Source: an uncultured Bacteroidales bacterium (GTDB taxonomy: Bacteria; Bacteroidota; Bacteroidia; Bacteroidales; Bacteroidaceae). Taken from it: a DNA stretch of 53,561 nucleotides. The stretch lies in assembly GCA_902760965.1 (NCBI GenBank), contig CACWIN010000007.1, positions 1-53,561 on the forward strand, read 5' to 3'. A program made the position numbers and the translations under genes. Positions 1 to 53,561 of this stretch are shown here, piece after piece (the stretch's first letter is position 1; every line of letters starts with the position of its first letter). The notes below the pieces were generated by a model. That model saw only the letters and a list, made by a program, of their open reading frames with translations, made no database searches and had not been told where the DNA came from.

Positions 1-72
1 ATGCCAAACGGAACCGTCCCCTTTGGCCCGAAAAGAACCGTCCCCTTTGTGCCCCTCCCTTTGTGCCCCTCA
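1..72. repeat. REP-like repeat, GGAACCGTCCCC core
   Basis: Two tandem copies of a core (GGAACCGTCCCCTTT and GAACCGTCCCCTTTG) lie here, the first inside a small hairpin with arms GCCAAA (3-8) and TTTGGC (22-27). The same core, or its reverse complement GGGGACGGTTC, recurs at 4928-4992, 19704-19749 and 24436-24482, always between genes. This resembles repetitive extragenic palindromes, which are known to be mobilised by RAYT (Y1/IS200-like) transposases; no such gene is in the window. An open frame runs from base 1 into the next gene, but this repeat is not credible coding sequence. Confidence 0.7.
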
Positions 73-147
73 TTTTTTTTCAACTATAAAGCATCGTTCA
101 TTCGGAAATATTGTTTTTCTTTGCAAAGAATAAAAAGGTTGTTTGCA

Positions 148-3100
148 ATGAAACACTGGATTATCCTTACGCTGGCATTAATGGTGCTTATTCCCGCAAG
201 TCTGTTCGGGCAGAGTACTATTACCGGAATAGTTGTTGACAGTCTTACAATGGAGCCGCTGCCAACCGCTACAGTTTATGTGAACGGCACCACACTGGGA
301 ACCACGACTAATAACGACGGACTGTTTGAACTGAAAGACGTACCGTTTCCGTGTACGGTGGTGTTCAGTTTTGTAGGGTATCACCCGCAGGCTTTGGACC
401 TGACACACAATCCGGGCAAGCTCACAATCAGGCTTAAACCGAACATTGAACTTCCGGAAGTGGTGGTATCGGGCAAGGAAAACATGATCAGTAAAGAGGA
501 CCTGGAGTATTTCAGGAGAATGTTCCTGGGCGATGACCAATGGGGACGGAACGCAACCATAATGAACGAGAACGTACTTATGGTTGACAATCAAATCAAA
601 TACACCGTATTTACTAGACCGGCAGGCAGGACATCATTCAGGAGGCAGTATTATTCGAACGATGTGGTAATAGTAAGTGACACTTACATAGACACCATAA
701 AAGTAAAGAAACGTTATTTCACAGCGTGGGCCTACGAGCCTCTAATAATTGATTTGCCTTTACTTGGGTATGAGGTTCATGTGGACCTGGTAAAATTTGA
801 GGTTGAGTCCGATAATGCCCAGACTCAGCGTGACCTGCTGGGATACTTTTACTACAAGCCGTATGAAAAACTAAAGAAACGGCGCGCAAAAAGCATCCAG
901 GAAAACCGTCTAAAGGCATATTACGGCTCAACGCAGCATTTCCTGAGGTCTTTTGCAAAAAACCAGCTGACCGAAAACGGTTACGTACTGGCATTGCCCA
1001 ATAAAGTAAAGAAAGGCAAAAAGACCATATCAACCTATCTGCCAGTCGACATAAACAACTATTCCATAAGCACATCGGACAACATGATGCAGGTTTACGG
1101 ACTCAACGACAAGAAATTCAGGGTCAGATACTATCACCTGATGGACGGTACACCGCTGAATTTCAGGCAGAAAGGCAAAGGCATTCACCTTTATTCGGAG
1201 TCCTGGATAGGGCTGCTAAAGGACACCTGCACATTCCTTAAAAACGGCATTACCATTGACAACAACATACAGCTTACCGGCGATATGACCAAGAGAATGG
1301 TTGGAGCCAGCCTGCCCGATGACTACTTTCCTCCCGTGGATGAAATCAAGCCCGATTCTGTCCAAAACGCCGATTATGCCAGCCAGATGATACAGTTTAC
1401 CGATAACATAGGCCAGTTCAACAAAATGTTCCCGCAGGAAAAGGTCTATCTGGAGTTTGACAACACGGCATACTTTCAGGGCGAGAACATATGGTACAAG
1501 GCATTTGTGACAAACGCCACCACGTTGGAGCGGGCGCCCAGCGGAGTGCTCTATGTGGATTTCCTGGCCCCCACAGGACAACTTCTGCTTCAGCAAAAGC
1601 TAAAGATTGTGGCCGGTCAGGCCGATGGCGCCATTCCCCTGCTTAACGCAGGCACGTACCAGACGCGCGAAAAACAGGGCGTCCTGGCCTACCCCAGCGG
1701 CTTTTACGAGATAAGGGCTTACACGCAGAACATGCTTGATTTTAGTCCCGATGCCATATTTTCACGCGTGATTCCCGTTTACACACAGCCCAAATTTGAG
1801 GGAGAGTATGACAGGTCACATGTAGAAAGCAACCAGGACAATCCGCTAGTAGAAAAACTTCGCGGCAATTCCAACAATAAGAAAATCAAGGACGTAAACG
1901 TATCGTTCTACCCCGAGGGAGGCGATCTTATAAGGGGACTTCCATGCAGAGTGGCGTTCAAGGCAACAGGCAGCGATGCTTTTGGCATAGACGGAGCGCT
2001 TAAGATTCCGGGCGTTTATGATTCGGTCTATACTGTCCACGACGGAATGGGATCATTCATAATCACCCCCAGAGAAAACGAGAACGCCCATTTTGTCACC
2101 CCTGACGGTACAAGGACCCGCGTAAGCCTTCCACAGGTGGCATACAGCGGATACTCCATGATGTCCGATGTCCTGTCCGACTCACTTCTGCAGGTAAACA
2201 TATGGCGAACCGAGGACCTGATAGGCGAACTGACTGCACTGGCCGTAACCTGCCGTGGCGATGTTGTATACTTTAAGGAGATAACCGATGTTGACAACAC
2301 CCAGCTTGATATAGACTGTTCCGATTGGCCCGCTGGCGTTTGCCGCGTGACTCTTTTTGACAAGAGCGGCAACATTCTCTCTTCACGCAGCATATTCCAC
2401 AGCAGCAATGAGTTAAGCGGCCCTGTAATACAGGTCAATACGGACAGCTTGTCACGCAAGGTGTTCGGCAAGGAGGTGCTTGATTTTCAACTTACTGACC
2501 AGGAAGGTAATCCGTTCCGTGACCGCTTTTGCCTGTCGGTGCGTGATGCCACCGATTACGGCGGCGGACAGACCGACAACCTGCAGACCAACCTGCTGCT
2601 GTCATCGGACCTTAGGGGTTACATTCACGATCCTGCGTGGTATCTGGAGAGTAACGACTCCATTCATCGGGAGGCTTTGAACCTGCTCACCATGGTTCAG
2701 GGCTGGGAGCGGTACGAATGGCAGACCATGACGGGAATCAAAGAGTTTACGGAGCGGCACCGTATTGAGGAGGGCCTTACCATGAACGGATGGGTGCTCT
2801 CGTTCAGAAAACGTGAACCTTCATCGGACATAAACGTATATGCCGCGCTTACACCCACCGAGGATAAGGCAATGTTTGAAAGCTATGATTATCAGACCGA
2901 TTCCACGGGTTATTTTGGATTTAACCTGAGTGATTTTTACGGAAAGGGAACATTTACAATCCATTTGATGAAACCCAACAGCCAAGGTGAAAACAAACAC
3001 GAAAGGAGCAAGCGAATCCGTTTTGAGCGAGGTGACAGGCCGGCGCCCAGAGCTTACTTTTTACAGGAGACTGACCTTAGCCACAACACGCCTCAAATTG

Positions 3101-3993
3101 ATGATTATAAGGTTGATTTTACCGACAATGACCTGACTGCCCAGCAACGCAAAAAGCTGGGAATCATGCTCGATGACGTTGACATAGAGGCAAAGAGCGA
3201 AAAAAGGCGCTTTATTGATTACGACACATTTACATCGTTCGAGGCCGAAGAGGATTCCGAGCTTGAACTGGACCAGGGTGAATACACGACCGATGTTGAA
3301 GGGTATTTTCTGGAACGCGGAATAAGATTTGACTATGTTAGCGAAGAGGAAAAGCTCATTGAACAAGATATGAACGAGCTTAGCGATTATTCATCGGTCG
3401 GTGGAGAAAGCGGAGGCGTAAACGTGGACATGCATTCAAGTGACAACACCATCAAAGCACACTTTTATGTGCATGACCTGGATAGATGTCTGTCACCAAC
3501 ACCATATGCCAATCCCATGAAAATAGACATGATCGATGTCAAGAGCATAATAGTATACGATGAGCCCAAGTATCCGTATGACTTTTTGGATTTGATTCCA
3601 CTGGAGGTTGAATACAATAATAAAAGAATCAATACCCTTTGGTTCTGGTGGGTGTTGACCTGCTGGGAAAGATTTTACCTTGTGGACATTCAAATAAAAC
3701 AACCCAACGAGATGCTCTTTGACTGGGAAATTGCAAATCTTGGCTACAGGACCACCACCGTTAAAGGTTTCACCAAGCCCGTGGAGTTTTACGCTCCCGA
3801 GTATCCCGACGGTCCCATTGAGGGCAACATTGATCCGCGTCGCACCCTGTACTGGAATCCCAACGTGATAACCGATGAGGAAGGTCGCGCCCGCGTTGAG
3901 TTTTACAACAACAACTTTACTCACCGCTTTACCATTCGCGGTACCGGCATTACCGCCTCCGGCATCCCCTACATCCTCAACCAAACTTGGTAG
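148..3993 (+). CDS. Secreted carboxypeptidase-regulatory-like / MG2-domain protein
   Basis: A 1281-residue protein. The start at 148 gives a clean signal peptide (MKHWIILTLALMVLIPASLFG); upstream in-frame codons read through the REP-like repeat. Residues about 23-100 form a carboxypeptidase-D regulatory-like domain (ITGIVVDSLTMEPLPTATVY, then a FVGY motif). Around residue 430 (EKVYLEFDNTAYFQGENIWY) there is a macroglobulin MG2-like beta-sandwich. Residues about 1085-1145 resemble a TonB plug fragment (IDMIDVKSIIVYDEP), but no 22-strand barrel follows, so it is not a transporter. The Bacteroidetes family with this layout is annotated as carboxypeptidase-like regulatory or TonB-plug protein of unknown role. 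It is probably periplasmic or on the outer membrane and may handle proteins or polymers; that is inference. Confidence 0.75.
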   Translation: MKHWIILTLALMVLIPASLFGQSTITGIVVDSLTMEPLPTATVYVNGTTLGTTTNNDGLFELKDVPFPCTVVFSFVGYHPQALDLTHNPGKLTIRLKPNIELPEVVVSGKENMISKEDLEYFRRMFLGDDQWGRNATIMNENVLMVDNQIKYTVFTRPAGRTSFRRQYYSNDVVIVSDTYIDTIKVKKRYFTAWAYEPLIIDLPLLGYEVHVDLVKFEVESDNAQTQRDLLGYFYYKPYEKLKKRRAKSIQENRLKAYYGSTQHFLRSFAKNQLTENGYVLALPNKVKKGKKTISTYLPVDINNYSISTSDNMMQVYGLNDKKFRVRYYHLMDGTPLNFRQKGKGIHLYSESWIGLLKDTCTFLKNGITIDNNIQLTGDMTKRMVGASLPDDYFPPVDEIKPDSVQNADYASQMIQFTDNIGQFNKMFPQEKVYLEFDNTAYFQGENIWYKAFVTNATTLERAPSGVLYVDFLAPTGQLLLQQKLKIVAGQADGAIPLLNAGTYQTREKQGVLAYPSGFYEIRAYTQNMLDFSPDAIFSRVIPVYTQPKFEGEYDRSHVESNQDNPLVEKLRGNSNNKKIKDVNVSFYPEGGDLIRGLPCRVAFKATGSDAFGIDGALKIPGVYDSVYTVHDGMGSFIITPRENENAHFVTPDGTRTRVSLPQVAYSGYSMMSDVLSDSLLQVNIWRTEDLIGELTALAVTCRGDVVYFKEITDVDNTQLDIDCSDWPAGVCRVTLFDKSGNILSSRSIFHSSNELSGPVIQVNTDSLSRKVFGKEVLDFQLTDQEGNPFRDRFCLSVRDATDYGGGQTDNLQTNLLLSSDLRGYIHDPAWYLESNDSIHREALNLLTMVQGWERYEWQTMTGIKEFTERHRIEEGLTMNGWVLSFRKREPSSDINVYAALTPTEDKAMFESYDYQTDSTGYFGFNLSDFYGKGTFTIHLMKPNSQGENKHERSKRIRFERGDRPAPRAYFLQETDLSHNTPQIDDYKVDFTDNDLTAQQRKKLGIMLDDVDIEAKSEKRRFIDYDTFTSFEAEEDSELELDQGEYTTDVEGYFLERGIRFDYVSEEEKLIEQDMNELSDYSSVGGESGGVNVDMHSSDNTIKAHFYVHDLDRCLSPTPYANPMKIDMIDVKSIIVYDEPKYPYDFLDLIPLEVEYNNKRINTLWFWWVLTCWERFYLVDIQIKQPNEMLFDWEIANLGYRTTTVKGFTKPVEFYAPEYPDGPIEGNIDPRRTLYWNPNVITDEEGRARVEFYNNNFTHRFTIRGTGITASGIPYILNQTW

Positions 3994-4016
3994 CATTGAA
4001 TTTTTCTTTATCTTTG
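3987..4016 (+). promoter_or_regulatory. Bacteroidetes-type promoter for the DUF4380 gene
   Basis: A -7 box TATCTTTG at 4009-4016 matches TAnnTTTG, with TTG at 3987-3989, 19 bases upstream, as the -33 element. It overlaps the end of the preceding gene and lies 18 bases before the ATG at 4035. This suggests the downstream gene has its own transcript with a very short leader. Confidence 0.55.
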
Positions 4017-4034
4017 AAACAAAAATTCAGAAAA

Positions 4035-4925
4035 ATGAAAACCAGAACATTATTAGCAGCCCTAACCGCTGCAGCAACATTCTGCACCGTAAGTGCACAG
4101 ACAGTGAGTGGTTCAGCCGATGAAGGCTTTCAAATCAAGGCCGGTAACGTAACAATGACCGTAAGCGCAAAGGAGGGCGGCAAAATAATGTCATACAAGT
4201 ATGATGACAAGGAGATGCTCTCACAACTGCGCATGCAGAACCAGTACGGCAGCACATTCTGGACAAGCCCCCAGAAAGAGTGGAACTGGCCTCCCGTAAC
4301 CGAGTTTGACCGCGCCGCATACACCGTAGAGTCCCAAGCCGCCCAGTCATTGACTCTGACCAGCCAGGTGGCCCGCAAACTGCCGTTCCAGATACAAAAG
4401 CAGTACACGCCCGATTCCAAAGGCAAGTATATCCGCATATCATACACCATCATAAACAAAGGTGAAGAGACCCGCAAGGTTGCACCGTGGGAAATATCCC
4501 GTGTAGTGGCCGATGAAGAGGGCCTGATATTCTTTGACGCACCAGTCGAGGGCATCACACCCGCAAACCTTATCCCGTTCAAGGGTCAGGCCGGCGCATC
4601 ATGGTACAACTTTGAGACCGCGCCCCAGAACCGCAAGATAAATGCCGATGGCAAAGGCTGGCTGGCATACGCTGCAAACGGCCTGCTCATGATCAAGAAG
4701 TTCGATGACATAAACCCCTCGCAGCCCGCCCCCGATGAAGCCGAGATACAGGTCTACGTAAACCAGGGCAAGACCTACATAGAGCTGGAGAGCCAAGGCG
4801 AGTACAAGACTCTTGAACCCGGCCAGAGCCTCACCTGGGTTGTTGACTGGTACCTTATCCCCCTCAAGGACAAGGCTGAACCGTCTGCAAAACTCCTTGA
4901 CCTGGTTCGCAACACTATCAAATGA
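4035..4925 (+). CDS. DUF4380-like secreted protein
   Basis: A 296-residue protein. The start at 4035 gives MKTRTLLAALTAAATFCTVS-AQ, a signal peptide ending at an Ala-Gln junction typical of Bacteroidetes. The mature part is beta-rich (IKAGNVTMTVSAKEGGKIMS, then WTSPQKEWNWPPV and WEISRVV) and fits the DUF4380 family, which has a galactose-mutarotase-like supersandwich. Such proteins are usually found near carbohydrate genes, but the substrate is unknown. An earlier in-frame ATG at 3987 lies inside the previous gene and its promoter and was not used. The gene is followed by a perfect 26-bp hairpin that may end its transcript. Confidence 0.65.
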   Translation: MKTRTLLAALTAAATFCTVSAQTVSGSADEGFQIKAGNVTMTVSAKEGGKIMSYKYDDKEMLSQLRMQNQYGSTFWTSPQKEWNWPPVTEFDRAAYTVESQAAQSLTLTSQVARKLPFQIQKQYTPDSKGKYIRISYTIINKGEETRKVAPWEISRVVADEEGLIFFDAPVEGITPANLIPFKGQAGASWYNFETAPQNRKINADGKGWLAYAANGLLMIKKFDDINPSQPAPDEAEIQVYVNQGKTYIELESQGEYKTLEPGQSLTWVVDWYLIPLKDKAEPSAKLLDLVRNTIK

Positions 4926-4927
4926 TA

Positions 4928-4992
4928 CCATTGGGGACGGTTCCGTTTGGCTCATTTGTTAAAAACGAGCCAAACGGAACCGTCCCCAATGG
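4928..4992. repeat. Perfect 26-bp palindrome, REP-like (GGGGACGGTTCC)
   Basis: Arms 4928-4953 and 4967-4992 are exact reverse complements, separated by a 13-base loop. Each arm holds the GGGGACGGTTCC core shared with the repeats at 1-72, 19704-19749 and 24436-24482. It starts three bases after the stop codon of the DUF4380 gene and could act as a transcript end, though no T-run follows. It also separates that gene from the attenuator of the aromatic operon. Confidence 0.85.
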
Positions 4993-5046
4993 CTCGTGTG
5001 ATAAAAAAAATATCCCCGATTTATGACAACGGACGAAAAAGTTACA

Positions 5047-5054
5047 TAACTTTG
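5047..5054 (+). promoter_or_regulatory. -7 box of the aromatic operon promoter
   Basis: TAACTTTG is a full match to the Bacteroidetes -7 consensus TAnnTTTG. The -33 box is weak (TTTATG near 5020-5025). Transcription would begin about 5058-5062, only a few bases before the leader-peptide ATG at 5063, so the leader mRNA would be almost leaderless. Confidence 0.65.
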
Positions 5055-5062
5055 CACCCAGA

Positions 5063-5122
5063 ATGAAAACAGTAAACGCATACTTCTATTACTTTTGGTT
5101 TACCAGACAATATGCCGGGTAA
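5063..5122 (+). CDS. Leader peptide of an aromatic amino acid attenuator
   Basis: A 19-codon reading frame encodes MKTVNAYFYYFWFTRQYAG. Residues 7-13 (Y F Y Y F W F) are seven aromatic residues in a row covering Tyr, Phe and Trp, with another Tyr at 17. It lies between a TAnnTTTG promoter and an intrinsic terminator, just upstream of aroF. This is the classic layout of ribosome-mediated attenuation: scarcity of any charged aromatic tRNA stalls the ribosome in the run. Bases 5115-5120 (CCGGGT) at the end of the frame can pair with 5158-5163 (GCCCGG), the 5' arm of the terminator, so a stalled ribosome would leave them free to form an antiterminator, while one at the stop codon would cover them. 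The regulatory logic is inferred from sequence. Confidence 0.88.
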   Translation: MKTVNAYFYYFWFTRQYAG

Positions 5123-5155
5123 TTTGTTGTATGCCTACAAATAAGAAATAACAGA

Positions 5156-5188
5156 GAGCCCGGATCAATGATTCGGGCTCCTTTTTTT
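5156..5188 (+). terminator. Attenuator terminator before aroF
   Basis: A 10-bp stem (5156-5165 with 5171-5180, one G-T pair) closes on a 5-base loop CAATG and is followed by seven T (5182-5188). It lies 26 bases upstream of the aroF start, after the aromatic leader peptide, so it should stop transcription when aromatic amino acids are plentiful. Confidence 0.88.
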
Positions 5189-5214
5189 ACCAGCAAAGAT
5201 TAAAACATAAACAT

Positions 5215-6225
5215 ATGATAGCAGTACTAAAAGCAGGAGTCTCCGAGACTCAAAAAAAGAACCTGATAAACTGGATCAAAGGCCAGGGAGTTGACGTACA
5301 CATATCCGAAGGTCAGTACCAGACCGTAATAGGCCTTATAGGCGATACCAGCCGAATAGACCCCGACCTGCTGAGCGGCCTTGACATAATAGAGAGCGTA
5401 ACCCGAATAAGCGAGCCCTTTAAGTGCGCCAACCGCCGTTTCCACCCCGCCGACACAATAGTAGAGATAGGCCAGGGAGAAAACAAAGTAAAGATAGGCG
5501 GCGGCAACTTTGCCATGATAGCCGGCCCCTGCTCAGTAGAGTCCGAAGAGCAGATAACCCAGATTGCCAAGGCCGTAAAGGCATCGGGCGCCACACTGCT
5601 CAGAGGAGGAGCGTTCAAGCCCCGTACCAGCCCGTATGATTTTCAGGGAATGGGAGCCGATGGCCTTGAGCTGCTGCGCAAAGCCCGCCAGGCAACCGGC
5701 CTGCCCATAGTAACTGAGATAATGAGCGAAAAGCACCTGGACCTGTTTGAGGACGTTGACCTGATTCAGGTAGGAGCCCGCAACATGCAGAACTTTGAAC
5801 TGCTAAAGACACTTGGCCGCACCCGCAAGCCAATCCTGCTTAAGCGCGGTCTGTCAAGCACAATAAAGGAATGGCTCATGAGCGCCGAGTACATAATGGC
5901 AGGAGGAAACGAGAACATAATCCTGTGCGAGCGCGGCATTCGCAGCTACGACACATACACCCGCAACGTGCTTGACCTTTCGGCCATACCGGTAGTAAAG
6001 GAGCTGTCACACCTGCCCATAATTGTGGATCCCAGCCACGCCACAGGCAAGTCACGCCTGGTTCCGTCAATGAGTCTGGCCGCAGTTGCAGCCGGAGCCG
6101 ACGGTCTGATCATAGAGGTGCACAACGACCCCACCCACGCCCTGTGCGACGGAGCCCAGTCACTCACCCCCGCCCAGTTTGACCAAGTAGCCAACAAAGT
6201 CAAAGCCCTGAAACAAATAGTCTAA
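5215..6225 (+). CDS. aroF: 3-deoxy-7-phosphoheptulonate (DAHP) synthase, type I-beta with N-terminal regulatory domain
   Basis: 336 residues. It condenses PEP and erythrose-4-phosphate, the entry step of the shikimate pathway. Residues 1-70 form a ferredoxin-like/ACT-type domain as in the Thermotoga and Geobacillus enzymes, where it mediates feedback inhibition. The barrel shows AGPCSVES, LRGGAFKPRTSPYDFQG, PIVTE, QVGARNMQNF, LLKRG and DPSHATG, all diagnostic of the I-beta class. It is the first structural gene after the attenuator, so transcriptional and allosteric control probably act together. The stop is followed by heptanucleotide repeats. Confidence 0.95.
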   Translation: MIAVLKAGVSETQKKNLINWIKGQGVDVHISEGQYQTVIGLIGDTSRIDPDLLSGLDIIESVTRISEPFKCANRRFHPADTIVEIGQGENKVKIGGGNFAMIAGPCSVESEEQITQIAKAVKASGATLLRGGAFKPRTSPYDFQGMGADGLELLRKARQATGLPIVTEIMSEKHLDLFEDVDLIQVGARNMQNFELLKTLGRTRKPILLKRGLSSTIKEWLMSAEYIMAGGNENIILCERGIRSYDTYTRNVLDLSAIPVVKELSHLPIIVDPSHATGKSRLVPSMSLAAVAAGADGLIIEVHNDPTHALCDGAQSLTPAQFDQVANKVKALKQIV

Positions 6226-6226
6226 C

Positions 6227-6303
6227 AGCCAATAGCTAACAGCCAATAGCCAACAGCTAATAGCCAACAGCTAACAGCTAACAGCCAACAGCCAATAGCC
6301 AAA
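6227..6303 (+). repeat. Heptanucleotide tandem repeat (AGCYAAY)11
   Basis: Eleven consecutive 7-base units (AGCCAAT, AGCTAAC, AGCCAAC, AGCTAAT and so on) fill the gap between aroF and tyrA, ending five bases before the tyrA ATG. Variation is limited to the Y positions (the last unit ends in A). A shorter, decayed copy sits before pheA at 9474-9501, and both are followed by GTAACATG. Seven is not a multiple of three, so copy-number changes would alter spacing without being read as protein. Confidence 0.9.
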
Positions 6304-6308
6304 GTAAC

Positions 6309-7145
6309 ATGAACTCAGTATCAGTAATAGGCCTAGGCCTGATAGGAGGCTCCCTAGCCAAGACATACAAGGAGGCCGGCTGGACCGTTTACGGTTTTGA
6401 CTTGAACGAGTCCGTAAGCCGTTTTGCCGAACTTGAAGGCACTCTTGATGCCGTCCTTGACAGCAAGAACATAAAAAAGTGTGACCTTATTCACATAGCC
6501 GTCACCCCCGATGCCGCCTGCAACTGGCTTGAACAGCACGGCCCCGAGATTGCAAAAAGTACTGTTGTGATTGATGACTGCGGAACCAAGCGCAAGGTAG
6601 TTGAATGCGGAATGAAAGTTGCCGCAAAATACGGTTTCACTTACGCCGGAGGCCATCCCATGGCAGGTACGCATCTGTCAGGCTACAAGAACTCACGCGC
6701 CACAATGTTCCAGAACGCATCAATGATAATAGTACCCCCGGTACACGATGACATACAGCTTCTGGACCGTATTAAGAGACTGCTGGAACCCATGCAGCTT
6801 AAGCGTGTGGTATTTACCACAGCCCAGGACCACGACCGCATGATTGCCTTTACGTCACAGTTGGCGCATGTGGTATCAAACGCCTACATTAAGAGCCCGT
6901 CGGCCCAACAGCACAAGGGCTACAGCGCAGGCAGTTTCCGCGACCTGACCCGTGTGGCATGGCTTAACGAGAACATGTGGACAGAGTTGTTCCTTGAAAA
7001 CAAGGACAACCTGCTGCAAGAGATACATACAATCATTGACAACCTTACCCAATACGCCAACGCCATGGAGGCCAACGACGCAAAGAGACTCTGCTCGCTG
7101 CTGCGTGACGGCCGTATTGCCAAGGAGTTGTCCGAAAAGAACTGA
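6309..7145 (+). CDS. tyrA: Prephenate dehydrogenase
   Basis: 278 residues. It oxidises prephenate to 4-hydroxyphenylpyruvate with NAD(P) for tyrosine synthesis. The N-terminus has the Rossmann motif GLGLIGGS (residues 8-15) followed by a beta-strand ending in FDLNES. GGHPMAGT (about residues 117-124) and the helical dimerisation domain with FTSQLAHV complete the family. There is no chorismate mutase or ACT domain, so it is monofunctional; chorismate mutase is supplied by pheA in the same operon. It is spaced two bases from aroB. Confidence 0.93.
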   Translation: MNSVSVIGLGLIGGSLAKTYKEAGWTVYGFDLNESVSRFAELEGTLDAVLDSKNIKKCDLIHIAVTPDAACNWLEQHGPEIAKSTVVIDDCGTKRKVVECGMKVAAKYGFTYAGGHPMAGTHLSGYKNSRATMFQNASMIIVPPVHDDIQLLDRIKRLLEPMQLKRVVFTTAQDHDRMIAFTSQLAHVVSNAYIKSPSAQQHKGYSAGSFRDLTRVAWLNENMWTELFLENKDNLLQEIHTIIDNLTQYANAMEANDAKRLCSLLRDGRIAKELSEKN

Positions 7146-7147
7146 AT

Positions 7148-8203
7148 ATGGAGAATACGGCAAAAATAACAGTCAAGGCATCGGGCACGTATGACATACT
7201 GCTTGCCAAAGGCGGTCTGCAACATATTGGACAGGCTGCAGCAGAGCGCTTTAAGCCCTGCAAGATTGCCATTCTGAGCGATGACAAGGTATTCACGTTG
7301 TACGGCAAGACTGTTATGGACTCACTCCAAAAGGCTGGATTCACCACCGTGAGCCATGTAATTGAGAACGGCGAGCAGTCCAAGACACTTGACAACGTTA
7401 CCGAATTCATAAACACCATGGTGGGAGCCCAGGTTACACGTACCGATATGGTCCTGGCTCTTGGAGGCGGTGTGGTTGGCGATATGGCAGGTTTTGCATC
7501 GGCCATATACCTGCGCGGCATACCGTATATCCAGGTACCCACCACCCTGCTGGCAGCGGTCGATTCATCGGTTGGCGGCAAGACTGCCGTTGACATTAGC
7601 GCCGGCAAGAACCTGGTTGGAGCGTTTCACCAGCCGTCAATGGTATATCTGGATACCGATACCCTTTCAACGCTTGATCCGGACGTGATGCGTGACGGAT
7701 TTGCCGAGGTAATAAAATACGGAATAATACTGGACCGCAATCTGGCCGACACCGTTGCCAGGCCCGGCACTTTTGATTTGGAACAGGTCATTGCCCGCTG
7801 CATAAGCATAAAGCGCGATGTGGTGGAGCAGGACGAATTTGACAAGGGTCTGCGCGGACTGCTCAATTTTGGACATACGTTCGGACACGCAATAGAAAAG
7901 CTCAGCTCGTTTACGATAAGCCACGGCAGTGCAGTAGCCCGCGGCATGGTGATTGCAGCCAAGGTAGCTGCAGCATACGGTTATACCAATTACACCAACG
8001 CCATTGCCAAGGTTCTGGAAAGCTACGGTTTTGACCTTTCATGCCCCTACTCCGCCAGTGATATGTACAACGTAATCCTGTCCGACAAAAAGCGCAGCGG
8101 GGCCGATATAACACTGGTACTGCCTGAGTCAATAGGCAAATGCGTATTGCAAAAGATGCCTGCCATGCAGGTTCTTGAACTAATGAAAAAAGTGAGGTTA
8201 TGA
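7148..8203 (+). CDS. aroB: 3-dehydroquinate synthase
   Basis: 351 residues. It converts DAHP to 3-dehydroquinate using NAD and a divalent metal. Key motifs are GGGVVGDMAGFAS, RGIPYIQVPTTLLAAVDSSV and GGKTAVD for nucleotide and substrate binding, and GHTFGHAIE with its metal-binding histidines. Length is normal. Its last four bases overlap the aroA start (ATGA), indicating translational coupling. Confidence 0.95.
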   Translation: MENTAKITVKASGTYDILLAKGGLQHIGQAAAERFKPCKIAILSDDKVFTLYGKTVMDSLQKAGFTTVSHVIENGEQSKTLDNVTEFINTMVGAQVTRTDMVLALGGGVVGDMAGFASAIYLRGIPYIQVPTTLLAAVDSSVGGKTAVDISAGKNLVGAFHQPSMVYLDTDTLSTLDPDVMRDGFAEVIKYGIILDRNLADTVARPGTFDLEQVIARCISIKRDVVEQDEFDKGLRGLLNFGHTFGHAIEKLSSFTISHGSAVARGMVIAAKVAAAYGYTNYTNAIAKVLESYGFDLSCPYSASDMYNVILSDKKRSGADITLVLPESIGKCVLQKMPAMQVLELMKKVRL

Positions 8204-9465
8204 CACTTGAGGTATTCGGGACACTATCGGGAACAGTACAGGTACCGCCGTCAAAATCGGTGGCACACCGCATGCTCATTTGCGCCGCACTGTCGGGTGA
8301 GCCCTGCTCAATTGTGTGCCAGAGCGTTAACCGCGACATGGAGGCAACCGTAAACTGCCTGAATGCTCTTGGCGCGAAAATAACTTACAACAACGGATGC
8401 TTTAACGTAATCCCCGTTGGCAAATGCACAAAAGGCGCCACACTTGACTGCGCCGAAAGCGGCTCCACTTTAAGGTTCCTGCTACCAGTTGCAGCAGCAC
8501 TCGGTGCCGATGCCGTATTTACAGGCCAGGGCCGCCTGCCGGAACGCCCCCTGTCCCCGCTTTACGAGGAGATGACAGCCCACGGCGTACGCATGTCACA
8601 GAACGGCCGCATGCCCCTTACATGTAACGGATCACTCCCTGGCGGCAACTACACCATTGACGGAGGCGTATCGTCACAGTTCATATCGGGTCTGCTTATG
8701 GCACTGCCTCTAACAGGACAGGACAGCACCATTACCGTTACCGGCAAAAAAGAGAGCCAATCATACATTGAGCTTACCCTTAACGCACTAAAACTGTTTG
8801 GAATAAAAGTAGAAAAGACTGATAGCGGATATCACATTCCCGGATCCCAAAAGTTCACCGCACCAAGTGCAAGGATTGCCGTTGAATCGGACTGGTCAGG
8901 TGCGGCATTCTGGATTGTGGCAGGTGTTGCCGGGCGCAAGAGCATAACCTGCACAGGTCTTGACTACGACCACTCAGCCCAGGGGGACCGCCGCATAATT
9001 GACGTACTCCGCAGCATGGGTGCCGATATAACCATCGGCCCCGGCAGCGTTACGGCACGTCCGTCACAGCTTACCGGATGCATAATTGACTGCGCCGATA
9101 TCCCCGACCTGGTACCTGTAATGGCGGTTGCCGCATCGGCTGCCCAGGGTACGACCCTCTTTAACAATATAAACAGACTGCGCATTAAGGAGAGTGACCG
9201 TGTGGAAGCCATCCTGAGCATGCTGTCGGGCGCCGGCATAAGCGCCTACGCAACCCAGGACACGCTTACCGTTACCGGCGGAATTGCACGCAACACAAAA
9301 TACGACCCGTGCAACGATCACCGCATGGCTATGGCGGCAGCAGTCTTAGCGATAGTAAAAAATATAAACATAACAATAAGCAGCACTGAGTGTGTTGCCA
9401 AATCCTACCCATCATTCTTTGACGATTTCAAAGCATTAGGAGGAGACATTATAATTGAGAATTAA
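8200..9465 (+). CDS. aroA: 3-phosphoshikimate 1-carboxyvinyltransferase (EPSP synthase)
   Basis: 421 residues. It transfers the enolpyruvyl group of PEP to shikimate-3-phosphate. Visible motifs are PPSKSVAHR near the N-terminus, ESGSTLRFLLP, the GGVSSQFISGLLMALP substrate loop, RIKESDR and CNDHRMAMA. Start overlaps aroB by four bases. The shikimate steps before it (aroE, aroK) and after it (aroC) are not in this window. Confidence 0.95.
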   Translation: MTLEVFGTLSGTVQVPPSKSVAHRMLICAALSGEPCSIVCQSVNRDMEATVNCLNALGAKITYNNGCFNVIPVGKCTKGATLDCAESGSTLRFLLPVAAALGADAVFTGQGRLPERPLSPLYEEMTAHGVRMSQNGRMPLTCNGSLPGGNYTIDGGVSSQFISGLLMALPLTGQDSTITVTGKKESQSYIELTLNALKLFGIKVEKTDSGYHIPGSQKFTAPSARIAVESDWSGAAFWIVAGVAGRKSITCTGLDYDHSAQGDRRIIDVLRSMGADITIGPGSVTARPSQLTGCIIDCADIPDLVPVMAVAASAAQGTTLFNNINRLRIKESDRVEAILSMLSGAGISAYATQDTLTVTGGIARNTKYDPCNDHRMAMAAAVLAIVKNINITISSTECVAKSYPSFFDDFKALGGDIIIEN

Positions 9466-9473
9466 AAACTAAC

Positions 9474-9501
9474 AGCTAAAAGCCAAAAGCTAACAGCCAA
9501 G
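9474..9501 (+). repeat. Decayed heptanucleotide repeat before pheA
   Basis: Four recognisable AGCYAAN units (AGCTAAA, AGCCAAA, AGCTAAC, AGCCAAG) are followed by degenerate GCCAAC-like units up to the GTAAC that precedes the pheA ATG at 9525. It is the same family as 6227-6303, at the only other wide gap among the first five genes of the operon. Confidence 0.75.
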
Positions 9502-9524
9502 GCCAACGCCAAATCCAACGTAAC

Positions 9525-10667
9525 ATGGACCTTACAGACTACAGAGAACAGATCAACAACATTGACGATCAGATTTGCAAACTGTTCACCCAGAGAATGC
9601 AGGTGGTGAACCACATTGGTGAATACAAACGTGACCATGACGTGCCGGTAAACAGCGGTTCACGCGAGCGTGAGGTGCTGGCACGCATCTCAAAACAACT
9701 GCCCGAGGACCTGGAGGATTTTGGGCGTGTGCTATACCGCTCCATGTTTGACATAAGCAAGGCATACGAGGCCATGTACAAGGAAAAGGATTCCCCGCTG
9801 TACAAAGCCATATCGAGCCTTATCAATGCCGATCCCGCTCCGTTCCCCAAACGCGCCACGGTGGCATGCCAGGGACGTGAGGGCGCCTACTCGCAGATTG
9901 CAGCCGAAAAGCTGTTCGAGGTACCCGAGATAATGTTCAACAACACCTTTGAGGGTGTAATCCGCATGGTAACCGGAGGCCTTTGCGAGTACGGAATCCT
10001 GCCCATTGAGAACTCAACCGCAGGTTCGGTAAACGAGATTTATGACCTGCTCATTAGATATAACGTGCACATTGTACGCAGCACCCGTGTCAGGGTTGAC
10101 CATCAGCTGCTGGCAGCCAAGGGTGCAAAGTTCCAGGACATAAAGACCATCTACTCCCACCCTCAGGCCATTAACCAGTGCTCACATTTCCTGAGCGCGC
10201 TCAAGGATGTTGAGATAATTCCTTTTGACAACACCGCCATGGCTGCCCAGAAGGTTTCAAAGGATCCCAACCGGACATCGGCCTCAATATCTTCAAAGAG
10301 CTGCATAGACCTTTACAACATGGAGGTTCTGGCACAGGATATACAGAATTTTGACAGCAACCACACCCGTTTTATCTGCATTGCCAAGAACGCCCGCATA
10401 TATCCGGGAGCCAATCGCACAAGTATAATGATGGTCATGAGCCACAAGCCCGGAACGCTGTTCTCGGTGCTCAGCAAGTTCAATGCCACAGGTGCCAACC
10501 TGGTCAAGCTGGAGAGCCGTCCCATACCGGGCCGTGACTTTGAGTTCATGTTCTATTTTGACATTGAGTTGTCCATATATGACAAGAAATTTGCATCGCT
10601 CATAAGCGAGCTTGACCACTGCGGCGAGCAGTTCAAGTACTTTGGCACGTATCAGGAAATAGTGTAA
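9525..10667 (+). CDS. pheA: Bifunctional chorismate mutase / prephenate dehydratase
   Basis: 380 residues. Residues about 1-90 are an AroQ-type chorismate mutase helix bundle (YREQINNIDDQICKLFTQRM, then GEYKRDH). About 105-285 is prephenate dehydratase (VACQGREGAYSQIAAEKLF, ILPIENSTAGSVNEIYDLL, NHTRF). The C-terminus is an ACT domain with HKPGTLFSVLSKFN and VKLESRPIPG, matching the ESRP motif that binds phenylalanine, so Phe feedback is expected. It yields phenylpyruvate for Phe and supplies prephenate to TyrA. Confidence 0.95.
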   Translation: MDLTDYREQINNIDDQICKLFTQRMQVVNHIGEYKRDHDVPVNSGSREREVLARISKQLPEDLEDFGRVLYRSMFDISKAYEAMYKEKDSPLYKAISSLINADPAPFPKRATVACQGREGAYSQIAAEKLFEVPEIMFNNTFEGVIRMVTGGLCEYGILPIENSTAGSVNEIYDLLIRYNVHIVRSTRVRVDHQLLAAKGAKFQDIKTIYSHPQAINQCSHFLSALKDVEIIPFDNTAMAAQKVSKDPNRTSASISSKSCIDLYNMEVLAQDIQNFDSNHTRFICIAKNARIYPGANRTSIMMVMSHKPGTLFSVLSKFNATGANLVKLESRPIPGRDFEFMFYFDIELSIYDKKFASLISELDHCGEQFKYFGTYQEIV

Positions 10668-10676
10668 TTTAGCGGC

Positions 10677-11099
10677 ATGAAAAAGATTCTTGTAATAAAC
10701 GGGCCAAACCTTAACCTGCTTGGATTAAGGGAGCCTGCTATATACGGCAACCGCGATTTTAATGCTCTTATTGAATTTATCAAGGAGAGTGCCCGCAGCC
10801 TTGGCCTGCAGGTGGAGTGTTTCCAGTCAAACCACGAGGGTGCTATTGTGGACAAGATCCAGCAGGCATACGGGGTGTTTGACGGTATTGTAATAAACCC
10901 CGCCGCATACACCCACACCAGCGTGGCCATCCTGGACGCCCTTAAGGCCGTAGCCATTCCCACGGTCGAGGTTCACATAAGCGACGTTTCGGAACGCGAG
11001 GAGTTCCGCCGCCACTCTTTTGTATCGCTTTATGCAGCCAAGACAATCATGGGCAAAGGGTTTGACGGGTACCGCGAGGCCCTGAGCTTTTTTCTCTAA
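10677..11099 (+). CDS. aroQ: 3-dehydroquinate dehydratase, type II
   Basis: 140 residues, the usual size for the type II enzyme, which dehydrates 3-dehydroquinate to 3-dehydroshikimate. Signature segments are INGPNLNLLGLREPAIYG (with the catalytic Tyr), QSNHEGAIVDKI, INPAAYTHTSVAI and VEVHISDVSEREEFR. It is the last gene of the aromatic operon, nine bases after pheA, and is followed by a strong terminator. Confidence 0.95.
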   Translation: MKKILVINGPNLNLLGLREPAIYGNRDFNALIEFIKESARSLGLQVECFQSNHEGAIVDKIQQAYGVFDGIVINPAAYTHTSVAILDALKAVAIPTVEVHISDVSEREEFRRHSFVSLYAAKTIMGKGFDGYREALSFFL

Positions 11100-11121
11100 A
11101 AAAACCTGTCACACATAAAGT

Positions 11122-11154
11122 TATCCCGCTTGTCAGTAAGCGGGATATTTTTTT
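11122..11154 (+). terminator. Terminator of the aromatic operon
   Basis: A perfect 10-bp stem (11122-11131 with 11138-11147, arms TATCCCGCTT/AAGCGGGATA) has a 6-base loop GTCAGT and a run of seven T. It lies 22 bases after the aroQ stop codon. Confidence 0.92.
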
Positions 11155-11188
11155 GTCCCACATTATACATAAATTGATTCTTTTATTT

Positions 11189-11196
11189 TATTTTTG
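11189..11196 (+). promoter_or_regulatory. -7 box before the LPP20-like operon
   Basis: TATTTTTG matches TAnnTTTG about 40 bases before the ATG at 11237. No -33 box at the ideal spacing was found. It follows the aro terminator directly, so it is the likely promoter of the five-gene secreted module. Confidence 0.5.
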
Positions 11197-11236
11197 CATC
11201 GTTAACACTATTTTGACAGTTCAAAAACTACACCCA

Positions 11237-12727
11237 ATGAATAAGAAAACCAGTTCAACTTTTGTTGTCGCCTTATTAGGATTGGCCCTGTTTTCAATGA
11301 CTCCGCAAACTGCGGTGGCACAAGCCAAAACATCAACCAAGCAGCCGGCCTGGATAACAAAAGCACCCACCGTCAAGAATACATACGTAGGAATTGCCAG
11401 CGTTTCAAAGCGCTCCATGAACCCCGATGGCGAGGCTGCCGAGAATCCATCGGTTGTTCCCACATCGTCAATAATCGTGTCGCAGCTCTTCTTTAACGAC
11501 AAATACAAGGAGTCCGGCAAGAAAGAGGCACAGAAAAAGATTCTGGGTTCGCTCCGTCTGTCGGTCGATGCAAACTCACTGCTTGGCCAGCTCATCCTTA
11601 AAGGTGAATACTCATCATCGTTTGATGATGTGTTCATTGACCAGGTTCTGGACACGCCGCTCCTTAAACTTCAGGGCGAATGGGAGGACGATGACGAATA
11701 CTGGTGCTACTATTCAATTACCGAAAAGGACTACCAGCAGCGTATAACCTCGTTCGAGGACAGCATTTGCCGCCAGGCCCAGACAATCTGGGAGGTTGGC
11801 ATGTCATATCAGGAAGAAGGAATGCTGTACAACGCAGCCAAGACATATACCGATGCCCTGAACATGGTTCATCCGCTCATTTACACCCAGCACCCCATAA
11901 AGCATGACTTTGAGACCGTTGACCTGTTTACCAGCATATACAACAGTTACATTCACGTTTATGACGACCTTAAGCTTACCTCGTCAATCGATGTGATTCC
12001 CGCCGTTGCCGGTGAGGGCGTTCCAGCATCATTCACCATTAAGGTTGACCAGCGCGGCGTTCCCGTAAAGAAAGTGGGACTGCAGGTAAATTATGACGGC
12101 ACTGTCGATGGCGCCCTGATTACCGATGACAACGGCACCGTAACTTTCCAGTTGGCCAAGGCAACCGATGAGCCTATACAGAACATTACATTCTCATTGG
12201 ATAAGGACGGCCTGTTTGACCTGCCCGAATCATACGCGTTCAAACAGCTCACTGCCAAGGCCGAAACCTTTGGCACCGCCGATGTAGGCATAAAGCTGTT
12301 TGACCCCACCAATTACATTTACATTGAGGTCAACCCGTCGGACTCCGCCACCGACAAGGCTGTCAGAGAGATAGTTGCAGCCCGCAAGGATCTGACCATT
12401 GTAACCGACAAGTCAAAAGCTGACCTTATCCTGAGCACAGCACTTGCTACCAGGATGGAGCAGGAGTCAGTTTCGGCCGAAAAATGGGCCATAAGCAAAT
12501 ACTCTTCGTCACTTGATATTTCGGTCAAGCCCGTACAGGCCGACGAGGAACTGTTCCACTACTCCATTGACGAATTCCAGTATCTGGTGCCCGCAACCCG
12601 CAAAAAGGATCAGGTGCTGCATTCATCGGCCAAGGAGATGTCACGCCAGGTTACGCGTGAATTTGCCGACAAGTTCAAGCCTTTCAGCTATGACAAGCGC
12701 CAGATTGTATGGTCTAAACTGAAATAA
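11237..12727 (+). CDS. LPP20-like secreted protein (first gene of an envelope module)
   Basis: 496 residues. The start at 11237 yields MNKKTSSTFVVALLGLALFS..AVAQ, a signal peptide; the extra upstream frame reads through the promoter. The mature N-terminus (QPAWITKAP, then YVGIASVSK) resembles the LPP20/FlgT-like fold, where a 'PxWi..P' strand is followed by a Y-x-G-I-G-x strand. About residues 255-340 look Ig-like (PASFTIKVDQRGVPVKKVGLQV). The C-terminal third has a second alpha/beta domain with a SKADLILS motif. There is no lipobox. It heads a tight operon in which the next four proteins are also exported. Function unknown. Confidence 0.6.
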   Translation: MNKKTSSTFVVALLGLALFSMTPQTAVAQAKTSTKQPAWITKAPTVKNTYVGIASVSKRSMNPDGEAAENPSVVPTSSIIVSQLFFNDKYKESGKKEAQKKILGSLRLSVDANSLLGQLILKGEYSSSFDDVFIDQVLDTPLLKLQGEWEDDDEYWCYYSITEKDYQQRITSFEDSICRQAQTIWEVGMSYQEEGMLYNAAKTYTDALNMVHPLIYTQHPIKHDFETVDLFTSIYNSYIHVYDDLKLTSSIDVIPAVAGEGVPASFTIKVDQRGVPVKKVGLQVNYDGTVDGALITDDNGTVTFQLAKATDEPIQNITFSLDKDGLFDLPESYAFKQLTAKAETFGTADVGIKLFDPTNYIYIEVNPSDSATDKAVREIVAARKDLTIVTDKSKADLILSTALATRMEQESVSAEKWAISKYSSSLDISVKPVQADEELFHYSIDEFQYLVPATRKKDQVLHSSAKEMSRQVTREFADKFKPFSYDKRQIVWSKLK

Positions 12728-12736
12728 GTTTCAAAA

Positions 12737-15031
12737 ATGAAAAGACTGTCCGGAATAATACTATTCCTGCTGTTGGCCGGCACCACCTGCCTGAACGCAC
12801 AGATGACCCGTGGCCAGCTGCTTAGGAAATACTATCAGATAACCCAGCTGCACAATAGCGGCAAGGATGCCGAGGCTATTGCCATGTGCGAGGAGATAAC
12901 CGCGGTTTATCCCAAATTACCGGACACATACCTAAGAATGGCCGAAATCTACTACGACGGAGGCGAGTCTGAGATGGCTCTGGTAATGTACCGCACCTAC
13001 GCCAGCCTTGAGATGGACGACAAAAAGGTGGCCGAGCATAGCGCCCGCATGAAAGAGCTTGAGGCCAAAGTAGGCGCCAAGTCATTTGAGGACCAGGAGC
13101 AGGAGGCTTTTGAAAAGCTCATGGCCCAGACAGCCGCAAAAGAGGCTGCCAAGGAGCCGGAATCAGTTTCATTGACTACATCGGCTACGTCGCTGTTTGA
13201 CATTTCGGCTCTGGTGGCATCGGCCAAGACAGTTGAGCCGGAACCGGAGCCCGAATATGACGATGAGCCTGAAACCCTGACCGATGCCCAGGCTGCACCC
13301 GAACCTGAACAAGGCCAGGCTGTATCGCTGTTTGACATAAGCGGCATTGACTTTAGCAAACCTGCCGTTACTGCACAGGTTACAGTTCCTGAACCCGAAC
13401 CGGAGCCGGAGCCCGAACCGGAACCCGAACCGGAACCTGAGATTTCGCTGGAAATACAGCAGGAAGCCCAGCAGATTATGGAGCAGGCCACGCTTGCACA
13501 GGTTCAGGCCGACTGCACCAGCCCGTTCCTGTTCAGCCCCCATCCCACAGTCATTGACAATCTAAAGCTGAGCCGTGACGCCACATACAATGCCACGGTA
13601 ACGCCCAAGCGCAAGTTTGAATCCAAGAGTGACCTTATTGGCAAATGGGTGTCATCGGCTTTTGACCCCGATAACGGACGTGACTTTATTATCCTTGACA
13701 TAGACCAGATAGGTAGCAATCTTTCGGCTGTAATTAATTCCGAGTCAGGACTTTTCCTGGAAAAGAAAAACGGAGTGTTCAAGACTTCGTGGAACGCCGT
13801 AAAGAGCATCTGGTCAAGCGACGGTGCCGATTTTGACGCCACCGAACTTAAAGGCAGCGCCACCAGGGGTGATTTTTCGGAGGAGAGTTTTGACTTTACA
13901 TTCTCGCTCAAAAAGAAAGACAAGCCCAACGTTGCATCCATCGGTCGTGACGTGATGGACGGCCTGTCGCTGTTTATCCCGTTCGGTGCGCTTGCAAGCC
14001 GTATTGGAAGCACATTCCTTAACTACGCCAGCCGTAAGAACCCGAACGAAAAGTTCCAGACATCAATCAACTTTTCGCTCAAGAGCGTAACCGAGAACGT
14101 GCTGGCCTGCAGTTACGTAGTAAGCGAGCGCCACAGTACCGTTGACGGCTCACGCGATATGGTCATTGAGGAAAAAACGTTCCACCTGTTCCGCGTTGAC
14201 CATAACTACCAGCCCTACACCTACAGCAGCAATATTCAGGAGAACGCCCTGTACCGCGCAATGTATCAGCGGCTTGCAACCGAGGCCCAGACTGACATAA
14301 ACAAGCTGTTCCCGCTGGCATACATGAGCTTTTACGGTGCCGGCATGGGCAAGAAGGCCGATGACACCGACCGCATATCAAAAGCCGTGGTACAGATGCA
14401 GAAACTGGCCGATGCAGGATGCCTTAGGGCCAACGCATGGCTTGTTCCGGTTTACTACAACCTGTCCATTGACGAGAAACACTACCCCATGCGAATACAG
14501 CGCAAGCATTTCCGTGACCTGTCGGACAAGAACATGAGCGCACTGCTCATGTCGGGAACCCCGTATGTTTACGGTCTGAACGGCGACATTCTGGCAAGCG
14601 GAAATTCGGACCCCGACGAGGTTGCCACCGAATATGAGAAAGGTGCCAACAAGAATGACCCGTATGCACTGTACTGCCTTGGAAAGGCTTACAAGGAGGG
14701 TGTAATTAAGACCCGCGATGCAGAGCAGTCATTCAACTGTTTCAAAAAATCGGCCGAACAGGGTTATGCCGATGCCTACTGGCAGCTGGCACTTGCATAC
14801 AAGAGCGGTTTTGGAGTTTCTACCGACTACAACCAATACATCCACCATCTGTTCAAGGCAATCGATGCCGGATCCATTGAGGCTCTCGATGAGCTGAGTA
14901 CCGCCTATTTCTGGGGCATTGGAGTAAAGCACGATGTGGATATGGCCATGCAGGTAAGACGTGACTACTTTTATTTAAAGAACAATGTTTGGCGTGACGT
15001 GCTTGCACTTTACGGATTCCCAAACATTTGA
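12737..15031 (+). CDS. Sel1-repeat secreted protein with Glu-Pro linker
   Basis: 764 residues. The signal peptide MKRLSGIILFLLLAGTTCLNA is followed by a TPR-like helical segment (residues 20-120), then an acidic linker containing a run of EP repeats (about 217-235). A central beta-rich region follows, then at least three Sel1-type repeats at the C-terminus (DPYALYCLGKAYKEGVIKTR, GYADAYWQLALAYKSGFGVS, GSIEALDELSTAYFWGIGV). Sel1 repeats usually scaffold protein complexes. The EP linker could span part of the periplasm. Nine bases separate it from the LPP20-like gene. Confidence 0.7.
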   Translation: MKRLSGIILFLLLAGTTCLNAQMTRGQLLRKYYQITQLHNSGKDAEAIAMCEEITAVYPKLPDTYLRMAEIYYDGGESEMALVMYRTYASLEMDDKKVAEHSARMKELEAKVGAKSFEDQEQEAFEKLMAQTAAKEAAKEPESVSLTTSATSLFDISALVASAKTVEPEPEPEYDDEPETLTDAQAAPEPEQGQAVSLFDISGIDFSKPAVTAQVTVPEPEPEPEPEPEPEPEPEISLEIQQEAQQIMEQATLAQVQADCTSPFLFSPHPTVIDNLKLSRDATYNATVTPKRKFESKSDLIGKWVSSAFDPDNGRDFIILDIDQIGSNLSAVINSESGLFLEKKNGVFKTSWNAVKSIWSSDGADFDATELKGSATRGDFSEESFDFTFSLKKKDKPNVASIGRDVMDGLSLFIPFGALASRIGSTFLNYASRKNPNEKFQTSINFSLKSVTENVLACSYVVSERHSTVDGSRDMVIEEKTFHLFRVDHNYQPYTYSSNIQENALYRAMYQRLATEAQTDINKLFPLAYMSFYGAGMGKKADDTDRISKAVVQMQKLADAGCLRANAWLVPVYYNLSIDEKHYPMRIQRKHFRDLSDKNMSALLMSGTPYVYGLNGDILASGNSDPDEVATEYEKGANKNDPYALYCLGKAYKEGVIKTRDAEQSFNCFKKSAEQGYADAYWQLALAYKSGFGVSTDYNQYIHHLFKAIDAGSIEALDELSTAYFWGIGVKHDVDMAMQVRRDYFYLKNNVWRDVLALYGFPNI

Positions 15032-15044
15032 GACGGTGATTTAT

Positions 15045-16166
15045 ATGAAGGTTTTAAGATACATATCGCTTTTGGCATTGCTTACAATCCTGCCGGTGCT
15101 GGCATTCGGACAGGAAAAGGGCAGTTCGCCGGAACGTATAAAAAGGATGGTTGAGAGCATGCCGTACAAGGACATCCCGCTTCAGGGGCAGTTCTCCTGC
15201 TCCGAGCTGAGCAACACGGCCATGTTCTATACCGAATCGGACAACGGTGCCATTGTGCAGTTGGGAGTACGTCTGTTTTCGGACGGCATAAGGAAGGCCT
15301 ATGATCCGGTGATAATAAGTTTTGTGGAACGTCTGTGGGCCGAACTGCTGCTGCGCAAGACCGTTCAGGGCCAGTCCAGCCTGCTTAAGGAATATGGAGT
15401 CCGTATTGTTCTGGGAGGTTATCCTCTTGGAAGCGGAAGCTTTAAGAAACTAAGCCAGGCAGTTGACCTGATAAACTCCATGAACTCGCTCACTATCACC
15501 ACCGGCGGCACCGAGATTGACATGTTTATGCGCAACGCCAAGGGTGAGACTCTTCACATATACATACCTGCCAGCAGGGACCTGCTGTTCCAGTATGACA
15601 AGAAAGAGCACGAGGAGCTGTTGGTCCGTGAGCTCAAGGAATCAAGGGATTCATACAAGACCACCGTGCCATCGGCCACAAATCTTACAGCTACCGATAA
15701 CGGCCTGCTGGCATCAGGCGGCGACTGCTATATGATTGATTCGCTCAAGAACGACGTTTTCTTTACAAAAAGCAGGACGGTTGTGTTTGATTCGGCCTTC
15801 CCCGAGGAATCCATGCGTAACCTGCTTATGGGCGCTGTAAACCAGAGCAAACTTGAAGGACGTACCCTTGACATACGTCTGCATGCATACAACAAGGACC
15901 TTAAGGACTTAAAGGTCTCAATGTCAACGTTTCTGGGCTATATCCAGAAACAGGGATTCAAGCTGTACACTGGCTCTCTGGGCCGGAACGGGGAAAAGTG
16001 CCAGTGTCTGCTTGCCATGTATCATCCGGTGTACAACTATCTGCATATCCTGTCCTTGAGCTTTACGCCGCATCAGCTTGAGTCAAAGCAGGCCGTAACG
16101 CTTAAGGCGGATCTTTCAACTTTCATTCCTCAGCATAACATTAAAAACCTATTTCAGGAAAAATAA
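15045..16166 (+). CDS. Secreted protein of unknown function
   Basis: 373 residues. Start at 15045 (MKVLRYISLLALLTILPVLAFG) gives a good signal peptide; an in-frame ATG 60 bases earlier lies inside the previous gene. The mature protein is mixed alpha/beta with no family I recognise. It has few cysteines and no membrane segment after the signal, so it is probably periplasmic. It lies 13 bases after the Sel1 gene and 10 before the next, as one transcription unit. Confidence 0.6.
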   Translation: MKVLRYISLLALLTILPVLAFGQEKGSSPERIKRMVESMPYKDIPLQGQFSCSELSNTAMFYTESDNGAIVQLGVRLFSDGIRKAYDPVIISFVERLWAELLLRKTVQGQSSLLKEYGVRIVLGGYPLGSGSFKKLSQAVDLINSMNSLTITTGGTEIDMFMRNAKGETLHIYIPASRDLLFQYDKKEHEELLVRELKESRDSYKTTVPSATNLTATDNGLLASGGDCYMIDSLKNDVFFTKSRTVVFDSAFPEESMRNLLMGAVNQSKLEGRTLDIRLHAYNKDLKDLKVSMSTFLGYIQKQGFKLYTGSLGRNGEKCQCLLAMYHPVYNYLHILSLSFTPHQLESKQAVTLKADLSTFIPQHNIKNLFQEK

Positions 16167-16176
16167 CCAAACAAAT

Positions 16177-17172
16177 ATGAGAGTACACAAATTACTGATC
16201 TTGGCAGTGCTTGCATTCTGTGCGACTGCCACCCATGCGCAACTGGATGTTGTACGTTTTACCATCCAGGACGGTATATCGGACCCGGCACTCAAGGCTG
16301 GAATCGAAAAAAGTGCATCAGTGTTGCTTTCTACACTGAACTCCACGGTCATTGCCGGTAAATCCAAAGTCAAGTTTGACAAGGAGAACGAGGTTTTCTT
16401 TACAAAGGACGGAAAAAAATGTCTTGACGAGATGTGGGCATCGAGCGCCATGATGTGCCCCGTATCGCAGGTAACCGAAAAGGGCATTACAATGCAGGAT
16501 GGAATGGTGCAGGTGCGTAACATCCCCATTACGGTTCTGGCTGCCGATGACGACAACTGCGAGCAGGAACTGGTTCTGTGCTTTAACGGTAACGGGCAGA
16601 TTGACAACATTATGATTGCCCTTGAGGAGCACCGCTACCTGGACGTTATCAATGCTCAGATAAGCGTTAAGGATTTTCACCGCCGTCAGGCCATTGTGGA
16701 TTTTGTGGAGAATTTCCGCACCGCTTATAACCGCAAGGACATTGATTACATTAACAACGTGTTCAGCGACAACGCCCTTATCATTACCGGTAAGGTTGTA
16801 AAGGTTGACAAAAAGAAACAGGACCTGACCGCCCAGTCACTCAACGACGAGCAGATCCAGTATCAAAAGTCAACCAAGGAGGAGTATATAACCAACCTTA
16901 AAAAGTGCTTTAAGAACAACAGCTACATAAACCTTATCTTTGATGATATTGAGGTTATGCGTCACCCAAAGCGCGATGACATATTCGGCGTTACCCTTAA
17001 GCAGCACTGGAACTCATCGAACTACTCCGATGTTGGTTATCTGTTCCTTATGATCAACTTTGAGGACGAGATGAATCCCAGCATCCAGGTACGCACATGG
17101 CAGCCTGACAAGTATAACGGCAAACCTCTGCCGCGTGATGAGGTGTTCTCACTTGACATGTTCAACATCTGA
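16177..17172 (+). CDS. Secreted NTF2/SnoaL-like protein
   Basis: 331 residues with signal peptide MRVHKLLILAVLAFCATATHA. The N-terminal half has an unrecognised domain ending IALEEHRYLDVINAQISVKD. The C-terminal half (about 168-331) looks like an NTF2-like cone fold: RRQAIVDFVENFRTAYNRKD, then DNALIITG, then a beta-rich end with IQVRTWQP. NTF2-like domains bind small ligands or mediate protein contacts; no catalytic residues are evident. It is the fourth gene of the secreted module. Confidence 0.6.
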   Translation: MRVHKLLILAVLAFCATATHAQLDVVRFTIQDGISDPALKAGIEKSASVLLSTLNSTVIAGKSKVKFDKENEVFFTKDGKKCLDEMWASSAMMCPVSQVTEKGITMQDGMVQVRNIPITVLAADDDNCEQELVLCFNGNGQIDNIMIALEEHRYLDVINAQISVKDFHRRQAIVDFVENFRTAYNRKDIDYINNVFSDNALIITGKVVKVDKKKQDLTAQSLNDEQIQYQKSTKEEYITNLKKCFKNNSYINLIFDDIEVMRHPKRDDIFGVTLKQHWNSSNYSDVGYLFLMINFEDEMNPSIQVRTWQPDKYNGKPLPRDEVFSLDMFNI

Positions 17173-17183
17173 TTTTTCCGACA

Positions 17184-18572
17184 ATGAAATCAATAAAGAT
17201 CTTACTGACCGCCGTTGCATTGGCAGTAGTAACTGGGAGCTATGCCCAAAGCCAGCTTAAAGTTCTGCGTGTCACCGATATCACGCCCGAACTGAGTGTA
17301 TATCCTTGCGGTGACCGTCATGAGGCAATGGTGGTTCTGCGCTGTCAGGAGCCGTTTGACCTGATTCTGTCATCAAACTATGATGCCAACCTGGACCTGA
17401 CCGTTACCACCGAAGGTCCCGAAAAGGTTTACAGCATTGTATTCAAGACCAGGGAGGAAGGCACATCGTTCAAGGGCCGTCAGCTTACCATATCGGCCGA
17501 AGGGTTCCAGAAATACTACATTCCTCTGAACCTGAATGACAAGGAAAAGTTTGAATACCTTGTTACCGACCCCTACTCCAAGCTGCGCAGTCTGTTCTAC
17601 ACCGCTACCGAGGAGGGTGTTTCGCTCTTTATTTACGGTATGTATGACCAGGCCATTGACAGGTTCAATATTGCCAAGCAGTGCCCTGAATATGACGAGA
17701 CCGACAATCATATTGACGAGTACATAGAGCAGTGCGATTCGCTCAAGAGCTGGATGATTCAGGCACAGCGTTATACTGACAACAGGGACTATTACAACGC
17801 CAAGGCACTTTACCTTAAGATGCTGGGCAAGAATCCCGAATGTACCATAATCCGCGAACTGTACGAGCAGGCCAGTGACAACTTTAACAGAGTGAGCAAG
17901 CACGATATTGAGGTTGCCCAGGCATACTTTGATACCAAGCGTTATGACGAGGCGCGTGTCCTTTACGAGCATGCCATTGAGCAGAACAACCCGCAGTCAT
18001 CACTTGCAGGCACAAATCTTGCAGCCATCAAGCTTAAAAGGTACAAGGCCGACAACCACACCCGTTCGGTATCGTTCGTATATGAGCCCGATGTAAACAT
18101 CGGCATTATGTTTGCCGGTCTTAAGCCCGACAAGTCAAGCGGATATTTCTCGTTCGGTTTTGAGAGAGGCTGCATTGACCTTATGTCACAAAGTCTTGAG
18201 CCTATCCAGACTCAAGGATTGTACCCCGAAAAGCCCATGTACCAGGCAATGATCAGTGCCGGTTGGACTTTCAGGCTTTACACAAGCAATCCCAATGACT
18301 ATGTGCCTAAGGTTTGGGCTCTGTTCTCACCTTTCAGCTATGCTGCAGGCGGATACTATTCAAAACTGCCTGATCCCGATAACAACAAGGAACTTAAGGA
18401 GGATTACCATTTGATGCATGCAGTTGCTCCCGAGGTAGGTGTTGCCGTAAGAATTTGGCGCGTTATTCTTAGCTACCGCTACCAATACCGTTACGTGCTC
18501 ATCGAGGACAAACCCGTATCTGATAATTTTGGAAAAGCCCGCAACCTTATAGGTTTAGGTTTCTGCTGGTAA
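17184..18572 (+). CDS. TPR-containing outer-membrane-like protein
   Basis: 462 residues with signal peptide MKSIKILLTAVALAVVTGSYA. Residues 20-135 are beta-rich (possibly PEGA-like), 150-290 are helical with TPR-like features (YGMYDQAIDRFNIAKQCPEY, YYNAKALYLKMLGKNP, YDEARVLYEHAIEQN), and about 300-462 have alternating beta-strands ending in an aromatic residue (NLIGLGFCW), as in a small outer-membrane barrel. It could anchor the module to the outer membrane. It is followed nine bases later by the GNAT-like gene. Confidence 0.6.
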   Translation: MKSIKILLTAVALAVVTGSYAQSQLKVLRVTDITPELSVYPCGDRHEAMVVLRCQEPFDLILSSNYDANLDLTVTTEGPEKVYSIVFKTREEGTSFKGRQLTISAEGFQKYYIPLNLNDKEKFEYLVTDPYSKLRSLFYTATEEGVSLFIYGMYDQAIDRFNIAKQCPEYDETDNHIDEYIEQCDSLKSWMIQAQRYTDNRDYYNAKALYLKMLGKNPECTIIRELYEQASDNFNRVSKHDIEVAQAYFDTKRYDEARVLYEHAIEQNNPQSSLAGTNLAAIKLKRYKADNHTRSVSFVYEPDVNIGIMFAGLKPDKSSGYFSFGFERGCIDLMSQSLEPIQTQGLYPEKPMYQAMISAGWTFRLYTSNPNDYVPKVWALFSPFSYAAGGYYSKLPDPDNNKELKEDYHLMHAVAPEVGVAVRIWRVILSYRYQYRYVLIEDKPVSDNFGKARNLIGLGFCW

Positions 18573-18581
18573 AAACTTGAG

Positions 18582-19700
18582 ATGATTCAAATAAAAGAGG
18601 TCCTTACTGACAAGGACAAGAAAAGACTGTTCAGGTTCCCTATTGACCTTTACAGAGAGTGTGATATGTATGTACCGGTGCTCATCGGCGATGAGATGGA
18701 CACCTTTAACCCCAAAAAGAACGGAGCATACAGCTATGCCGATAGCCGCCTTTGGCTGGCGCTGCGTGACGGAAAGATTGTTGGCCGCATCGGCGCAATC
18801 CTTAATCGGGCCGCCAACCAGAAGGATAACGTAAAGCAATTGCGTTTTACCCGCTTTGACTTTATTGATGACTTTGAGGTGTCTAAAGCCTTGTTTGATA
18901 CGGTGATAGCTTGGGCACGTGAGCTTGGCATGACAGAGCTGGTAGGTCCGCTGGGATTCTCCAATCTTGACAAGCAGGGTATGCTGGTTGACGGTTTTGA
19001 CCAGCTGGACATGTACATAACACTCTACAACTACCCCTATTACATAGAGCACATGAAACGTCTGGGTCTGACCAAGAAATGGGACTGGACTGAGACCAAG
19101 GTTATTGTTCCGGATCAAGTTCCTCCCAAGATGGACCAGATTGCCGAAATTTCCGAGAAACGTTACGGCTACTCAATCAAGAAGTTCCGCAACATGAAAG
19201 AGGTACGCCCGTACATACGCAAGGCTATGGAGATAATCAACATTGCTTTTGCAAAACTTCATGGCGTAGTACCTCTATCAGACAAGCAGATTGAGAACAT
19301 GGAACATCTGATTGCGCTTGTGGGGCGTCCGGAGTATTCGCTTATGGTGCAGAATCAGGCCGGCGAACTGGTTGGATTCGGTTTTATTGCTCCTTCAATT
19401 AGCCGCGGCATTCGTGCCAGCAAGGGTAAGTTGGGCTTGTTCTCGGCCCTGAAGGTTTTGGGTGACCTGAATGACCACCGCCACATAGATTTCTACATGA
19501 TAGGTGTAAGGCCTGAGGACCAGAAAAAAGGCGTAGAGTGCATCATTCTGCGTGAAGGAATCAAAGCAATCCAGTCTCACGGCGGCATAGACTGCCAGAC
19601 CGGCCCCATGCTTGAGGACAACGCCAACGTCCAGAACATCTGGAAGCACTTTGAGCACTACACCCACCGCCGTCGCCGCTGCTGGTCCTACACCCTCTAA
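18582..19700 (+). CDS. GNAT-fold protein (putative N-acetyltransferase)
   Basis: 372 residues, cytoplasmic, no signal. The N-terminal half shows an acyltransferase-like layout (SRLWLALRDGKIVGRIGAIL, then LGPLGFSNLDKQGMLVDGFD) and the C-terminal half a second one (YSLMVQNQAGELVGFGFIAP, IDFYMIGVRPEDQKKGVECI). This matches a two-GNAT-domain family common in Bacteroidetes whose substrate is not known to me. It is in line with the upstream secreted module, but its role may be independent. A REP-like repeat follows the stop. Confidence 0.65.
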   Translation: MIQIKEVLTDKDKKRLFRFPIDLYRECDMYVPVLIGDEMDTFNPKKNGAYSYADSRLWLALRDGKIVGRIGAILNRAANQKDNVKQLRFTRFDFIDDFEVSKALFDTVIAWARELGMTELVGPLGFSNLDKQGMLVDGFDQLDMYITLYNYPYYIEHMKRLGLTKKWDWTETKVIVPDQVPPKMDQIAEISEKRYGYSIKKFRNMKEVRPYIRKAMEIINIAFAKLHGVVPLSDKQIENMEHLIALVGRPEYSLMVQNQAGELVGFGFIAPSISRGIRASKGKLGLFSALKVLGDLNDHRHIDFYMIGVRPEDQKKGVECIILREGIKAIQSHGGIDCQTGPMLEDNANVQNIWKHFEHYTHRRRRCWSYTL

Positions 19701-19703
19701 CCT

Positions 19704-19749
19704 AGGGGCACAAAGGGGCACAAAGGGGACGGTTCTTTTTGTGCCCCTC
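19704..19749. repeat. REP-like repeat between convergent genes
   Basis: AGGGGCACAAA is repeated, then GGGGACGGTTC, then TTTTTGTGCCCCTC, so the AGGGGCACAAA arms pair with the distal arm. It sits between convergent genes, and its last base is the first base of the stop codon of the minus-strand epimerase gene. The position suits a bidirectional terminator. Same family as 1-72, 4928-4992 and 24436-24482. Confidence 0.8.
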
Positions 19750-20636
19750 TAAATCACTGAGATTCTGAAAACGAACTCACTGCTCTTTCCGGGATCCAGG
19801 CGGTTGATGTAATCGCGGCCCGATATATCGCCGTCATAGCCTTGATAGTCGCAGCGACCCATCCAGGGTTCGATGCACACAAACGGGGCGTTCTTGCCAG
19901 GCGGTGACCACAAGCCCCAGACCAGTGCATCCTGTGTCTCTACCGCAATATACGGGTTGCAATCCTTGTCGTACAAAATCACCTGATCTATCTGGTGCTC
20001 CTCCAGCACCAATGCATCATTTGCAAAGAGGCTCGGAGTAATGGGCAGCATGGCATCGCTGTCCAGTTCCATCATGCCGGCACTGTCACTGCGATAACCC
20101 TCTTGCGTCAGTTTGCCAATAACGAGCTGGCTGACAGGCTCCTCACCTGATGTGAGGCGGAAATATCCGTGTATGAAATCATCCTTACTGAAGTCCCTGT
20201 AATTGAATCCCGGATGCGCACCTATCTGGTAATACATTGCATCCTTGCCAGGGTTCTTGATGCGCCACTCCACAACAAGAGTGTTATCCTCAAGGCGGTA
20301 TGTAGCCTCAAGACGGAAGGGATACGGATAGACCTGAAATGACTGTTCATCGGACTCAAGGCACAGCACTACGCTCTCCTTGTCATGACAGAGCACCTTG
20401 AAATCGCGGTCACGTGCAAATCCGTGCTGCGGCAAGCGGTAGGTCTTATCTTCCACCCTATACTCACCGTTCCACACTTTGCCCACTATCGGAAAAAGCA
20501 TAGGTGCATGACGGCCCCAATATTCTTTATCGGCAGTCCATATAAGTTCTTCATCGCTGCCTTGTCTCTTAAGGCTGGTCAGTTCAGCTCCGCGCAGATT
20601 AATCACGGCGCTCAGGTGTTCATTCTCTATAATCAT
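19749..20636 (-). CDS. Aldose 1-epimerase family protein (LacX-like)
   Basis: 295 residues, no signal peptide, so cytoplasmic. The galactose-mutarotase fold is visible in LRGAELTSLKRQGSDEELIW, HAPMLFPIVGKVWNGEY, LPQHGFARDRDF (conserved His), WRIKNPGKDAMYYQIGAHPGFNYR and the C-terminal VCIEPWMGR (conserved Glu). It probably interconverts anomers of a sugar or sugar phosphate; the sugar cannot be read from the sequence. It is divergent from the histidine phosphatase gene. Confidence 0.85.
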   Translation of the reverse strand: MIIENEHLSAVINLRGAELTSLKRQGSDEELIWTADKEYWGRHAPMLFPIVGKVWNGEYRVEDKTYRLPQHGFARDRDFKVLCHDKESVVLCLESDEQSFQVYPYPFRLEATYRLEDNTLVVEWRIKNPGKDAMYYQIGAHPGFNYRDFSKDDFIHGYFRLTSGEEPVSQLVIGKLTQEGYRSDSAGMMELDSDAMLPITPSLFANDALVLEEHQIDQVILYDKDCNPYIAVETQDALVWGLWSPPGKNAPFVCIEPWMGRCDYQGYDGDISGRDYINRLDPGKSSEFVFRISVI

Positions 20637-20684
20637 AGGTCAAGTAATTACAATGCGAATATAGCGTTTTTGAGCGGTTTTTAT

Positions 20685-20692
20685 TACTTTTG
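20685..20692 (+). promoter_or_regulatory. -7 box before the histidine phosphatase gene
   Basis: TACTTTTG matches TAnnTTTG, 30 bases before the ATG at 20723. A TATATTCG box on the opposite strand (20656-20663) could serve the divergent epimerase gene. Confidence 0.5.
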
Positions 20693-20722
20693 CCTGAAAC
20701 CTACTGACCAAAAACAATCACA

Positions 20723-21979
20723 ATGAAAAGAATCATACTTGTTATCGCACTATTTACGTGCGCTTTATCATACGCCCAGCGTATGAACGTTCTTGATGAA
20801 ATCAAGGCAAATCCGCAAAAATCCTACGGGACCGATTACCCCTACACTTTCGATGCCCCGGCACTTACCAAATCGCCCAAGGGTTACAAACCTTTCTACA
20901 TAAGCCATTATGCCCGTCACGGCTCGCGCTACTACTGGAACAACTCCCTTTATCTGGAGCTGGATACCATCATGACCGAGGCTCATGAGAAACATCTGCT
21001 CACTCCCGACGGTGAAAAGTTTTATGAGCAGTACAAGGCCTTGTATCCCGAGTTCATGGCCGGTATGGGTGAACTTACCCATGTTGGTTGGGACCAGCAC
21101 CAGGGCATTGCGCGCAAAATGTATGAGAGCTTCCCGGAGGTATTCAAAAAAGGCGGTACTGTCCGTGCCATATCATCCACTACCGGCCGATGCATTATCA
21201 GCATGAGTGCATTCTGCCAGGCCATGGTACAGTGCAATCCCAAGATTGACATCTATGAGCAGGCGTCCAGGGCAACACTGCCCGGCGTAAAGCCCGATGC
21301 CGATGACAATCCCTACCGTAAGCAGGCTCCCCGTGCCAGAGCCGAGCTGGATATGACAGGTTTCAACCCCGAAACCCCGCAGGTGGCATCGAACGATGAG
21401 ATTGTGGCACGCCTGTTTACAAGCACGGAGGGACTTTCACGCAGTTCCCGCCGCATATACAGCAACCTGAAGAACCTGTACACCTCACTGCCCAGCATCG
21501 GCCATGAAGAGTTGCTGATAGGTCTCTTTAAGCCCGAGGAGTTGACTGCCGGTTGGGAGCGTTCCAACCTGAACTCATACCGCAACTGGTACAGGGACAT
21601 CAACGTTATGAAACCCATCGTGCAAGATATCCTGGATCAGGCCAAACTGGTCATAGACGGTGAATGCAACGACATTGCGTCCCTGCGTTTCGGCCATGAC
21701 ACAAACCTGGGACCGCTCAATATCCTGATGGGCATCAATATGCCTAAGGGCGGTGTGACCGATGCCAACCAGCTCAAGTACTATTTCCAGGACTTCCAGA
21801 TTGGCAAGGCCGGAAACCTGCAGTTCATATTCTACAAGAGCAAAAAGAACCCGGAGATCCTGGTAAAATGCCTGCAAAACGGTTACGAGGTGCAGCTCCC
21901 GCTTGACACCGACAACTACCCCTACTACAAGTGGAGCGACTTCTACACCTACTACAGCGCTATTTGCTCAGAGCAGTGA
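20723..21979 (+). CDS. Histidine acid phosphatase family protein (phytase-like), secreted
   Basis: 418 residues with signal peptide MKRIILVIALFTCALSYA. The catalytic RHGSR follows the strand FYISHYA (about residue 60), where the His becomes phosphorylated, and the distal HDTN motif (FGHDTNLGPLNIL, about residue 330) supplies the proton donor. Size and motifs fit phytase/glucose-1-phosphatase/MINPP-like enzymes; the substrate is probably an organic phosphate such as inositol phosphate, not proven. Its last 12 bases overlap the 3' end of the convergent HAD gene. Confidence 0.82.
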   Translation: MKRIILVIALFTCALSYAQRMNVLDEIKANPQKSYGTDYPYTFDAPALTKSPKGYKPFYISHYARHGSRYYWNNSLYLELDTIMTEAHEKHLLTPDGEKFYEQYKALYPEFMAGMGELTHVGWDQHQGIARKMYESFPEVFKKGGTVRAISSTTGRCIISMSAFCQAMVQCNPKIDIYEQASRATLPGVKPDADDNPYRKQAPRARAELDMTGFNPETPQVASNDEIVARLFTSTEGLSRSSRRIYSNLKNLYTSLPSIGHEELLIGLFKPEELTAGWERSNLNSYRNWYRDINVMKPIVQDILDQAKLVIDGECNDIASLRFGHDTNLGPLNILMGINMPKGGVTDANQLKYYFQDFQIGKAGNLQFIFYKSKKNPEILVKCLQNGYEVQLPLDTDNYPYYKWSDFYTYYSAICSEQ

Positions 21980-22660
21980 GGTGAGCTCAGTAAGAGTATG
22001 AATAGTATAGTCCGGGAATGTGGAGTCTGATGGCTCCACATTTCTTATGTTGAACCAGATGGTGTGCAGGCCGTAGGCGGAGCCACCGCTGATATCGGCA
22101 TTCAGGGAATCGCCAATGATTACGGTCTGAGCGGGAGTGGTCCCGGGCAACTGGCTGAAACAGTAGTCAAAATACTCGCGAGACGGTTTGTTGAACCCAA
22201 TATCCAACGAGCCAAAAACGCCATCCACATACTGCATAAGCCCAGCCTTGCCAAGACGGGTGGACTGCTGCAGGTTGCTTGCGTTGCTTACCACATATAC
22301 CTTATATCGGCTCTTAAGATACTCCATAACCTTATGTGCGCCCGATACAGGCACATGCGTATCCCTTAATCCCGCAATAAAATCCAGCTCAAAAGCGGGG
22401 CCATCTGCCTCAATCCCCAGGTCATGAAATATGCCCGCCCAACGGGTGCGGTGCAGTTCATCGACAGTAAGGAGGCCGTCTTCAATGCGTTTCCACAGAA
22501 TTATATTGCGGCTCAAAAAGAACTCAAATATGTCATCGGAGTATTCCAAACCGTTTTTTAGGAAGCAGTTGCGGACATTCTCCCTGGCACACTCCTTAAA
22601 GTCCAGGAGCGTGTCATCAACGTCCATAAAAACGGTAGTTATGTCCTCCTTTTTGAACAT
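21968..22660 (-). CDS. HAD-family hydrolase, YjjG-like
   Basis: 230 residues from ATG at 22660; a GTG one codon earlier is also possible. HAD motif I is MDVDDTLLDF, motif II VVSNASN, motif III the lysine in GFNKPSREYF, and motif IV IIGDSLNADISGG. The helical cap lies between motifs I and II, as in YjjG nucleotidases that clear non-canonical pyrimidine nucleotides. It is the last gene of a four-gene operon (SPFH, RHH, membrane protein, HAD), four bases after its neighbour. Confidence 0.85.
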   Translation of the reverse strand: MFKKEDITTVFMDVDDTLLDFKECARENVRNCFLKNGLEYSDDIFEFFLSRNIILWKRIEDGLLTVDELHRTRWAGIFHDLGIEADGPAFELDFIAGLRDTHVPVSGAHKVMEYLKSRYKVYVVSNASNLQQSTRLGKAGLMQYVDGVFGSLDIGFNKPSREYFDYCFSQLPGTTPAQTVIIGDSLNADISGGSAYGLHTIWFNIRNVEPSDSTFPDYTIHTLTELTSLL

Positions 22661-22664
22661 CACG

Positions 22665-23222
22665 TTATTTGCGCAACATGAAAATAAGTATCAAAATGGC
22701 TGTCATGATTAAAATCGTAATCGCCATTATCAATGATTTGTTCCTTTTTGGCAGATTCTCTATCCGGGCAGGAGTAATGTTGTGCTCCTTGTTATACTTG
22801 TCATACGCCGACCTGAGAATCTCATAGGTCTCTTGGGAATACTTGGCATTTGCACCCATGTTGCAATACATAGGGACCGATGCTTCATCAAGCCATATCA
22901 GCAACTGGCCAGACTCCATGGTCAGATTCTTTATATCGGAATACATAATTTCATTTACCCTGCGGGAATATTTGGATGAGGATACATTTACCTCAATGCG
23001 GTCGTTGTAAATCACAAGAACGGGCTTGTTCCTCCGGATAATGCTGAGAACCAGGATCAGCAACAAAGGAATCGCCGTCAAAGAAAATGTGATTACCGAT
23101 TCCGTTGTGATCTCCTCACCAAATAATTTGAATATGGCAAGCCCCGCTATCAGAAATCCCGCCAACATGCTGGCCCAGGGTGCGCGATAGTAATGCTCGT
23201 GTAAAACTTTAATCTGTCCCAT
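22665..23222 (-). CDS. Small membrane protein with PH-like middle domain
   Basis: 185 residues from ATG at 23222 (MGQIKVLHEHYYRAP); the longer frame upstream is the RHH gene read out of frame. Two membrane segments lie near residues 16-34 and 43-60, then a cytoplasmic segment (VLVIYNDRIEVNVSSSKYSR, YSDIKNLTMESGQLLIWLDE) like the PH-domain proteins of Bacteroidetes, and a C-terminal membrane segment (LIMAITILIMTAILILIFML). Function unknown. It starts two bases after the RHH stop, suggesting coupled translation. Confidence 0.65.
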   Translation of the reverse strand: MGQIKVLHEHYYRAPWASMLAGFLIAGLAIFKLFGEEITTESVITFSLTAIPLLLILVLSIIRRNKPVLVIYNDRIEVNVSSSKYSRRVNEIMYSDIKNLTMESGQLLIWLDEASVPMYCNMGANAKYSQETYEILRSAYDKYNKEHNITPARIENLPKRNKSLIMAITILIMTAILILIFMLRK

Positions 23223-23224
23223 AA

Positions 23225-23389
23225 TCACTGTTTTGGTTTGCGGCCGGCCCGACGCAGCGCATCGGCAATGATCCATTGCAGCTGGCCGTTCACGCTGCGG
23301 AACTCGCTGGCGGCCCATTGTTCCAGGGCCGTCATTGTTGCGGAGTCCACTCTGAGCAGAAAGCTTTTTGAATCAGCGTCTTTAGCCAT
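23225..23389 (-). CDS. Arc-like ribbon-helix-helix DNA-binding protein
   Basis: A 54-residue protein. It starts MAKDADSKSFLLRVDSATM, where SKSFLLRVD is the DNA-contacting beta-ribbon, followed by helices TALEQWAASEF and VNGQLQWIIADALRRAG. This matches Arc/MetJ-type RHH repressors. It lies 12 bases after the SPFH stop and is probably autoregulatory: two direct repeats TTTGATATC lie just downstream of the -7 box of the operon promoter. No toxin gene is adjacent, so an antitoxin role is less likely. Confidence 0.8.
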   Translation of the reverse strand: MAKDADSKSFLLRVDSATMTALEQWAASEFRSVNGQLQWIIADALRRAGRKPKQ

Positions 23390-23401
23390 CTGTGCCGATA
23401 T

Positions 23402-24322
23402 TTAATTATACAATGTGCCGGTGTTCACAACTGGTGCTGCAGGCTCGTCGCCGCACAGGACTACAAGCAGGTTGCTGACCATAGCGGCCTTGCGCTCCTC
23501 GTCAAGTTCAACAACGCCATCTTTCTTAAGGTTATCAAGAGCCATCTTTACCATCGATACAGCACCCTCAACTATCTTTTCGCGAGCCGAGATGATGGCA
23601 TCGGCCTGCTGGCGACGAAGCATAACGGCTGCAATCTCAGGAGCGTATGCCAGGTAGTTGATGCGGGCCTCGACAGCCTCAATTCCGGCAATTGCAAGAC
23701 GCTCGTTCAGAGTCTGCTTAAGGGCCTCGTTTATTTCATCGGCACCGGAACGCAGGGTTACATTGGCATCGGCCCCGGCGTTCTCATCATAGTTGTAACG
23801 ACCTGCAACCTGACGGAGTGCGGCATCGGACTGGACCGATACAAAGTTCTCAAAGGCTCTCATTGTGGCGTTGAGTGTTGCCACACCACTGGGTGTCTGA
23901 CCCATTGTCTGTGAATCAATCTCAAACAGAGCCTTATACACGTCGCGTATTCTCCAAACCATTACCAGGCCTATCATGATGGGGTTGCCGCTCTTGTCAT
24001 TCACTTTGATGGCCTCGGCATTCAGGTTGCGGGCACGCAGTGACACCTTTTTCTTTGTGAGCAGCGGATTGACCCACCAGAAACCGTTCTCGCGGAATGT
24101 GCCTCTGTATTTTCCAAAGAACACCATTGCACGTGCCTCGTTGGGCTCCAACTGAACAAATCCTTTTGCTAAAATTACCAACAGGATAATCATAATAGGA
24201 ATGAAAAATTCAAGATCATACATGCCGGCGGCAACGATCAATCCCACTAAGCATAATTCCATAAGCAGGCCCATAAAGCCGTTCATCTTGAATCCTTTGA
24301 ACTCATACTCTTTTGTTTCCAT
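23402..24322 (-). CDS. SPFH/Band 7 domain membrane protein
   Basis: 306 residues. Two hydrophobic segments at about 15-55 anchor the protein. The SPFH domain follows (GFVQLEPNEARAMVFFGKYRGTFRENGFWWVNPL, then KSGNPIMIGLVMVWRI and NERLAIAGIEAVEARINYLAYAPEIA). The C-terminal part is helical (RRQQADAIISAREKIVEGAVSM), as in flotillin/stomatin proteins that form oligomeric membrane cages. It heads the four-gene operon, with a TTTG-N19-TAnnTTTG promoter. The role of this Bacteroidetes SPFH type is not established. Confidence 0.85.
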   Translation of the reverse strand: METKEYEFKGFKMNGFMGLLMELCLVGLIVAAGMYDLEFFIPIMIILLVILAKGFVQLEPNEARAMVFFGKYRGTFRENGFWWVNPLLTKKKVSLRARNLNAEAIKVNDKSGNPIMIGLVMVWRIRDVYKALFEIDSQTMGQTPSGVATLNATMRAFENFVSVQSDAALRQVAGRYNYDENAGADANVTLRSGADEINEALKQTLNERLAIAGIEAVEARINYLAYAPEIAAVMLRRQQADAIISAREKIVEGAVSMVKMALDNLKKDGVVELDEERKAAMVSNLLVVLCGDEPAAPVVNTGTLYN

Positions 24323-24346
24323 AATCCTTTATTGTTTTAATGTTAT

Positions 24347-24366
24347 TTTGATATCAATTTGATATC
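24347..24366. promoter_or_regulatory. Putative RHH operator: two TTTGATATC direct repeats
   Basis: TTTGATATC occurs at 24347-24355 and 24358-24366, 11 bases apart, about one helical turn. They sit at the expected transcription start of the SPFH operon, just downstream of its -7 box. RHH dimers commonly bind such tandem half-sites, and the operon encodes one, so autoregulation is a reasonable inference. Confidence 0.55.
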
Positions 24367-24367
24367 G

Positions 24368-24398
24368 CAAATGTACACGCATATTCTGAACCCGCAAA
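24368..24398 (-). promoter_or_regulatory. Promoter of the SPFH operon
   Basis: On the minus strand, TTTG (24398-24395), exactly 19 bases, then TACATTTG (24375-24368). This is a full match to the Bacteroidetes sigma-70-type consensus TTTG-N19-21-TAnnTTTG, about 46 bases before the ATG. Confidence 0.8.
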
Positions 24399-24435
24399 GC
24401 ATTTAAACCTATTTAACACAAAGTGGCACAGAGGG

Positions 24436-24482
24436 GCACCCAGGGGCACAAAGGGGACGGTTCTTTTTGTGCCCCTGGGTGC
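24436..24482. repeat. REP-like repeat with 17-bp perfect arms
   Basis: Arms 24436-24452 and 24466-24482 are exact reverse complements; the 13-base loop begins with GGGGACGGTTC. An additional partial GGGGCAC unit precedes it. It begins two bases after the stop codon of the minus-strand ABC-F gene and may terminate that transcript. Same family as 19704-19749. Confidence 0.85.
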
Positions 24483-24484
24483 GT

Positions 24485-26272
24485 CTAGGATTTCTTGCTG
24501 AGTTCCAGCCAGCGCATGGTGATTTGGTCGGTGCGATCTATGATTTGACCGATGCGGGCGGATTTGGTTTGGAGCTGGTCGTATGGTAGGGTGCCGCTGT
24601 TCAGTTCATCTTCAAGTTGGGCTTTCTCTTGTTCAAGCTGTTGGAGCTCCTGCTCTATTTGCTCCATTTCTCGCTTTTCCTTGAAGGTGAGTTTGGTGCT
24701 TCGCACACTTTGGCGTTGGCTTTGGCTTTGGCTGCCATCCGGCTGATTCTTTGCGCTTCGCGCTGCAGCAGTGGCTTTTTCCTCATCCTCTTTGAGGACT
24801 TTGTACTCCATGTAGTCGCTGTAGGATGAAGGGAAGTTGGTAACCTTGCCATCGCCCTCAAATACCAGCAAATGCTCTGCTATCTTGTCCATGAAATAGC
24901 GGTCATGCGACACCACTATCACACACCCCTTGAACTGGGCAATGTACTCCTCCAAGACTTGCAGGGTCATTATGTCAAGATCGTTTGTAGGCTCGTCCAG
25001 AATCAGAAAATTGGGACTCTGCATGAGTATGGTGCACAGATAAAGACGCCTGCGCTCACCCCCACTCAGCTTGCTCACGTAACTGTATTGCGTCTTGGGA
25101 GTAAACAGGAATTTCTGCAAAAATTGACCGGCCGACATACGCCTACCGTCATCAAGCACAATATGGTCAGCAATTGCCGTCACCACATCAATAACCTTTG
25201 CATCCTCGGGAAACGAAAGGCCCTGTTGCGAGTAGTAACCAATCTTTAGGGTCGATCCGCGCTCAATTACACCGCTGTCCGGCTGTTCAATACCCAGCAA
25301 CAACTTAAGGAAAGTGGACTTGCCCACACCGTTCTCGCCTATTATGCCCAACTTTTCGTAGCGCGAAAATATGTAGCTGAAATCCTTCAGGATGATCTTG
25401 TCATCGAACGCCTTATTCAAATGCTCAATGTCAAAAATCTTCTTGCCTATGTACGATGCCTTCACGTCAAGTGCCACGCTCTGTTCATCACGTCGGTGCT
25501 GCAGACGCTCCTCAAGCTGATGGAACGACTCCTTGCGGTAGCGGGCCTTACCTCCGCGGGCACACGGCATGCGGCGCATCCAGTCCAGCTCGCGGCGGTA
25601 GAGGTTCAGGTCACTCTCGCGCTGCGATGACTCGGCATCCAGGCGCTCCTGTCGCTTTTCCAGATAGTAGCTGTAATTGCCCTGATAGGAGTAGGCGCGG
25701 AAGTCATCTATCTCTATGATGCGGTTGCACACGCGGTCCAACAGATAGCGGTCATGCGTGACCATAAAAAGAGTCAGCTTGCTAGCAGTGAGATAATCCT
25801 CAAGCCACTCCGTAACGCTTACATCCAGATGGTTGGTAGGCTCGTCAAGAATCAGGAAATCGGGTTCCGACATAAGCACCTGAGCCAAAGCCACGCGCTT
25901 TATCTGCCCACCGGAAAGCTCATCGATAGGCTTCTCAAAGTCCGATACTCCCAGTTTGGTAAGTAGCTGACGGGCACGAAGCAGTTTCTCATCATCGACC
26001 ACGGGACAGCAGGCGTTCAACACTGAAGAGCCCTTGGGGAATACCGGAGTCTGCACCAGATAGGCGGTCTTGATGTCACGGCGGAAAGTAATTGTGCCGC
26101 TGCGGTAATCGGCCACACCGGCAATCACGTCCAGCAGGGTACTTTTGCCCTGCCCGTTGCGTGCTATCAGGCCCACCTTCTCACCCTGATTGATATTGAG
26201 TGAGAGACCGTCAAAAATGATACGGTCACCGAATGATTTGCACAGTCCGTCTATCTGTAGGAAACTCTCCAT
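24485..26272 (-). CDS. ABC-F family ATPase (Uup-like)
   Basis: 595 residues with two ABC cassettes and no membrane segment. Cassette 1 has Walker A ARNGQGKST (about 37-45), signature LSGGQ and Walker B FLILDEPTNHLD. Cassette 2 has GENGVGKST, LSGGE and FLILDEPTNDLD. The linker carries the arginine-rich stretch MRRMPCARGGKARYRKES. The C-terminal coiled coil (KREMEQIEQELQQLEQEKAQ) is typical of Uup, which binds DNA or ribosomes. ABC-F proteins act on the ribosome or on DNA intermediates; no antibiotic-resistance role is evident. Confidence 0.9.
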   Translation of the reverse strand: MESFLQIDGLCKSFGDRIIFDGLSLNINQGEKVGLIARNGQGKSTLLDVIAGVADYRSGTITFRRDIKTAYLVQTPVFPKGSSVLNACCPVVDDEKLLRARQLLTKLGVSDFEKPIDELSGGQIKRVALAQVLMSEPDFLILDEPTNHLDVSVTEWLEDYLTASKLTLFMVTHDRYLLDRVCNRIIEIDDFRAYSYQGNYSYYLEKRQERLDAESSQRESDLNLYRRELDWMRRMPCARGGKARYRKESFHQLEERLQHRRDEQSVALDVKASYIGKKIFDIEHLNKAFDDKIILKDFSYIFSRYEKLGIIGENGVGKSTFLKLLLGIEQPDSGVIERGSTLKIGYYSQQGLSFPEDAKVIDVVTAIADHIVLDDGRRMSAGQFLQKFLFTPKTQYSYVSKLSGGERRRLYLCTILMQSPNFLILDEPTNDLDIMTLQVLEEYIAQFKGCVIVVSHDRYFMDKIAEHLLVFEGDGKVTNFPSSYSDYMEYKVLKEDEEKATAAARSAKNQPDGSQSQSQRQSVRSTKLTFKEKREMEQIEQELQQLEQEKAQLEDELNSGTLPYDQLQTKSARIGQIIDRTDQITMRWLELSKKS

Positions 26273-26311
26273 AACACTTTTACGCCCACATTTTTGCGAC
26301 CGTAAAGGTAA

Positions 26312-28474
26312 TCATTTTTTTGGCCGGACGGCACGTACATCTGAATAATAGGTTCTGTTCCTTGATATGATATAACAATATTCTGACGTGGTTTCACCCG
26401 GTTCATTTTCACCTTGGACATATACGCGTCTGGGTGTATCGGATATGTTAAAGAGATAACAGTCCCTTTTTTCTCCGCTTGTGTTGACCAGATCGCTGGT
26501 CATGTACCTATTGTCAACAGCCCCCTTATGAGTATATGGCAGGAATATGCTCCTGTCTTCATAACCCGGCACCTTGCTGGTAGCTCTGAATCCCGGCATA
26601 GCGTCCACTGTATCCTTTTTCCACTCACAGTTTTCTGCCAATTCCTCCCACTCGGCTCTTGACGGCAAGCGCCAGCCTCCTCCCCAGTTAAATGCAGCCG
26701 CATCACCCGGTTCCATTTCATAATCATATTCTCTAGGGGAGCTTGGCTCCACATTGCCCCATTGGTAACGGTCGCCATGAACGCTTTCAGAAAAAGAGCC
26801 CAGATTAAACGATGCCCAGTATACACTCAGTCCCAGATCCACATACTTGTAGGCCGATAAGCGTGAGCCCACTTCCGCCACCTGCAGATGATAATGGGCC
26901 GATGCATCACCGAAAGATGCCGTGACAGCACATGTTCCGGCCGATATTGCAGTGATCACACCATCCTGCACCGTTGCGACCTGCGGATCGGATGTGGTCC
27001 ATTCCACAGCCTTGGCGTCTTTGACATTACCCGGTTGAGCGTGAATCTGCAACACATACCTTTCGCCCGGTTCAATGCATATACTGTCCTCTGTTATAAT
27101 TGAAATGTAGTATGGTCTCTTATTCTCATCCTGAGGTAAATCACGTACCAACCTTGCCGGTACGGCGTACTTCTTCATACTATTTATTTCGTATTCCGGT
27201 GTATCTTCATCGGGCTGAATAAGGAAAGGATAATCGGGATAATCATCATGATCAATATCAAAATACGATGTTGAAATACGGATAAAAATAGTGTCTTTCT
27301 CATATCCGGGCGATTTACCGCATAAGTAACCGATTAACAATTCATTCTCCTCATCTTCAATCCCATCTCCGTCACAATCACTTTCCAGTTCCTCATATTC
27401 AGCAATTGTAGGCAGGCGCCACCCCCTTTCCATGTAAAATGGCAGCCACTGTGTCTGTTCCCATTTGAAATGAGAGCCCACCTCATCAGGGGATGATGCT
27501 CCCACATTCAGGTTCGCCCATTGCACACTCAGGCCCAGATTAACCGGGACCGGCTCAATAAACTCTGACGTAACATCACAATGGGCGGTCATTGAACCGT
27601 ACTGCGCGGTTATACGGCAGGAGCCAACCCCGACAGCCATAATCTCACCCGGCTCGGTTATTCTTACAATATTGGTATCTGAACTGCTCCAACTCACTTT
27701 CTCCGGCCATATGTTGCGTAATGGAGTTGTGTTGAGCTTTAAGACTCGCTTACCGCCCACCAATAAAGTATCTGCAACGGAATCAATTGAAATACTCTCC
27801 AGCCCGCCGTCATCCAAAGGGCGGACCGGCCTTACTGTCATACCGTTATAATAGTTCAACTTCGGATTTCTATCGAGTTTCTCTGATTTGTTACCATAAT
27901 GCCAAACACTTCCATATTTGAACAGACTGCTTGTCCAGAGTACTACACGTTCTCCCTCATCTATGGGTTCGTTTCCATCCAGAAAACCTGTTGCCGGAAT
28001 AAAGATTGAACGGTCTTCATATCCCGGTACGTTACTGGTTATCTTAGCCCCATATACACCGTCAACGGTAATCCATTCCCAGTTACAGGCCATAAGTTCC
28101 TCTTTCTCGGCTTTTGTGGGCATTCGCCAGCCTTTGCCCCAATTTGCAGCAGCGGCATCATCAACAGCATAAAGGAGCGCCGTACCGTATTTATCAAATC
28201 TGGTGCTGTCATACCTTTCAGTAAACTTTATGCCTTTAGGGCCAAACCTGTAATTCCATTCCGTGAACATATCCTTAGGTTCAGTCTCTCCAAAAGCAAA
28301 ATAATTCCCGTAATCCTGCTGATTCCTGGCACCCACATTTGTTGTAGCCCATAGGACCGAAAGGCCCAGATCCACGCTCTCGTGTTTTCGGTGTGTATAC
28401 CTGACTTTTACATCGGCCGCATTTGCAGCCAACACCAAGACTGACAGTAACAGTGTAATCAGAATCCGTTTCAT
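26312..28474 (-). CDS. Secreted modular protein: three FISUMP-like modules alternating with BIG2 domains
   Basis: 720 residues with signal peptide MKRILITLLLSVLVLAANA. Three modules begin ESVDLGLSVLWATTNVGA, PVNLGLSVQWANLNVGA and KYVDLGLSVYWASFNLGS and contain GWRMPTKAEKEEL/GWRLPTIAEYEEL/GWRLPSRAEWEEL. The first and third end in Y-x-VRPVRP/VRAVRP; the second is shorter. Between them are two BIG2-like Ig domains (VSWSSSDTNIVRIT..GSCRITAQYG and VEWTTSDPQVATVQ..GTCAVTASFG). Such proteins are abundant in Prevotella and relatives and are thought to be surface proteins; no binding target is known. The fragment at 36717 belongs to the same family. Confidence 0.75.
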   Translation of the reverse strand: MKRILITLLLSVLVLAANAADVKVRYTHRKHESVDLGLSVLWATTNVGARNQQDYGNYFAFGETEPKDMFTEWNYRFGPKGIKFTERYDSTRFDKYGTALLYAVDDAAAANWGKGWRMPTKAEKEELMACNWEWITVDGVYGAKITSNVPGYEDRSIFIPATGFLDGNEPIDEGERVVLWTSSLFKYGSVWHYGNKSEKLDRNPKLNYYNGMTVRPVRPLDDGGLESISIDSVADTLLVGGKRVLKLNTTPLRNIWPEKVSWSSSDTNIVRITEPGEIMAVGVGSCRITAQYGSMTAHCDVTSEFIEPVPVNLGLSVQWANLNVGASSPDEVGSHFKWEQTQWLPFYMERGWRLPTIAEYEELESDCDGDGIEDEENELLIGYLCGKSPGYEKDTIFIRISTSYFDIDHDDYPDYPFLIQPDEDTPEYEINSMKKYAVPARLVRDLPQDENKRPYYISIITEDSICIEPGERYVLQIHAQPGNVKDAKAVEWTTSDPQVATVQDGVITAISAGTCAVTASFGDASAHYHLQVAEVGSRLSAYKYVDLGLSVYWASFNLGSFSESVHGDRYQWGNVEPSSPREYDYEMEPGDAAAFNWGGGWRLPSRAEWEELAENCEWKKDTVDAMPGFRATSKVPGYEDRSIFLPYTHKGAVDNRYMTSDLVNTSGEKRDCYLFNISDTPRRVYVQGENEPGETTSEYCYIISRNRTYYSDVRAVRPKK

Positions 28475-28548
28475 TTTTCATTTGCCGTTTCTACCACAAA
28501 TATCCGCAAATACACTCCCACATGCAAGAAAAAAGCATTGCAAAACTG

Positions 28549-28579
28549 TTGCATTTGCGCCCCATTAAAACTAACTTCG
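28549..28579 (+). promoter_or_regulatory. Candidate promoter of the CE2-GH43-GH54-VKOR operon
   Basis: TTG (28549-28551), 20 bases, then TAACTTCG (28572-28579), one mismatch from TAnnTTTG. It lies 24 bases upstream of the ATG of the CE2 gene, the first of four closely spaced genes. Confidence 0.4.
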
Positions 28580-28603
28580 CAAAAAAAAACTAACTGAAAG
28601 CTC

Positions 28604-29722
28604 ATGAAAGGATTACTGATTACTGCCATTATTGCCTCAATCATTACAGTTCCGGCTTTCGCAGCCGATAAGACTCCCGCATCGGACAGCCGCATCACAT
28701 ACGTGGGCCGTACACTGACCCAAGACGGCGACGTAAGTTTTGACTGGAGTTCCACTTACGCCAAGATCAACTTCCTGGGCGATTATCTGGCCGTGCGTGC
28801 ATCGGACACCAAAAAGGATTACTTTAACGTCTGGATAGACCGCGAGATGAGCGCTGAGGCTGATAAGGTACTGTGTATCAACAGTTCCGATACTCTGCTC
28901 ACCATTGTAAGCAGTGCCGATTTCAGCAAGAAAGGCAAGAAGCAGGCCAGCCATACGGTGATAATCCAGAAACGCACCGAGGCCGATCAGGGCCGTACTA
29001 CATTCCATGAGTTCCTGACCGATAAGGGACTGCTGCAGGCTGCGCCGGTCAAGGAGCGCCTGATTGAGTTTGTGGGCGATTCATACACCTGCGGATACGG
29101 CATTGAGAACAGTGTGGCGCGCAACCGATACACTCCCGAGACCCAAAACACTTCCAAGACATACTGTGCTCTGCTGGCCAGGTATTTCGATGCCGATTTC
29201 ATAACGGTGTCTCACTCCGGGATGGGAATATGCCGCAATTACGATGACCGTGACAAGAATGCCCGCTGGTATATGCCCGACCGTTACACCTGCACGTTTG
29301 ACAACGCCCGCCAGCCCAAATGGGAGCCGGGAGACCTTAAACCCGATATCACCATGATTTATCTTGGCCAGAACGACTTCTCAACCGAGCGTCAGCCCAT
29401 GCGTGACCCGTTCAAGAACAGCTACAAACGCCTTATAAAAGAGATAAAGGATTACTATGGCGAAGACCACCCCATACTGTGCGTATCGACCAAGGTTGAC
29501 AAACTGCTGTTTGACTTTGTGCGCGAATGCGTTGAGGAGTGCGGTTACCGCAACGTCTATTATGACGGAATGTTCCAGGCCGTCCATCTGGACAACGACC
29601 AGGAGCTTGGCGCCGACTGGCATCCCAACTGGAAAGCCCACATCAAACTGGCCTACGCCCTCATCCCCTACTTCTCCACCATTACAGGTTGGGAGATGCA
29701 GCCCGCAAAACCGATAGAATAA
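28604..29722 (+). CDS. SGNH/GDSL esterase, carbohydrate esterase family 2-like
   Basis: 372 residues with signal peptide MKGLLITAIIASIITVPAFA. Residues about 25-145 form the jelly-roll domain that precedes the catalytic domain in CE2 acetyl esterases. The SGNH hydrolase follows with block I FVGDSYTCGYGIEN (nucleophile Ser), block II SHSGMG, block III YLGQNDFS and block V ADWHPN (catalytic Asp and His). CE2 enzymes remove acetyl groups from xylan, glucomannan and similar glycans. Its neighbours GH43 and GH54 point to arabinoxylan-type hemicellulose. It lies 12 bases from the GH43 gene. Confidence 0.82.
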   Translation: MKGLLITAIIASIITVPAFAADKTPASDSRITYVGRTLTQDGDVSFDWSSTYAKINFLGDYLAVRASDTKKDYFNVWIDREMSAEADKVLCINSSDTLLTIVSSADFSKKGKKQASHTVIIQKRTEADQGRTTFHEFLTDKGLLQAAPVKERLIEFVGDSYTCGYGIENSVARNRYTPETQNTSKTYCALLARYFDADFITVSHSGMGICRNYDDRDKNARWYMPDRYTCTFDNARQPKWEPGDLKPDITMIYLGQNDFSTERQPMRDPFKNSYKRLIKEIKDYYGEDHPILCVSTKVDKLLFDFVRECVEECGYRNVYYDGMFQAVHLDNDQELGADWHPNWKAHIKLAYALIPYFSTITGWEMQPAKPIE

Positions 29723-29734
29723 AACTGACCAAAT

Positions 29735-31228
29735 ATGAGAATTAACCTGTTAATGCTTGCTCTCATGCTGACATTATGCACAGGAGCACAACTAAACGCA
29801 CAAACCGATGGCCGCCGTTACTGCAACCCGTTGCCTATGGTGATTGGCCAGGGCGGAAACGCATCGGGCGATGTATCGGTATTCCGTGATGATGACGGCC
29901 TTTTCTATATGTTCTGCACGGGCGGCGGCGCATGGCACAGCGACAATATGTTGGACTGGGAGTTTACACCTGTGCAGCGCGTTCCGGTAGCCCCCGATGT
30001 TGTCAAGTACCGCGGCAAGTACTACATGTCCGGTAACGACTGCCCGCTCTATGTGGCTGATAACCCGCTGGGCCCCTACTCCGTTCTGGGTGAATGGGAG
30101 AACACTCCCGATGTGGAGGGCGGATGGAACGACCCGTTCGATATGCATATCTTTATTGACGATGACAAGCCCTACCTGTTCTACTCCGGACGCGGAATTA
30201 GCGGCATATTCGGTGTACCACTTGACCCCGACCATCTGAACCGTTTTACCGACAAACCCACTCACCTGTTCAGCTTCAATCCCAAGCATGAGTGGGAGCG
30301 TTACGGCGAAATGAATGAATACACCGGCGTGGCCTGGATAGAAGGCCCCTGGCTCTTCAAGTACAAAGGCACCTATTACATGCAGTACTCCGCATCGGGC
30401 ACCCAATGGAAGACCTACGCAGAGGGCTATTACACCGCCAAGAATCCTCTTGGACCTTATACCTATGCCGATAACAACCCGCTCCTGCGCAAGACCGAAG
30501 GTCTGGTTACAGGAACCGCTCACGGCAGCGTGGTTGAAGGACCTGACGGCGGACTGTGGCAGTTCTACACAATAGTGCTCTCCAACCCGCCCGGCGGTCG
30601 CCGCATAGGCATGGACCGCATAGACGTGGACAAAAAAGGACGCTGGTCCGTACAGATTACCGATACTCCACAACCTGCTCCGGGTGTAAAGAGCGCCAGA
30701 GCGTCGCTCCCAGTAACCATCAACAAGATGAACGCCATGAACGCGCTCTCCAAGTTCTCGTCACAGCAGCCGGGCCGATATGCATCGTACGCTGTAGACA
30801 ACTCCAGCGGTACGGTTTGGGAGCCGGATCCATCGGACCCAGAACCCTCAATTACAATAGAACTCTCACCCGCCACACGTTTTGACGAAGTACAGCTGTT
30901 TGATGTGGATGCGGTACGCATAATGTTCAACGCCGGCGGCCGTCGCGGATTCGGCGGCGGAGGAGCCAGTGCCGGAACAGTCTATAAATATAAGGTCGAT
31001 GTATCGCTTGACGGTGAGACCTACACAACAGTTCTTGACAAGACCTCAAATACCGAGCAGCGCAACACCATATTTGAGGAGTTCAAACCTATTGAGGCCC
31101 GATTTATCCGCCTCACTGTTACCGAATGGCCCGGCACTCAATTGGGCGTGATAGAGTTCACAGCATTCGGCCTGCCCGGACGAACTGAACCCGCCCGCGT
31201 AGCAATTCCACCTGTAATAACTTACTAA
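29735..31228 (+). CDS. Glycoside hydrolase family 43-like enzyme with C-terminal carbohydrate-binding-like domain
   Basis: 497 residues with signal peptide MRINLLMLALMLTLCTGAQLNA. The five-bladed propeller is visible as YCNPLPMVIGQGGNASGDVSVFRDDDGLFYMFCTGG (base Asp), WNDPFDMHIFIDDDKPYLFYS, GVAWIEGPWLFKYKGTYYM (acid Glu) and TGTAHGSVVEGPDG. The C-terminal 150 residues look like an F5/8 type C domain (YAVDNSSGTVWEPDPSDPEP, then EARFIRLTVTEWPG). A Gly-rich insert GGRRGFGGGGASAG sits in that domain. It likely removes xylose or arabinose side units; exact specificity cannot be read. Confidence 0.82.
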   Translation: MRINLLMLALMLTLCTGAQLNAQTDGRRYCNPLPMVIGQGGNASGDVSVFRDDDGLFYMFCTGGGAWHSDNMLDWEFTPVQRVPVAPDVVKYRGKYYMSGNDCPLYVADNPLGPYSVLGEWENTPDVEGGWNDPFDMHIFIDDDKPYLFYSGRGISGIFGVPLDPDHLNRFTDKPTHLFSFNPKHEWERYGEMNEYTGVAWIEGPWLFKYKGTYYMQYSASGTQWKTYAEGYYTAKNPLGPYTYADNNPLLRKTEGLVTGTAHGSVVEGPDGGLWQFYTIVLSNPPGGRRIGMDRIDVDKKGRWSVQITDTPQPAPGVKSARASLPVTINKMNAMNALSKFSSQQPGRYASYAVDNSSGTVWEPDPSDPEPSITIELSPATRFDEVQLFDVDAVRIMFNAGGRRGFGGGGASAGTVYKYKVDVSLDGETYTTVLDKTSNTEQRNTIFEEFKPIEARFIRLTVTEWPGTQLGVIEFTAFGLPGRTEPARVAIPPVITY

Positions 31229-31240
31229 CCCATAATCCTT

Positions 31241-34200
31241 ATGAAAAAATCCAGTATTATCCTGCTTTTGGCCGGTGTGACGGTAGCACCGGCTCTGATT
31301 GCCACAGTTGCCGTGGCTGCAGGTGACAGCCGCATTCCGCAGCGTCCGGACGGACCTTGCGACGTATATCAAAAAGGTGGTGCGCCCTGCGTTGCAGCGC
31401 ATTCAACCACCCGCGCTCTCTACAAATCCTACAACGGCCCGCTCTACCAGGTAATGCGCCAGAGCGACGGCAAGACACTCGACATTGGTGTGGTTCAGCC
31501 ATCGGCTGGTGACCCCGGAGGTTATGCCGATGCAGCCGCACAGGACAAATTCTGCAAGGACACCTACTGCTGGATAACCATCCTGTATGACCAGTCAGGC
31601 AAGAAAAACCATCTGGTACAGGCCCCGCGCGGCGGATTCAGCGGCCAGGCAATGGGCGGATTCAATAATGTACCCATGGCCGATTGGGCTCCAGTTACCC
31701 TTATGGGCCACAAGGTTTACGGCGTATTCATCACAGCCGGTATGGGTCTCAGATGGAACGATGCCCACGGCACCGCTGTCGATGACCAGGCCGAAGGTCA
31801 GTACTGGGTGATAAACGGCCAGCACTACAACACCGGCTGCTGCTTTGACTACGGTAACGCCGAGACTGACAGCCGCGATGACGGTGACGGCACTATGGAG
31901 ACCACCTACTACGGCAACCAGCCCTCATGGTATCACGGACAGGCTCCCGGCCCGTGGATCATGACCGACCAGGAGAACAACCTGGTAGGCTGCATCAACC
32001 CCGATCCCAATGACAAATACTGCGCTGACCTGCCCAGCATAAGCTGGCGCTTTGTAACCGCCACAGCCGATGGTGAGCCTCACCACTGGCGCTCCATGGG
32101 CGGCAATGCCCAGGGCGGCGACTTGCAGATAATGTATGACGGAGGCCGAATCCAGAACCCGCGCAGCAGCTATGACCCCATGCGCAAGCAGGGTGCCATC
32201 CTGCTGGGTAACGGCGGCGACAACTCCAACGGCTCATCGGGCACATTCTACGAGGGCGCAATGACCGCTCCCGGCACATTCCCAACAATTGAGACCAACC
32301 AGGCAGTACAGGCAAACGTTGTTGCTGCCGGATATGATGTCCAGATGCTTCAGATAAGCGCATCCGGCAAGGTTGACAAGCCCAACCTGCTCCAGACATT
32401 CGCACCCAAGACCACTCAGAACGTAACCGTAGTGTTCAAGAACACCTCAAAGCAGACAATTGATGATCTTGAACTGAGTCTGAGTACCCCCAAAGGCTGG
32501 AAAGCCGTTGTAGCCGGATCAAAAGCCAAGGTCAGCAAAATAGGCTATCAAGTTCAGCCCGGCCAGACCGTAGCTGTTGAGTTCTCTGTAACATCATCAA
32601 AGAAACTGTTCAACGGTGATCTTGGAGCAAAGGCAAGTTGGAACAACGGCAGCAGCCAATGGACCGCAGCCCAGAAGGTACGTAACGTGGAGCCCGTAAA
32701 GATCAACGAGTTCCGCATAGCCGACGGCAGCGGCAACCAGACCAACTCATTCATTGAGCTTTACAACGCCGGTGAGAAGTCTGTCAACCTGTCGGGCTGG
32801 ACATTCACTCACCATGCAGTCAACCTGCCCTACTTCTCATCAATAAACATCCCCAAGGGCACCAAACTTGCACCCAAGTCATTCTATCTGATGGGAATAA
32901 GCAACTCAGGTCTCTCGGTCGATGCAGCCAAGGGTGACAACATTATTTATGTACGCAACGTGACAGGCATCGAGGCCGGGCACAGCATAACAATAGGTAC
33001 CGGAAATGAGGCCGAAAAACGCACCGTAAAGAACGTAATCCAGCCCCAGGCACAGCAACAACAGCAGCCTCAGGGATTTGGAGGATTCCGCGGCGCAGGT
33101 CCTGCTGGTGCTCCCACCACTCTTTGGCAGCCTCTGCCCGAGGGTCCGGTCATAACCATCCCCGCAGGCAGCAACAATATCCCCGTAACCAGCACAGCCG
33201 GATTCCAGGTTGGTCAGAAGATGGCCATCGGCTACGGATCAACCTACCCCGCAGTATCAAATTCACTTGAGAAATATGAGGTTGTAACCGTAACCGAGGT
33301 TGGCAAACCCGGCACACAGGCCTGGCTGGCAGTCGATGCCAAGAAGGGCGATACCAACATTAAGGTTACCAGCACACAGAACATTACCGCCGGCGACAAG
33401 ATCCGTCTTGATATTGACAGTGAGGGTCACGGAATTGAATGGGTAACAGTAAAATCCGTAGGCACCCAGTCATCACGCGGCAGCAATGGCGGTCCGCTTG
33501 GTCCGAATGACAACCCTGGCACCGGTCTTGAACTTGAGGCTCCGCTTAAGTTTGACCACTCCGCAAACATGCCGTTCGCAGTTAACGGAACCGGTATCAC
33601 ATTTGAGCCGGCAACCAAGTTTGACCACTCCAGCAACGAGCCCGTACTGCCTCTTATCTACGCCCTTGAACTTGACAAACCGCTTGCCAAAAAGCACGCC
33701 ATAAACAGCGTAGTTCAGGATGTCATGGTAACCAATGCAGGCTTCTATGGCAATGTAACACCAGACCTTCTGTTTGGCGGTCCTACACTCGATGCATCAC
33801 GCGGCAACATGACTCTGCGTAACGGCAAGGGTCTCATAGTGGATGCCATGAACTACGGCGGTCTGGTTGACCCGTGGCTTGCCGAGGGTTATCACGCCGA
33901 TTCAGGTGCAGGTGCCGAGGGTGCATATGCTCCCGTTCCGCAGACAGGACGCGGACGTGGCGGATTCGGCGCATTCGGAGCCGCTCCGGCAGCAACCACA
34001 GCCGCAGGTCCCGACCTTAGCACAGGCCGTTACCCTGACGGATTTGACACCGATGACAACAAGCTGGACTTCCACACAGGACAGGCACAGACAATTGCAG
34101 CACCTGCCAAAGCCGGCCAGACCAACATCAAGGTAGCATCCATCCAGGGCTTCTCAATAGGCCAGACCATGTACGTTGGTTCAGGCAGCAGCCTTGAAAA

Positions 34201-34600
34201 GGTTAAGATTGCCACCATAGGCACAGCCGGTGCAACAACTATTTCGGCCGATGCCAAGAAGGGTGACAAGACCGTGGCAGTTGCCGCATCACAGGGCTTC
34301 CAGGTTGGTCAGATAATCAACATAGGAAACGAATCCTACACCATTGAATCAATCCAGGCCGTTCCCCGTCGCGGATTCGGATTTGGAGGATTTGGAGGAT
34401 TCGGTGGCCGTGGAGGCCAGCAGCAGCCCGTTGAACCGGACAAGATAACCCTGACCACAGGCCTTAACGCCGCAGTAGCCAGCGGAGAATATCTTACAGG
34501 TACAGGTATAACCCTGGGCGCACCCCTTACCAAGGATCACGGCGCAGGCGATGCATTCACCGCATCGGTAGCCACTCCGGGTAAACCTAACATCAGATAA
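31241..34600 (+). CDS. GH54-type alpha-L-arabinofuranosidase, multidomain
   Basis: 1119 residues, exported. Residues about 38-368 align by eye with fungal AbfB (GH54): GPCDVYQKGGAPCVAAHSTT, ILYDQSGKKNHL, CCFDYGNAET, GPWIMTDQENN and GNGGDNSNGSSGTFYEG. The expected nucleophile is Glu245 and the acid/base Asp327. Cys40/Cys50, Cys105/Cys110 and the vicinal pair Cys200-Cys201 match the disulfides of that family; Cys251/Cys261 in an insert may add another. Then come a NEW3-like domain (about 385-485), a lamin-tail domain (KINEFRIADGSGNQTNSFIEL) and repeated 'KGDTNIKVTSTQNITAGDKI'-type modules with Gly/Phe-rich linkers. The fungal arabinose-binding domain is absent. The VKOR-DsbA gene follows by five bases. 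Confidence 0.85.
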   Translation: MKKSSIILLLAGVTVAPALIATVAVAAGDSRIPQRPDGPCDVYQKGGAPCVAAHSTTRALYKSYNGPLYQVMRQSDGKTLDIGVVQPSAGDPGGYADAAAQDKFCKDTYCWITILYDQSGKKNHLVQAPRGGFSGQAMGGFNNVPMADWAPVTLMGHKVYGVFITAGMGLRWNDAHGTAVDDQAEGQYWVINGQHYNTGCCFDYGNAETDSRDDGDGTMETTYYGNQPSWYHGQAPGPWIMTDQENNLVGCINPDPNDKYCADLPSISWRFVTATADGEPHHWRSMGGNAQGGDLQIMYDGGRIQNPRSSYDPMRKQGAILLGNGGDNSNGSSGTFYEGAMTAPGTFPTIETNQAVQANVVAAGYDVQMLQISASGKVDKPNLLQTFAPKTTQNVTVVFKNTSKQTIDDLELSLSTPKGWKAVVAGSKAKVSKIGYQVQPGQTVAVEFSVTSSKKLFNGDLGAKASWNNGSSQWTAAQKVRNVEPVKINEFRIADGSGNQTNSFIELYNAGEKSVNLSGWTFTHHAVNLPYFSSINIPKGTKLAPKSFYLMGISNSGLSVDAAKGDNIIYVRNVTGIEAGHSITIGTGNEAEKRTVKNVIQPQAQQQQQPQGFGGFRGAGPAGAPTTLWQPLPEGPVITIPAGSNNIPVTSTAGFQVGQKMAIGYGSTYPAVSNSLEKYEVVTVTEVGKPGTQAWLAVDAKKGDTNIKVTSTQNITAGDKIRLDIDSEGHGIEWVTVKSVGTQSSRGSNGGPLGPNDNPGTGLELEAPLKFDHSANMPFAVNGTGITFEPATKFDHSSNEPVLPLIYALELDKPLAKKHAINSVVQDVMVTNAGFYGNVTPDLLFGGPTLDASRGNMTLRNGKGLIVDAMNYGGLVDPWLAEGYHADSGAGAEGAYAPVPQTGRGRGGFGAFGAAPAATTAAGPDLSTGRYPDGFDTDDNKLDFHTGQAQTIAAPAKAGQTNIKVASIQGFSIGQTMYVGSGSSLEKVKIATIGTAGATTISADAKKGDKTVAVAASQGFQVGQIINIGNESYTIESIQAVPRRGFGFGGFGGFGGRGGQQQPVEPDKITLTTGLNAAVASGEYLTGTGITLGAPLTKDHGAGDAFTASVATPGKPNIR

Positions 34601-34605
34601 TTGTA

Positions 34606-35745
34606 ATGGCAAAGGATAACGGAACATTAAGAAAGACAATGGTGGCACTTACCGCCATTGTCCTTCTTTTGTCCACTATTCTATGTATCCATTCCATTTC
34701 CGGGCACGGCCTGATTGGCTGCACCCAAGGCACAAACTGCAACATTGTACTTGGCAGCCGCTGGTCATTCCTGTTTGGAATAATACCTGTTAGCGCTCTG
34801 GCAGCAGGTGCATATCTTACACTTCTGGCATGCATTCTACTTATTGACAGCAAGTGGACAGGAGCTCAGGAACAACAATTCCTGTTCCATGCCATTCTTG
34901 TAGTAAGCGGTGCCATTATAGGGTGTGCCATATGGTTCATCTGGCTGCAGAGCCATATGATCCGAGCATTCTGCCCCTACTGCATGACAGCCCACATTTT
35001 GGGCATAGTAATCTCCGTGCTGTCAGTCATCTGGTGCATCGGGCAAAAAACAAGGCGTATTGTACTGAATATACTAATAGGTGTATTAATTGCAGCCGCG
35101 CTGGCCGTGGTCCAGTTCACCACCACCCCACGCTCACTTGCTGAGCGCGGTTTTATAAACGAGCCCCTACGCTACCCCGATCCCAAGGAGATGCCCATAA
35201 TAGGCAATCCCGATGCCAAGCACAAGGTTACCATGCTTTTTGACTGGCAATGCGCCCACTGCCGCCGCACGCACATTATGCTGCCCGATGCAGTAAGTCT
35301 ACTTGGTGACAGCATTGCAATAGTATGCACCCCCGTGTCCATGAGCCGCGAGTGCAATCCGCACATATCGCCGGGCATAGACCGATTTGCCGGCTCGTGC
35401 ACGTTTATGCGCATAGGCCTTGCAATATGGCGCACCAATCCGGATGCGTATTGGGAGTATGAGAATCAGTTCTTTGGAACAGACCTTGTCCAGAGCTGGA
35501 ATCCGCCCACTGTTGAGCAAGCCACGGCAATGGCAGAGCATCTCATTGGAAAAGACCGGCTTGACAAATCAATGCAGAGCCGATGGATGGAAAACTACGT
35601 CTGGACAGTGAACGAACTGTTTGGCCGCACATCAAGGGGCACCACATCGGCCATTCCCCGCCTTATCTATAATGGAAAAATAATGATACCAGAGGCTGAT
35701 AACCCATCAGCTCTGGCATCACTTATACGCGAAATGGTACAATAG
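34606..35745 (+). CDS. VKOR-DsbA fusion (disulfide bond-forming enzyme)
   Basis: 379 residues. Residues 10-170 are a vitamin K epoxide reductase-like membrane domain with about five helices, loop cysteines Cys39 and Cys45, and the quinone-proximal active site Cys123-Pro-Tyr-Cys126. Residues about 195-379 are a thioredoxin/DsbA-like periplasmic domain with Cys216-Ala-His-Cys219 after the strand VTMLFDWQ and a cis-Pro segment SAIPRLIYNG. Such fusions oxidise exported proteins and pass electrons to quinones. It is the last gene of the operon, immediately after the cysteine-rich GH54 enzyme, so that enzyme is its likely client. Confidence 0.9.
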   Translation: MAKDNGTLRKTMVALTAIVLLLSTILCIHSISGHGLIGCTQGTNCNIVLGSRWSFLFGIIPVSALAAGAYLTLLACILLIDSKWTGAQEQQFLFHAILVVSGAIIGCAIWFIWLQSHMIRAFCPYCMTAHILGIVISVLSVIWCIGQKTRRIVLNILIGVLIAAALAVVQFTTTPRSLAERGFINEPLRYPDPKEMPIIGNPDAKHKVTMLFDWQCAHCRRTHIMLPDAVSLLGDSIAIVCTPVSMSRECNPHISPGIDRFAGSCTFMRIGLAIWRTNPDAYWEYENQFFGTDLVQSWNPPTVEQATAMAEHLIGKDRLDKSMQSRWMENYVWTVNELFGRTSRGTTSAIPRLIYNGKIMIPEADNPSALASLIREMVQ

Positions 35746-35750
35746 GGAAC

Positions 35751-36401
35751 CTATTTTGCTCCAATAAACTTGAGGATCAGATCCACGGCCTCCTCCTCGG
35801 TCCTGCCGTTCATAGAGATGACAAGATCATAGTTGCGGGGATCATAACGGCTTACACCGGTATGACGCTTTGAATAGTCATCACACATCTGGTCCACATC
35901 CTTAACGAATTTCTCAGCTTCAACCTTAGAAGAGATTCCCTTCTTCTTCATAACTCTCTCCACACGGCTCTCCAAAGGAGACTGAATCCATATATTAAGG
36001 TGATTGGGATGGTCCTTAAATGTAACAAAACTGCAACGACCTACTACTACGCACGATTCGGCATCAGCAATACCTTTAAGTATTTCCTGCTCAGTTGCGA
36101 ATTTCTTATCAGTATCATCTTTCTCCGGAACCGCATAATTGGGAAGGTGGTCATAAATGGAAACTGCAAAACCGCCGTCCAGCTCCACTATCCGCTTAAG
36201 ATCCGGCCACCATTTACGTTTTTTTGATTTAAGGTTCTCTATTTTCTCTTCGTTCAAGCCTTCCTTATCTTCAACTGACTGTAAATGAGCCTTGTCATAA
36301 AAAGGCACACCCAGCTTTTCGGCCAGCAACTTAGCCACAGTCTTTCCTCCCGAGCCTAATTCACGATTAATTGTAATGACATACTTGTTTGATAATTCCA
36401 T
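35751..36401 (-). CDS. Cytidylate kinase-like family protein
   Basis: 216 residues from ATG at 36401 (MELSNKYVITINRELGSGGK); longer starts at 36428 and 36407 exist. The P-loop GSGGKTVAKLLAEKLGVPFYDK and the downstream VVVGRCSFVTF, LNIWIQSPLESRVERVMKKK (lid arginines) and RYDPRNYDLVISMNGRTEEE fit the Cytidylate_kin2 family. Phosphate transfer to CMP or another small substrate is likely. It is convergent with the VKOR gene, five bases away. Confidence 0.8.
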   Translation of the reverse strand: MELSNKYVITINRELGSGGKTVAKLLAEKLGVPFYDKAHLQSVEDKEGLNEEKIENLKSKKRKWWPDLKRIVELDGGFAVSIYDHLPNYAVPEKDDTDKKFATEQEILKGIADAESCVVVGRCSFVTFKDHPNHLNIWIQSPLESRVERVMKKKGISSKVEAEKFVKDVDQMCDDYSKRHTGVSRYDPRNYDLVISMNGRTEEEAVDLILKFIGAK

Positions 36402-36519
36402 AAACATGCATCTTTTTGCATTTAACAATACACAAATATACTATACCGATTTCAGATTAACAACAATTTGCAAAGAAAATGTTCATTTATTTGCAATAGG
36501 ATGTTTAAAAAATTTTTAT

Positions 36520-36527
36520 TAACTTTG
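36520..36527 (+). promoter_or_regulatory. -7 box of an orphan leader
   Basis: TAACTTTG matches TAnnTTTG. TTTG occurs at 36490-36493, 26 bases upstream, longer than ideal. A start codon lies 20 bases downstream, and a strong terminator about 120 bases downstream, the same layout as the aromatic attenuator. Confidence 0.5.
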
Positions 36528-36546
36528 CACATCTTTTAGTCATAAA

Positions 36547-36720
36547 ATGATCAATAGCCTATCCAATAACCTAATTCTTGGAGCGCTCCTCTATATTATA
36601 GGGGGGGGTAATAAGAGTCTATTAATCAACGATTTAGATAATTACCACGTGGATTCCGTCCGGAGTCTGCGTGGTTTTTTTGTGCGTCTATATTCCCAAA
36701 TTAATATTTATACAAAATGA
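36547..36720 (+). other. Leader-like reading frame with G8 run
   Basis: An ATG at 36547 opens MINSLSNNLILGALLYIIGG, rich in Leu and Ile, then meets eight consecutive G at 36601-36608. With the frame as given it continues across the terminator for 57 codons and stops at 36718-36720, overlapping the next ATG. With one G fewer it would end at TAA 36623-36625 after GGVIRVY, giving a 25-residue Leu/Ile/Val-rich peptide ending 18 bases before the terminator stem. That resembles a branched-chain leader peptide, but no such biosynthetic gene follows. Coding status is uncertain. Confidence 0.4.
36644..36681 (+). terminator. Strong intrinsic terminator of the orphan leader
   Basis: Arms 36644-36658 and 36661-36675 (outer ACCACG/CGTGGT) pair over up to 15 positions with three G-T pairs, followed by seven T (36675-36681). 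Nothing but the leader-like frame lies between the promoter and this terminator, so it looks like an attenuator or a small RNA end. Confidence 0.85.
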
Positions 36721-36983
36721 ATACCAACTGGGCAACCAAGTGTACTACATCTGGCTGGAAAGCCCTGGAAGATGCAGGATGTGCCTTCCTGCCGATTACC
36801 GGTTACAGAGTAGGCACTGTCGTTTCTAAGGCAGACAGTGGAGGTAGCTACTGGGCAAACGGTGTTTCAGGCATTGATAATGCGTATGAACTTGTCTTCG
36901 ATGAAGAATACGGTGTAAGGTCTAATACTTATTACCGCTTCGCAGGCTGTGCCGTCCGTCTGGTCAAGGACTATAAGGAATAA
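36717..36983 (+). pseudogene. Fragment of a FISUMP-type surface protein
   Basis: 88 residues. The sequence ALEDAGCAFLPITGYRVGTVVS, SGGSYWANGVSGIDNAYELVFD and CAVRLVKD matches the C-terminal part of 'major paralogous domain' proteins (pattern LPaaGYR...YWss...a..l.f....VRlVkD), as in the full protein at 26312-28474. The signal peptide and N-terminal portion are missing, so it is probably a gene remnant or cassette. It is followed by its own terminator. Confidence 0.65.
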
Positions 36984-37009
36984 TCCCTTACGGATTATCA
37001 ACTTTTTCC

Positions 37010-37046
37010 AATCCCTCCGCGCCACCCCAGCCGGAGGGATTGTTTT
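37010..37046 (+). terminator. Terminator after the FISUMP fragment
   Basis: A perfect 10-bp stem AATCCCTCCG/CGGAGGGATT (37010-37019 with 37032-37041), 12-base loop, then GTTTT. It lies 27 bases after the stop codon. Confidence 0.85.
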
Positions 37047-37060
37047 GTAAAAAAGGGCAT

Positions 37061-37087
37061 GTGGAATTGGACAGTCCCCTTTTCCAC
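37061..37087. repeat. Hairpin repeat, GTGGAA..TTCCAC family
   Basis: GTGGAATTGGACAGTCCCCT followed by TTTCCAC forms an imperfect palindrome. The same consensus (ATGTGGAAAAGGGGACTCTCCCCTTTTCCACAT, imperfect) occurs at 47691-47716 and, inverted, at 51979-52015. This is a second REP-like family, distinct from the GGGACGGTTC one. Confidence 0.65.
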
Positions 37088-37161
37088 TGGTTATTTAGGT
37101 GTAGTTTCGAATAAAAATAATATTATTGCAGAATCTAATCACTAAAAGAAAAGACGCAAAA

Positions 37162-37305
37162 ATGAGTACAGCAACACAATTAAAGCCATACACTATGGAT
37201 GAGATTCGGGCACGTTTGGAAATAGCCGAAAGCGAATCGGCCGCAGGGCTAGGAATTGACAGCGAAGAAATGATACGTGAATTGGAAACAGAGTTTGCCG
37301 AATAA
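37162..37305 (+). CDS. Small antitoxin-like protein, no partner toxin
   Basis: A 47-codon frame beginning MSTATQLKPYTMDEIRARLE and ending MIRELETEFAE. The segment KPYTMDEIRARLEIAES and the C-terminal SEEMIRELE resemble the toxin-binding part of RelB/ParD-like antitoxins common in Bacteroidetes. No ParE/RelE-like frame follows; the next gene is dinD. It may be an antitoxin remnant or an orphan. Too short for a firm call. Confidence 0.5.
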   Translation: MSTATQLKPYTMDEIRARLEIAESESAAGLGIDSEEMIRELETEFAE

Positions 37306-37377
37306 GACATAGAATGGGATACCCCTTATTTATTTGCAGATAGGATTTTTATACCACCTTTAAAATTTAAGATATTC

Positions 37378-38205
37378 ATGAAAAAAGAAGAAATTGTTGC
37401 TCTGTTCAAGAGCTTTGAAGAAGCGGTCTGCATGATTGAGGAGACCGAGTGTTGGAGTGCCAGAAACCTGCAGAAACTATTTGGATATAGTTTGTGGCAG
37501 AATTTCTGCAAAGTGATTAATAAGGCTAAAGAAGCCTGTGATAATGCGGGACAGCCTATTCTGGATCATTTTATTGACGTCAATAAGATGATAATTGCAG
37601 GAAAAGGTTCCGAGCGTGAAGTAGTAGACATCATGCTTACACGTTATGCCTGCTATCTCGTTGCTCAAAACGGTGACCCACGCAAACCGCAGATAGCCTT
37701 TGCACAAACATATTTTGCCGTACAAACACGTAAAGCAGAACTGATAGAGCAGCGTTTATTGGAGGTTGAACGCGTAAAAGCCCGCAACAAGCTACAGGAA
37801 ACAGAAAAGAAATTATCAGGTATTCTATATGAACGCGGAGTGGACGAACAGACGTTTGCGGTTATCCGCTCCAAGGGAGACCAGGCTCTATTCCGATTGA
37901 GCACAAGCATGATGAAGCAACGCATGGGTATGCCACAGACCCGTCCTTTAGCCGATTTCCTGCCTACCATAAGTATTAAGGCAAAAGACTTTGCCGCCGA
38001 AATGACCAGCGTAAATGTACAAACCAAGGATTTGCACGGTGAATCATCAATCACTCAGGAACACGTTGACAATAACGCTGCAGTTCGCAAAATGCTGACT
38101 GAAAGGGGCATAATTCCAGAGAACCTCCCTCCTGCCGAAGATGTAAAAAAGGTGGAACGACGTTTAGCCACCGAAGAGAAGAAAATGCTCAAAAACAAAA
38201 AATGA
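37378..38205 (+). CDS. dinD: DNA damage-inducible protein D (DinD-like)
   Basis: 275 residues. The N-terminus is BRO-N-like ([45 protein letters not shown]), followed by [14 protein letters not shown]-type sequence (here [29 protein letters not shown]) and a charged helical C-terminus. This pattern is diagnostic for DinD, which in E. coli is LexA-regulated and modulates RecA filaments. No SOS box could be recognised upstream. Such genes are often carried on mobile islands. Confidence 0.85.
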
Positions 38206-38235
38206 AATAAGGGGTCTGCGACCCCTTTGTTTCAT
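38202..38235. terminator. Terminator between dinD and the MBL-fold gene
   Basis: AAGGGGTC/GACCCCTT (38209-38216 with 38220-38227) with a TGC loop, extended outward by ATGAAA/TTTCAT. It begins within the dinD stop region and ends at the stop of the minus-strand gene, so it probably serves both. Confidence 0.8.
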
Positions 38236-39068
38236 TTTATCCCGGAGCGGCTGCTAAAAGTAATGCGCACGCCCTTGTCGTCAATCATCAGGTCGTTGCC
38301 GCCGTTGTTGCCGTCGCTTTTAATGGGTTGGCGTTTGCCGTCCAGGACCTCCTGACACATCTCCTTTATATCGGTCACGCGCTGCGGAGTCTCCAGATTG
38401 TCACCGCTGTAATGGCCGGGGAACAGGAACTTTATGTTGTTCTCCTTTATATACTTTTCAACCTTTGCGGCCGATGCTACCACGTTTGACAGGTAGGTGA
38501 ACACCAGCAGGTTGGTGGATCCAAACGCGTCGCCGCTGAATCCGTAATGGTTGGCTTTGTCAAAGAATGTCACGCTGCCGGCAGTATGTCCCGGGGTAAA
38601 CATCACCTCCAGTTTGCGGTCACCCAGGTCAATAATCTGTCCATCGGTCAGATGTACTGTTTTGCCCTGATAACCGCGCAGGTTGCTTAAGAACATCTGC
38701 TCATCGGCCGGAGACACCCAGACTTCGGGGAACGGACTGGCTCCGCCTACGTGGTCACCATGTCCGTGAGTAAGTATCATTGTTACCGGTTTGGAGGTAA
38801 TCTTTGCCACTATCTTGTCCAGTTCAGGGATGCGCACGCCTGCGTCAATAAGCACCGCGCTTTTGTTGCCCTCAACCAGATAAAGGGACTCGTTATACAA
38901 TCTGTGTCCGTTGCCTATCCAAGTGTGATCGTCAAGTTTTCGGAACACCACCTCATCGTCCTGATACACAATATCGCCCCTAAGGTCACGGCTGTTTACA
39001 TCACTTTGAGCCTGTGCGGTAACAGCAAACAAACTAAGAAGTATTGTTGGAATGATTCCTTTTTTCAT
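38232..39068 (-). CDS. Secreted metallo-beta-lactamase-fold hydrolase
   Basis: 279 residues from ATG at 39068, which gives signal peptide MKKGIIPTILLSLFAVTAQA. Metal ligands are His101-Gly-His103-Gly-Asp105-His106, then FTPGHTAGS, GDAFGS and FLFPGHYSGD. The layout fits general MBL-fold hydrolases with a glyoxalase-II-like site; nothing shows it is a true beta-lactamase. It lies 13 bases after the nitroreductase gene on the same strand. Confidence 0.8.
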   Translation of the reverse strand: MKKGIIPTILLSLFAVTAQAQSDVNSRDLRGDIVYQDDEVVFRKLDDHTWIGNGHRLYNESLYLVEGNKSAVLIDAGVRIPELDKIVAKITSKPVTMILTHGHGDHVGGASPFPEVWVSPADEQMFLSNLRGYQGKTVHLTDGQIIDLGDRKLEVMFTPGHTAGSVTFFDKANHYGFSGDAFGSTNLLVFTYLSNVVASAAKVEKYIKENNIKFLFPGHYSGDNLETPQRVTDIKEMCQEVLDGKRQPIKSDGNNGGNDLMIDDKGVRITFSSRSGIK

Positions 39069-39081
39069 ATCGGTCAATCAA

Positions 39082-39606
39082 TTAAAGGTAATGTACCGTT
39101 TCTTCAATAGGTTTGCGCTTTGGATGACGGTCCGACGGTACTCCCTGGGCCGATGCATAACCAATGGGCATAAGGGCTGCAATCTTTATGTTGTCCGGCA
39201 GATTGAACAGCTCACGGGTCTTTTTAAAATCAAAACTGCAAACCCAGCATGAGCCTATGCCCAGTTCCCATGCCTGAAGCATCATTTGCGTGAGTACTAT
39301 TGTGGCGTCCATCTCGCCAGCCGAGTGACCGTCCTCCTCATGTTTGTGGTTCTTCCAGCATATATTCTCATCGTAACATACCAGCAGTGCCTGAGGAGCG
39401 CCGAACATATAAGGTGTAACGCTGGCCATCTTGCTGACAGCATCGGGACTTTGCAGCACATATATTACCTGCGGCTGGAAATTCACGGCTGTGGGAGCAA
39501 CACGACCGGCCTCCAGAATCATTTCAAGTTTCTCGGGTTCAACCTTACGGTCAGTAAATGAGCGGACCGAATAACGCTCCTTGCATAGTTTAAGGAAATC
39601 TGTCAT
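39082..39606 (-). CDS. Nitroreductase family protein
   Basis: 174 residues. The N-terminal RYSVRSFTDRKVEPEKLEMI with the FMN-phosphate-binding arginines, the AGRVAPTAVNFQPQVIYVL segment, and the C-terminal AALMPIGYA..HPKRKPIEE are typical of FMN-dependent nitroreductases/NAD(P)H oxidoreductases. The natural substrate is unknown. It is transcribed divergently from the thioesterase gene. Confidence 0.87.
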   Translation of the reverse strand: MTDFLKLCKERYSVRSFTDRKVEPEKLEMILEAGRVAPTAVNFQPQVIYVLQSPDAVSKMASVTPYMFGAPQALLVCYDENICWKNHKHEEDGHSAGEMDATIVLTQMMLQAWELGIGSCWVCSFDFKKTRELFNLPDNIKIAALMPIGYASAQGVPSDRHPKRKPIEETVHYL

Positions 39607-39637
39607 AGTTGTATGGGTGTTATTTGACTCTCAAGGA

Positions 39638-39645
39638 CAAATGTA
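39638..39645 (-). promoter_or_regulatory. -7 box for the nitroreductase-MBL operon
   Basis: On the minus strand TACATTTG matches TAnnTTTG, about 32 bases before the nitroreductase ATG. A weaker TATCTTCG on the plus strand (39659-39666) may serve the thioesterase gene, which starts at 39674. Confidence 0.5.
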
Positions 39646-39673
39646 CTCATTAAATCATTATCTTCGCGGCGTT

Positions 39674-40072
39674 ATGAAAGAATATCTGTTTACAACCCAG
39701 CTTGAGACCCGTGACTACGAATGTGACCTTCAGGGCGTGGTAAATAATGCAAATTATCAGCACTATCTGGAATATACGCGTCACAAATGGCTGCAAAGCC
39801 GCGGCCAGTCATTCCAGCAGTGGCACGAGAAGGGCATCGATGCCATGGTATCGGAAATAAACATTAAATACAAGACTCCGCTGCACGGGCAGGAGGAGTT
39901 CCTGTCGTGCCTTAACCTGCACCGCGAGGGCGCAAGGTTCATATTTGAGCAGGATATTTACCGCAAACAGGACCTGAAACTTTGCGTTCAGGCTACCGTT
40001 ACCGTTGTCAGCGTGGTGAACGGCCGCCTTAGCAAGGGCGATGAGATTGCGTTCCTGTTGAAAACTCATTAA
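39674..40072 (+). CDS. Hotdog-fold acyl-CoA thioesterase (YbgC/4-HBT-like)
   Basis: 132 residues from ATG at 39674; the longer frame upstream runs through the divergent promoter region. The motif YECDLQGVVNNANYQHYLEYTRHKWL matches the 4-hydroxybenzoyl-CoA thioesterase family, where the Asp is catalytic (D-x-x-G-x-V-x-N). It hydrolyses acyl-CoA or acyl-ACP; the substrate is unknown. Confidence 0.83.
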   Translation: MKEYLFTTQLETRDYECDLQGVVNNANYQHYLEYTRHKWLQSRGQSFQQWHEKGIDAMVSEINIKYKTPLHGQEEFLSCLNLHREGARFIFEQDIYRKQDLKLCVQATVTVVSVVNGRLSKGDEIAFLLKTH

Positions 40073-40103
40073 GTTTTTTGACCTGCATTACATATTAATG
40101 GAT

Positions 40104-40111
40104 TATCTTTG
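40104..40111 (+). promoter_or_regulatory. -7 box before the PRTase-like gene
   Basis: TATCTTTG matches TAnnTTTG 21 bases upstream of the ATG, with TTTG at 40077-40080 (23-base spacing) as a possible -33 box. Confidence 0.55.
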
Positions 40112-40132
40112 GATTCCAGAAAAAGCTAAATC

Positions 40133-41221
40133 ATGCAGCCTTATCTGGAAAAAACGTATCTGCAGCCTGCAGGAGATATTAAAGGGACTACCATCTACAA
40201 GTTGGCGGGAGGAGATCTTGCCAACAGTTATTATATAGTCAGCAACAAGGGCACACGCAAACTGCTCTCATCCCCTGAAGTTATAGGTTATGATTCTTAT
40301 CTTGCTATGACCGATGCCACATCGGACATGATTGGCTGTCTTAAGCAGGATAACACCATAGGTACCAATGTTGATATTATGACCATACTTCGCGGTGGCC
40401 TGAACTACCCGCTCGAGGAGTGCTGCTACCGCAACGGAGTGCGCGTTACCAACATGGACTTTATTTCGTGCGAGCGCATTATCCACAACAACCAGATTAC
40501 CGGTCTGGACATTCGCTATTCCAAGCTCAGGGCCCCACGCAACATCACGCTCATGATTGGCGATATAATTGCATCGGGCGAGACTCTGGAACGCAGCATG
40601 CATTACATAATCTCGGAGTTCAAACGTCTGGGAGGCAGCATTCGCAATCTGGTGTTCTTTACAATTGGAGGCACACGCGCCATAGAGTTCTTTGAGGCCA
40701 TGCTCCCGGTATTCCGTTCAAACTGGCCGGAGTTTGAAAACATTACCTGCGTGTTTTACGAGGGTATTTTTTCGGCCTATAAGGATAAGGGCGTAACCGG
40801 CATTAGCTGGCCCGCAATTGATTTCTTTTGGAAAGACGGTGTAATATCGCCAGAGTTCCGCGCATATGTACTGTCCGATGACGACGCCCTGTTTGAAAAA
40901 TGCATTATATATGACGGAGGCGCACGCCGTTATGAGATTCCGGACCACTATCACGAGGTTACCGAGTATTGGGAGAATATTCGTGAGGTGGCCCATAATT
41001 TCAGTTTCAAGGATTTTCTGGATGAGAAACTGGGCTACCCCACCCCTATCAGCTATGAAAACTGGCTGGAGCTGAACCATTACGGCAATCTGGACAAGGA
41101 GCAGATGACCAAGCTGTATGAGTTGGAGCTGGCATTCATTAAAGGGGCGCAGAATCTTTCAATCCGTGACATTGCCGACCGCCGTCTCAGGGAGTTCAAG
41201 GAGGCCTTAAAAGGTTATTAA
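40133..41221 (+). CDS. Phosphoribosyltransferase-like protein
   Basis: 362 residues, cytoplasmic. LMIGDIIASGETLERSMHYI (about residues 143-162) has the acidic pair and S/T-G loop of a type I PRTase PRPP site, and VDIMTILRGGLNYPLE resembles the uracil/hypoxanthine PRTase strand-loop. The other parts (for example the C-terminal LYELELAFIKGAQNLSIRDI) are not recognised. The next gene, 14 bases away, is an NCS1 cytosine-type permease, so a base-salvage or base-modifying role is plausible, but the substrate is not shown. Confidence 0.6.
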   Translation: MQPYLEKTYLQPAGDIKGTTIYKLAGGDLANSYYIVSNKGTRKLLSSPEVIGYDSYLAMTDATSDMIGCLKQDNTIGTNVDIMTILRGGLNYPLEECCYRNGVRVTNMDFISCERIIHNNQITGLDIRYSKLRAPRNITLMIGDIIASGETLERSMHYIISEFKRLGGSIRNLVFFTIGGTRAIEFFEAMLPVFRSNWPEFENITCVFYEGIFSAYKDKGVTGISWPAIDFFWKDGVISPEFRAYVLSDDDALFEKCIIYDGGARRYEIPDHYHEVTEYWENIREVAHNFSFKDFLDEKLGYPTPISYENWLELNHYGNLDKEQMTKLYELELAFIKGAQNLSIRDIADRRLREFKEALKGY

Positions 41222-41235
41222 TATACAATTGCCAT

Positions 41236-42495
41236 ATGAGTAAGATTAAAGGTATTGATGTGGACTACACATCGGGAAGAGTTGCAAAAGAGGGACGCAA
41301 GAGCACTCTGAGCATGTTTATGGTTATGGTGGGATTCACCTTTTTCTCGGCCAGCATGTGGGTTGGCCAGAATCTTGCCGCAGGCCTGGACTTTAAGGGA
41401 TTCATTGGAGCCCTGATTCTGGGTGGTATTATTCTTGGTGCCTATACAGGTACACTTGGTTACATTGGCGCCGAAACCGGCCTTACCCTTGACATGCTGG
41501 CACACCGCAGCTTTGGAAAGAAAGGCAGCTGGCTGCCCAGTGCAATGATCAGTTTTACCCAAATGGGTTGGTTTGGCGTAGGTCTGGCAATGTTTGCCAT
41601 TCCGGTTGCAAAGGAATTCCTGCATCTTGAGGTTACCCCCGATTATATGCCTGTCCAGGGTTATGTAATGGTTGGAATTGCCGGTGTACTTATGACCGCC
41701 AGCGCCTATTTTGGAATCAGGAGCCTTACCATTATCAGTTACATTGCTGTTCCTCTGGTTGCCATTCTTGGTACAGCTGCAATGATAGTTGCCGTTAAGC
41801 GCGGCGATTCCACACTGGTGGAGCAGTTTGCAAAGGTTAATGACGGCTCGCTGGGCATCATTGCCGGAGCAGGTCTGGTTGTTGGTAGCTTTGTATCGGG
41901 CGGTACCGCCACTCCAAACTTTGCCCGTTTCTCAAAGAGCGGCAAGATTGGTTGCATTGTGACCATAATAGCTTTCTTCCTGGGCAACTCACTTATGTTC
42001 TTCTTTGGAGCCGTATCAAGCATTTACGCAGGAGGAAACGATATATTTGAGGTAATGCTCAACCTGAACATGTTCTACATGGCCATTCTGGTTCTGGGTC
42101 TCAACATTTGGACAACCAATGACAACGCCCTGTACTCATCGGGCCTTGGCCTTTCCAACATTTTTGGTTATCCCAAAAGGGCAATGGTTCTTACCGCTGG
42201 TGTTATTGGCACCCTTACATCGGTTTGGCTGTATTGGAATTTCTGCGATTGGCTTAACATCCTTAACTGCACCCTGCCTCCTATAGGCGCAATACTTATT
42301 GTGAGCTACTTTACCAACCGTAATGAGTACTACAATGACAATCCCAAGATCAACGCTGTAAACTGGGCATCGGTTATTGGTGTAATTGTAGGTGCTGTTG
42401 TTGCAAACCTGCTGCACTGGGGCGTTCCTTCAATTAACGGTATGATTGTGGCAGTTATATGCTATCTGATTGGCAACTCCATTATCAAGAAGTAG
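41236..42495 (+). CDS. NCS1-family permease (cytosine permease-like)
   Basis: 419 residues with about 12 membrane segments. The N-terminal FMVMVGFTFFSASMWVGQNLAAGLDFKGF and the GGTATPNFARFSKSGKIG loop fit CodB-like members of the NCS1 nucleobase:cation symporters. It probably imports cytosine or a related base together with a cation. Its genetic pairing with the PRTase-like gene supports a base substrate. A TPP riboswitch lies downstream, but it controls the next operon, not this gene. Confidence 0.82.
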   Translation: MSKIKGIDVDYTSGRVAKEGRKSTLSMFMVMVGFTFFSASMWVGQNLAAGLDFKGFIGALILGGIILGAYTGTLGYIGAETGLTLDMLAHRSFGKKGSWLPSAMISFTQMGWFGVGLAMFAIPVAKEFLHLEVTPDYMPVQGYVMVGIAGVLMTASAYFGIRSLTIISYIAVPLVAILGTAAMIVAVKRGDSTLVEQFAKVNDGSLGIIAGAGLVVGSFVSGGTATPNFARFSKSGKIGCIVTIIAFFLGNSLMFFFGAVSSIYAGGNDIFEVMLNLNMFYMAILVLGLNIWTTNDNALYSSGLGLSNIFGYPKRAMVLTAGVIGTLTSVWLYWNFCDWLNILNCTLPPIGAILIVSYFTNRNEYYNDNPKINAVNWASVIGVIVGAVVANLLHWGVPSINGMIVAVICYLIGNSIIKK

Positions 42496-42517
42496 TTTTT
42501 AAACAAAAATAACATGG

Positions 42518-42555
42518 GCAAAGGTAGCGGCTATATACAAAACCGCTACCTTTGC
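42518..42555. promoter_or_regulatory. 13-bp palindrome overlapping the promoter of the TPP operon
   Basis: Arms 42518-42530 and 42543-42555 (GCAAAGGTAGCGG/CCGCTACCTTTGC) are exact reverse complements with a 12-base loop. The right arm contains TACCTTTG (42547-42554), a full -7 match, placing the transcription start near 42560, close to the 5' edge of the riboswitch P1 stem. The palindrome may terminate the permease transcript (no T-run) or bind a regulator. Confidence 0.6.
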
Positions 42556-42557
42556 GC

Positions 42558-42646
42558 CTTGAATGAAAGGGGGTGCCCAACAAGGGCTGAGATTATACCC
42601 TATGAACCTGATCCGGACAGTGCCGGCGGAGGGATTGGAATTCAAG
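42558..42646 (+). ncRNA. TPP riboswitch (THI element)
   Basis: Conserved blocks GGGGGTGCCC, AAGGGCTGAGATTATACCC, TGAACCTGATCCGGACAGTGCCGGCGGAGGGA are present in order. P1 is CTTGAAT (42558-42564) with ATTCAAG (42640-42646). Downstream, ACCCTTTTTCATT (42656-42668) can pair with AATGAAAGGGGGT (42562-42574), an alternative helix that would disrupt P1/P2; no intrinsic terminator is seen. It precedes a TonB receptor and PnuT, so thiamine pyrophosphate should repress thiamine uptake. Confidence 0.95.
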
Positions 42647-42690
42647 ATTTGGTGTACCCTTTTTCATTTGGATTAACTATTTAAATCTAT

Positions 42691-45192
42691 ATGAAAAAGG
42701 TATTTTTTTTGTCCTTAACCCTAATGACAGGCCTTTCAGTAAAGGCCGGTGTTGAAACACTTGAATCCAGCGCTGACTCATTGCGCATGGAACAGCTTAA
42801 CGAAGTTATTATTGACGGTGTACAAGCCCATGAAAATGAACCGTTTGCAGTTACACGGATTGGACGTCAGGAACTTGACAGCTACTCCAAAAGCGGCCGT
42901 GAACTGCCGTTCCTGTTTTCACGCACTCCCGGCGTGATTGCATGGAGTGAGAACGGCACCGGAATAGGAACCACATACATGCGTATCCGTGGTGCCGCCG
43001 ATTCACGAATAAACGTAACCTTGGACGGTGTACCATTGAACTCCCCCGAGGACCAGTGCGTGTTCTGGGTCAACATGAACAGCTACGCATCACTGCTGGG
43101 CAGTGCACAGATACAGCGCGGTCTGGGCACATCGACCGTTGGTGACGGTGCATTTGGAGGTTCCATTGCACTTACCAGCAAACTGCCCAACTACAATAAG
43201 AGTGCCGAACTGACAGTATCATACGGCTCTTTCAATACCCTGCGTCTGGGAGGCGCTTTCTCAACCGGAACCCTTATGAACAGCCTTATTGTGGACGGCG
43301 CATTCAACATGACACAGACCGACGGTTTTATGCACGGAACCAAAGGAAAGTCCGGCAGTTATTACGGCGGTCTGCTCTGGGCTCCCAGCGACAACGTGAT
43401 GGTACGTTACCGCAACATAGGCAATTTTGAAAGGACCGGACAGGCTTGGAACGGTGTCACCGCAGGCAATGACGATTCCAGTCTTATGGACGGCATGTAC
43501 CTGGGCGATACCGGCATAAAAGAGTATAAAGACATGTACGATGCAGGCCTGGGACAGTTTAACAGCCTGTACGAGTATCTTGACTACGATGATGACAAAT
43601 GGTGTTTTGTTCAGGATGCTAACGGCAATTACGTTACCCACCGCTACCAGATGAGTGACGGTTCATACTGGGACCGCACAACCGACAATTTCTGGCAGGA
43701 CCACAACATTCTGTCAGTGGCATGGACCGTGAACGACAACCTGTCAACATCACTCACCGCCCACTACACCTACGGCTACGGCTATTATGAGGAGTTCCGC
43801 TACAGGAACAAGGTTGCCAAGTACGGTCTGGCTGATTCATACAATGCTGACTGGGATCCCGTTTGGACCGCATCCGATGGTACTTCTCAGGTAAAGCGCA
43901 GTGATTTTGTACGCAAGAAAGGACTGGAGCAGCACACATTCGGTGCCATTTGGAACAATGTCTATACCAAGGACAGACTGGACCTGCGTTCCGGAATATC
44001 TGCTCAGATATTCAAGGGCAACCACTTTGGACGCCTTACATACGCAAGCAATCAACTCATATCCAATGAGGTTCTTGCAGGCGGACAATACACTTATTAT
44101 GATTCCGATGCCTCCAAGAACGACATTAGCGCATATATCAAGGCCGGTTATGATTTGACTAACCATCTTCACGCCTTTGCCGATGCGCAGTTCCGTCATG
44201 TGGATTACAAGACTAACGGTTACAATGACAAATACACTGTTGACAGCAACACCGGCAAAAACCTGCCTCATTATCTGGACATAGACAAGAATTACAACTT
44301 CCTGAACGGCAAGTTGGGTCTGACATACGTTAAAGGTAACAGCCGCATACACGCTCTTGTAGCCTACGCAAGCCGTGAACCGGAGCGTAACAACTATACG
44401 GATAACGGCAACTACCCCGCCCCCAACCCCGAGCATATGATTGACTACGAGGCAGGTTACAGCTATAAGGGAAAAATCTGGAATGCAGGCATAAACCTTT
44501 ATTATATGGATTACAAGGACCAGTTTGTCCAGACCGGTATGAAGAGCGACATAGGCGAAAACCTTACCACCAACATAAAGAGTTCATACCGTACAGGCGT
44601 TGAACTGACTGCAGCCGTATCGCCTTTGTCATGGTTGGAATTTGAGGGTAACGCCGCCATAAGCGAGAACTGCCTGAATGACTTTGACGAGGTTATTGAG
44701 GACTGGCGCGACAAGTATGCAGCCGATGACCCCAAACTGGAGCAGTACAAGCAGGATTACCACATTGACGGCAACGGCGACAAGCTGCGCACAATTCCCC
44801 ACAAGGGCAAGACCGCTCTGGCATACTCTCCTCAGGTAATCCTTAACGGATTCGTTAACTTTAAGTTAGGAAGTTTTATTGCCACATGGCATACCGGTTA
44901 TGTAAGCCGTCAGTATCTGGACAACTCCCAGAACAACGACCGCTCACTGCCCGCCTACTCTCTCTCCGATCTCTCGTTCTCATACACAATCCCCATGAAA
45001 AAGGCATTCAACAGCATTGTTATAGGTGCCGACTTTAACAACGTACTCAACTCACGTGTAGCCACAAGCGGTTGGGTATATTCCGCAGTCGACGAGAAGG
45101 ACGGCTTTACCCCTGACAACCGATACTATCAGATAGGTTTCATTCCGGCTGCACCTTTCTCGGCTTTGGGACATATAACATTCAAATTCTAA
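42691..45192 (+). CDS. TonB-dependent receptor for thiamine (TPP-regulated)
   Basis: 833 residues with signal peptide MKKVFFLSLTLMTGLSVKA. The plug contains RELPFLFSRTPGVIAWSENGTGIGTTYMRIRG and INVTLDGVPLNSPEDQ; the barrel ends with a terminal Phe (ALGHITFKF). It lacks the carboxypeptidase-regulatory extension of SusC-type receptors. Placement behind a TPP riboswitch and ahead of PnuT is the known Bacteroidetes arrangement for outer-membrane thiamine uptake. Confidence 0.92.
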   Translation: MKKVFFLSLTLMTGLSVKAGVETLESSADSLRMEQLNEVIIDGVQAHENEPFAVTRIGRQELDSYSKSGRELPFLFSRTPGVIAWSENGTGIGTTYMRIRGAADSRINVTLDGVPLNSPEDQCVFWVNMNSYASLLGSAQIQRGLGTSTVGDGAFGGSIALTSKLPNYNKSAELTVSYGSFNTLRLGGAFSTGTLMNSLIVDGAFNMTQTDGFMHGTKGKSGSYYGGLLWAPSDNVMVRYRNIGNFERTGQAWNGVTAGNDDSSLMDGMYLGDTGIKEYKDMYDAGLGQFNSLYEYLDYDDDKWCFVQDANGNYVTHRYQMSDGSYWDRTTDNFWQDHNILSVAWTVNDNLSTSLTAHYTYGYGYYEEFRYRNKVAKYGLADSYNADWDPVWTASDGTSQVKRSDFVRKKGLEQHTFGAIWNNVYTKDRLDLRSGISAQIFKGNHFGRLTYASNQLISNEVLAGGQYTYYDSDASKNDISAYIKAGYDLTNHLHAFADAQFRHVDYKTNGYNDKYTVDSNTGKNLPHYLDIDKNYNFLNGKLGLTYVKGNSRIHALVAYASREPERNNYTDNGNYPAPNPEHMIDYEAGYSYKGKIWNAGINLYYMDYKDQFVQTGMKSDIGENLTTNIKSSYRTGVELTAAVSPLSWLEFEGNAAISENCLNDFDEVIEDWRDKYAADDPKLEQYKQDYHIDGNGDKLRTIPHKGKTALAYSPQVILNGFVNFKLGSFIATWHTGYVSRQYLDNSQNNDRSLPAYSLSDLSFSYTIPMKKAFNSIVIGADFNNVLNSRVATSGWVYSAVDEKDGFTPDNRYYQIGFIPAAPFSALGHITFKF

Positions 45193-45198
45193 ACAGCT

Positions 45199-45849
45199 AT
45201 GTTATCCGATATCTGGTCATATATAGCCGGACAGTTTACCGGCATGGATTTCTGGGACACCATCCAGACAGTGGGGCTCATACTGAGCTTTATCTACCTT
45301 TGGCTTGAATTTCATCAAAAGCCCTTGTTCTGGGTTGTGAGCGCCATGTGCTCCATGATCTATGCCAGCGTATACTTTCACAGCAAGATATATGCCGATA
45401 TGGGATTCAGTTGCTTTAATATCTGCCTGTGCGTTTATGGCTTTATAAAATGGTTACAGAGCGACCGTAAAGGCCAGGCAAAAAACTCTGAGGCTAAAGG
45501 GAATAGCAGTATCACCTACCGCCATTTCCGCGCCGGAGAATTCATGGCGGTGCTTGGCGTATCGGCCCTGATCTGGGGCGCCATTTTCTGCATCCTCAGG
45601 TTCCTGACCGATTCGCCCGTACCCGCTCTTGATTCACTTACAACCATGCTGAACATAGTGGGTACATGGGTATTGGCACAAAAGATCATTGAGGTTTGGG
45701 GTATATGGTTCCTGGTCAATGCCATTTCCATATACATTTACTGCCGCCGCGGACTGCACCTAACAACAATCCTGCTTTACAGTTTCTGGCTGGGGGCATC
45801 GGTCTACGGCTACATAAAATGGAAAAGACGCGGCACATGCATAGCGTAA
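45199..45849 (+). CDS. pnuT: PnuC-family transporter, PnuT (thiamine)
   Basis: 216 residues with about seven membrane helices and the PnuC-type segments VSAMCSMIYASVYFHSKIYADMGF and VWGIWFLVNAISIYIYCRRGL. Family members carry vitamins by facilitated diffusion followed by trapping phosphorylation. Genomic context (TPP riboswitch, thiamine receptor six bases upstream) points to thiamine. The thiamine pyrophosphokinase that often follows in this operon is absent here. Confidence 0.9.
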   Translation: MLSDIWSYIAGQFTGMDFWDTIQTVGLILSFIYLWLEFHQKPLFWVVSAMCSMIYASVYFHSKIYADMGFSCFNICLCVYGFIKWLQSDRKGQAKNSEAKGNSSITYRHFRAGEFMAVLGVSALIWGAIFCILRFLTDSPVPALDSLTTMLNIVGTWVLAQKIIEVWGIWFLVNAISIYIYCRRGLHLTTILLYSFWLGASVYGYIKWKRRGTCIA

Positions 45850-45861
45850 TTTGTTTTTTCT

Positions 45862-45869
45862 TACTTTTG
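45862..45869 (+). promoter_or_regulatory. -7 box before the DUF3078 gene
   Basis: TACTTTTG matches TAnnTTTG, 27 bases before the ATG at 45897. Confidence 0.5.
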
Positions 45870-45896
45870 CAGCATAAATCCTAAACCTAAAACAAT

Positions 45897-46662
45897 ATGA
45901 AAAAAGCATTTTTCTTACTTGCAGCACTGCTGCCGCTTACCCTTGTTGCACAAGAGGAAGAAGAAGGTTGGAGCCACAACGGATTAGCTGGTTTCAATTT
46001 GTCACAGACCGCATTCACCAACTGGAGCGCCGGTGGTGAGAACACCGTAGCAGACAACATCTACTTTAACGGTTCGCTCAACTACAAAAAGGATAAACTC
46101 TCATGGACCAATGACTTGAGTGCCAATTACGGACAGAACTTTACACAGAACACCGGCTGGCGCAAGAGCATTGATAATCTTAACTTTGCCTCCAAGCTTG
46201 GACACCAGATAAACGAGACTGTTTACTATGCAGCCTTGCTGGATTTCAAGTCACAGTTGGCTGATGGTTACAAGTACACCGATGATGACAAGACCCTGGT
46301 ATCAAAATTCCTGACACCTTCTTACCTGAATGTCTCTGTCGGTATTGACTACAAACCCAACAGCCATATAGCAGTTTACTATTCACCGGTTGCCGGCAAG
46401 CTCACTATGGTTACCGATACCCTGCTTTCCGAAGCTTACGGTATTGATGCCGGCAAGAAAGTAAGACCTCAGCTTGGTTCCATCTTCAAGGTTAACGTTG
46501 ATTACACCTTCTATGAGGACAAGGTTACACTCAAGTCTGTTCTGGACCTGTTCACCGCTTATGATGACACTTTCGGCAAGGTTGATGTAAACTGGGACGT
46601 GCTTATAGGTTAAGGTGCAGTTCAAGGAGATGGTTGGTCTTGGTTTAAGCTACAAGTTCTAA
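45897..46662 (+). CDS. DUF3078-like outer-membrane protein, frameshifted at the C-terminus
   Basis: The uninterrupted frame ends at TAA 46611-46613 (238 residues). It has signal peptide MKKAFFLLAALLPLTLVA, the family start GWSHNGLAGFNLSQTAFTNWSAGGENTVA and barrel-like strands (SLGKDKLSWTNDLSANYG-type). Immediately after the stop, another frame reads VQFKEMVGLGLSYKF and ends at 46660-46662, a typical terminal barrel strand with a final aromatic residue. One base too many (or two too few) near 46607-46615 would explain the break. It could be a real mutation or an assembly error. Confidence 0.7.
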
Positions 46663-46680
46663 TAAAGAATTCAGGCAGTC

Positions 46681-47580
46681 ATGTGGTTGGGATTCGCGTT
46701 GTTTTCGGCCCTGTTCCTGGGTTTGTATGACGTATCCAAAAAACAGTCCCTAAAGGATAACGCGGTTATACCGGTCCTCTGGTTCAACACACTGTTCTGC
46801 TCACTTTTAATGCTGCCGTTCACGCTCCTGTCGGCCAAGACAGGCGTGCTGGATGGCAGCATTTTTTACGTTCCCGCAGCCGGCTGGGAGCAGCATCGCC
46901 TTCTCATTATCAAGGCGTTCATTGTGCTGGGTTCCTGGATATTCGGCTACTTTGGCATGAAACACCTTCCCATCACCCTGTTTGGGCCCATCAACGCAAC
47001 CCGCCCCATCATTGTGCTGCTGGGTGGTCTGCTGCTGTTTGGTGAGCGGCTTAACCTTTACCAGTGGATTGGTGTCATTATTGCCGTGATATCGTTCTAC
47101 CTGCTCAGCGTTAGCGGCAAGAAAGAGGGGATTACGTTCTACAAGAACAAATGGGTGTTCTGCGTTATTATGGCTACCGTCCTGGGAGCCGTCAGCGCCC
47201 TGCTTGACAAATACCTGCTGGGCCGATTCAACAACATGTTCGTGCAGGCCTGGAGCAACTTTTACCAGCTGGCCCTCATGACGGTAATCCTCTTTACCCT
47301 TTGGTGGCCCACCCGGCACCGCACCACCCCCTTCCAATGGAAGTGGCCCATAATCTTCATAGCCGTATTCCTTACCCTGGCCGATTACGCCTACTTTGTC
47401 TCCCTGGCCCAAAGCGCCTCCATGGTATCAATCGTCTCCATGATCCGCCGTTCCAGCGTAATCGTGTCCTTCCTTTGCGGCGCCCTCCTCTTTCACGAGA
47501 AAAACCTCAAGAGCAAAGTCATTGACCTCCTCCTGGTATTGCTCGGCCTTTTCTTCCTTCTCATTGGCTCTCTGCAGTAA
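46681..47580 (+). CDS. DMT/EamA-family transporter
   Basis: 299 residues with about ten membrane helices in two repeats (FALFSALFLGLYDVSKKQSL; GPINATRPIIVLLGGLLLFGERLNLYQWIGVIIAVISFY; second repeat ending GLFFLLIGSLQ). This is the drug/metabolite transporter fold; the substrate is unknown. It begins about 20 bases after the end of the DUF3078 frame. Confidence 0.82.
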   Translation: MWLGFALFSALFLGLYDVSKKQSLKDNAVIPVLWFNTLFCSLLMLPFTLLSAKTGVLDGSIFYVPAAGWEQHRLLIIKAFIVLGSWIFGYFGMKHLPITLFGPINATRPIIVLLGGLLLFGERLNLYQWIGVIIAVISFYLLSVSGKKEGITFYKNKWVFCVIMATVLGAVSALLDKYLLGRFNNMFVQAWSNFYQLALMTVILFTLWWPTRHRTTPFQWKWPIIFIAVFLTLADYAYFVSLAQSASMVSIVSMIRRSSVIVSFLCGALLFHEKNLKSKVIDLLLVLLGLFFLLIGSLQ

Positions 47581-47716
47581 GGAACAGCAGGTTCAAGCTG
47601 CAGAAAGGTGTACTGTAAGACTTCGGGAGACGCCGTTCCGCGGCTCACACCCCAAATCCTGCATCTTGAACCTTCCGCTCACTGAGCAAATGTGGAAAAG
47701 GGGACTCTCCCCTTTT
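47581..47716 (+). repeat. Structured composite repeat, copy 1
   Basis: A long hairpin (47589-47603 with 47659-47673, 14 of 15 paired) encloses GAGACGCCGTTCCGCGGCT (47627-47645). Then follow a GCTCACTGAGC palindrome (47677-47687) and a hairpin AAAAGGGGA/TCCCCTTTT (47696-47704 with 47708-47716). The same three modules occur in the same order on the opposite strand at 51979-52350. No coding frame is evident. It lies before the BspA-like gene. Confidence 0.7.
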
Positions 47717-47768
47717 ACATGTTTTTGAAAAAAGTGAGGGATTGGGGTGGATATTTTTGCTTTAATTG

Positions 47769-47776
47769 TAATTTTG
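47769..47776 (+). promoter_or_regulatory. -7 box before the BspA-like gene
   Basis: TAATTTTG matches TAnnTTTG, 37 bases before the ATG at 47814. It overlaps the left arm of a small palindrome TGTTGATT/AATCAACA (47775-47782 with 47799-47806) that could be an operator. Confidence 0.5.
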
Positions 47777-47813
47777 TTGATTGTTAATCTGAATTATTAA
47801 TCAACACAATTAT

Positions 47814-50800
47814 ATGAGAAAGAGGATTGTTTTGTTGCCTTTGGCATTGTCTTTGGCTTTGAGTGCTTTTTCGCAGGCATTTGTACAAGATGGGATCTAT
47901 TATGAAGTAAACTCTGTTTCGGACAAGACGTTGAATCTGATATGGGGTGGTGACTGTAAGGGCGATGTTGTTCTCCCTGAGAGCGTGACCTACAATGGCG
48001 TAGTGTACAAGATTAGCAACATTGATGACAGGGCTTTTAGCGGATGTTCCGCTATGACATCGATCGTAATACCAGAGGGTGTGGTGGGCATTGGTGATGA
48101 AGCTTTCTCTGGCTGTTCAGGACTTGAGTCAATAAGCTTTCCAAACAGTATCGCGGAGATTTCCCGTTACTTTGTTTCTCCGTTTGGAGATTGCACAAGT
48201 CTCACTTCCATAAATAATTATACTACTATTACCTATGACTATTTTCACGGTAAAGCTTGGTATGACGAAAAGTATAATGAGTGGTATAACAGCCTGCCGG
48301 ACGGAATAATCCGCGTAGGAAATGTTGTGGTAGGATATAAGGGTAATTTGCCCGATAACAAGTCAATTGTAATTCCTGATGGTGTTACTCACATTTTGAG
48401 TAAAGCATTTTATAACAATAATGATCTGGTATCGGTTACAATTCCGTCAAGTGTAATAAGCATAGGTAAAAACGCATTTTACTACTGCCGTGACCTGTCA
48501 TCAATTCAGGTCCAGGGTAATTTGGAAAAAATTGGCCAAAATGCATTTCAAGGTACTGCCTGGTATAACGACCAGCCTGATGGCTTGATAATTGTAGGTA
48601 ATGTAGCTATAGGTTATAAAGGAGATTATTCTGACCCCCTTATTATTCCGGAAGGAGTTACCGGAATAGGTGATAATGCGTTTATGAATTATGGATTCAG
48701 AGCAATCTCTCTTCCTTCAAGCCTGAAACGATTGGGAGAACATGCTTTATCATATAATGACAATTTAAGTTCTGTTTCTTTGCCCCAAGGCTTGGAAAAA
48801 ATTGGAATATGCGCATTTTATGATTGTGATGGCTTGGAATCTATCGTTATTCCAGAAGGTGTTACTACTATTGGGAGTGGATGTTTCCAAGTGTGCAACA
48901 ATTTATCGGAAGTCATTATTCCGAATAGTATCAAGTGCATAAAGGATGATGTGTTTTCTAATTGTGTTAAGTTGACTTCCATAACAATTCCCCAAGGGTT
49001 GGTAAGTATAGGAGAGGACGCATTTGAGAAATGCAACAGTCTTTCATCGGTAAATATACCTGAGAGTTTATTACGTATAGGACAGAGGGCATTTGAAGAT
49101 TGCAGATCGCTTACATCAATAAGCATTCCCAAGGGTGTGGAAAGCATATCGGAGAGAGCATTCAACGGTTGTTACGGTTTGAATTCAATTGTTTTATCTG
49201 AAGGAGTAAAACAGATAGGGTTCGCTGCTTTCACGAATTGCACTGGGATTAAATCATTGGAGATACCCGCAAGCGTTGAAAAAATTGAGAATTCTTTTGC
49301 CGGCATTGGAAATCTGAATTCGATTGTGGTATCTGCCGGAAATAAATTCTATGACAGCAGGGATAATTGCAACGCATTGATTGAAACTGCAACAGGCACA
49401 TTATTATTAGGCAGTTCAAGTACTGTTATTCCCAAGTCTATTTCCAGTATTGGGAATAGTGCCTTTTCATATTGCAACAAATTGAAAGAGATAACAATTC
49501 CTGATAATATCACCAAGATTGGAACCCGCGCATTCAATAGCTGTTCCGGTCTGGAATCAATAACAATACCAAATAGTGTTGACAGTATAGGAGACCAAGC
49601 ATTCTATAATTGTGCAAATCTTACATCATTGACTGTGCCGGAAAGTGTAAAAGCCATAGGTGATCGTTGTTTTTCCGGTTGCAATAAAATCAGGACACTG
49701 AATTGGGATACCGAATACCCTCTAACCAAAGTGTTCTCTCGTCAGAGTGAAACTAATATGGATAGTCTGAGATGCCTGATTTTTGGCAAAGGAGTTAAGG
49801 AAATAGAGAACAACCTGATTAGTTCAATGAGATTTATGAATCCGCATCTGGAAACAGTAATCATTCAGGATGGTATAACCAGAATTGGAAACTTTGCGTT
49901 CATGTATTTGAAATTGTCTTCAATAAACATTCCCAAGAGTGTCAAGGAGATAGGGGACGGTGCGTTCTATCATTGTACAAGTTTGACCGATGTTTCTATT
50001 AGTAATGGTGTAAACAGTATAGGAAAAGAATCATTTTCATATTGCAGCAGCCTGACCTCGATTACAATTCCGGAAAGTGTATCGACTATTGAAAAAAATG
50101 CTTTCTATGGCTGTGAAGAATTGACAAAAGTGTTGATTAAAGGAGAAACCCAGATAGGTGAAAATGCATTTTTTGACTGTCCCAACATAGAAAATGTTTT
50201 CTGCACCAATACAACTCCAGGTGCAATGTCGTTCCATGATCCACTCATAGGTGGAGGAGATCCTGACACTTTTAGGCCTAGTTATTATGTTTATGAATTG
50301 TTCGACAGTACTTTAATGCGAACAGTCTCTAAGGTTACGTCAAAAACAATTGAGATTACCATGAACAATGTTCCTAAAGGCAAATACAGGGTGAGTGTAG
50401 GCATTTTGCCAAATCTGGAAGACAGCATGCCAAATTCTATGCATCCGGTAATTAAAGGTTATACCGACAGTATGGAGGAGGTCCTGTTTGATTCGGCTAG
50501 AGTAGTAGGTAGAAGAAAAATACCATATATGATTAGCAACGAAGAAAAATTCAAATATGAGACCATAATTGTTGATGGCTTAGAAGTTGAAAAATGTGTA
50601 TGGTGTGAATATGATTCAGTCCTGATACTTGATACGTTGGTTATAGATAAAGATTACAATGGACTGAAAATAACGCTGTCATCAATTACCGGCTCATATC
50701 TGTTATTAGATAGAGTGTTCCTTGAAACGATTGAAGGAGGACCTGCAGCCACAGGCTATGGCCCGTTTAGTGAGAGCGTGTTCAAGAACGCCACTCTTTA

Positions 50801-51518
50801 TGTGCCCGAGGGTGCGGTTGATGCTTATCGTGCTGCCGATGGCTGGAAGCTGTTCAAGAACATTGCTGTTGATCCCACTGTTTATCCTGACCAGGAGGTT
50901 GAGGTCAGCATTAGTGCTGCGGGTTATGCCACATTCTATAATTCGCTTGGCAGCTACCGGTTGCCGCAGGGCTTGTCGGCCATGGTGGTTAGTGGTATGA
51001 GTGGTGACAAACTGGTGTATGAGACAATTGCATCGGGCGCAGACAACGGAGTGGTTCCTGCAGGTGTGCCCGTAATTCTGATGAGTGACAGCAAGAGAGC
51101 AGGCACATATAAGCTGCAATTGGAATACGGCTCGTATGAGTATGACGGCAGCAATCTGCTGTATGGAACCGATGAGGATACCCAGACTTATGCCGATGGT
51201 AACAGCAGGTTCTACAAACTGGCTTATGGTCCTAAGGGAACAGACCTTAAGGATGTTGTTGGCTGGTACTGGGGCGCCGCAAATGGTGCAGCGTTCAGCA
51301 TTGAGGGTCACAAGGCTTGGCTGGCTCTTCCCATGTCAAAGAGTAAGGATAAGATGAGCTTCAGCTTATCGGGCGATCCTACTTATGTCCTTGAAATAGA
51401 AGAATCAGGTCAGGAGCAAGAGACTATAGTACATGACCTGCAAGGTCGTATTTTATCGGCTCCTACAGGTCCGGGCGCTTATATCATAAATGGTAAGACC
51501 GTGATTATAACCGAGTGA
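47814..51518 (+). CDS. BspA-like leucine-rich repeat surface protein with insert and sorting-like tail
   Basis: 1234 residues with signal peptide MRKRIVLLPLALSLALSAFS. Residues about 60-800 are LRR_5 (BspA/TpLRR) repeats of about 23 residues, pattern IGDxAFxxCxxLxSIxIPxSV. About 805-975 is an unrelated beta-rich insert (STLMRTVSKVTSKTIEITMN) that splits the usual LRR cap: TTPGA before and ATGYGPFSESVFKNATLYVP after. The end (HDLQGRILSAPTGPGAYIIN, then GKTVI) resembles the tail recognised by Bacteroidetes type IX or related sorting. BspA proteins bind host or bacterial surfaces. The LRR part looks AT-richer than neighbouring genes and than its own C-terminus. Confidence 0.85.
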   Translation: MRKRIVLLPLALSLALSAFSQAFVQDGIYYEVNSVSDKTLNLIWGGDCKGDVVLPESVTYNGVVYKISNIDDRAFSGCSAMTSIVIPEGVVGIGDEAFSGCSGLESISFPNSIAEISRYFVSPFGDCTSLTSINNYTTITYDYFHGKAWYDEKYNEWYNSLPDGIIRVGNVVVGYKGNLPDNKSIVIPDGVTHILSKAFYNNNDLVSVTIPSSVISIGKNAFYYCRDLSSIQVQGNLEKIGQNAFQGTAWYNDQPDGLIIVGNVAIGYKGDYSDPLIIPEGVTGIGDNAFMNYGFRAISLPSSLKRLGEHALSYNDNLSSVSLPQGLEKIGICAFYDCDGLESIVIPEGVTTIGSGCFQVCNNLSEVIIPNSIKCIKDDVFSNCVKLTSITIPQGLVSIGEDAFEKCNSLSSVNIPESLLRIGQRAFEDCRSLTSISIPKGVESISERAFNGCYGLNSIVLSEGVKQIGFAAFTNCTGIKSLEIPASVEKIENSFAGIGNLNSIVVSAGNKFYDSRDNCNALIETATGTLLLGSSSTVIPKSISSIGNSAFSYCNKLKEITIPDNITKIGTRAFNSCSGLESITIPNSVDSIGDQAFYNCANLTSLTVPESVKAIGDRCFSGCNKIRTLNWDTEYPLTKVFSRQSETNMDSLRCLIFGKGVKEIENNLISSMRFMNPHLETVIIQDGITRIGNFAFMYLKLSSINIPKSVKEIGDGAFYHCTSLTDVSISNGVNSIGKESFSYCSSLTSITIPESVSTIEKNAFYGCEELTKVLIKGETQIGENAFFDCPNIENVFCTNTTPGAMSFHDPLIGGGDPDTFRPSYYVYELFDSTLMRTVSKVTSKTIEITMNNVPKGKYRVSVGILPNLEDSMPNSMHPVIKGYTDSMEEVLFDSARVVGRRKIPYMISNEEKFKYETIIVDGLEVEKCVWCEYDSVLILDTLVIDKDYNGLKITLSSITGSYLLLDRVFLETIEGGPAATGYGPFSESVFKNATLYVPEGAVDAYRAADGWKLFKNIAVDPTVYPDQEVEVSISAAGYATFYNSLGSYRLPQGLSAMVVSGMSGDKLVYETIASGADNGVVPAGVPVILMSDSKRAGTYKLQLEYGSYEYDGSNLLYGTDEDTQTYADGNSRFYKLAYGPKGTDLKDVVGWYWGAANGAAFSIEGHKAWLALPMSKSKDKMSFSLSGDPTYVLEIEESGQEQETIVHDLQGRILSAPTGPGAYIINGKTVIITE

Positions 51519-51559
51519 TTTACAGAATGTTTATATATACAATTCCAAAATAAAATGAT

Positions 51560-51985
51560 ATGAAAAAAACAGCTTTATATATAATTGCTTGCGTTTTGCC
51601 AATATTCCTGTCAAACTGTGGCGGTGAAAAAGAGTCCGATGAGGTGAAGACCAAAACATTGGAACACCAGGTCGTTATTAGCGGCAATTCGATTGATACA
51701 ATAATATCGGTTCCGGGATTAACGTCTCTCATAACCAGAATCGAGATCAATGCCGATTGGCTTCAGGTGACCCTAAAGGACGCGTCATCGAACGTTGATC
51801 AGCTAAGGATTGTCTGCAGTAAAAACGCTACGACCAAATCCCGTTCAACCGATGTTGCAATAACCTGCGCCAACGGTGACAACCTGAAACTGACAGTCAG
51901 GCAAAACGTAGTAAACGCAATCGATGACATCCACGACAACGTAACAGACGGCGCAGCCCTAGCTCCCATCAGAGGCAAAATGTGA
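51560..51985 (+). CDS. Lipoprotein with BACON-like domain
   Basis: 141 residues. MKKTALYIIACVLPIFLSNCGG carries a lipobox (LSNC), so the mature protein is lipid-anchored. Residues about 45-118 (ISVPGLTSLITRIEINADWL, then RSTDVAITCANGDNLKLTVRQN) resemble a BACON/Ig-like domain found in Bacteroidetes surface proteins that bind carbohydrate or mucin. The last codons and TGA stop (ATGTGA) lie inside the hairpin repeat starting at 51979, so the repeat has set the C-terminus. It lies 41 bases after the BspA-like gene. Confidence 0.65.
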   Translation: MKKTALYIIACVLPIFLSNCGGEKESDEVKTKTLEHQVVISGNSIDTIISVPGLTSLITRIEINADWLQVTLKDASSNVDQLRIVCSKNATTKSRSTDVAITCANGDNLKLTVRQNVVNAIDDIHDNVTDGAALAPIRGKM

Positions 51986-52069
51986 AATTGGGGAGAGTAC
52001 CCTTTTCCACATTTTCTTATAAAGAATTTGGTCTTTTATTTGAAAATACCTAATATTGCTTCGATGAAT

Positions 52070-52116
52070 CCCATCAACCTCTGGCCTCTTGGTCAAGTTG
52101 GTGGGTTTTGTTTTTT
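52070..52116 (+). terminator. Terminator downstream of the BspA-lipoprotein unit
   Basis: CCCATCAACCT (52070-52080) pairs with AAGTTGGTGGG (52095-52105), one mismatch and one G-T pair, 14-base loop, followed by TTTTGTTTTTT. It lies 84 bases after the lipoprotein stop. Confidence 0.75.
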
Positions 52117-52159
52117 AGAGTTTCTCGCTCAGTGAGCAAAGGGTGCTGTTTGCTGGAGC

Positions 52160-52350
52160 GGGACTAAGGGTCAATGAGAGCGTTAGTGCAGCGGCGTTAA
52201 GCGGAGGAGTTTGGAGGATCCCGTTAAGAACGGCGCTTGTCTGACGACGGTTAGACACCGAAGGTGGCTAAGACGGAGGAGTTCGCCGTTTAGGGTCCGG
52301 AGGACTCCGGAGTAGCCGCGGAACGGCGTCTCTCATTGACCCTTAGTCCC
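52160..52350. repeat. 191-base foldback with perfect 21-bp inverted termini
   Basis: Bases 52160-52180 and 52330-52350 are exact reverse complements over 21 positions (begins GGGACTAAGGG, ends CCCTTAGTCCC). The interior contains smaller hairpins (GTCTGAC/GTTAGAC around 52239-52256; CCGGAG/CTCCGG around 52298-52311) and a direct repeat of TAAG-CGGAGGAGTT at about 52198 and 52269. It has no coding frame. It could be a structured RNA, a MITE or a REP cluster. Confidence 0.8.
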
Positions 52351-52498
52351 AGCGTAAGCAACTCACAAATCTTTAAATTATAACTTATTTTATAATAACC
52401 TCTGCATAGTTTTTACTAATTTCGCGCAGTTTAAGCGTACCAGTTTCAAAAAGCGCCTAATAAATTGTATATAATAGACATAAATAAAGATTTTCAGT

Positions 52499-53561
52499 AT
52501 GATTAAAGACATTTTTGAGAGAATCAAAGAGACTCCGGGCCCGCTCGGACAGTATCAGGGAATCGGCGACGGTTACTTGGAAAGCCCGTCCTGAACTGGA
52601 GCCTTAACAACTACCTGGGTCTGGCCAATCACCCCGAAGTAAGAAAGGCCGATGCCGAGGCAGCCGCCAAGTTTGGTCTTGGTGCTCCTATGGGTGCTCG
52701 CATGATGTCAGGTAATACTGATTATCACATCAAGTTTGAGAATGACTTCTCAGAGTTCGTAGGCAAGAAGGCAGGTTTGTGCCTCAACTTTGGTTATCAG
52801 GGCATGATCTCAATCATCGACGTTCTGACCAGCCGTAAGGACGTTATCGTTTATGACTCCGAGAGCCACGCCTGCATACTTGACGGTATGCGTCTGAGCC
52901 TTGCCAAGCGTTTCGCTTTCCAGCACAACAACATGGAGAGCTTGGAGAAGCAGCTCAACCACGCCTGCAAGCTGGCCGATGAGCAGGGCGGCGGCGTTCT
53001 GGTAATTACCGAGGGCGTATTCGGCATGGCCGGTGACCTGGGTCATCTTGCTGACATTGTTGAGTTCAAGAAGAAATATCCGTTCCGCATACTTATTGAT
53101 GATGCACACGGTTTTGGCACAATGGGTGCACACGGTCGCGGTACTGCCGAGCATTACGGCGTTATAGACCAGATCGATGTAATATTTGACGCTTTCGCCA
53201 AGAGTATGGCATCAATAGGTGGTGTAGTAAGCTCAGAGCCTGAGATCATTGACCACCTCAAGTGCAACATGCGTTCACAGATCTACGCCAAGTCACTGCC
53301 GCTGCCGCTGGTTATCGGTAACCAGAAGCGTCTGGACCTGATCAAGGCTCACCCCGAGTACCGCGAGCACCTGTGGGAGGTAGTAAACGCTCTGCAAGGC
53401 GGACTCAAGGCCGAGGGCTTCAACATTGGCGTAACCGAGTCACCTGTAACACCCGTATTCTTTGAGGGTGGCGTGAACGAGGGCACCAACGTTGTTGTTG
53501 ACCTGCGTGAGAACTACGGAATCTTCTGCTCAATCGTTACATATCCCGTTATACCTAAGGG
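52499..53561 (+). pseudogene. Serine palmitoyltransferase-like / alpha-oxoamine synthase PLP enzyme, frameshifted and cut by the window end
   Basis: The frame from ATG 52499 reads MIKDIFERIKETPGPLGQYQ..GDGY and stops at TGA 52592-52594. Another frame from about 52580 continues GKPVLNWSLNNYLGLANHPEV, MGARMMSGNTDYH, YDSESHACILDG, ITEGVFGMAGD, ILIDDAHGFGTMG and FAKSMASIGG to the window edge. These are class II aminotransferase-fold motifs; the lysine in FAKSM is the expected PLP lysine. Relatives have about 16 more residues between GDGYF and GK, so roughly 49 bases seem to be missing near 52577-52579. The family makes 3-ketosphinganine or related products. Broken gene or assembly error. Confidence 0.75.

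Follow-up and report, generated by a model that had tools for sequence, protein, structure and literature searches.

A putative ribosome-mediated attenuator with mixed aromatic codons precedes a six-gene aromatic amino acid operon in an uncultured Bacteroidales bacterium

The aromatic biosynthesis operon of an uncultured Bacteroidales bacterium is preceded by a leader that is very probably a ribosome-mediated transcription attenuator, which would sense charged tRNA-Phe and tRNA-Tyr, and possibly the Trp tRNA. The aromatic genes would probably be switched on under shortage of these amino acids. We consider the attenuator reading strongly supported, because the leader is conserved in 22 loci, similar leaders turn up across the order and the class, and the predicted stems carry paired changes. 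Its anatomy, conservation, paired changes and spacing were all taken from the sequence. The window, that is the whole stretch of DNA that was analyzed (53,561 nucleotides), contains the following features, all on the + strand.

5047 to 5054, +, promoter element TAACTTTG, read from the sequence
5063 to 5122, +, leader peptide ORF of 19 codons, MKTVNAYFYYFWFTRQYAG followed by a stop; read from the sequence, conserved at all 22 loci read in the genus
5078 to 5083, +, 5' strand of the protector (1:2) hairpin, GCAUAC; fold prediction, pairs with 5129-5134
5081 to 5101, +, seven aromatic regulatory codons, YFYYFWF; read from the sequence, F/Y exchange in relatives
5115 to 5130, +, antiterminator 5' strand (5115-5120 and 5123-5130); fold prediction, paired changes, spacing
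5129 to 5134, +, 3' strand of the protector hairpin, GUAUGC; fold prediction, pairs with 5078-5083
5148 to 5163, +, antiterminator 3' strand (5148-5155 and 5158-5163); fold prediction
5156 to 5188, +, intrinsic terminator, stem 5156-5180 and T7 5182-5188; -18.6 kcal/mol, z = -5.1
5215 to 6225, +, aroF, DAHP synthase with ferredoxin-like N-terminal domain (Pfam PF00793, PF18152)
6309 to 7145, +, tyrA, prephenate dehydrogenase (PF02153)
7148 to 8203, +, aroB, 3-dehydroquinate (DHQ) synthase (PF01761)
8200 to 9465, +, aroA, EPSP synthase (PF00275)
9525 to 10667, +, pheA, chorismate mutase-prephenate dehydratase (PF01817, PF00800)
10677 to 11099, +, aroQ, type II 3-dehydroquinase (PF01220)
11122 to 11147, +, terminator-like stem at the operon end, after aroQ (terminator scan)

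The original prediction described a TAnnTTTG promoter, a 19-codon frame and seven consecutive aromatic codons, and all three were found. The promoter element at 5047-5054 is of the Bacteroidota -7 type, the leader ORF runs from the ATG at 5063 to the TAA stop at 5120-5122, and codons for Y F Y Y F W F occupy 5081-5101. No other aromatic run of at least five residues exists in the six frames of the whole window, and none of seven appeared in 60 first-order random windows. Short ORFs are common, and this one might be a chance ORF preceding an ordinary terminator; such a reading is contradicted by the absence of the run from random windows, by conservation and by paired changes, and we give it next to no credence.

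The whole leader RNA folded with z = -4.4 relative to shuffles. Three mutually exclusive hairpins can be drawn in it, a predicted protector, antiterminator and terminator. The protector of the window had z = -1.5 and -2.1 in two computations, and a protector overlapping the regulatory codons reached z ≤ -2 in 50 of 106 leaders. It is predicted to sequester also the antiterminator 5' strand (5115-5130), while the antiterminator 3' strand overlaps the 5' arm of the terminator. The pairing of 5115-5120 with 5158-5163, which had been proposed, exists and is extended by 5123-5130 with 5148-5155 (-17.6 kcal/mol, z = -5.4). This antiterminator arises in the fold once the upstream part is omitted, and it excludes the terminator (-18.6 kcal/mol). 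The terminator, announced as a 10-bp stem with seven T, proved to have 11 pairs (5156-5166 with 5170-5180), a 3-nt loop and T7 at 5182-5188, and it sits between the leader ORF and aroF (ATG at 5215). A simple terminator scan was not enriched overall (8 sites versus 7.7 in shuffles); what sets the leader terminator apart is its individual fold (z = -5.1), not the scan totals.

We infer transcription start, ribosome stalling and read-through as follows. Transcription would begin a few bases 5' of the leader AUG. If the aromatic tRNAs are charged, the ribosome would reach the stop at 5120 and cover 5115-5120, and the terminator (5156-5188) would then form ahead of aroF. Stalled at a codon within 5081-5101, the ribosome would block the protector hairpin (5078-5083/5129-5134) and leave 5115 onward free, since 5115 is 16 nt past the start of the last aromatic codon. 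The free 5115-5130 would capture the terminator 5' arm, and RNA polymerase would enter the six genes. With no ribosome on the leader, the protector hairpin would hold 5115-5120 and termination would be the default.

The nearly leaderless ATG had been called unusual. The short gap is indeed kept in the genus, where 8-9 nt separate the promoter TTTG from the leader ATG in 21 of 22 loci, but it is absent from the 78 other leaders (median gap 25 nt in the 68 with TTTG within 60 nt). Therefore the near-leaderless start appears dispensable for the mechanism, and we ruled it out as a part of it. One species (L099) carries a hairpin-forming insert between promoter and leader, with a gap of 39 nt. Upstream of the leader promoter of the window, at 4928-4992, lies a near-perfect palindrome of 30 bp. 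It has 86 matches in the genome with both strands counted (approximately 40 places) and resembles a REP repeat; its core GGGGACGGTTC is also found at window positions 11, 35, 19725 and 24453.

The six genes were named by Pfam in the predicted order aroF-tyrA-aroB-aroA-pheA-aroQ, and the proposed control over the common pathway and over both the Phe and Tyr branches follows from this operon content. AroF of this type occurs in 22 of the 37 genomes of the genus, counting that of the window (24 copies). Conservation of the peptide and hairpins upstream of aroF had been suggested as a check, and the leader was present at every one of the 22 loci read in the genus, each from a different genome. The peptide, region-2 sequence, GCCGGG, the terminator and its position were conserved in 22/22. 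The stop codon shifts among these leaders (TRQYAG, TRQ, TRR, TRP), while GCCGGG and TTTACCAGAC, which lies 3' of the aromatic run and is invariant across the 22 loci, stay constant. The second aroF copy of genome G003 (L309) likewise has a leader, MKAINAYYFYFWFTRQFAG (read by eye). In the second copy of G013 (L308) an apparent insertion sequence cuts the leader region and just the end of the terminator is left upstream of aroF; a contig end is near. All six fetched genus operons (three with W in the leader and three without) had the complete gene set, with pheA ahead of aroA in two. One leader of the genus (L101) had a weak antiterminator (z = -0.3). No such leader was found on three named Bacteroidaceae contigs with aroF 73-75% identical (L002, L003, L039).

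Related leaders were observed far outside the genus. A model built on the genus leaders (R1) gave matches in 96 of 301 family genomes (E ≤ 0.1). Nineteen R1 loci were read: 16 were real leaders, and three (L124, L128, L132) were rejected as false matches with a terminator and no leader; L212 was rejected likewise as terminator only. Fifteen of the 16 real leaders lie ahead of pheA. The other, L126, is a typical F/Y leader and its downstream gene is unlike an aromatic enzyme. A second model (R2) gave matches in 145 of 344 order genomes (E ≤ 0.01) and 152 of 345 phylum genomes (E ≤ 0.1), partial and terminator-only matches included; many of the weak phylum matches span the terminator alone and were left out of the fetched loci. 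An aromatic-run ORF was present in 84 of the 85 order and phylum loci read, 15 of the 84 belonging to different orders within the class and two (L185, L188) lying outside the class. The comparison across Bacteroidales, also suggested originally, went in favor of the attenuator reading: aromatic-run peptides recur over the order and the class, with paired changes in the stems. No antiterminator was found at L188; two consecutive DAHP synthase genes (L298) lie downstream of its aromatic leader.

Among 112 loci from the R2 and R3 fetches, the first gene downstream was pheA in 76, paaK in 14, an aminotransferase in 5, a symporter in 5, DAHP synthase-mutase in 4, aroF in 2, tyrA in 1 and CM-pheA in 1; no downstream gene was recognised in four, three of them ≤160 nt from a contig end. 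An aromatic-biosynthesis or associated aminotransferase gene was directly 3' of the leader in 89 of the 112. One locus from another family (L210) has an F/Y leader without W followed by aroF-tyrA-aroB-aroA-pheA. Two attenuators stand in series at nine fetched loci; at L192-L200 the doubled aromatic attenuators have pheA downstream. Left out of the structure counts were L173, L203, L200_2 (wrong frame), L212 (terminator only), L148, L284 and L286 (identical with loci L141 and L139), and L214, where the script missed the leader and a GTG-started one is visible by eye.

In relatives F and Y interchange inside the run while the run stays aromatic, and sensing of Phe and Tyr is therefore well supported at the sequence level. 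The main runs were 75% W before trp (5 leaders), 96% Y before paaK (14 leaders), 100% Y before the symporter (5 leaders), and 57% F and 42% Y in the remaining 94 leaders, mostly before pheA. Codon content thus tracks the regulated genes, with WWW before trp and poly-Tyr before paaK or the symporter. The peptide could instead be a nascent-chain arrest peptide that senses a free ligand and not codon-level starvation, and the residues after the run are indeed similar (FTRQ, FSNE, FTKK, YRT). However, the composition of the run differs by lineage yet remains aromatic, and codon sensing accounts for runs that are poly-Tyr, mixed F/Y or WWW, so that we regard arrest as very unlikely.

Paired changes were analyzed on 22 aligned leaders (A2) and 16 pheA leaders (A3). 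On A2, 92% of antiterminator cells pair, versus 29-53% when slid, and both-sided changes occur in 12 cells versus 3.7 in shuffles, with cells counting sequences and not events. The paired changes represent few events. They are G-C to C-G, G-C to A-U, and A-U to U-G or G-C, and the main one divides the genus from all other leaders. On A3, 92% of antiterminator cells were paired, with both-sided changes present, and 99% of terminator cells were paired, with 20 both-sided cells versus 6.4 in shuffles. Two of five covariation measures for the antiterminator were not above shuffles on either alignment: the pairs changed on both sides (132/500 on A2, 43/500 on A3) and the pair types (349/500 on A2, 296/500 on A3). 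For the set of paaK leaders covariation was not clearly above shuffles.

A stalled ribosome has a footprint such that, when stopped at the last aromatic codon, it would end about where region 2 (the antiterminator 5' strand) begins. Counted from the first base of the final aromatic codon, region 2 starts 14.7 +/- 2.2 nt downstream (151 of 152 leaders; 12-17 nt in 127), while its distance to the stop codon was -8.1 +/- 12.7 nt (range -39 to +10). In 107 non-redundant leaders the spacing was 14.6 +/- 2.4 nt versus 34.0 +/- 17.9 in shuffles by the same measure, a constancy that is partly conditioned, since the models used to find the loci include region 2. The spacing thus appears anchored on the last aromatic codon and not on the stop, as a stalled ribosome would require. 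The antiterminator reached z ≤ -2 in 138 of 152 leaders; seven of the 14 above this value are poly-Tyr. The mean energy of a leader's own antiterminator was -17.6 kcal/mol versus -12.4 with swapped partners, and the own partner beat the mean swap in 97/107 leaders but was within the best tenth of swaps in just 56/107.

A metabolite riboswitch, a T-box or an RNA-binding protein could also control the terminator, the ORF being incidental. The leader is strongly structured with exclusive folds, and TTTACCAGAC is invariant in the 22 genus loci, as such an element would allow. Against it, the window leader and the leaders of 13 and 14 sampled relatives were below every Rfam threshold (best sub-threshold scores MicC, 27.3 of 90 bits, and Thr_leader, 21.4 of 55), the aromatic runs survive F/Y exchange and follow the regulated genes, and it is the last aromatic codon that anchors the spacing. 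We consider this explanation highly unlikely, and ribosome-mediated attenuation remains our reading of the leader. Elsewhere in the window, at 42559-42651, a TPP riboswitch was identified (Rfam, 64.8 bits).

The original prediction held that one leader senses all three aromatic amino acids. Its Phe and Tyr part stands by the F/Y exchange; its Trp part is not established, and we consider sensing through the W codon possible but somewhat doubtful. In 18 of 22 genus aroF leaders W is fixed in place, and it is absent from the other four. A ribosome stalled at W, 19 nt distant, would leave 5115 free. TrpA was counted by hand in 13/18 genomes with the W form, 1/4 without W and 3/15 genus genomes without the operon, in draft genomes mostly 76-90% complete. 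On the other hand, W lies within the run in only 7 of 107 non-redundant leaders (the 18 genus leaders counted as one) and in one of the 57 aromatic leaders that precede aroF relatives in other phyla. A search for a link between W and the genes of the operon revealed none, as the three fetched W-less leaders precede the same six genes. The GG of the W codon is predicted to pair within the protector hairpin, and changing TGG to any F or Y codon weakens that hairpin by 4.4 kcal/mol (from -13.8 to -9.4). The codon may therefore be retained for pairing; sensing and pairing roles are both possible.

Moreover, five relatives carry a separate WWW leader upstream of their trp operon. Such leaders, of the MTMHLSFWWWQNSGYIKS type, preceded 5/5 genus trp operons with the upstream region covered, a count outside which the window genome falls, its own trp contig ending short of the leader region. 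These loci (L257, L259, L260, L262, L263) carry a trpB-E-G-D-C-F-A operon with WWW leader and terminator, the genes named by eye except trpA. The scheme used gave no convincing antiterminator in the trp leaders (z from -1.2 to 0.8), and the claim for them is therefore limited to WWW codons and a terminator.

Poly-Tyr leaders (e.g. MNVRFASAYYYYYYRT) were found directly before a PaaK-like ligase (L244-L254, L256, L277, L278; L267:446-7487) and, at L279-L283, directly ahead of a symporter. Downstream of the ligase lie genes for an ACT-pair protein and for a sodium:solute symporter, joined in some genomes by iorA, iorB and an aminotransferase. The full order paaK-ACT-pair-symporter-iorA-iorB-aminotransferase was present in 3/8 fetched regions, other genes lying past the symporter in 5/8. 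Gene names were taken from L267, whose ligase (461 of 646 bits against the PaaK model) and IorA (523 of 651 bits against the IOR-alpha model) score below the curated cut-offs and whose IorB scores above its own. A route to tyrosine from arylacetates exists in rumen bacteria, and the paaK/ior operon would presumably make tyrosine in this way; our literature search gave no direct source for the route. Shikimate auxotrophy of the genomes with paaK leaders was ruled out (DHQ synthase in 34/37 genus genomes).

Searching named genomes for aroF relatives left 80 loci, most of them labelled as Clostridia or relatives and three as Bacteroidaceae; R2 gave 36 matches on them (E ≤ 0.1), mostly immediately 5' of aroF. 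Upstream sequence of 140 nt or more was present for 79, and 57 of these (L004-L081, mostly Clostridia) had an ATG ORF with at least six aromatic residues in ten, versus 0.7% in shuffles. A terminator of ≤ -10 kcal/mol accompanied 54 of the 57 (7.4% in shuffles), and one of ≤ -15 kcal/mol 48 (0.4% in shuffles). Examples are MRNVLFTASYYFYFYFYWDEVRAIDAAKSAI in Sporobacter termitidis and a leader beginning MRNFIFAAAYYFYYFFFTNKEES in Emergencia sp. In 54 terminator-bearing aromatic leaders of other phyla the antiterminator scheme did not reproduce the Bacteroidota geometry (spacing 27.0 +/- 9.3 nt; mean z -0.7, z ≤ -2 in 10). Therefore the aromatic leader and terminator before aroF are common to Clostridia and the Bacteroidota geometry is not.

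Taken together, we tentatively propose, as a joint reading that may well fail in one of its parts, that aromatic attenuators unannotated in Rfam are widespread in Bacteroidota and that the codons of the run determine which amino acid is sensed. The pheA and aro operons would be served by mixed Phe/Tyr leaders; the lone symporter, and paaK-ACT-symporter operons, some of which add iorA, iorB and an aminotransferase, would respond to Tyr only; in the genus of the window, Trp would be sensed as well, for the whole common pathway; some lineages would use two switches in series; and the leader and terminator before aroF would be shared with Clostridia by transfer or convergence. This would provide a complete, testable model of the control of aromatic amino acid synthesis in many Bacteroidota. 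If codon content predicts specificity, leaders could assign transporter and ligase functions by the encoded amino acid, most strikingly for the tyrosine-controlled paaK/ior operon, which the poly-Tyr leader would mark as a tyrosine-making route (arylacetate salvage).

In proteobacteria, Trp and Phe leaders control trp and pheA by ribosome stalling. The window leader resembles the enterobacterial pheL/pheA and trpL attenuators in its short peptide with cognate codons before aromatic genes and in its predicted protector, antiterminator and terminator hairpins. It differs from them in mixing Phe and Tyr codons (pheL is not known to have Tyr codons), in belonging to a different phylum and in governing the common pathway with two branches; against the Rfam Phe_leader (RF01859) it scored 18.2 bits, the gathering threshold being 55. 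Single leaders with codons for several related amino acids are familiar from the ilv peptides, which are alike in this respect but concern branched-chain and not aromatic amino acids. A comparative study of 2004 reportedly mentioned attenuators in Bacteroidetes.

According to the available text of PMC2965389, leader-peptide systems were at that time known in Proteobacteria and Actinobacteria only, and that study added a His leader in bacilli. For Bacteroides thetaiotaomicron, the accessible part of PMC7366714 describes leader-like small ORFs, and it gives 3.7% of 5' UTRs as shorter than 10 nt. The aroF, paaK, symporter and tandem forms had no mention in the portions of the literature searched. 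In the available part of PMC9723704, strong clues for leader-peptide attenuation ahead of amino acid operons are presented for Flavobacterium psychrophilum, together with a structured 5' element of Flavobacteriaceae pheA that is conserved in other genera and has no Rfam hit. That element is likewise a structured region before pheA; the same part of the source gives no peptide, codon set, antiterminator or spread beyond Flavobacteriaceae for it. As ribosome attenuation was already known and a pheA 5' element already reported, the window leader is a variant and not a new kind of regulator.
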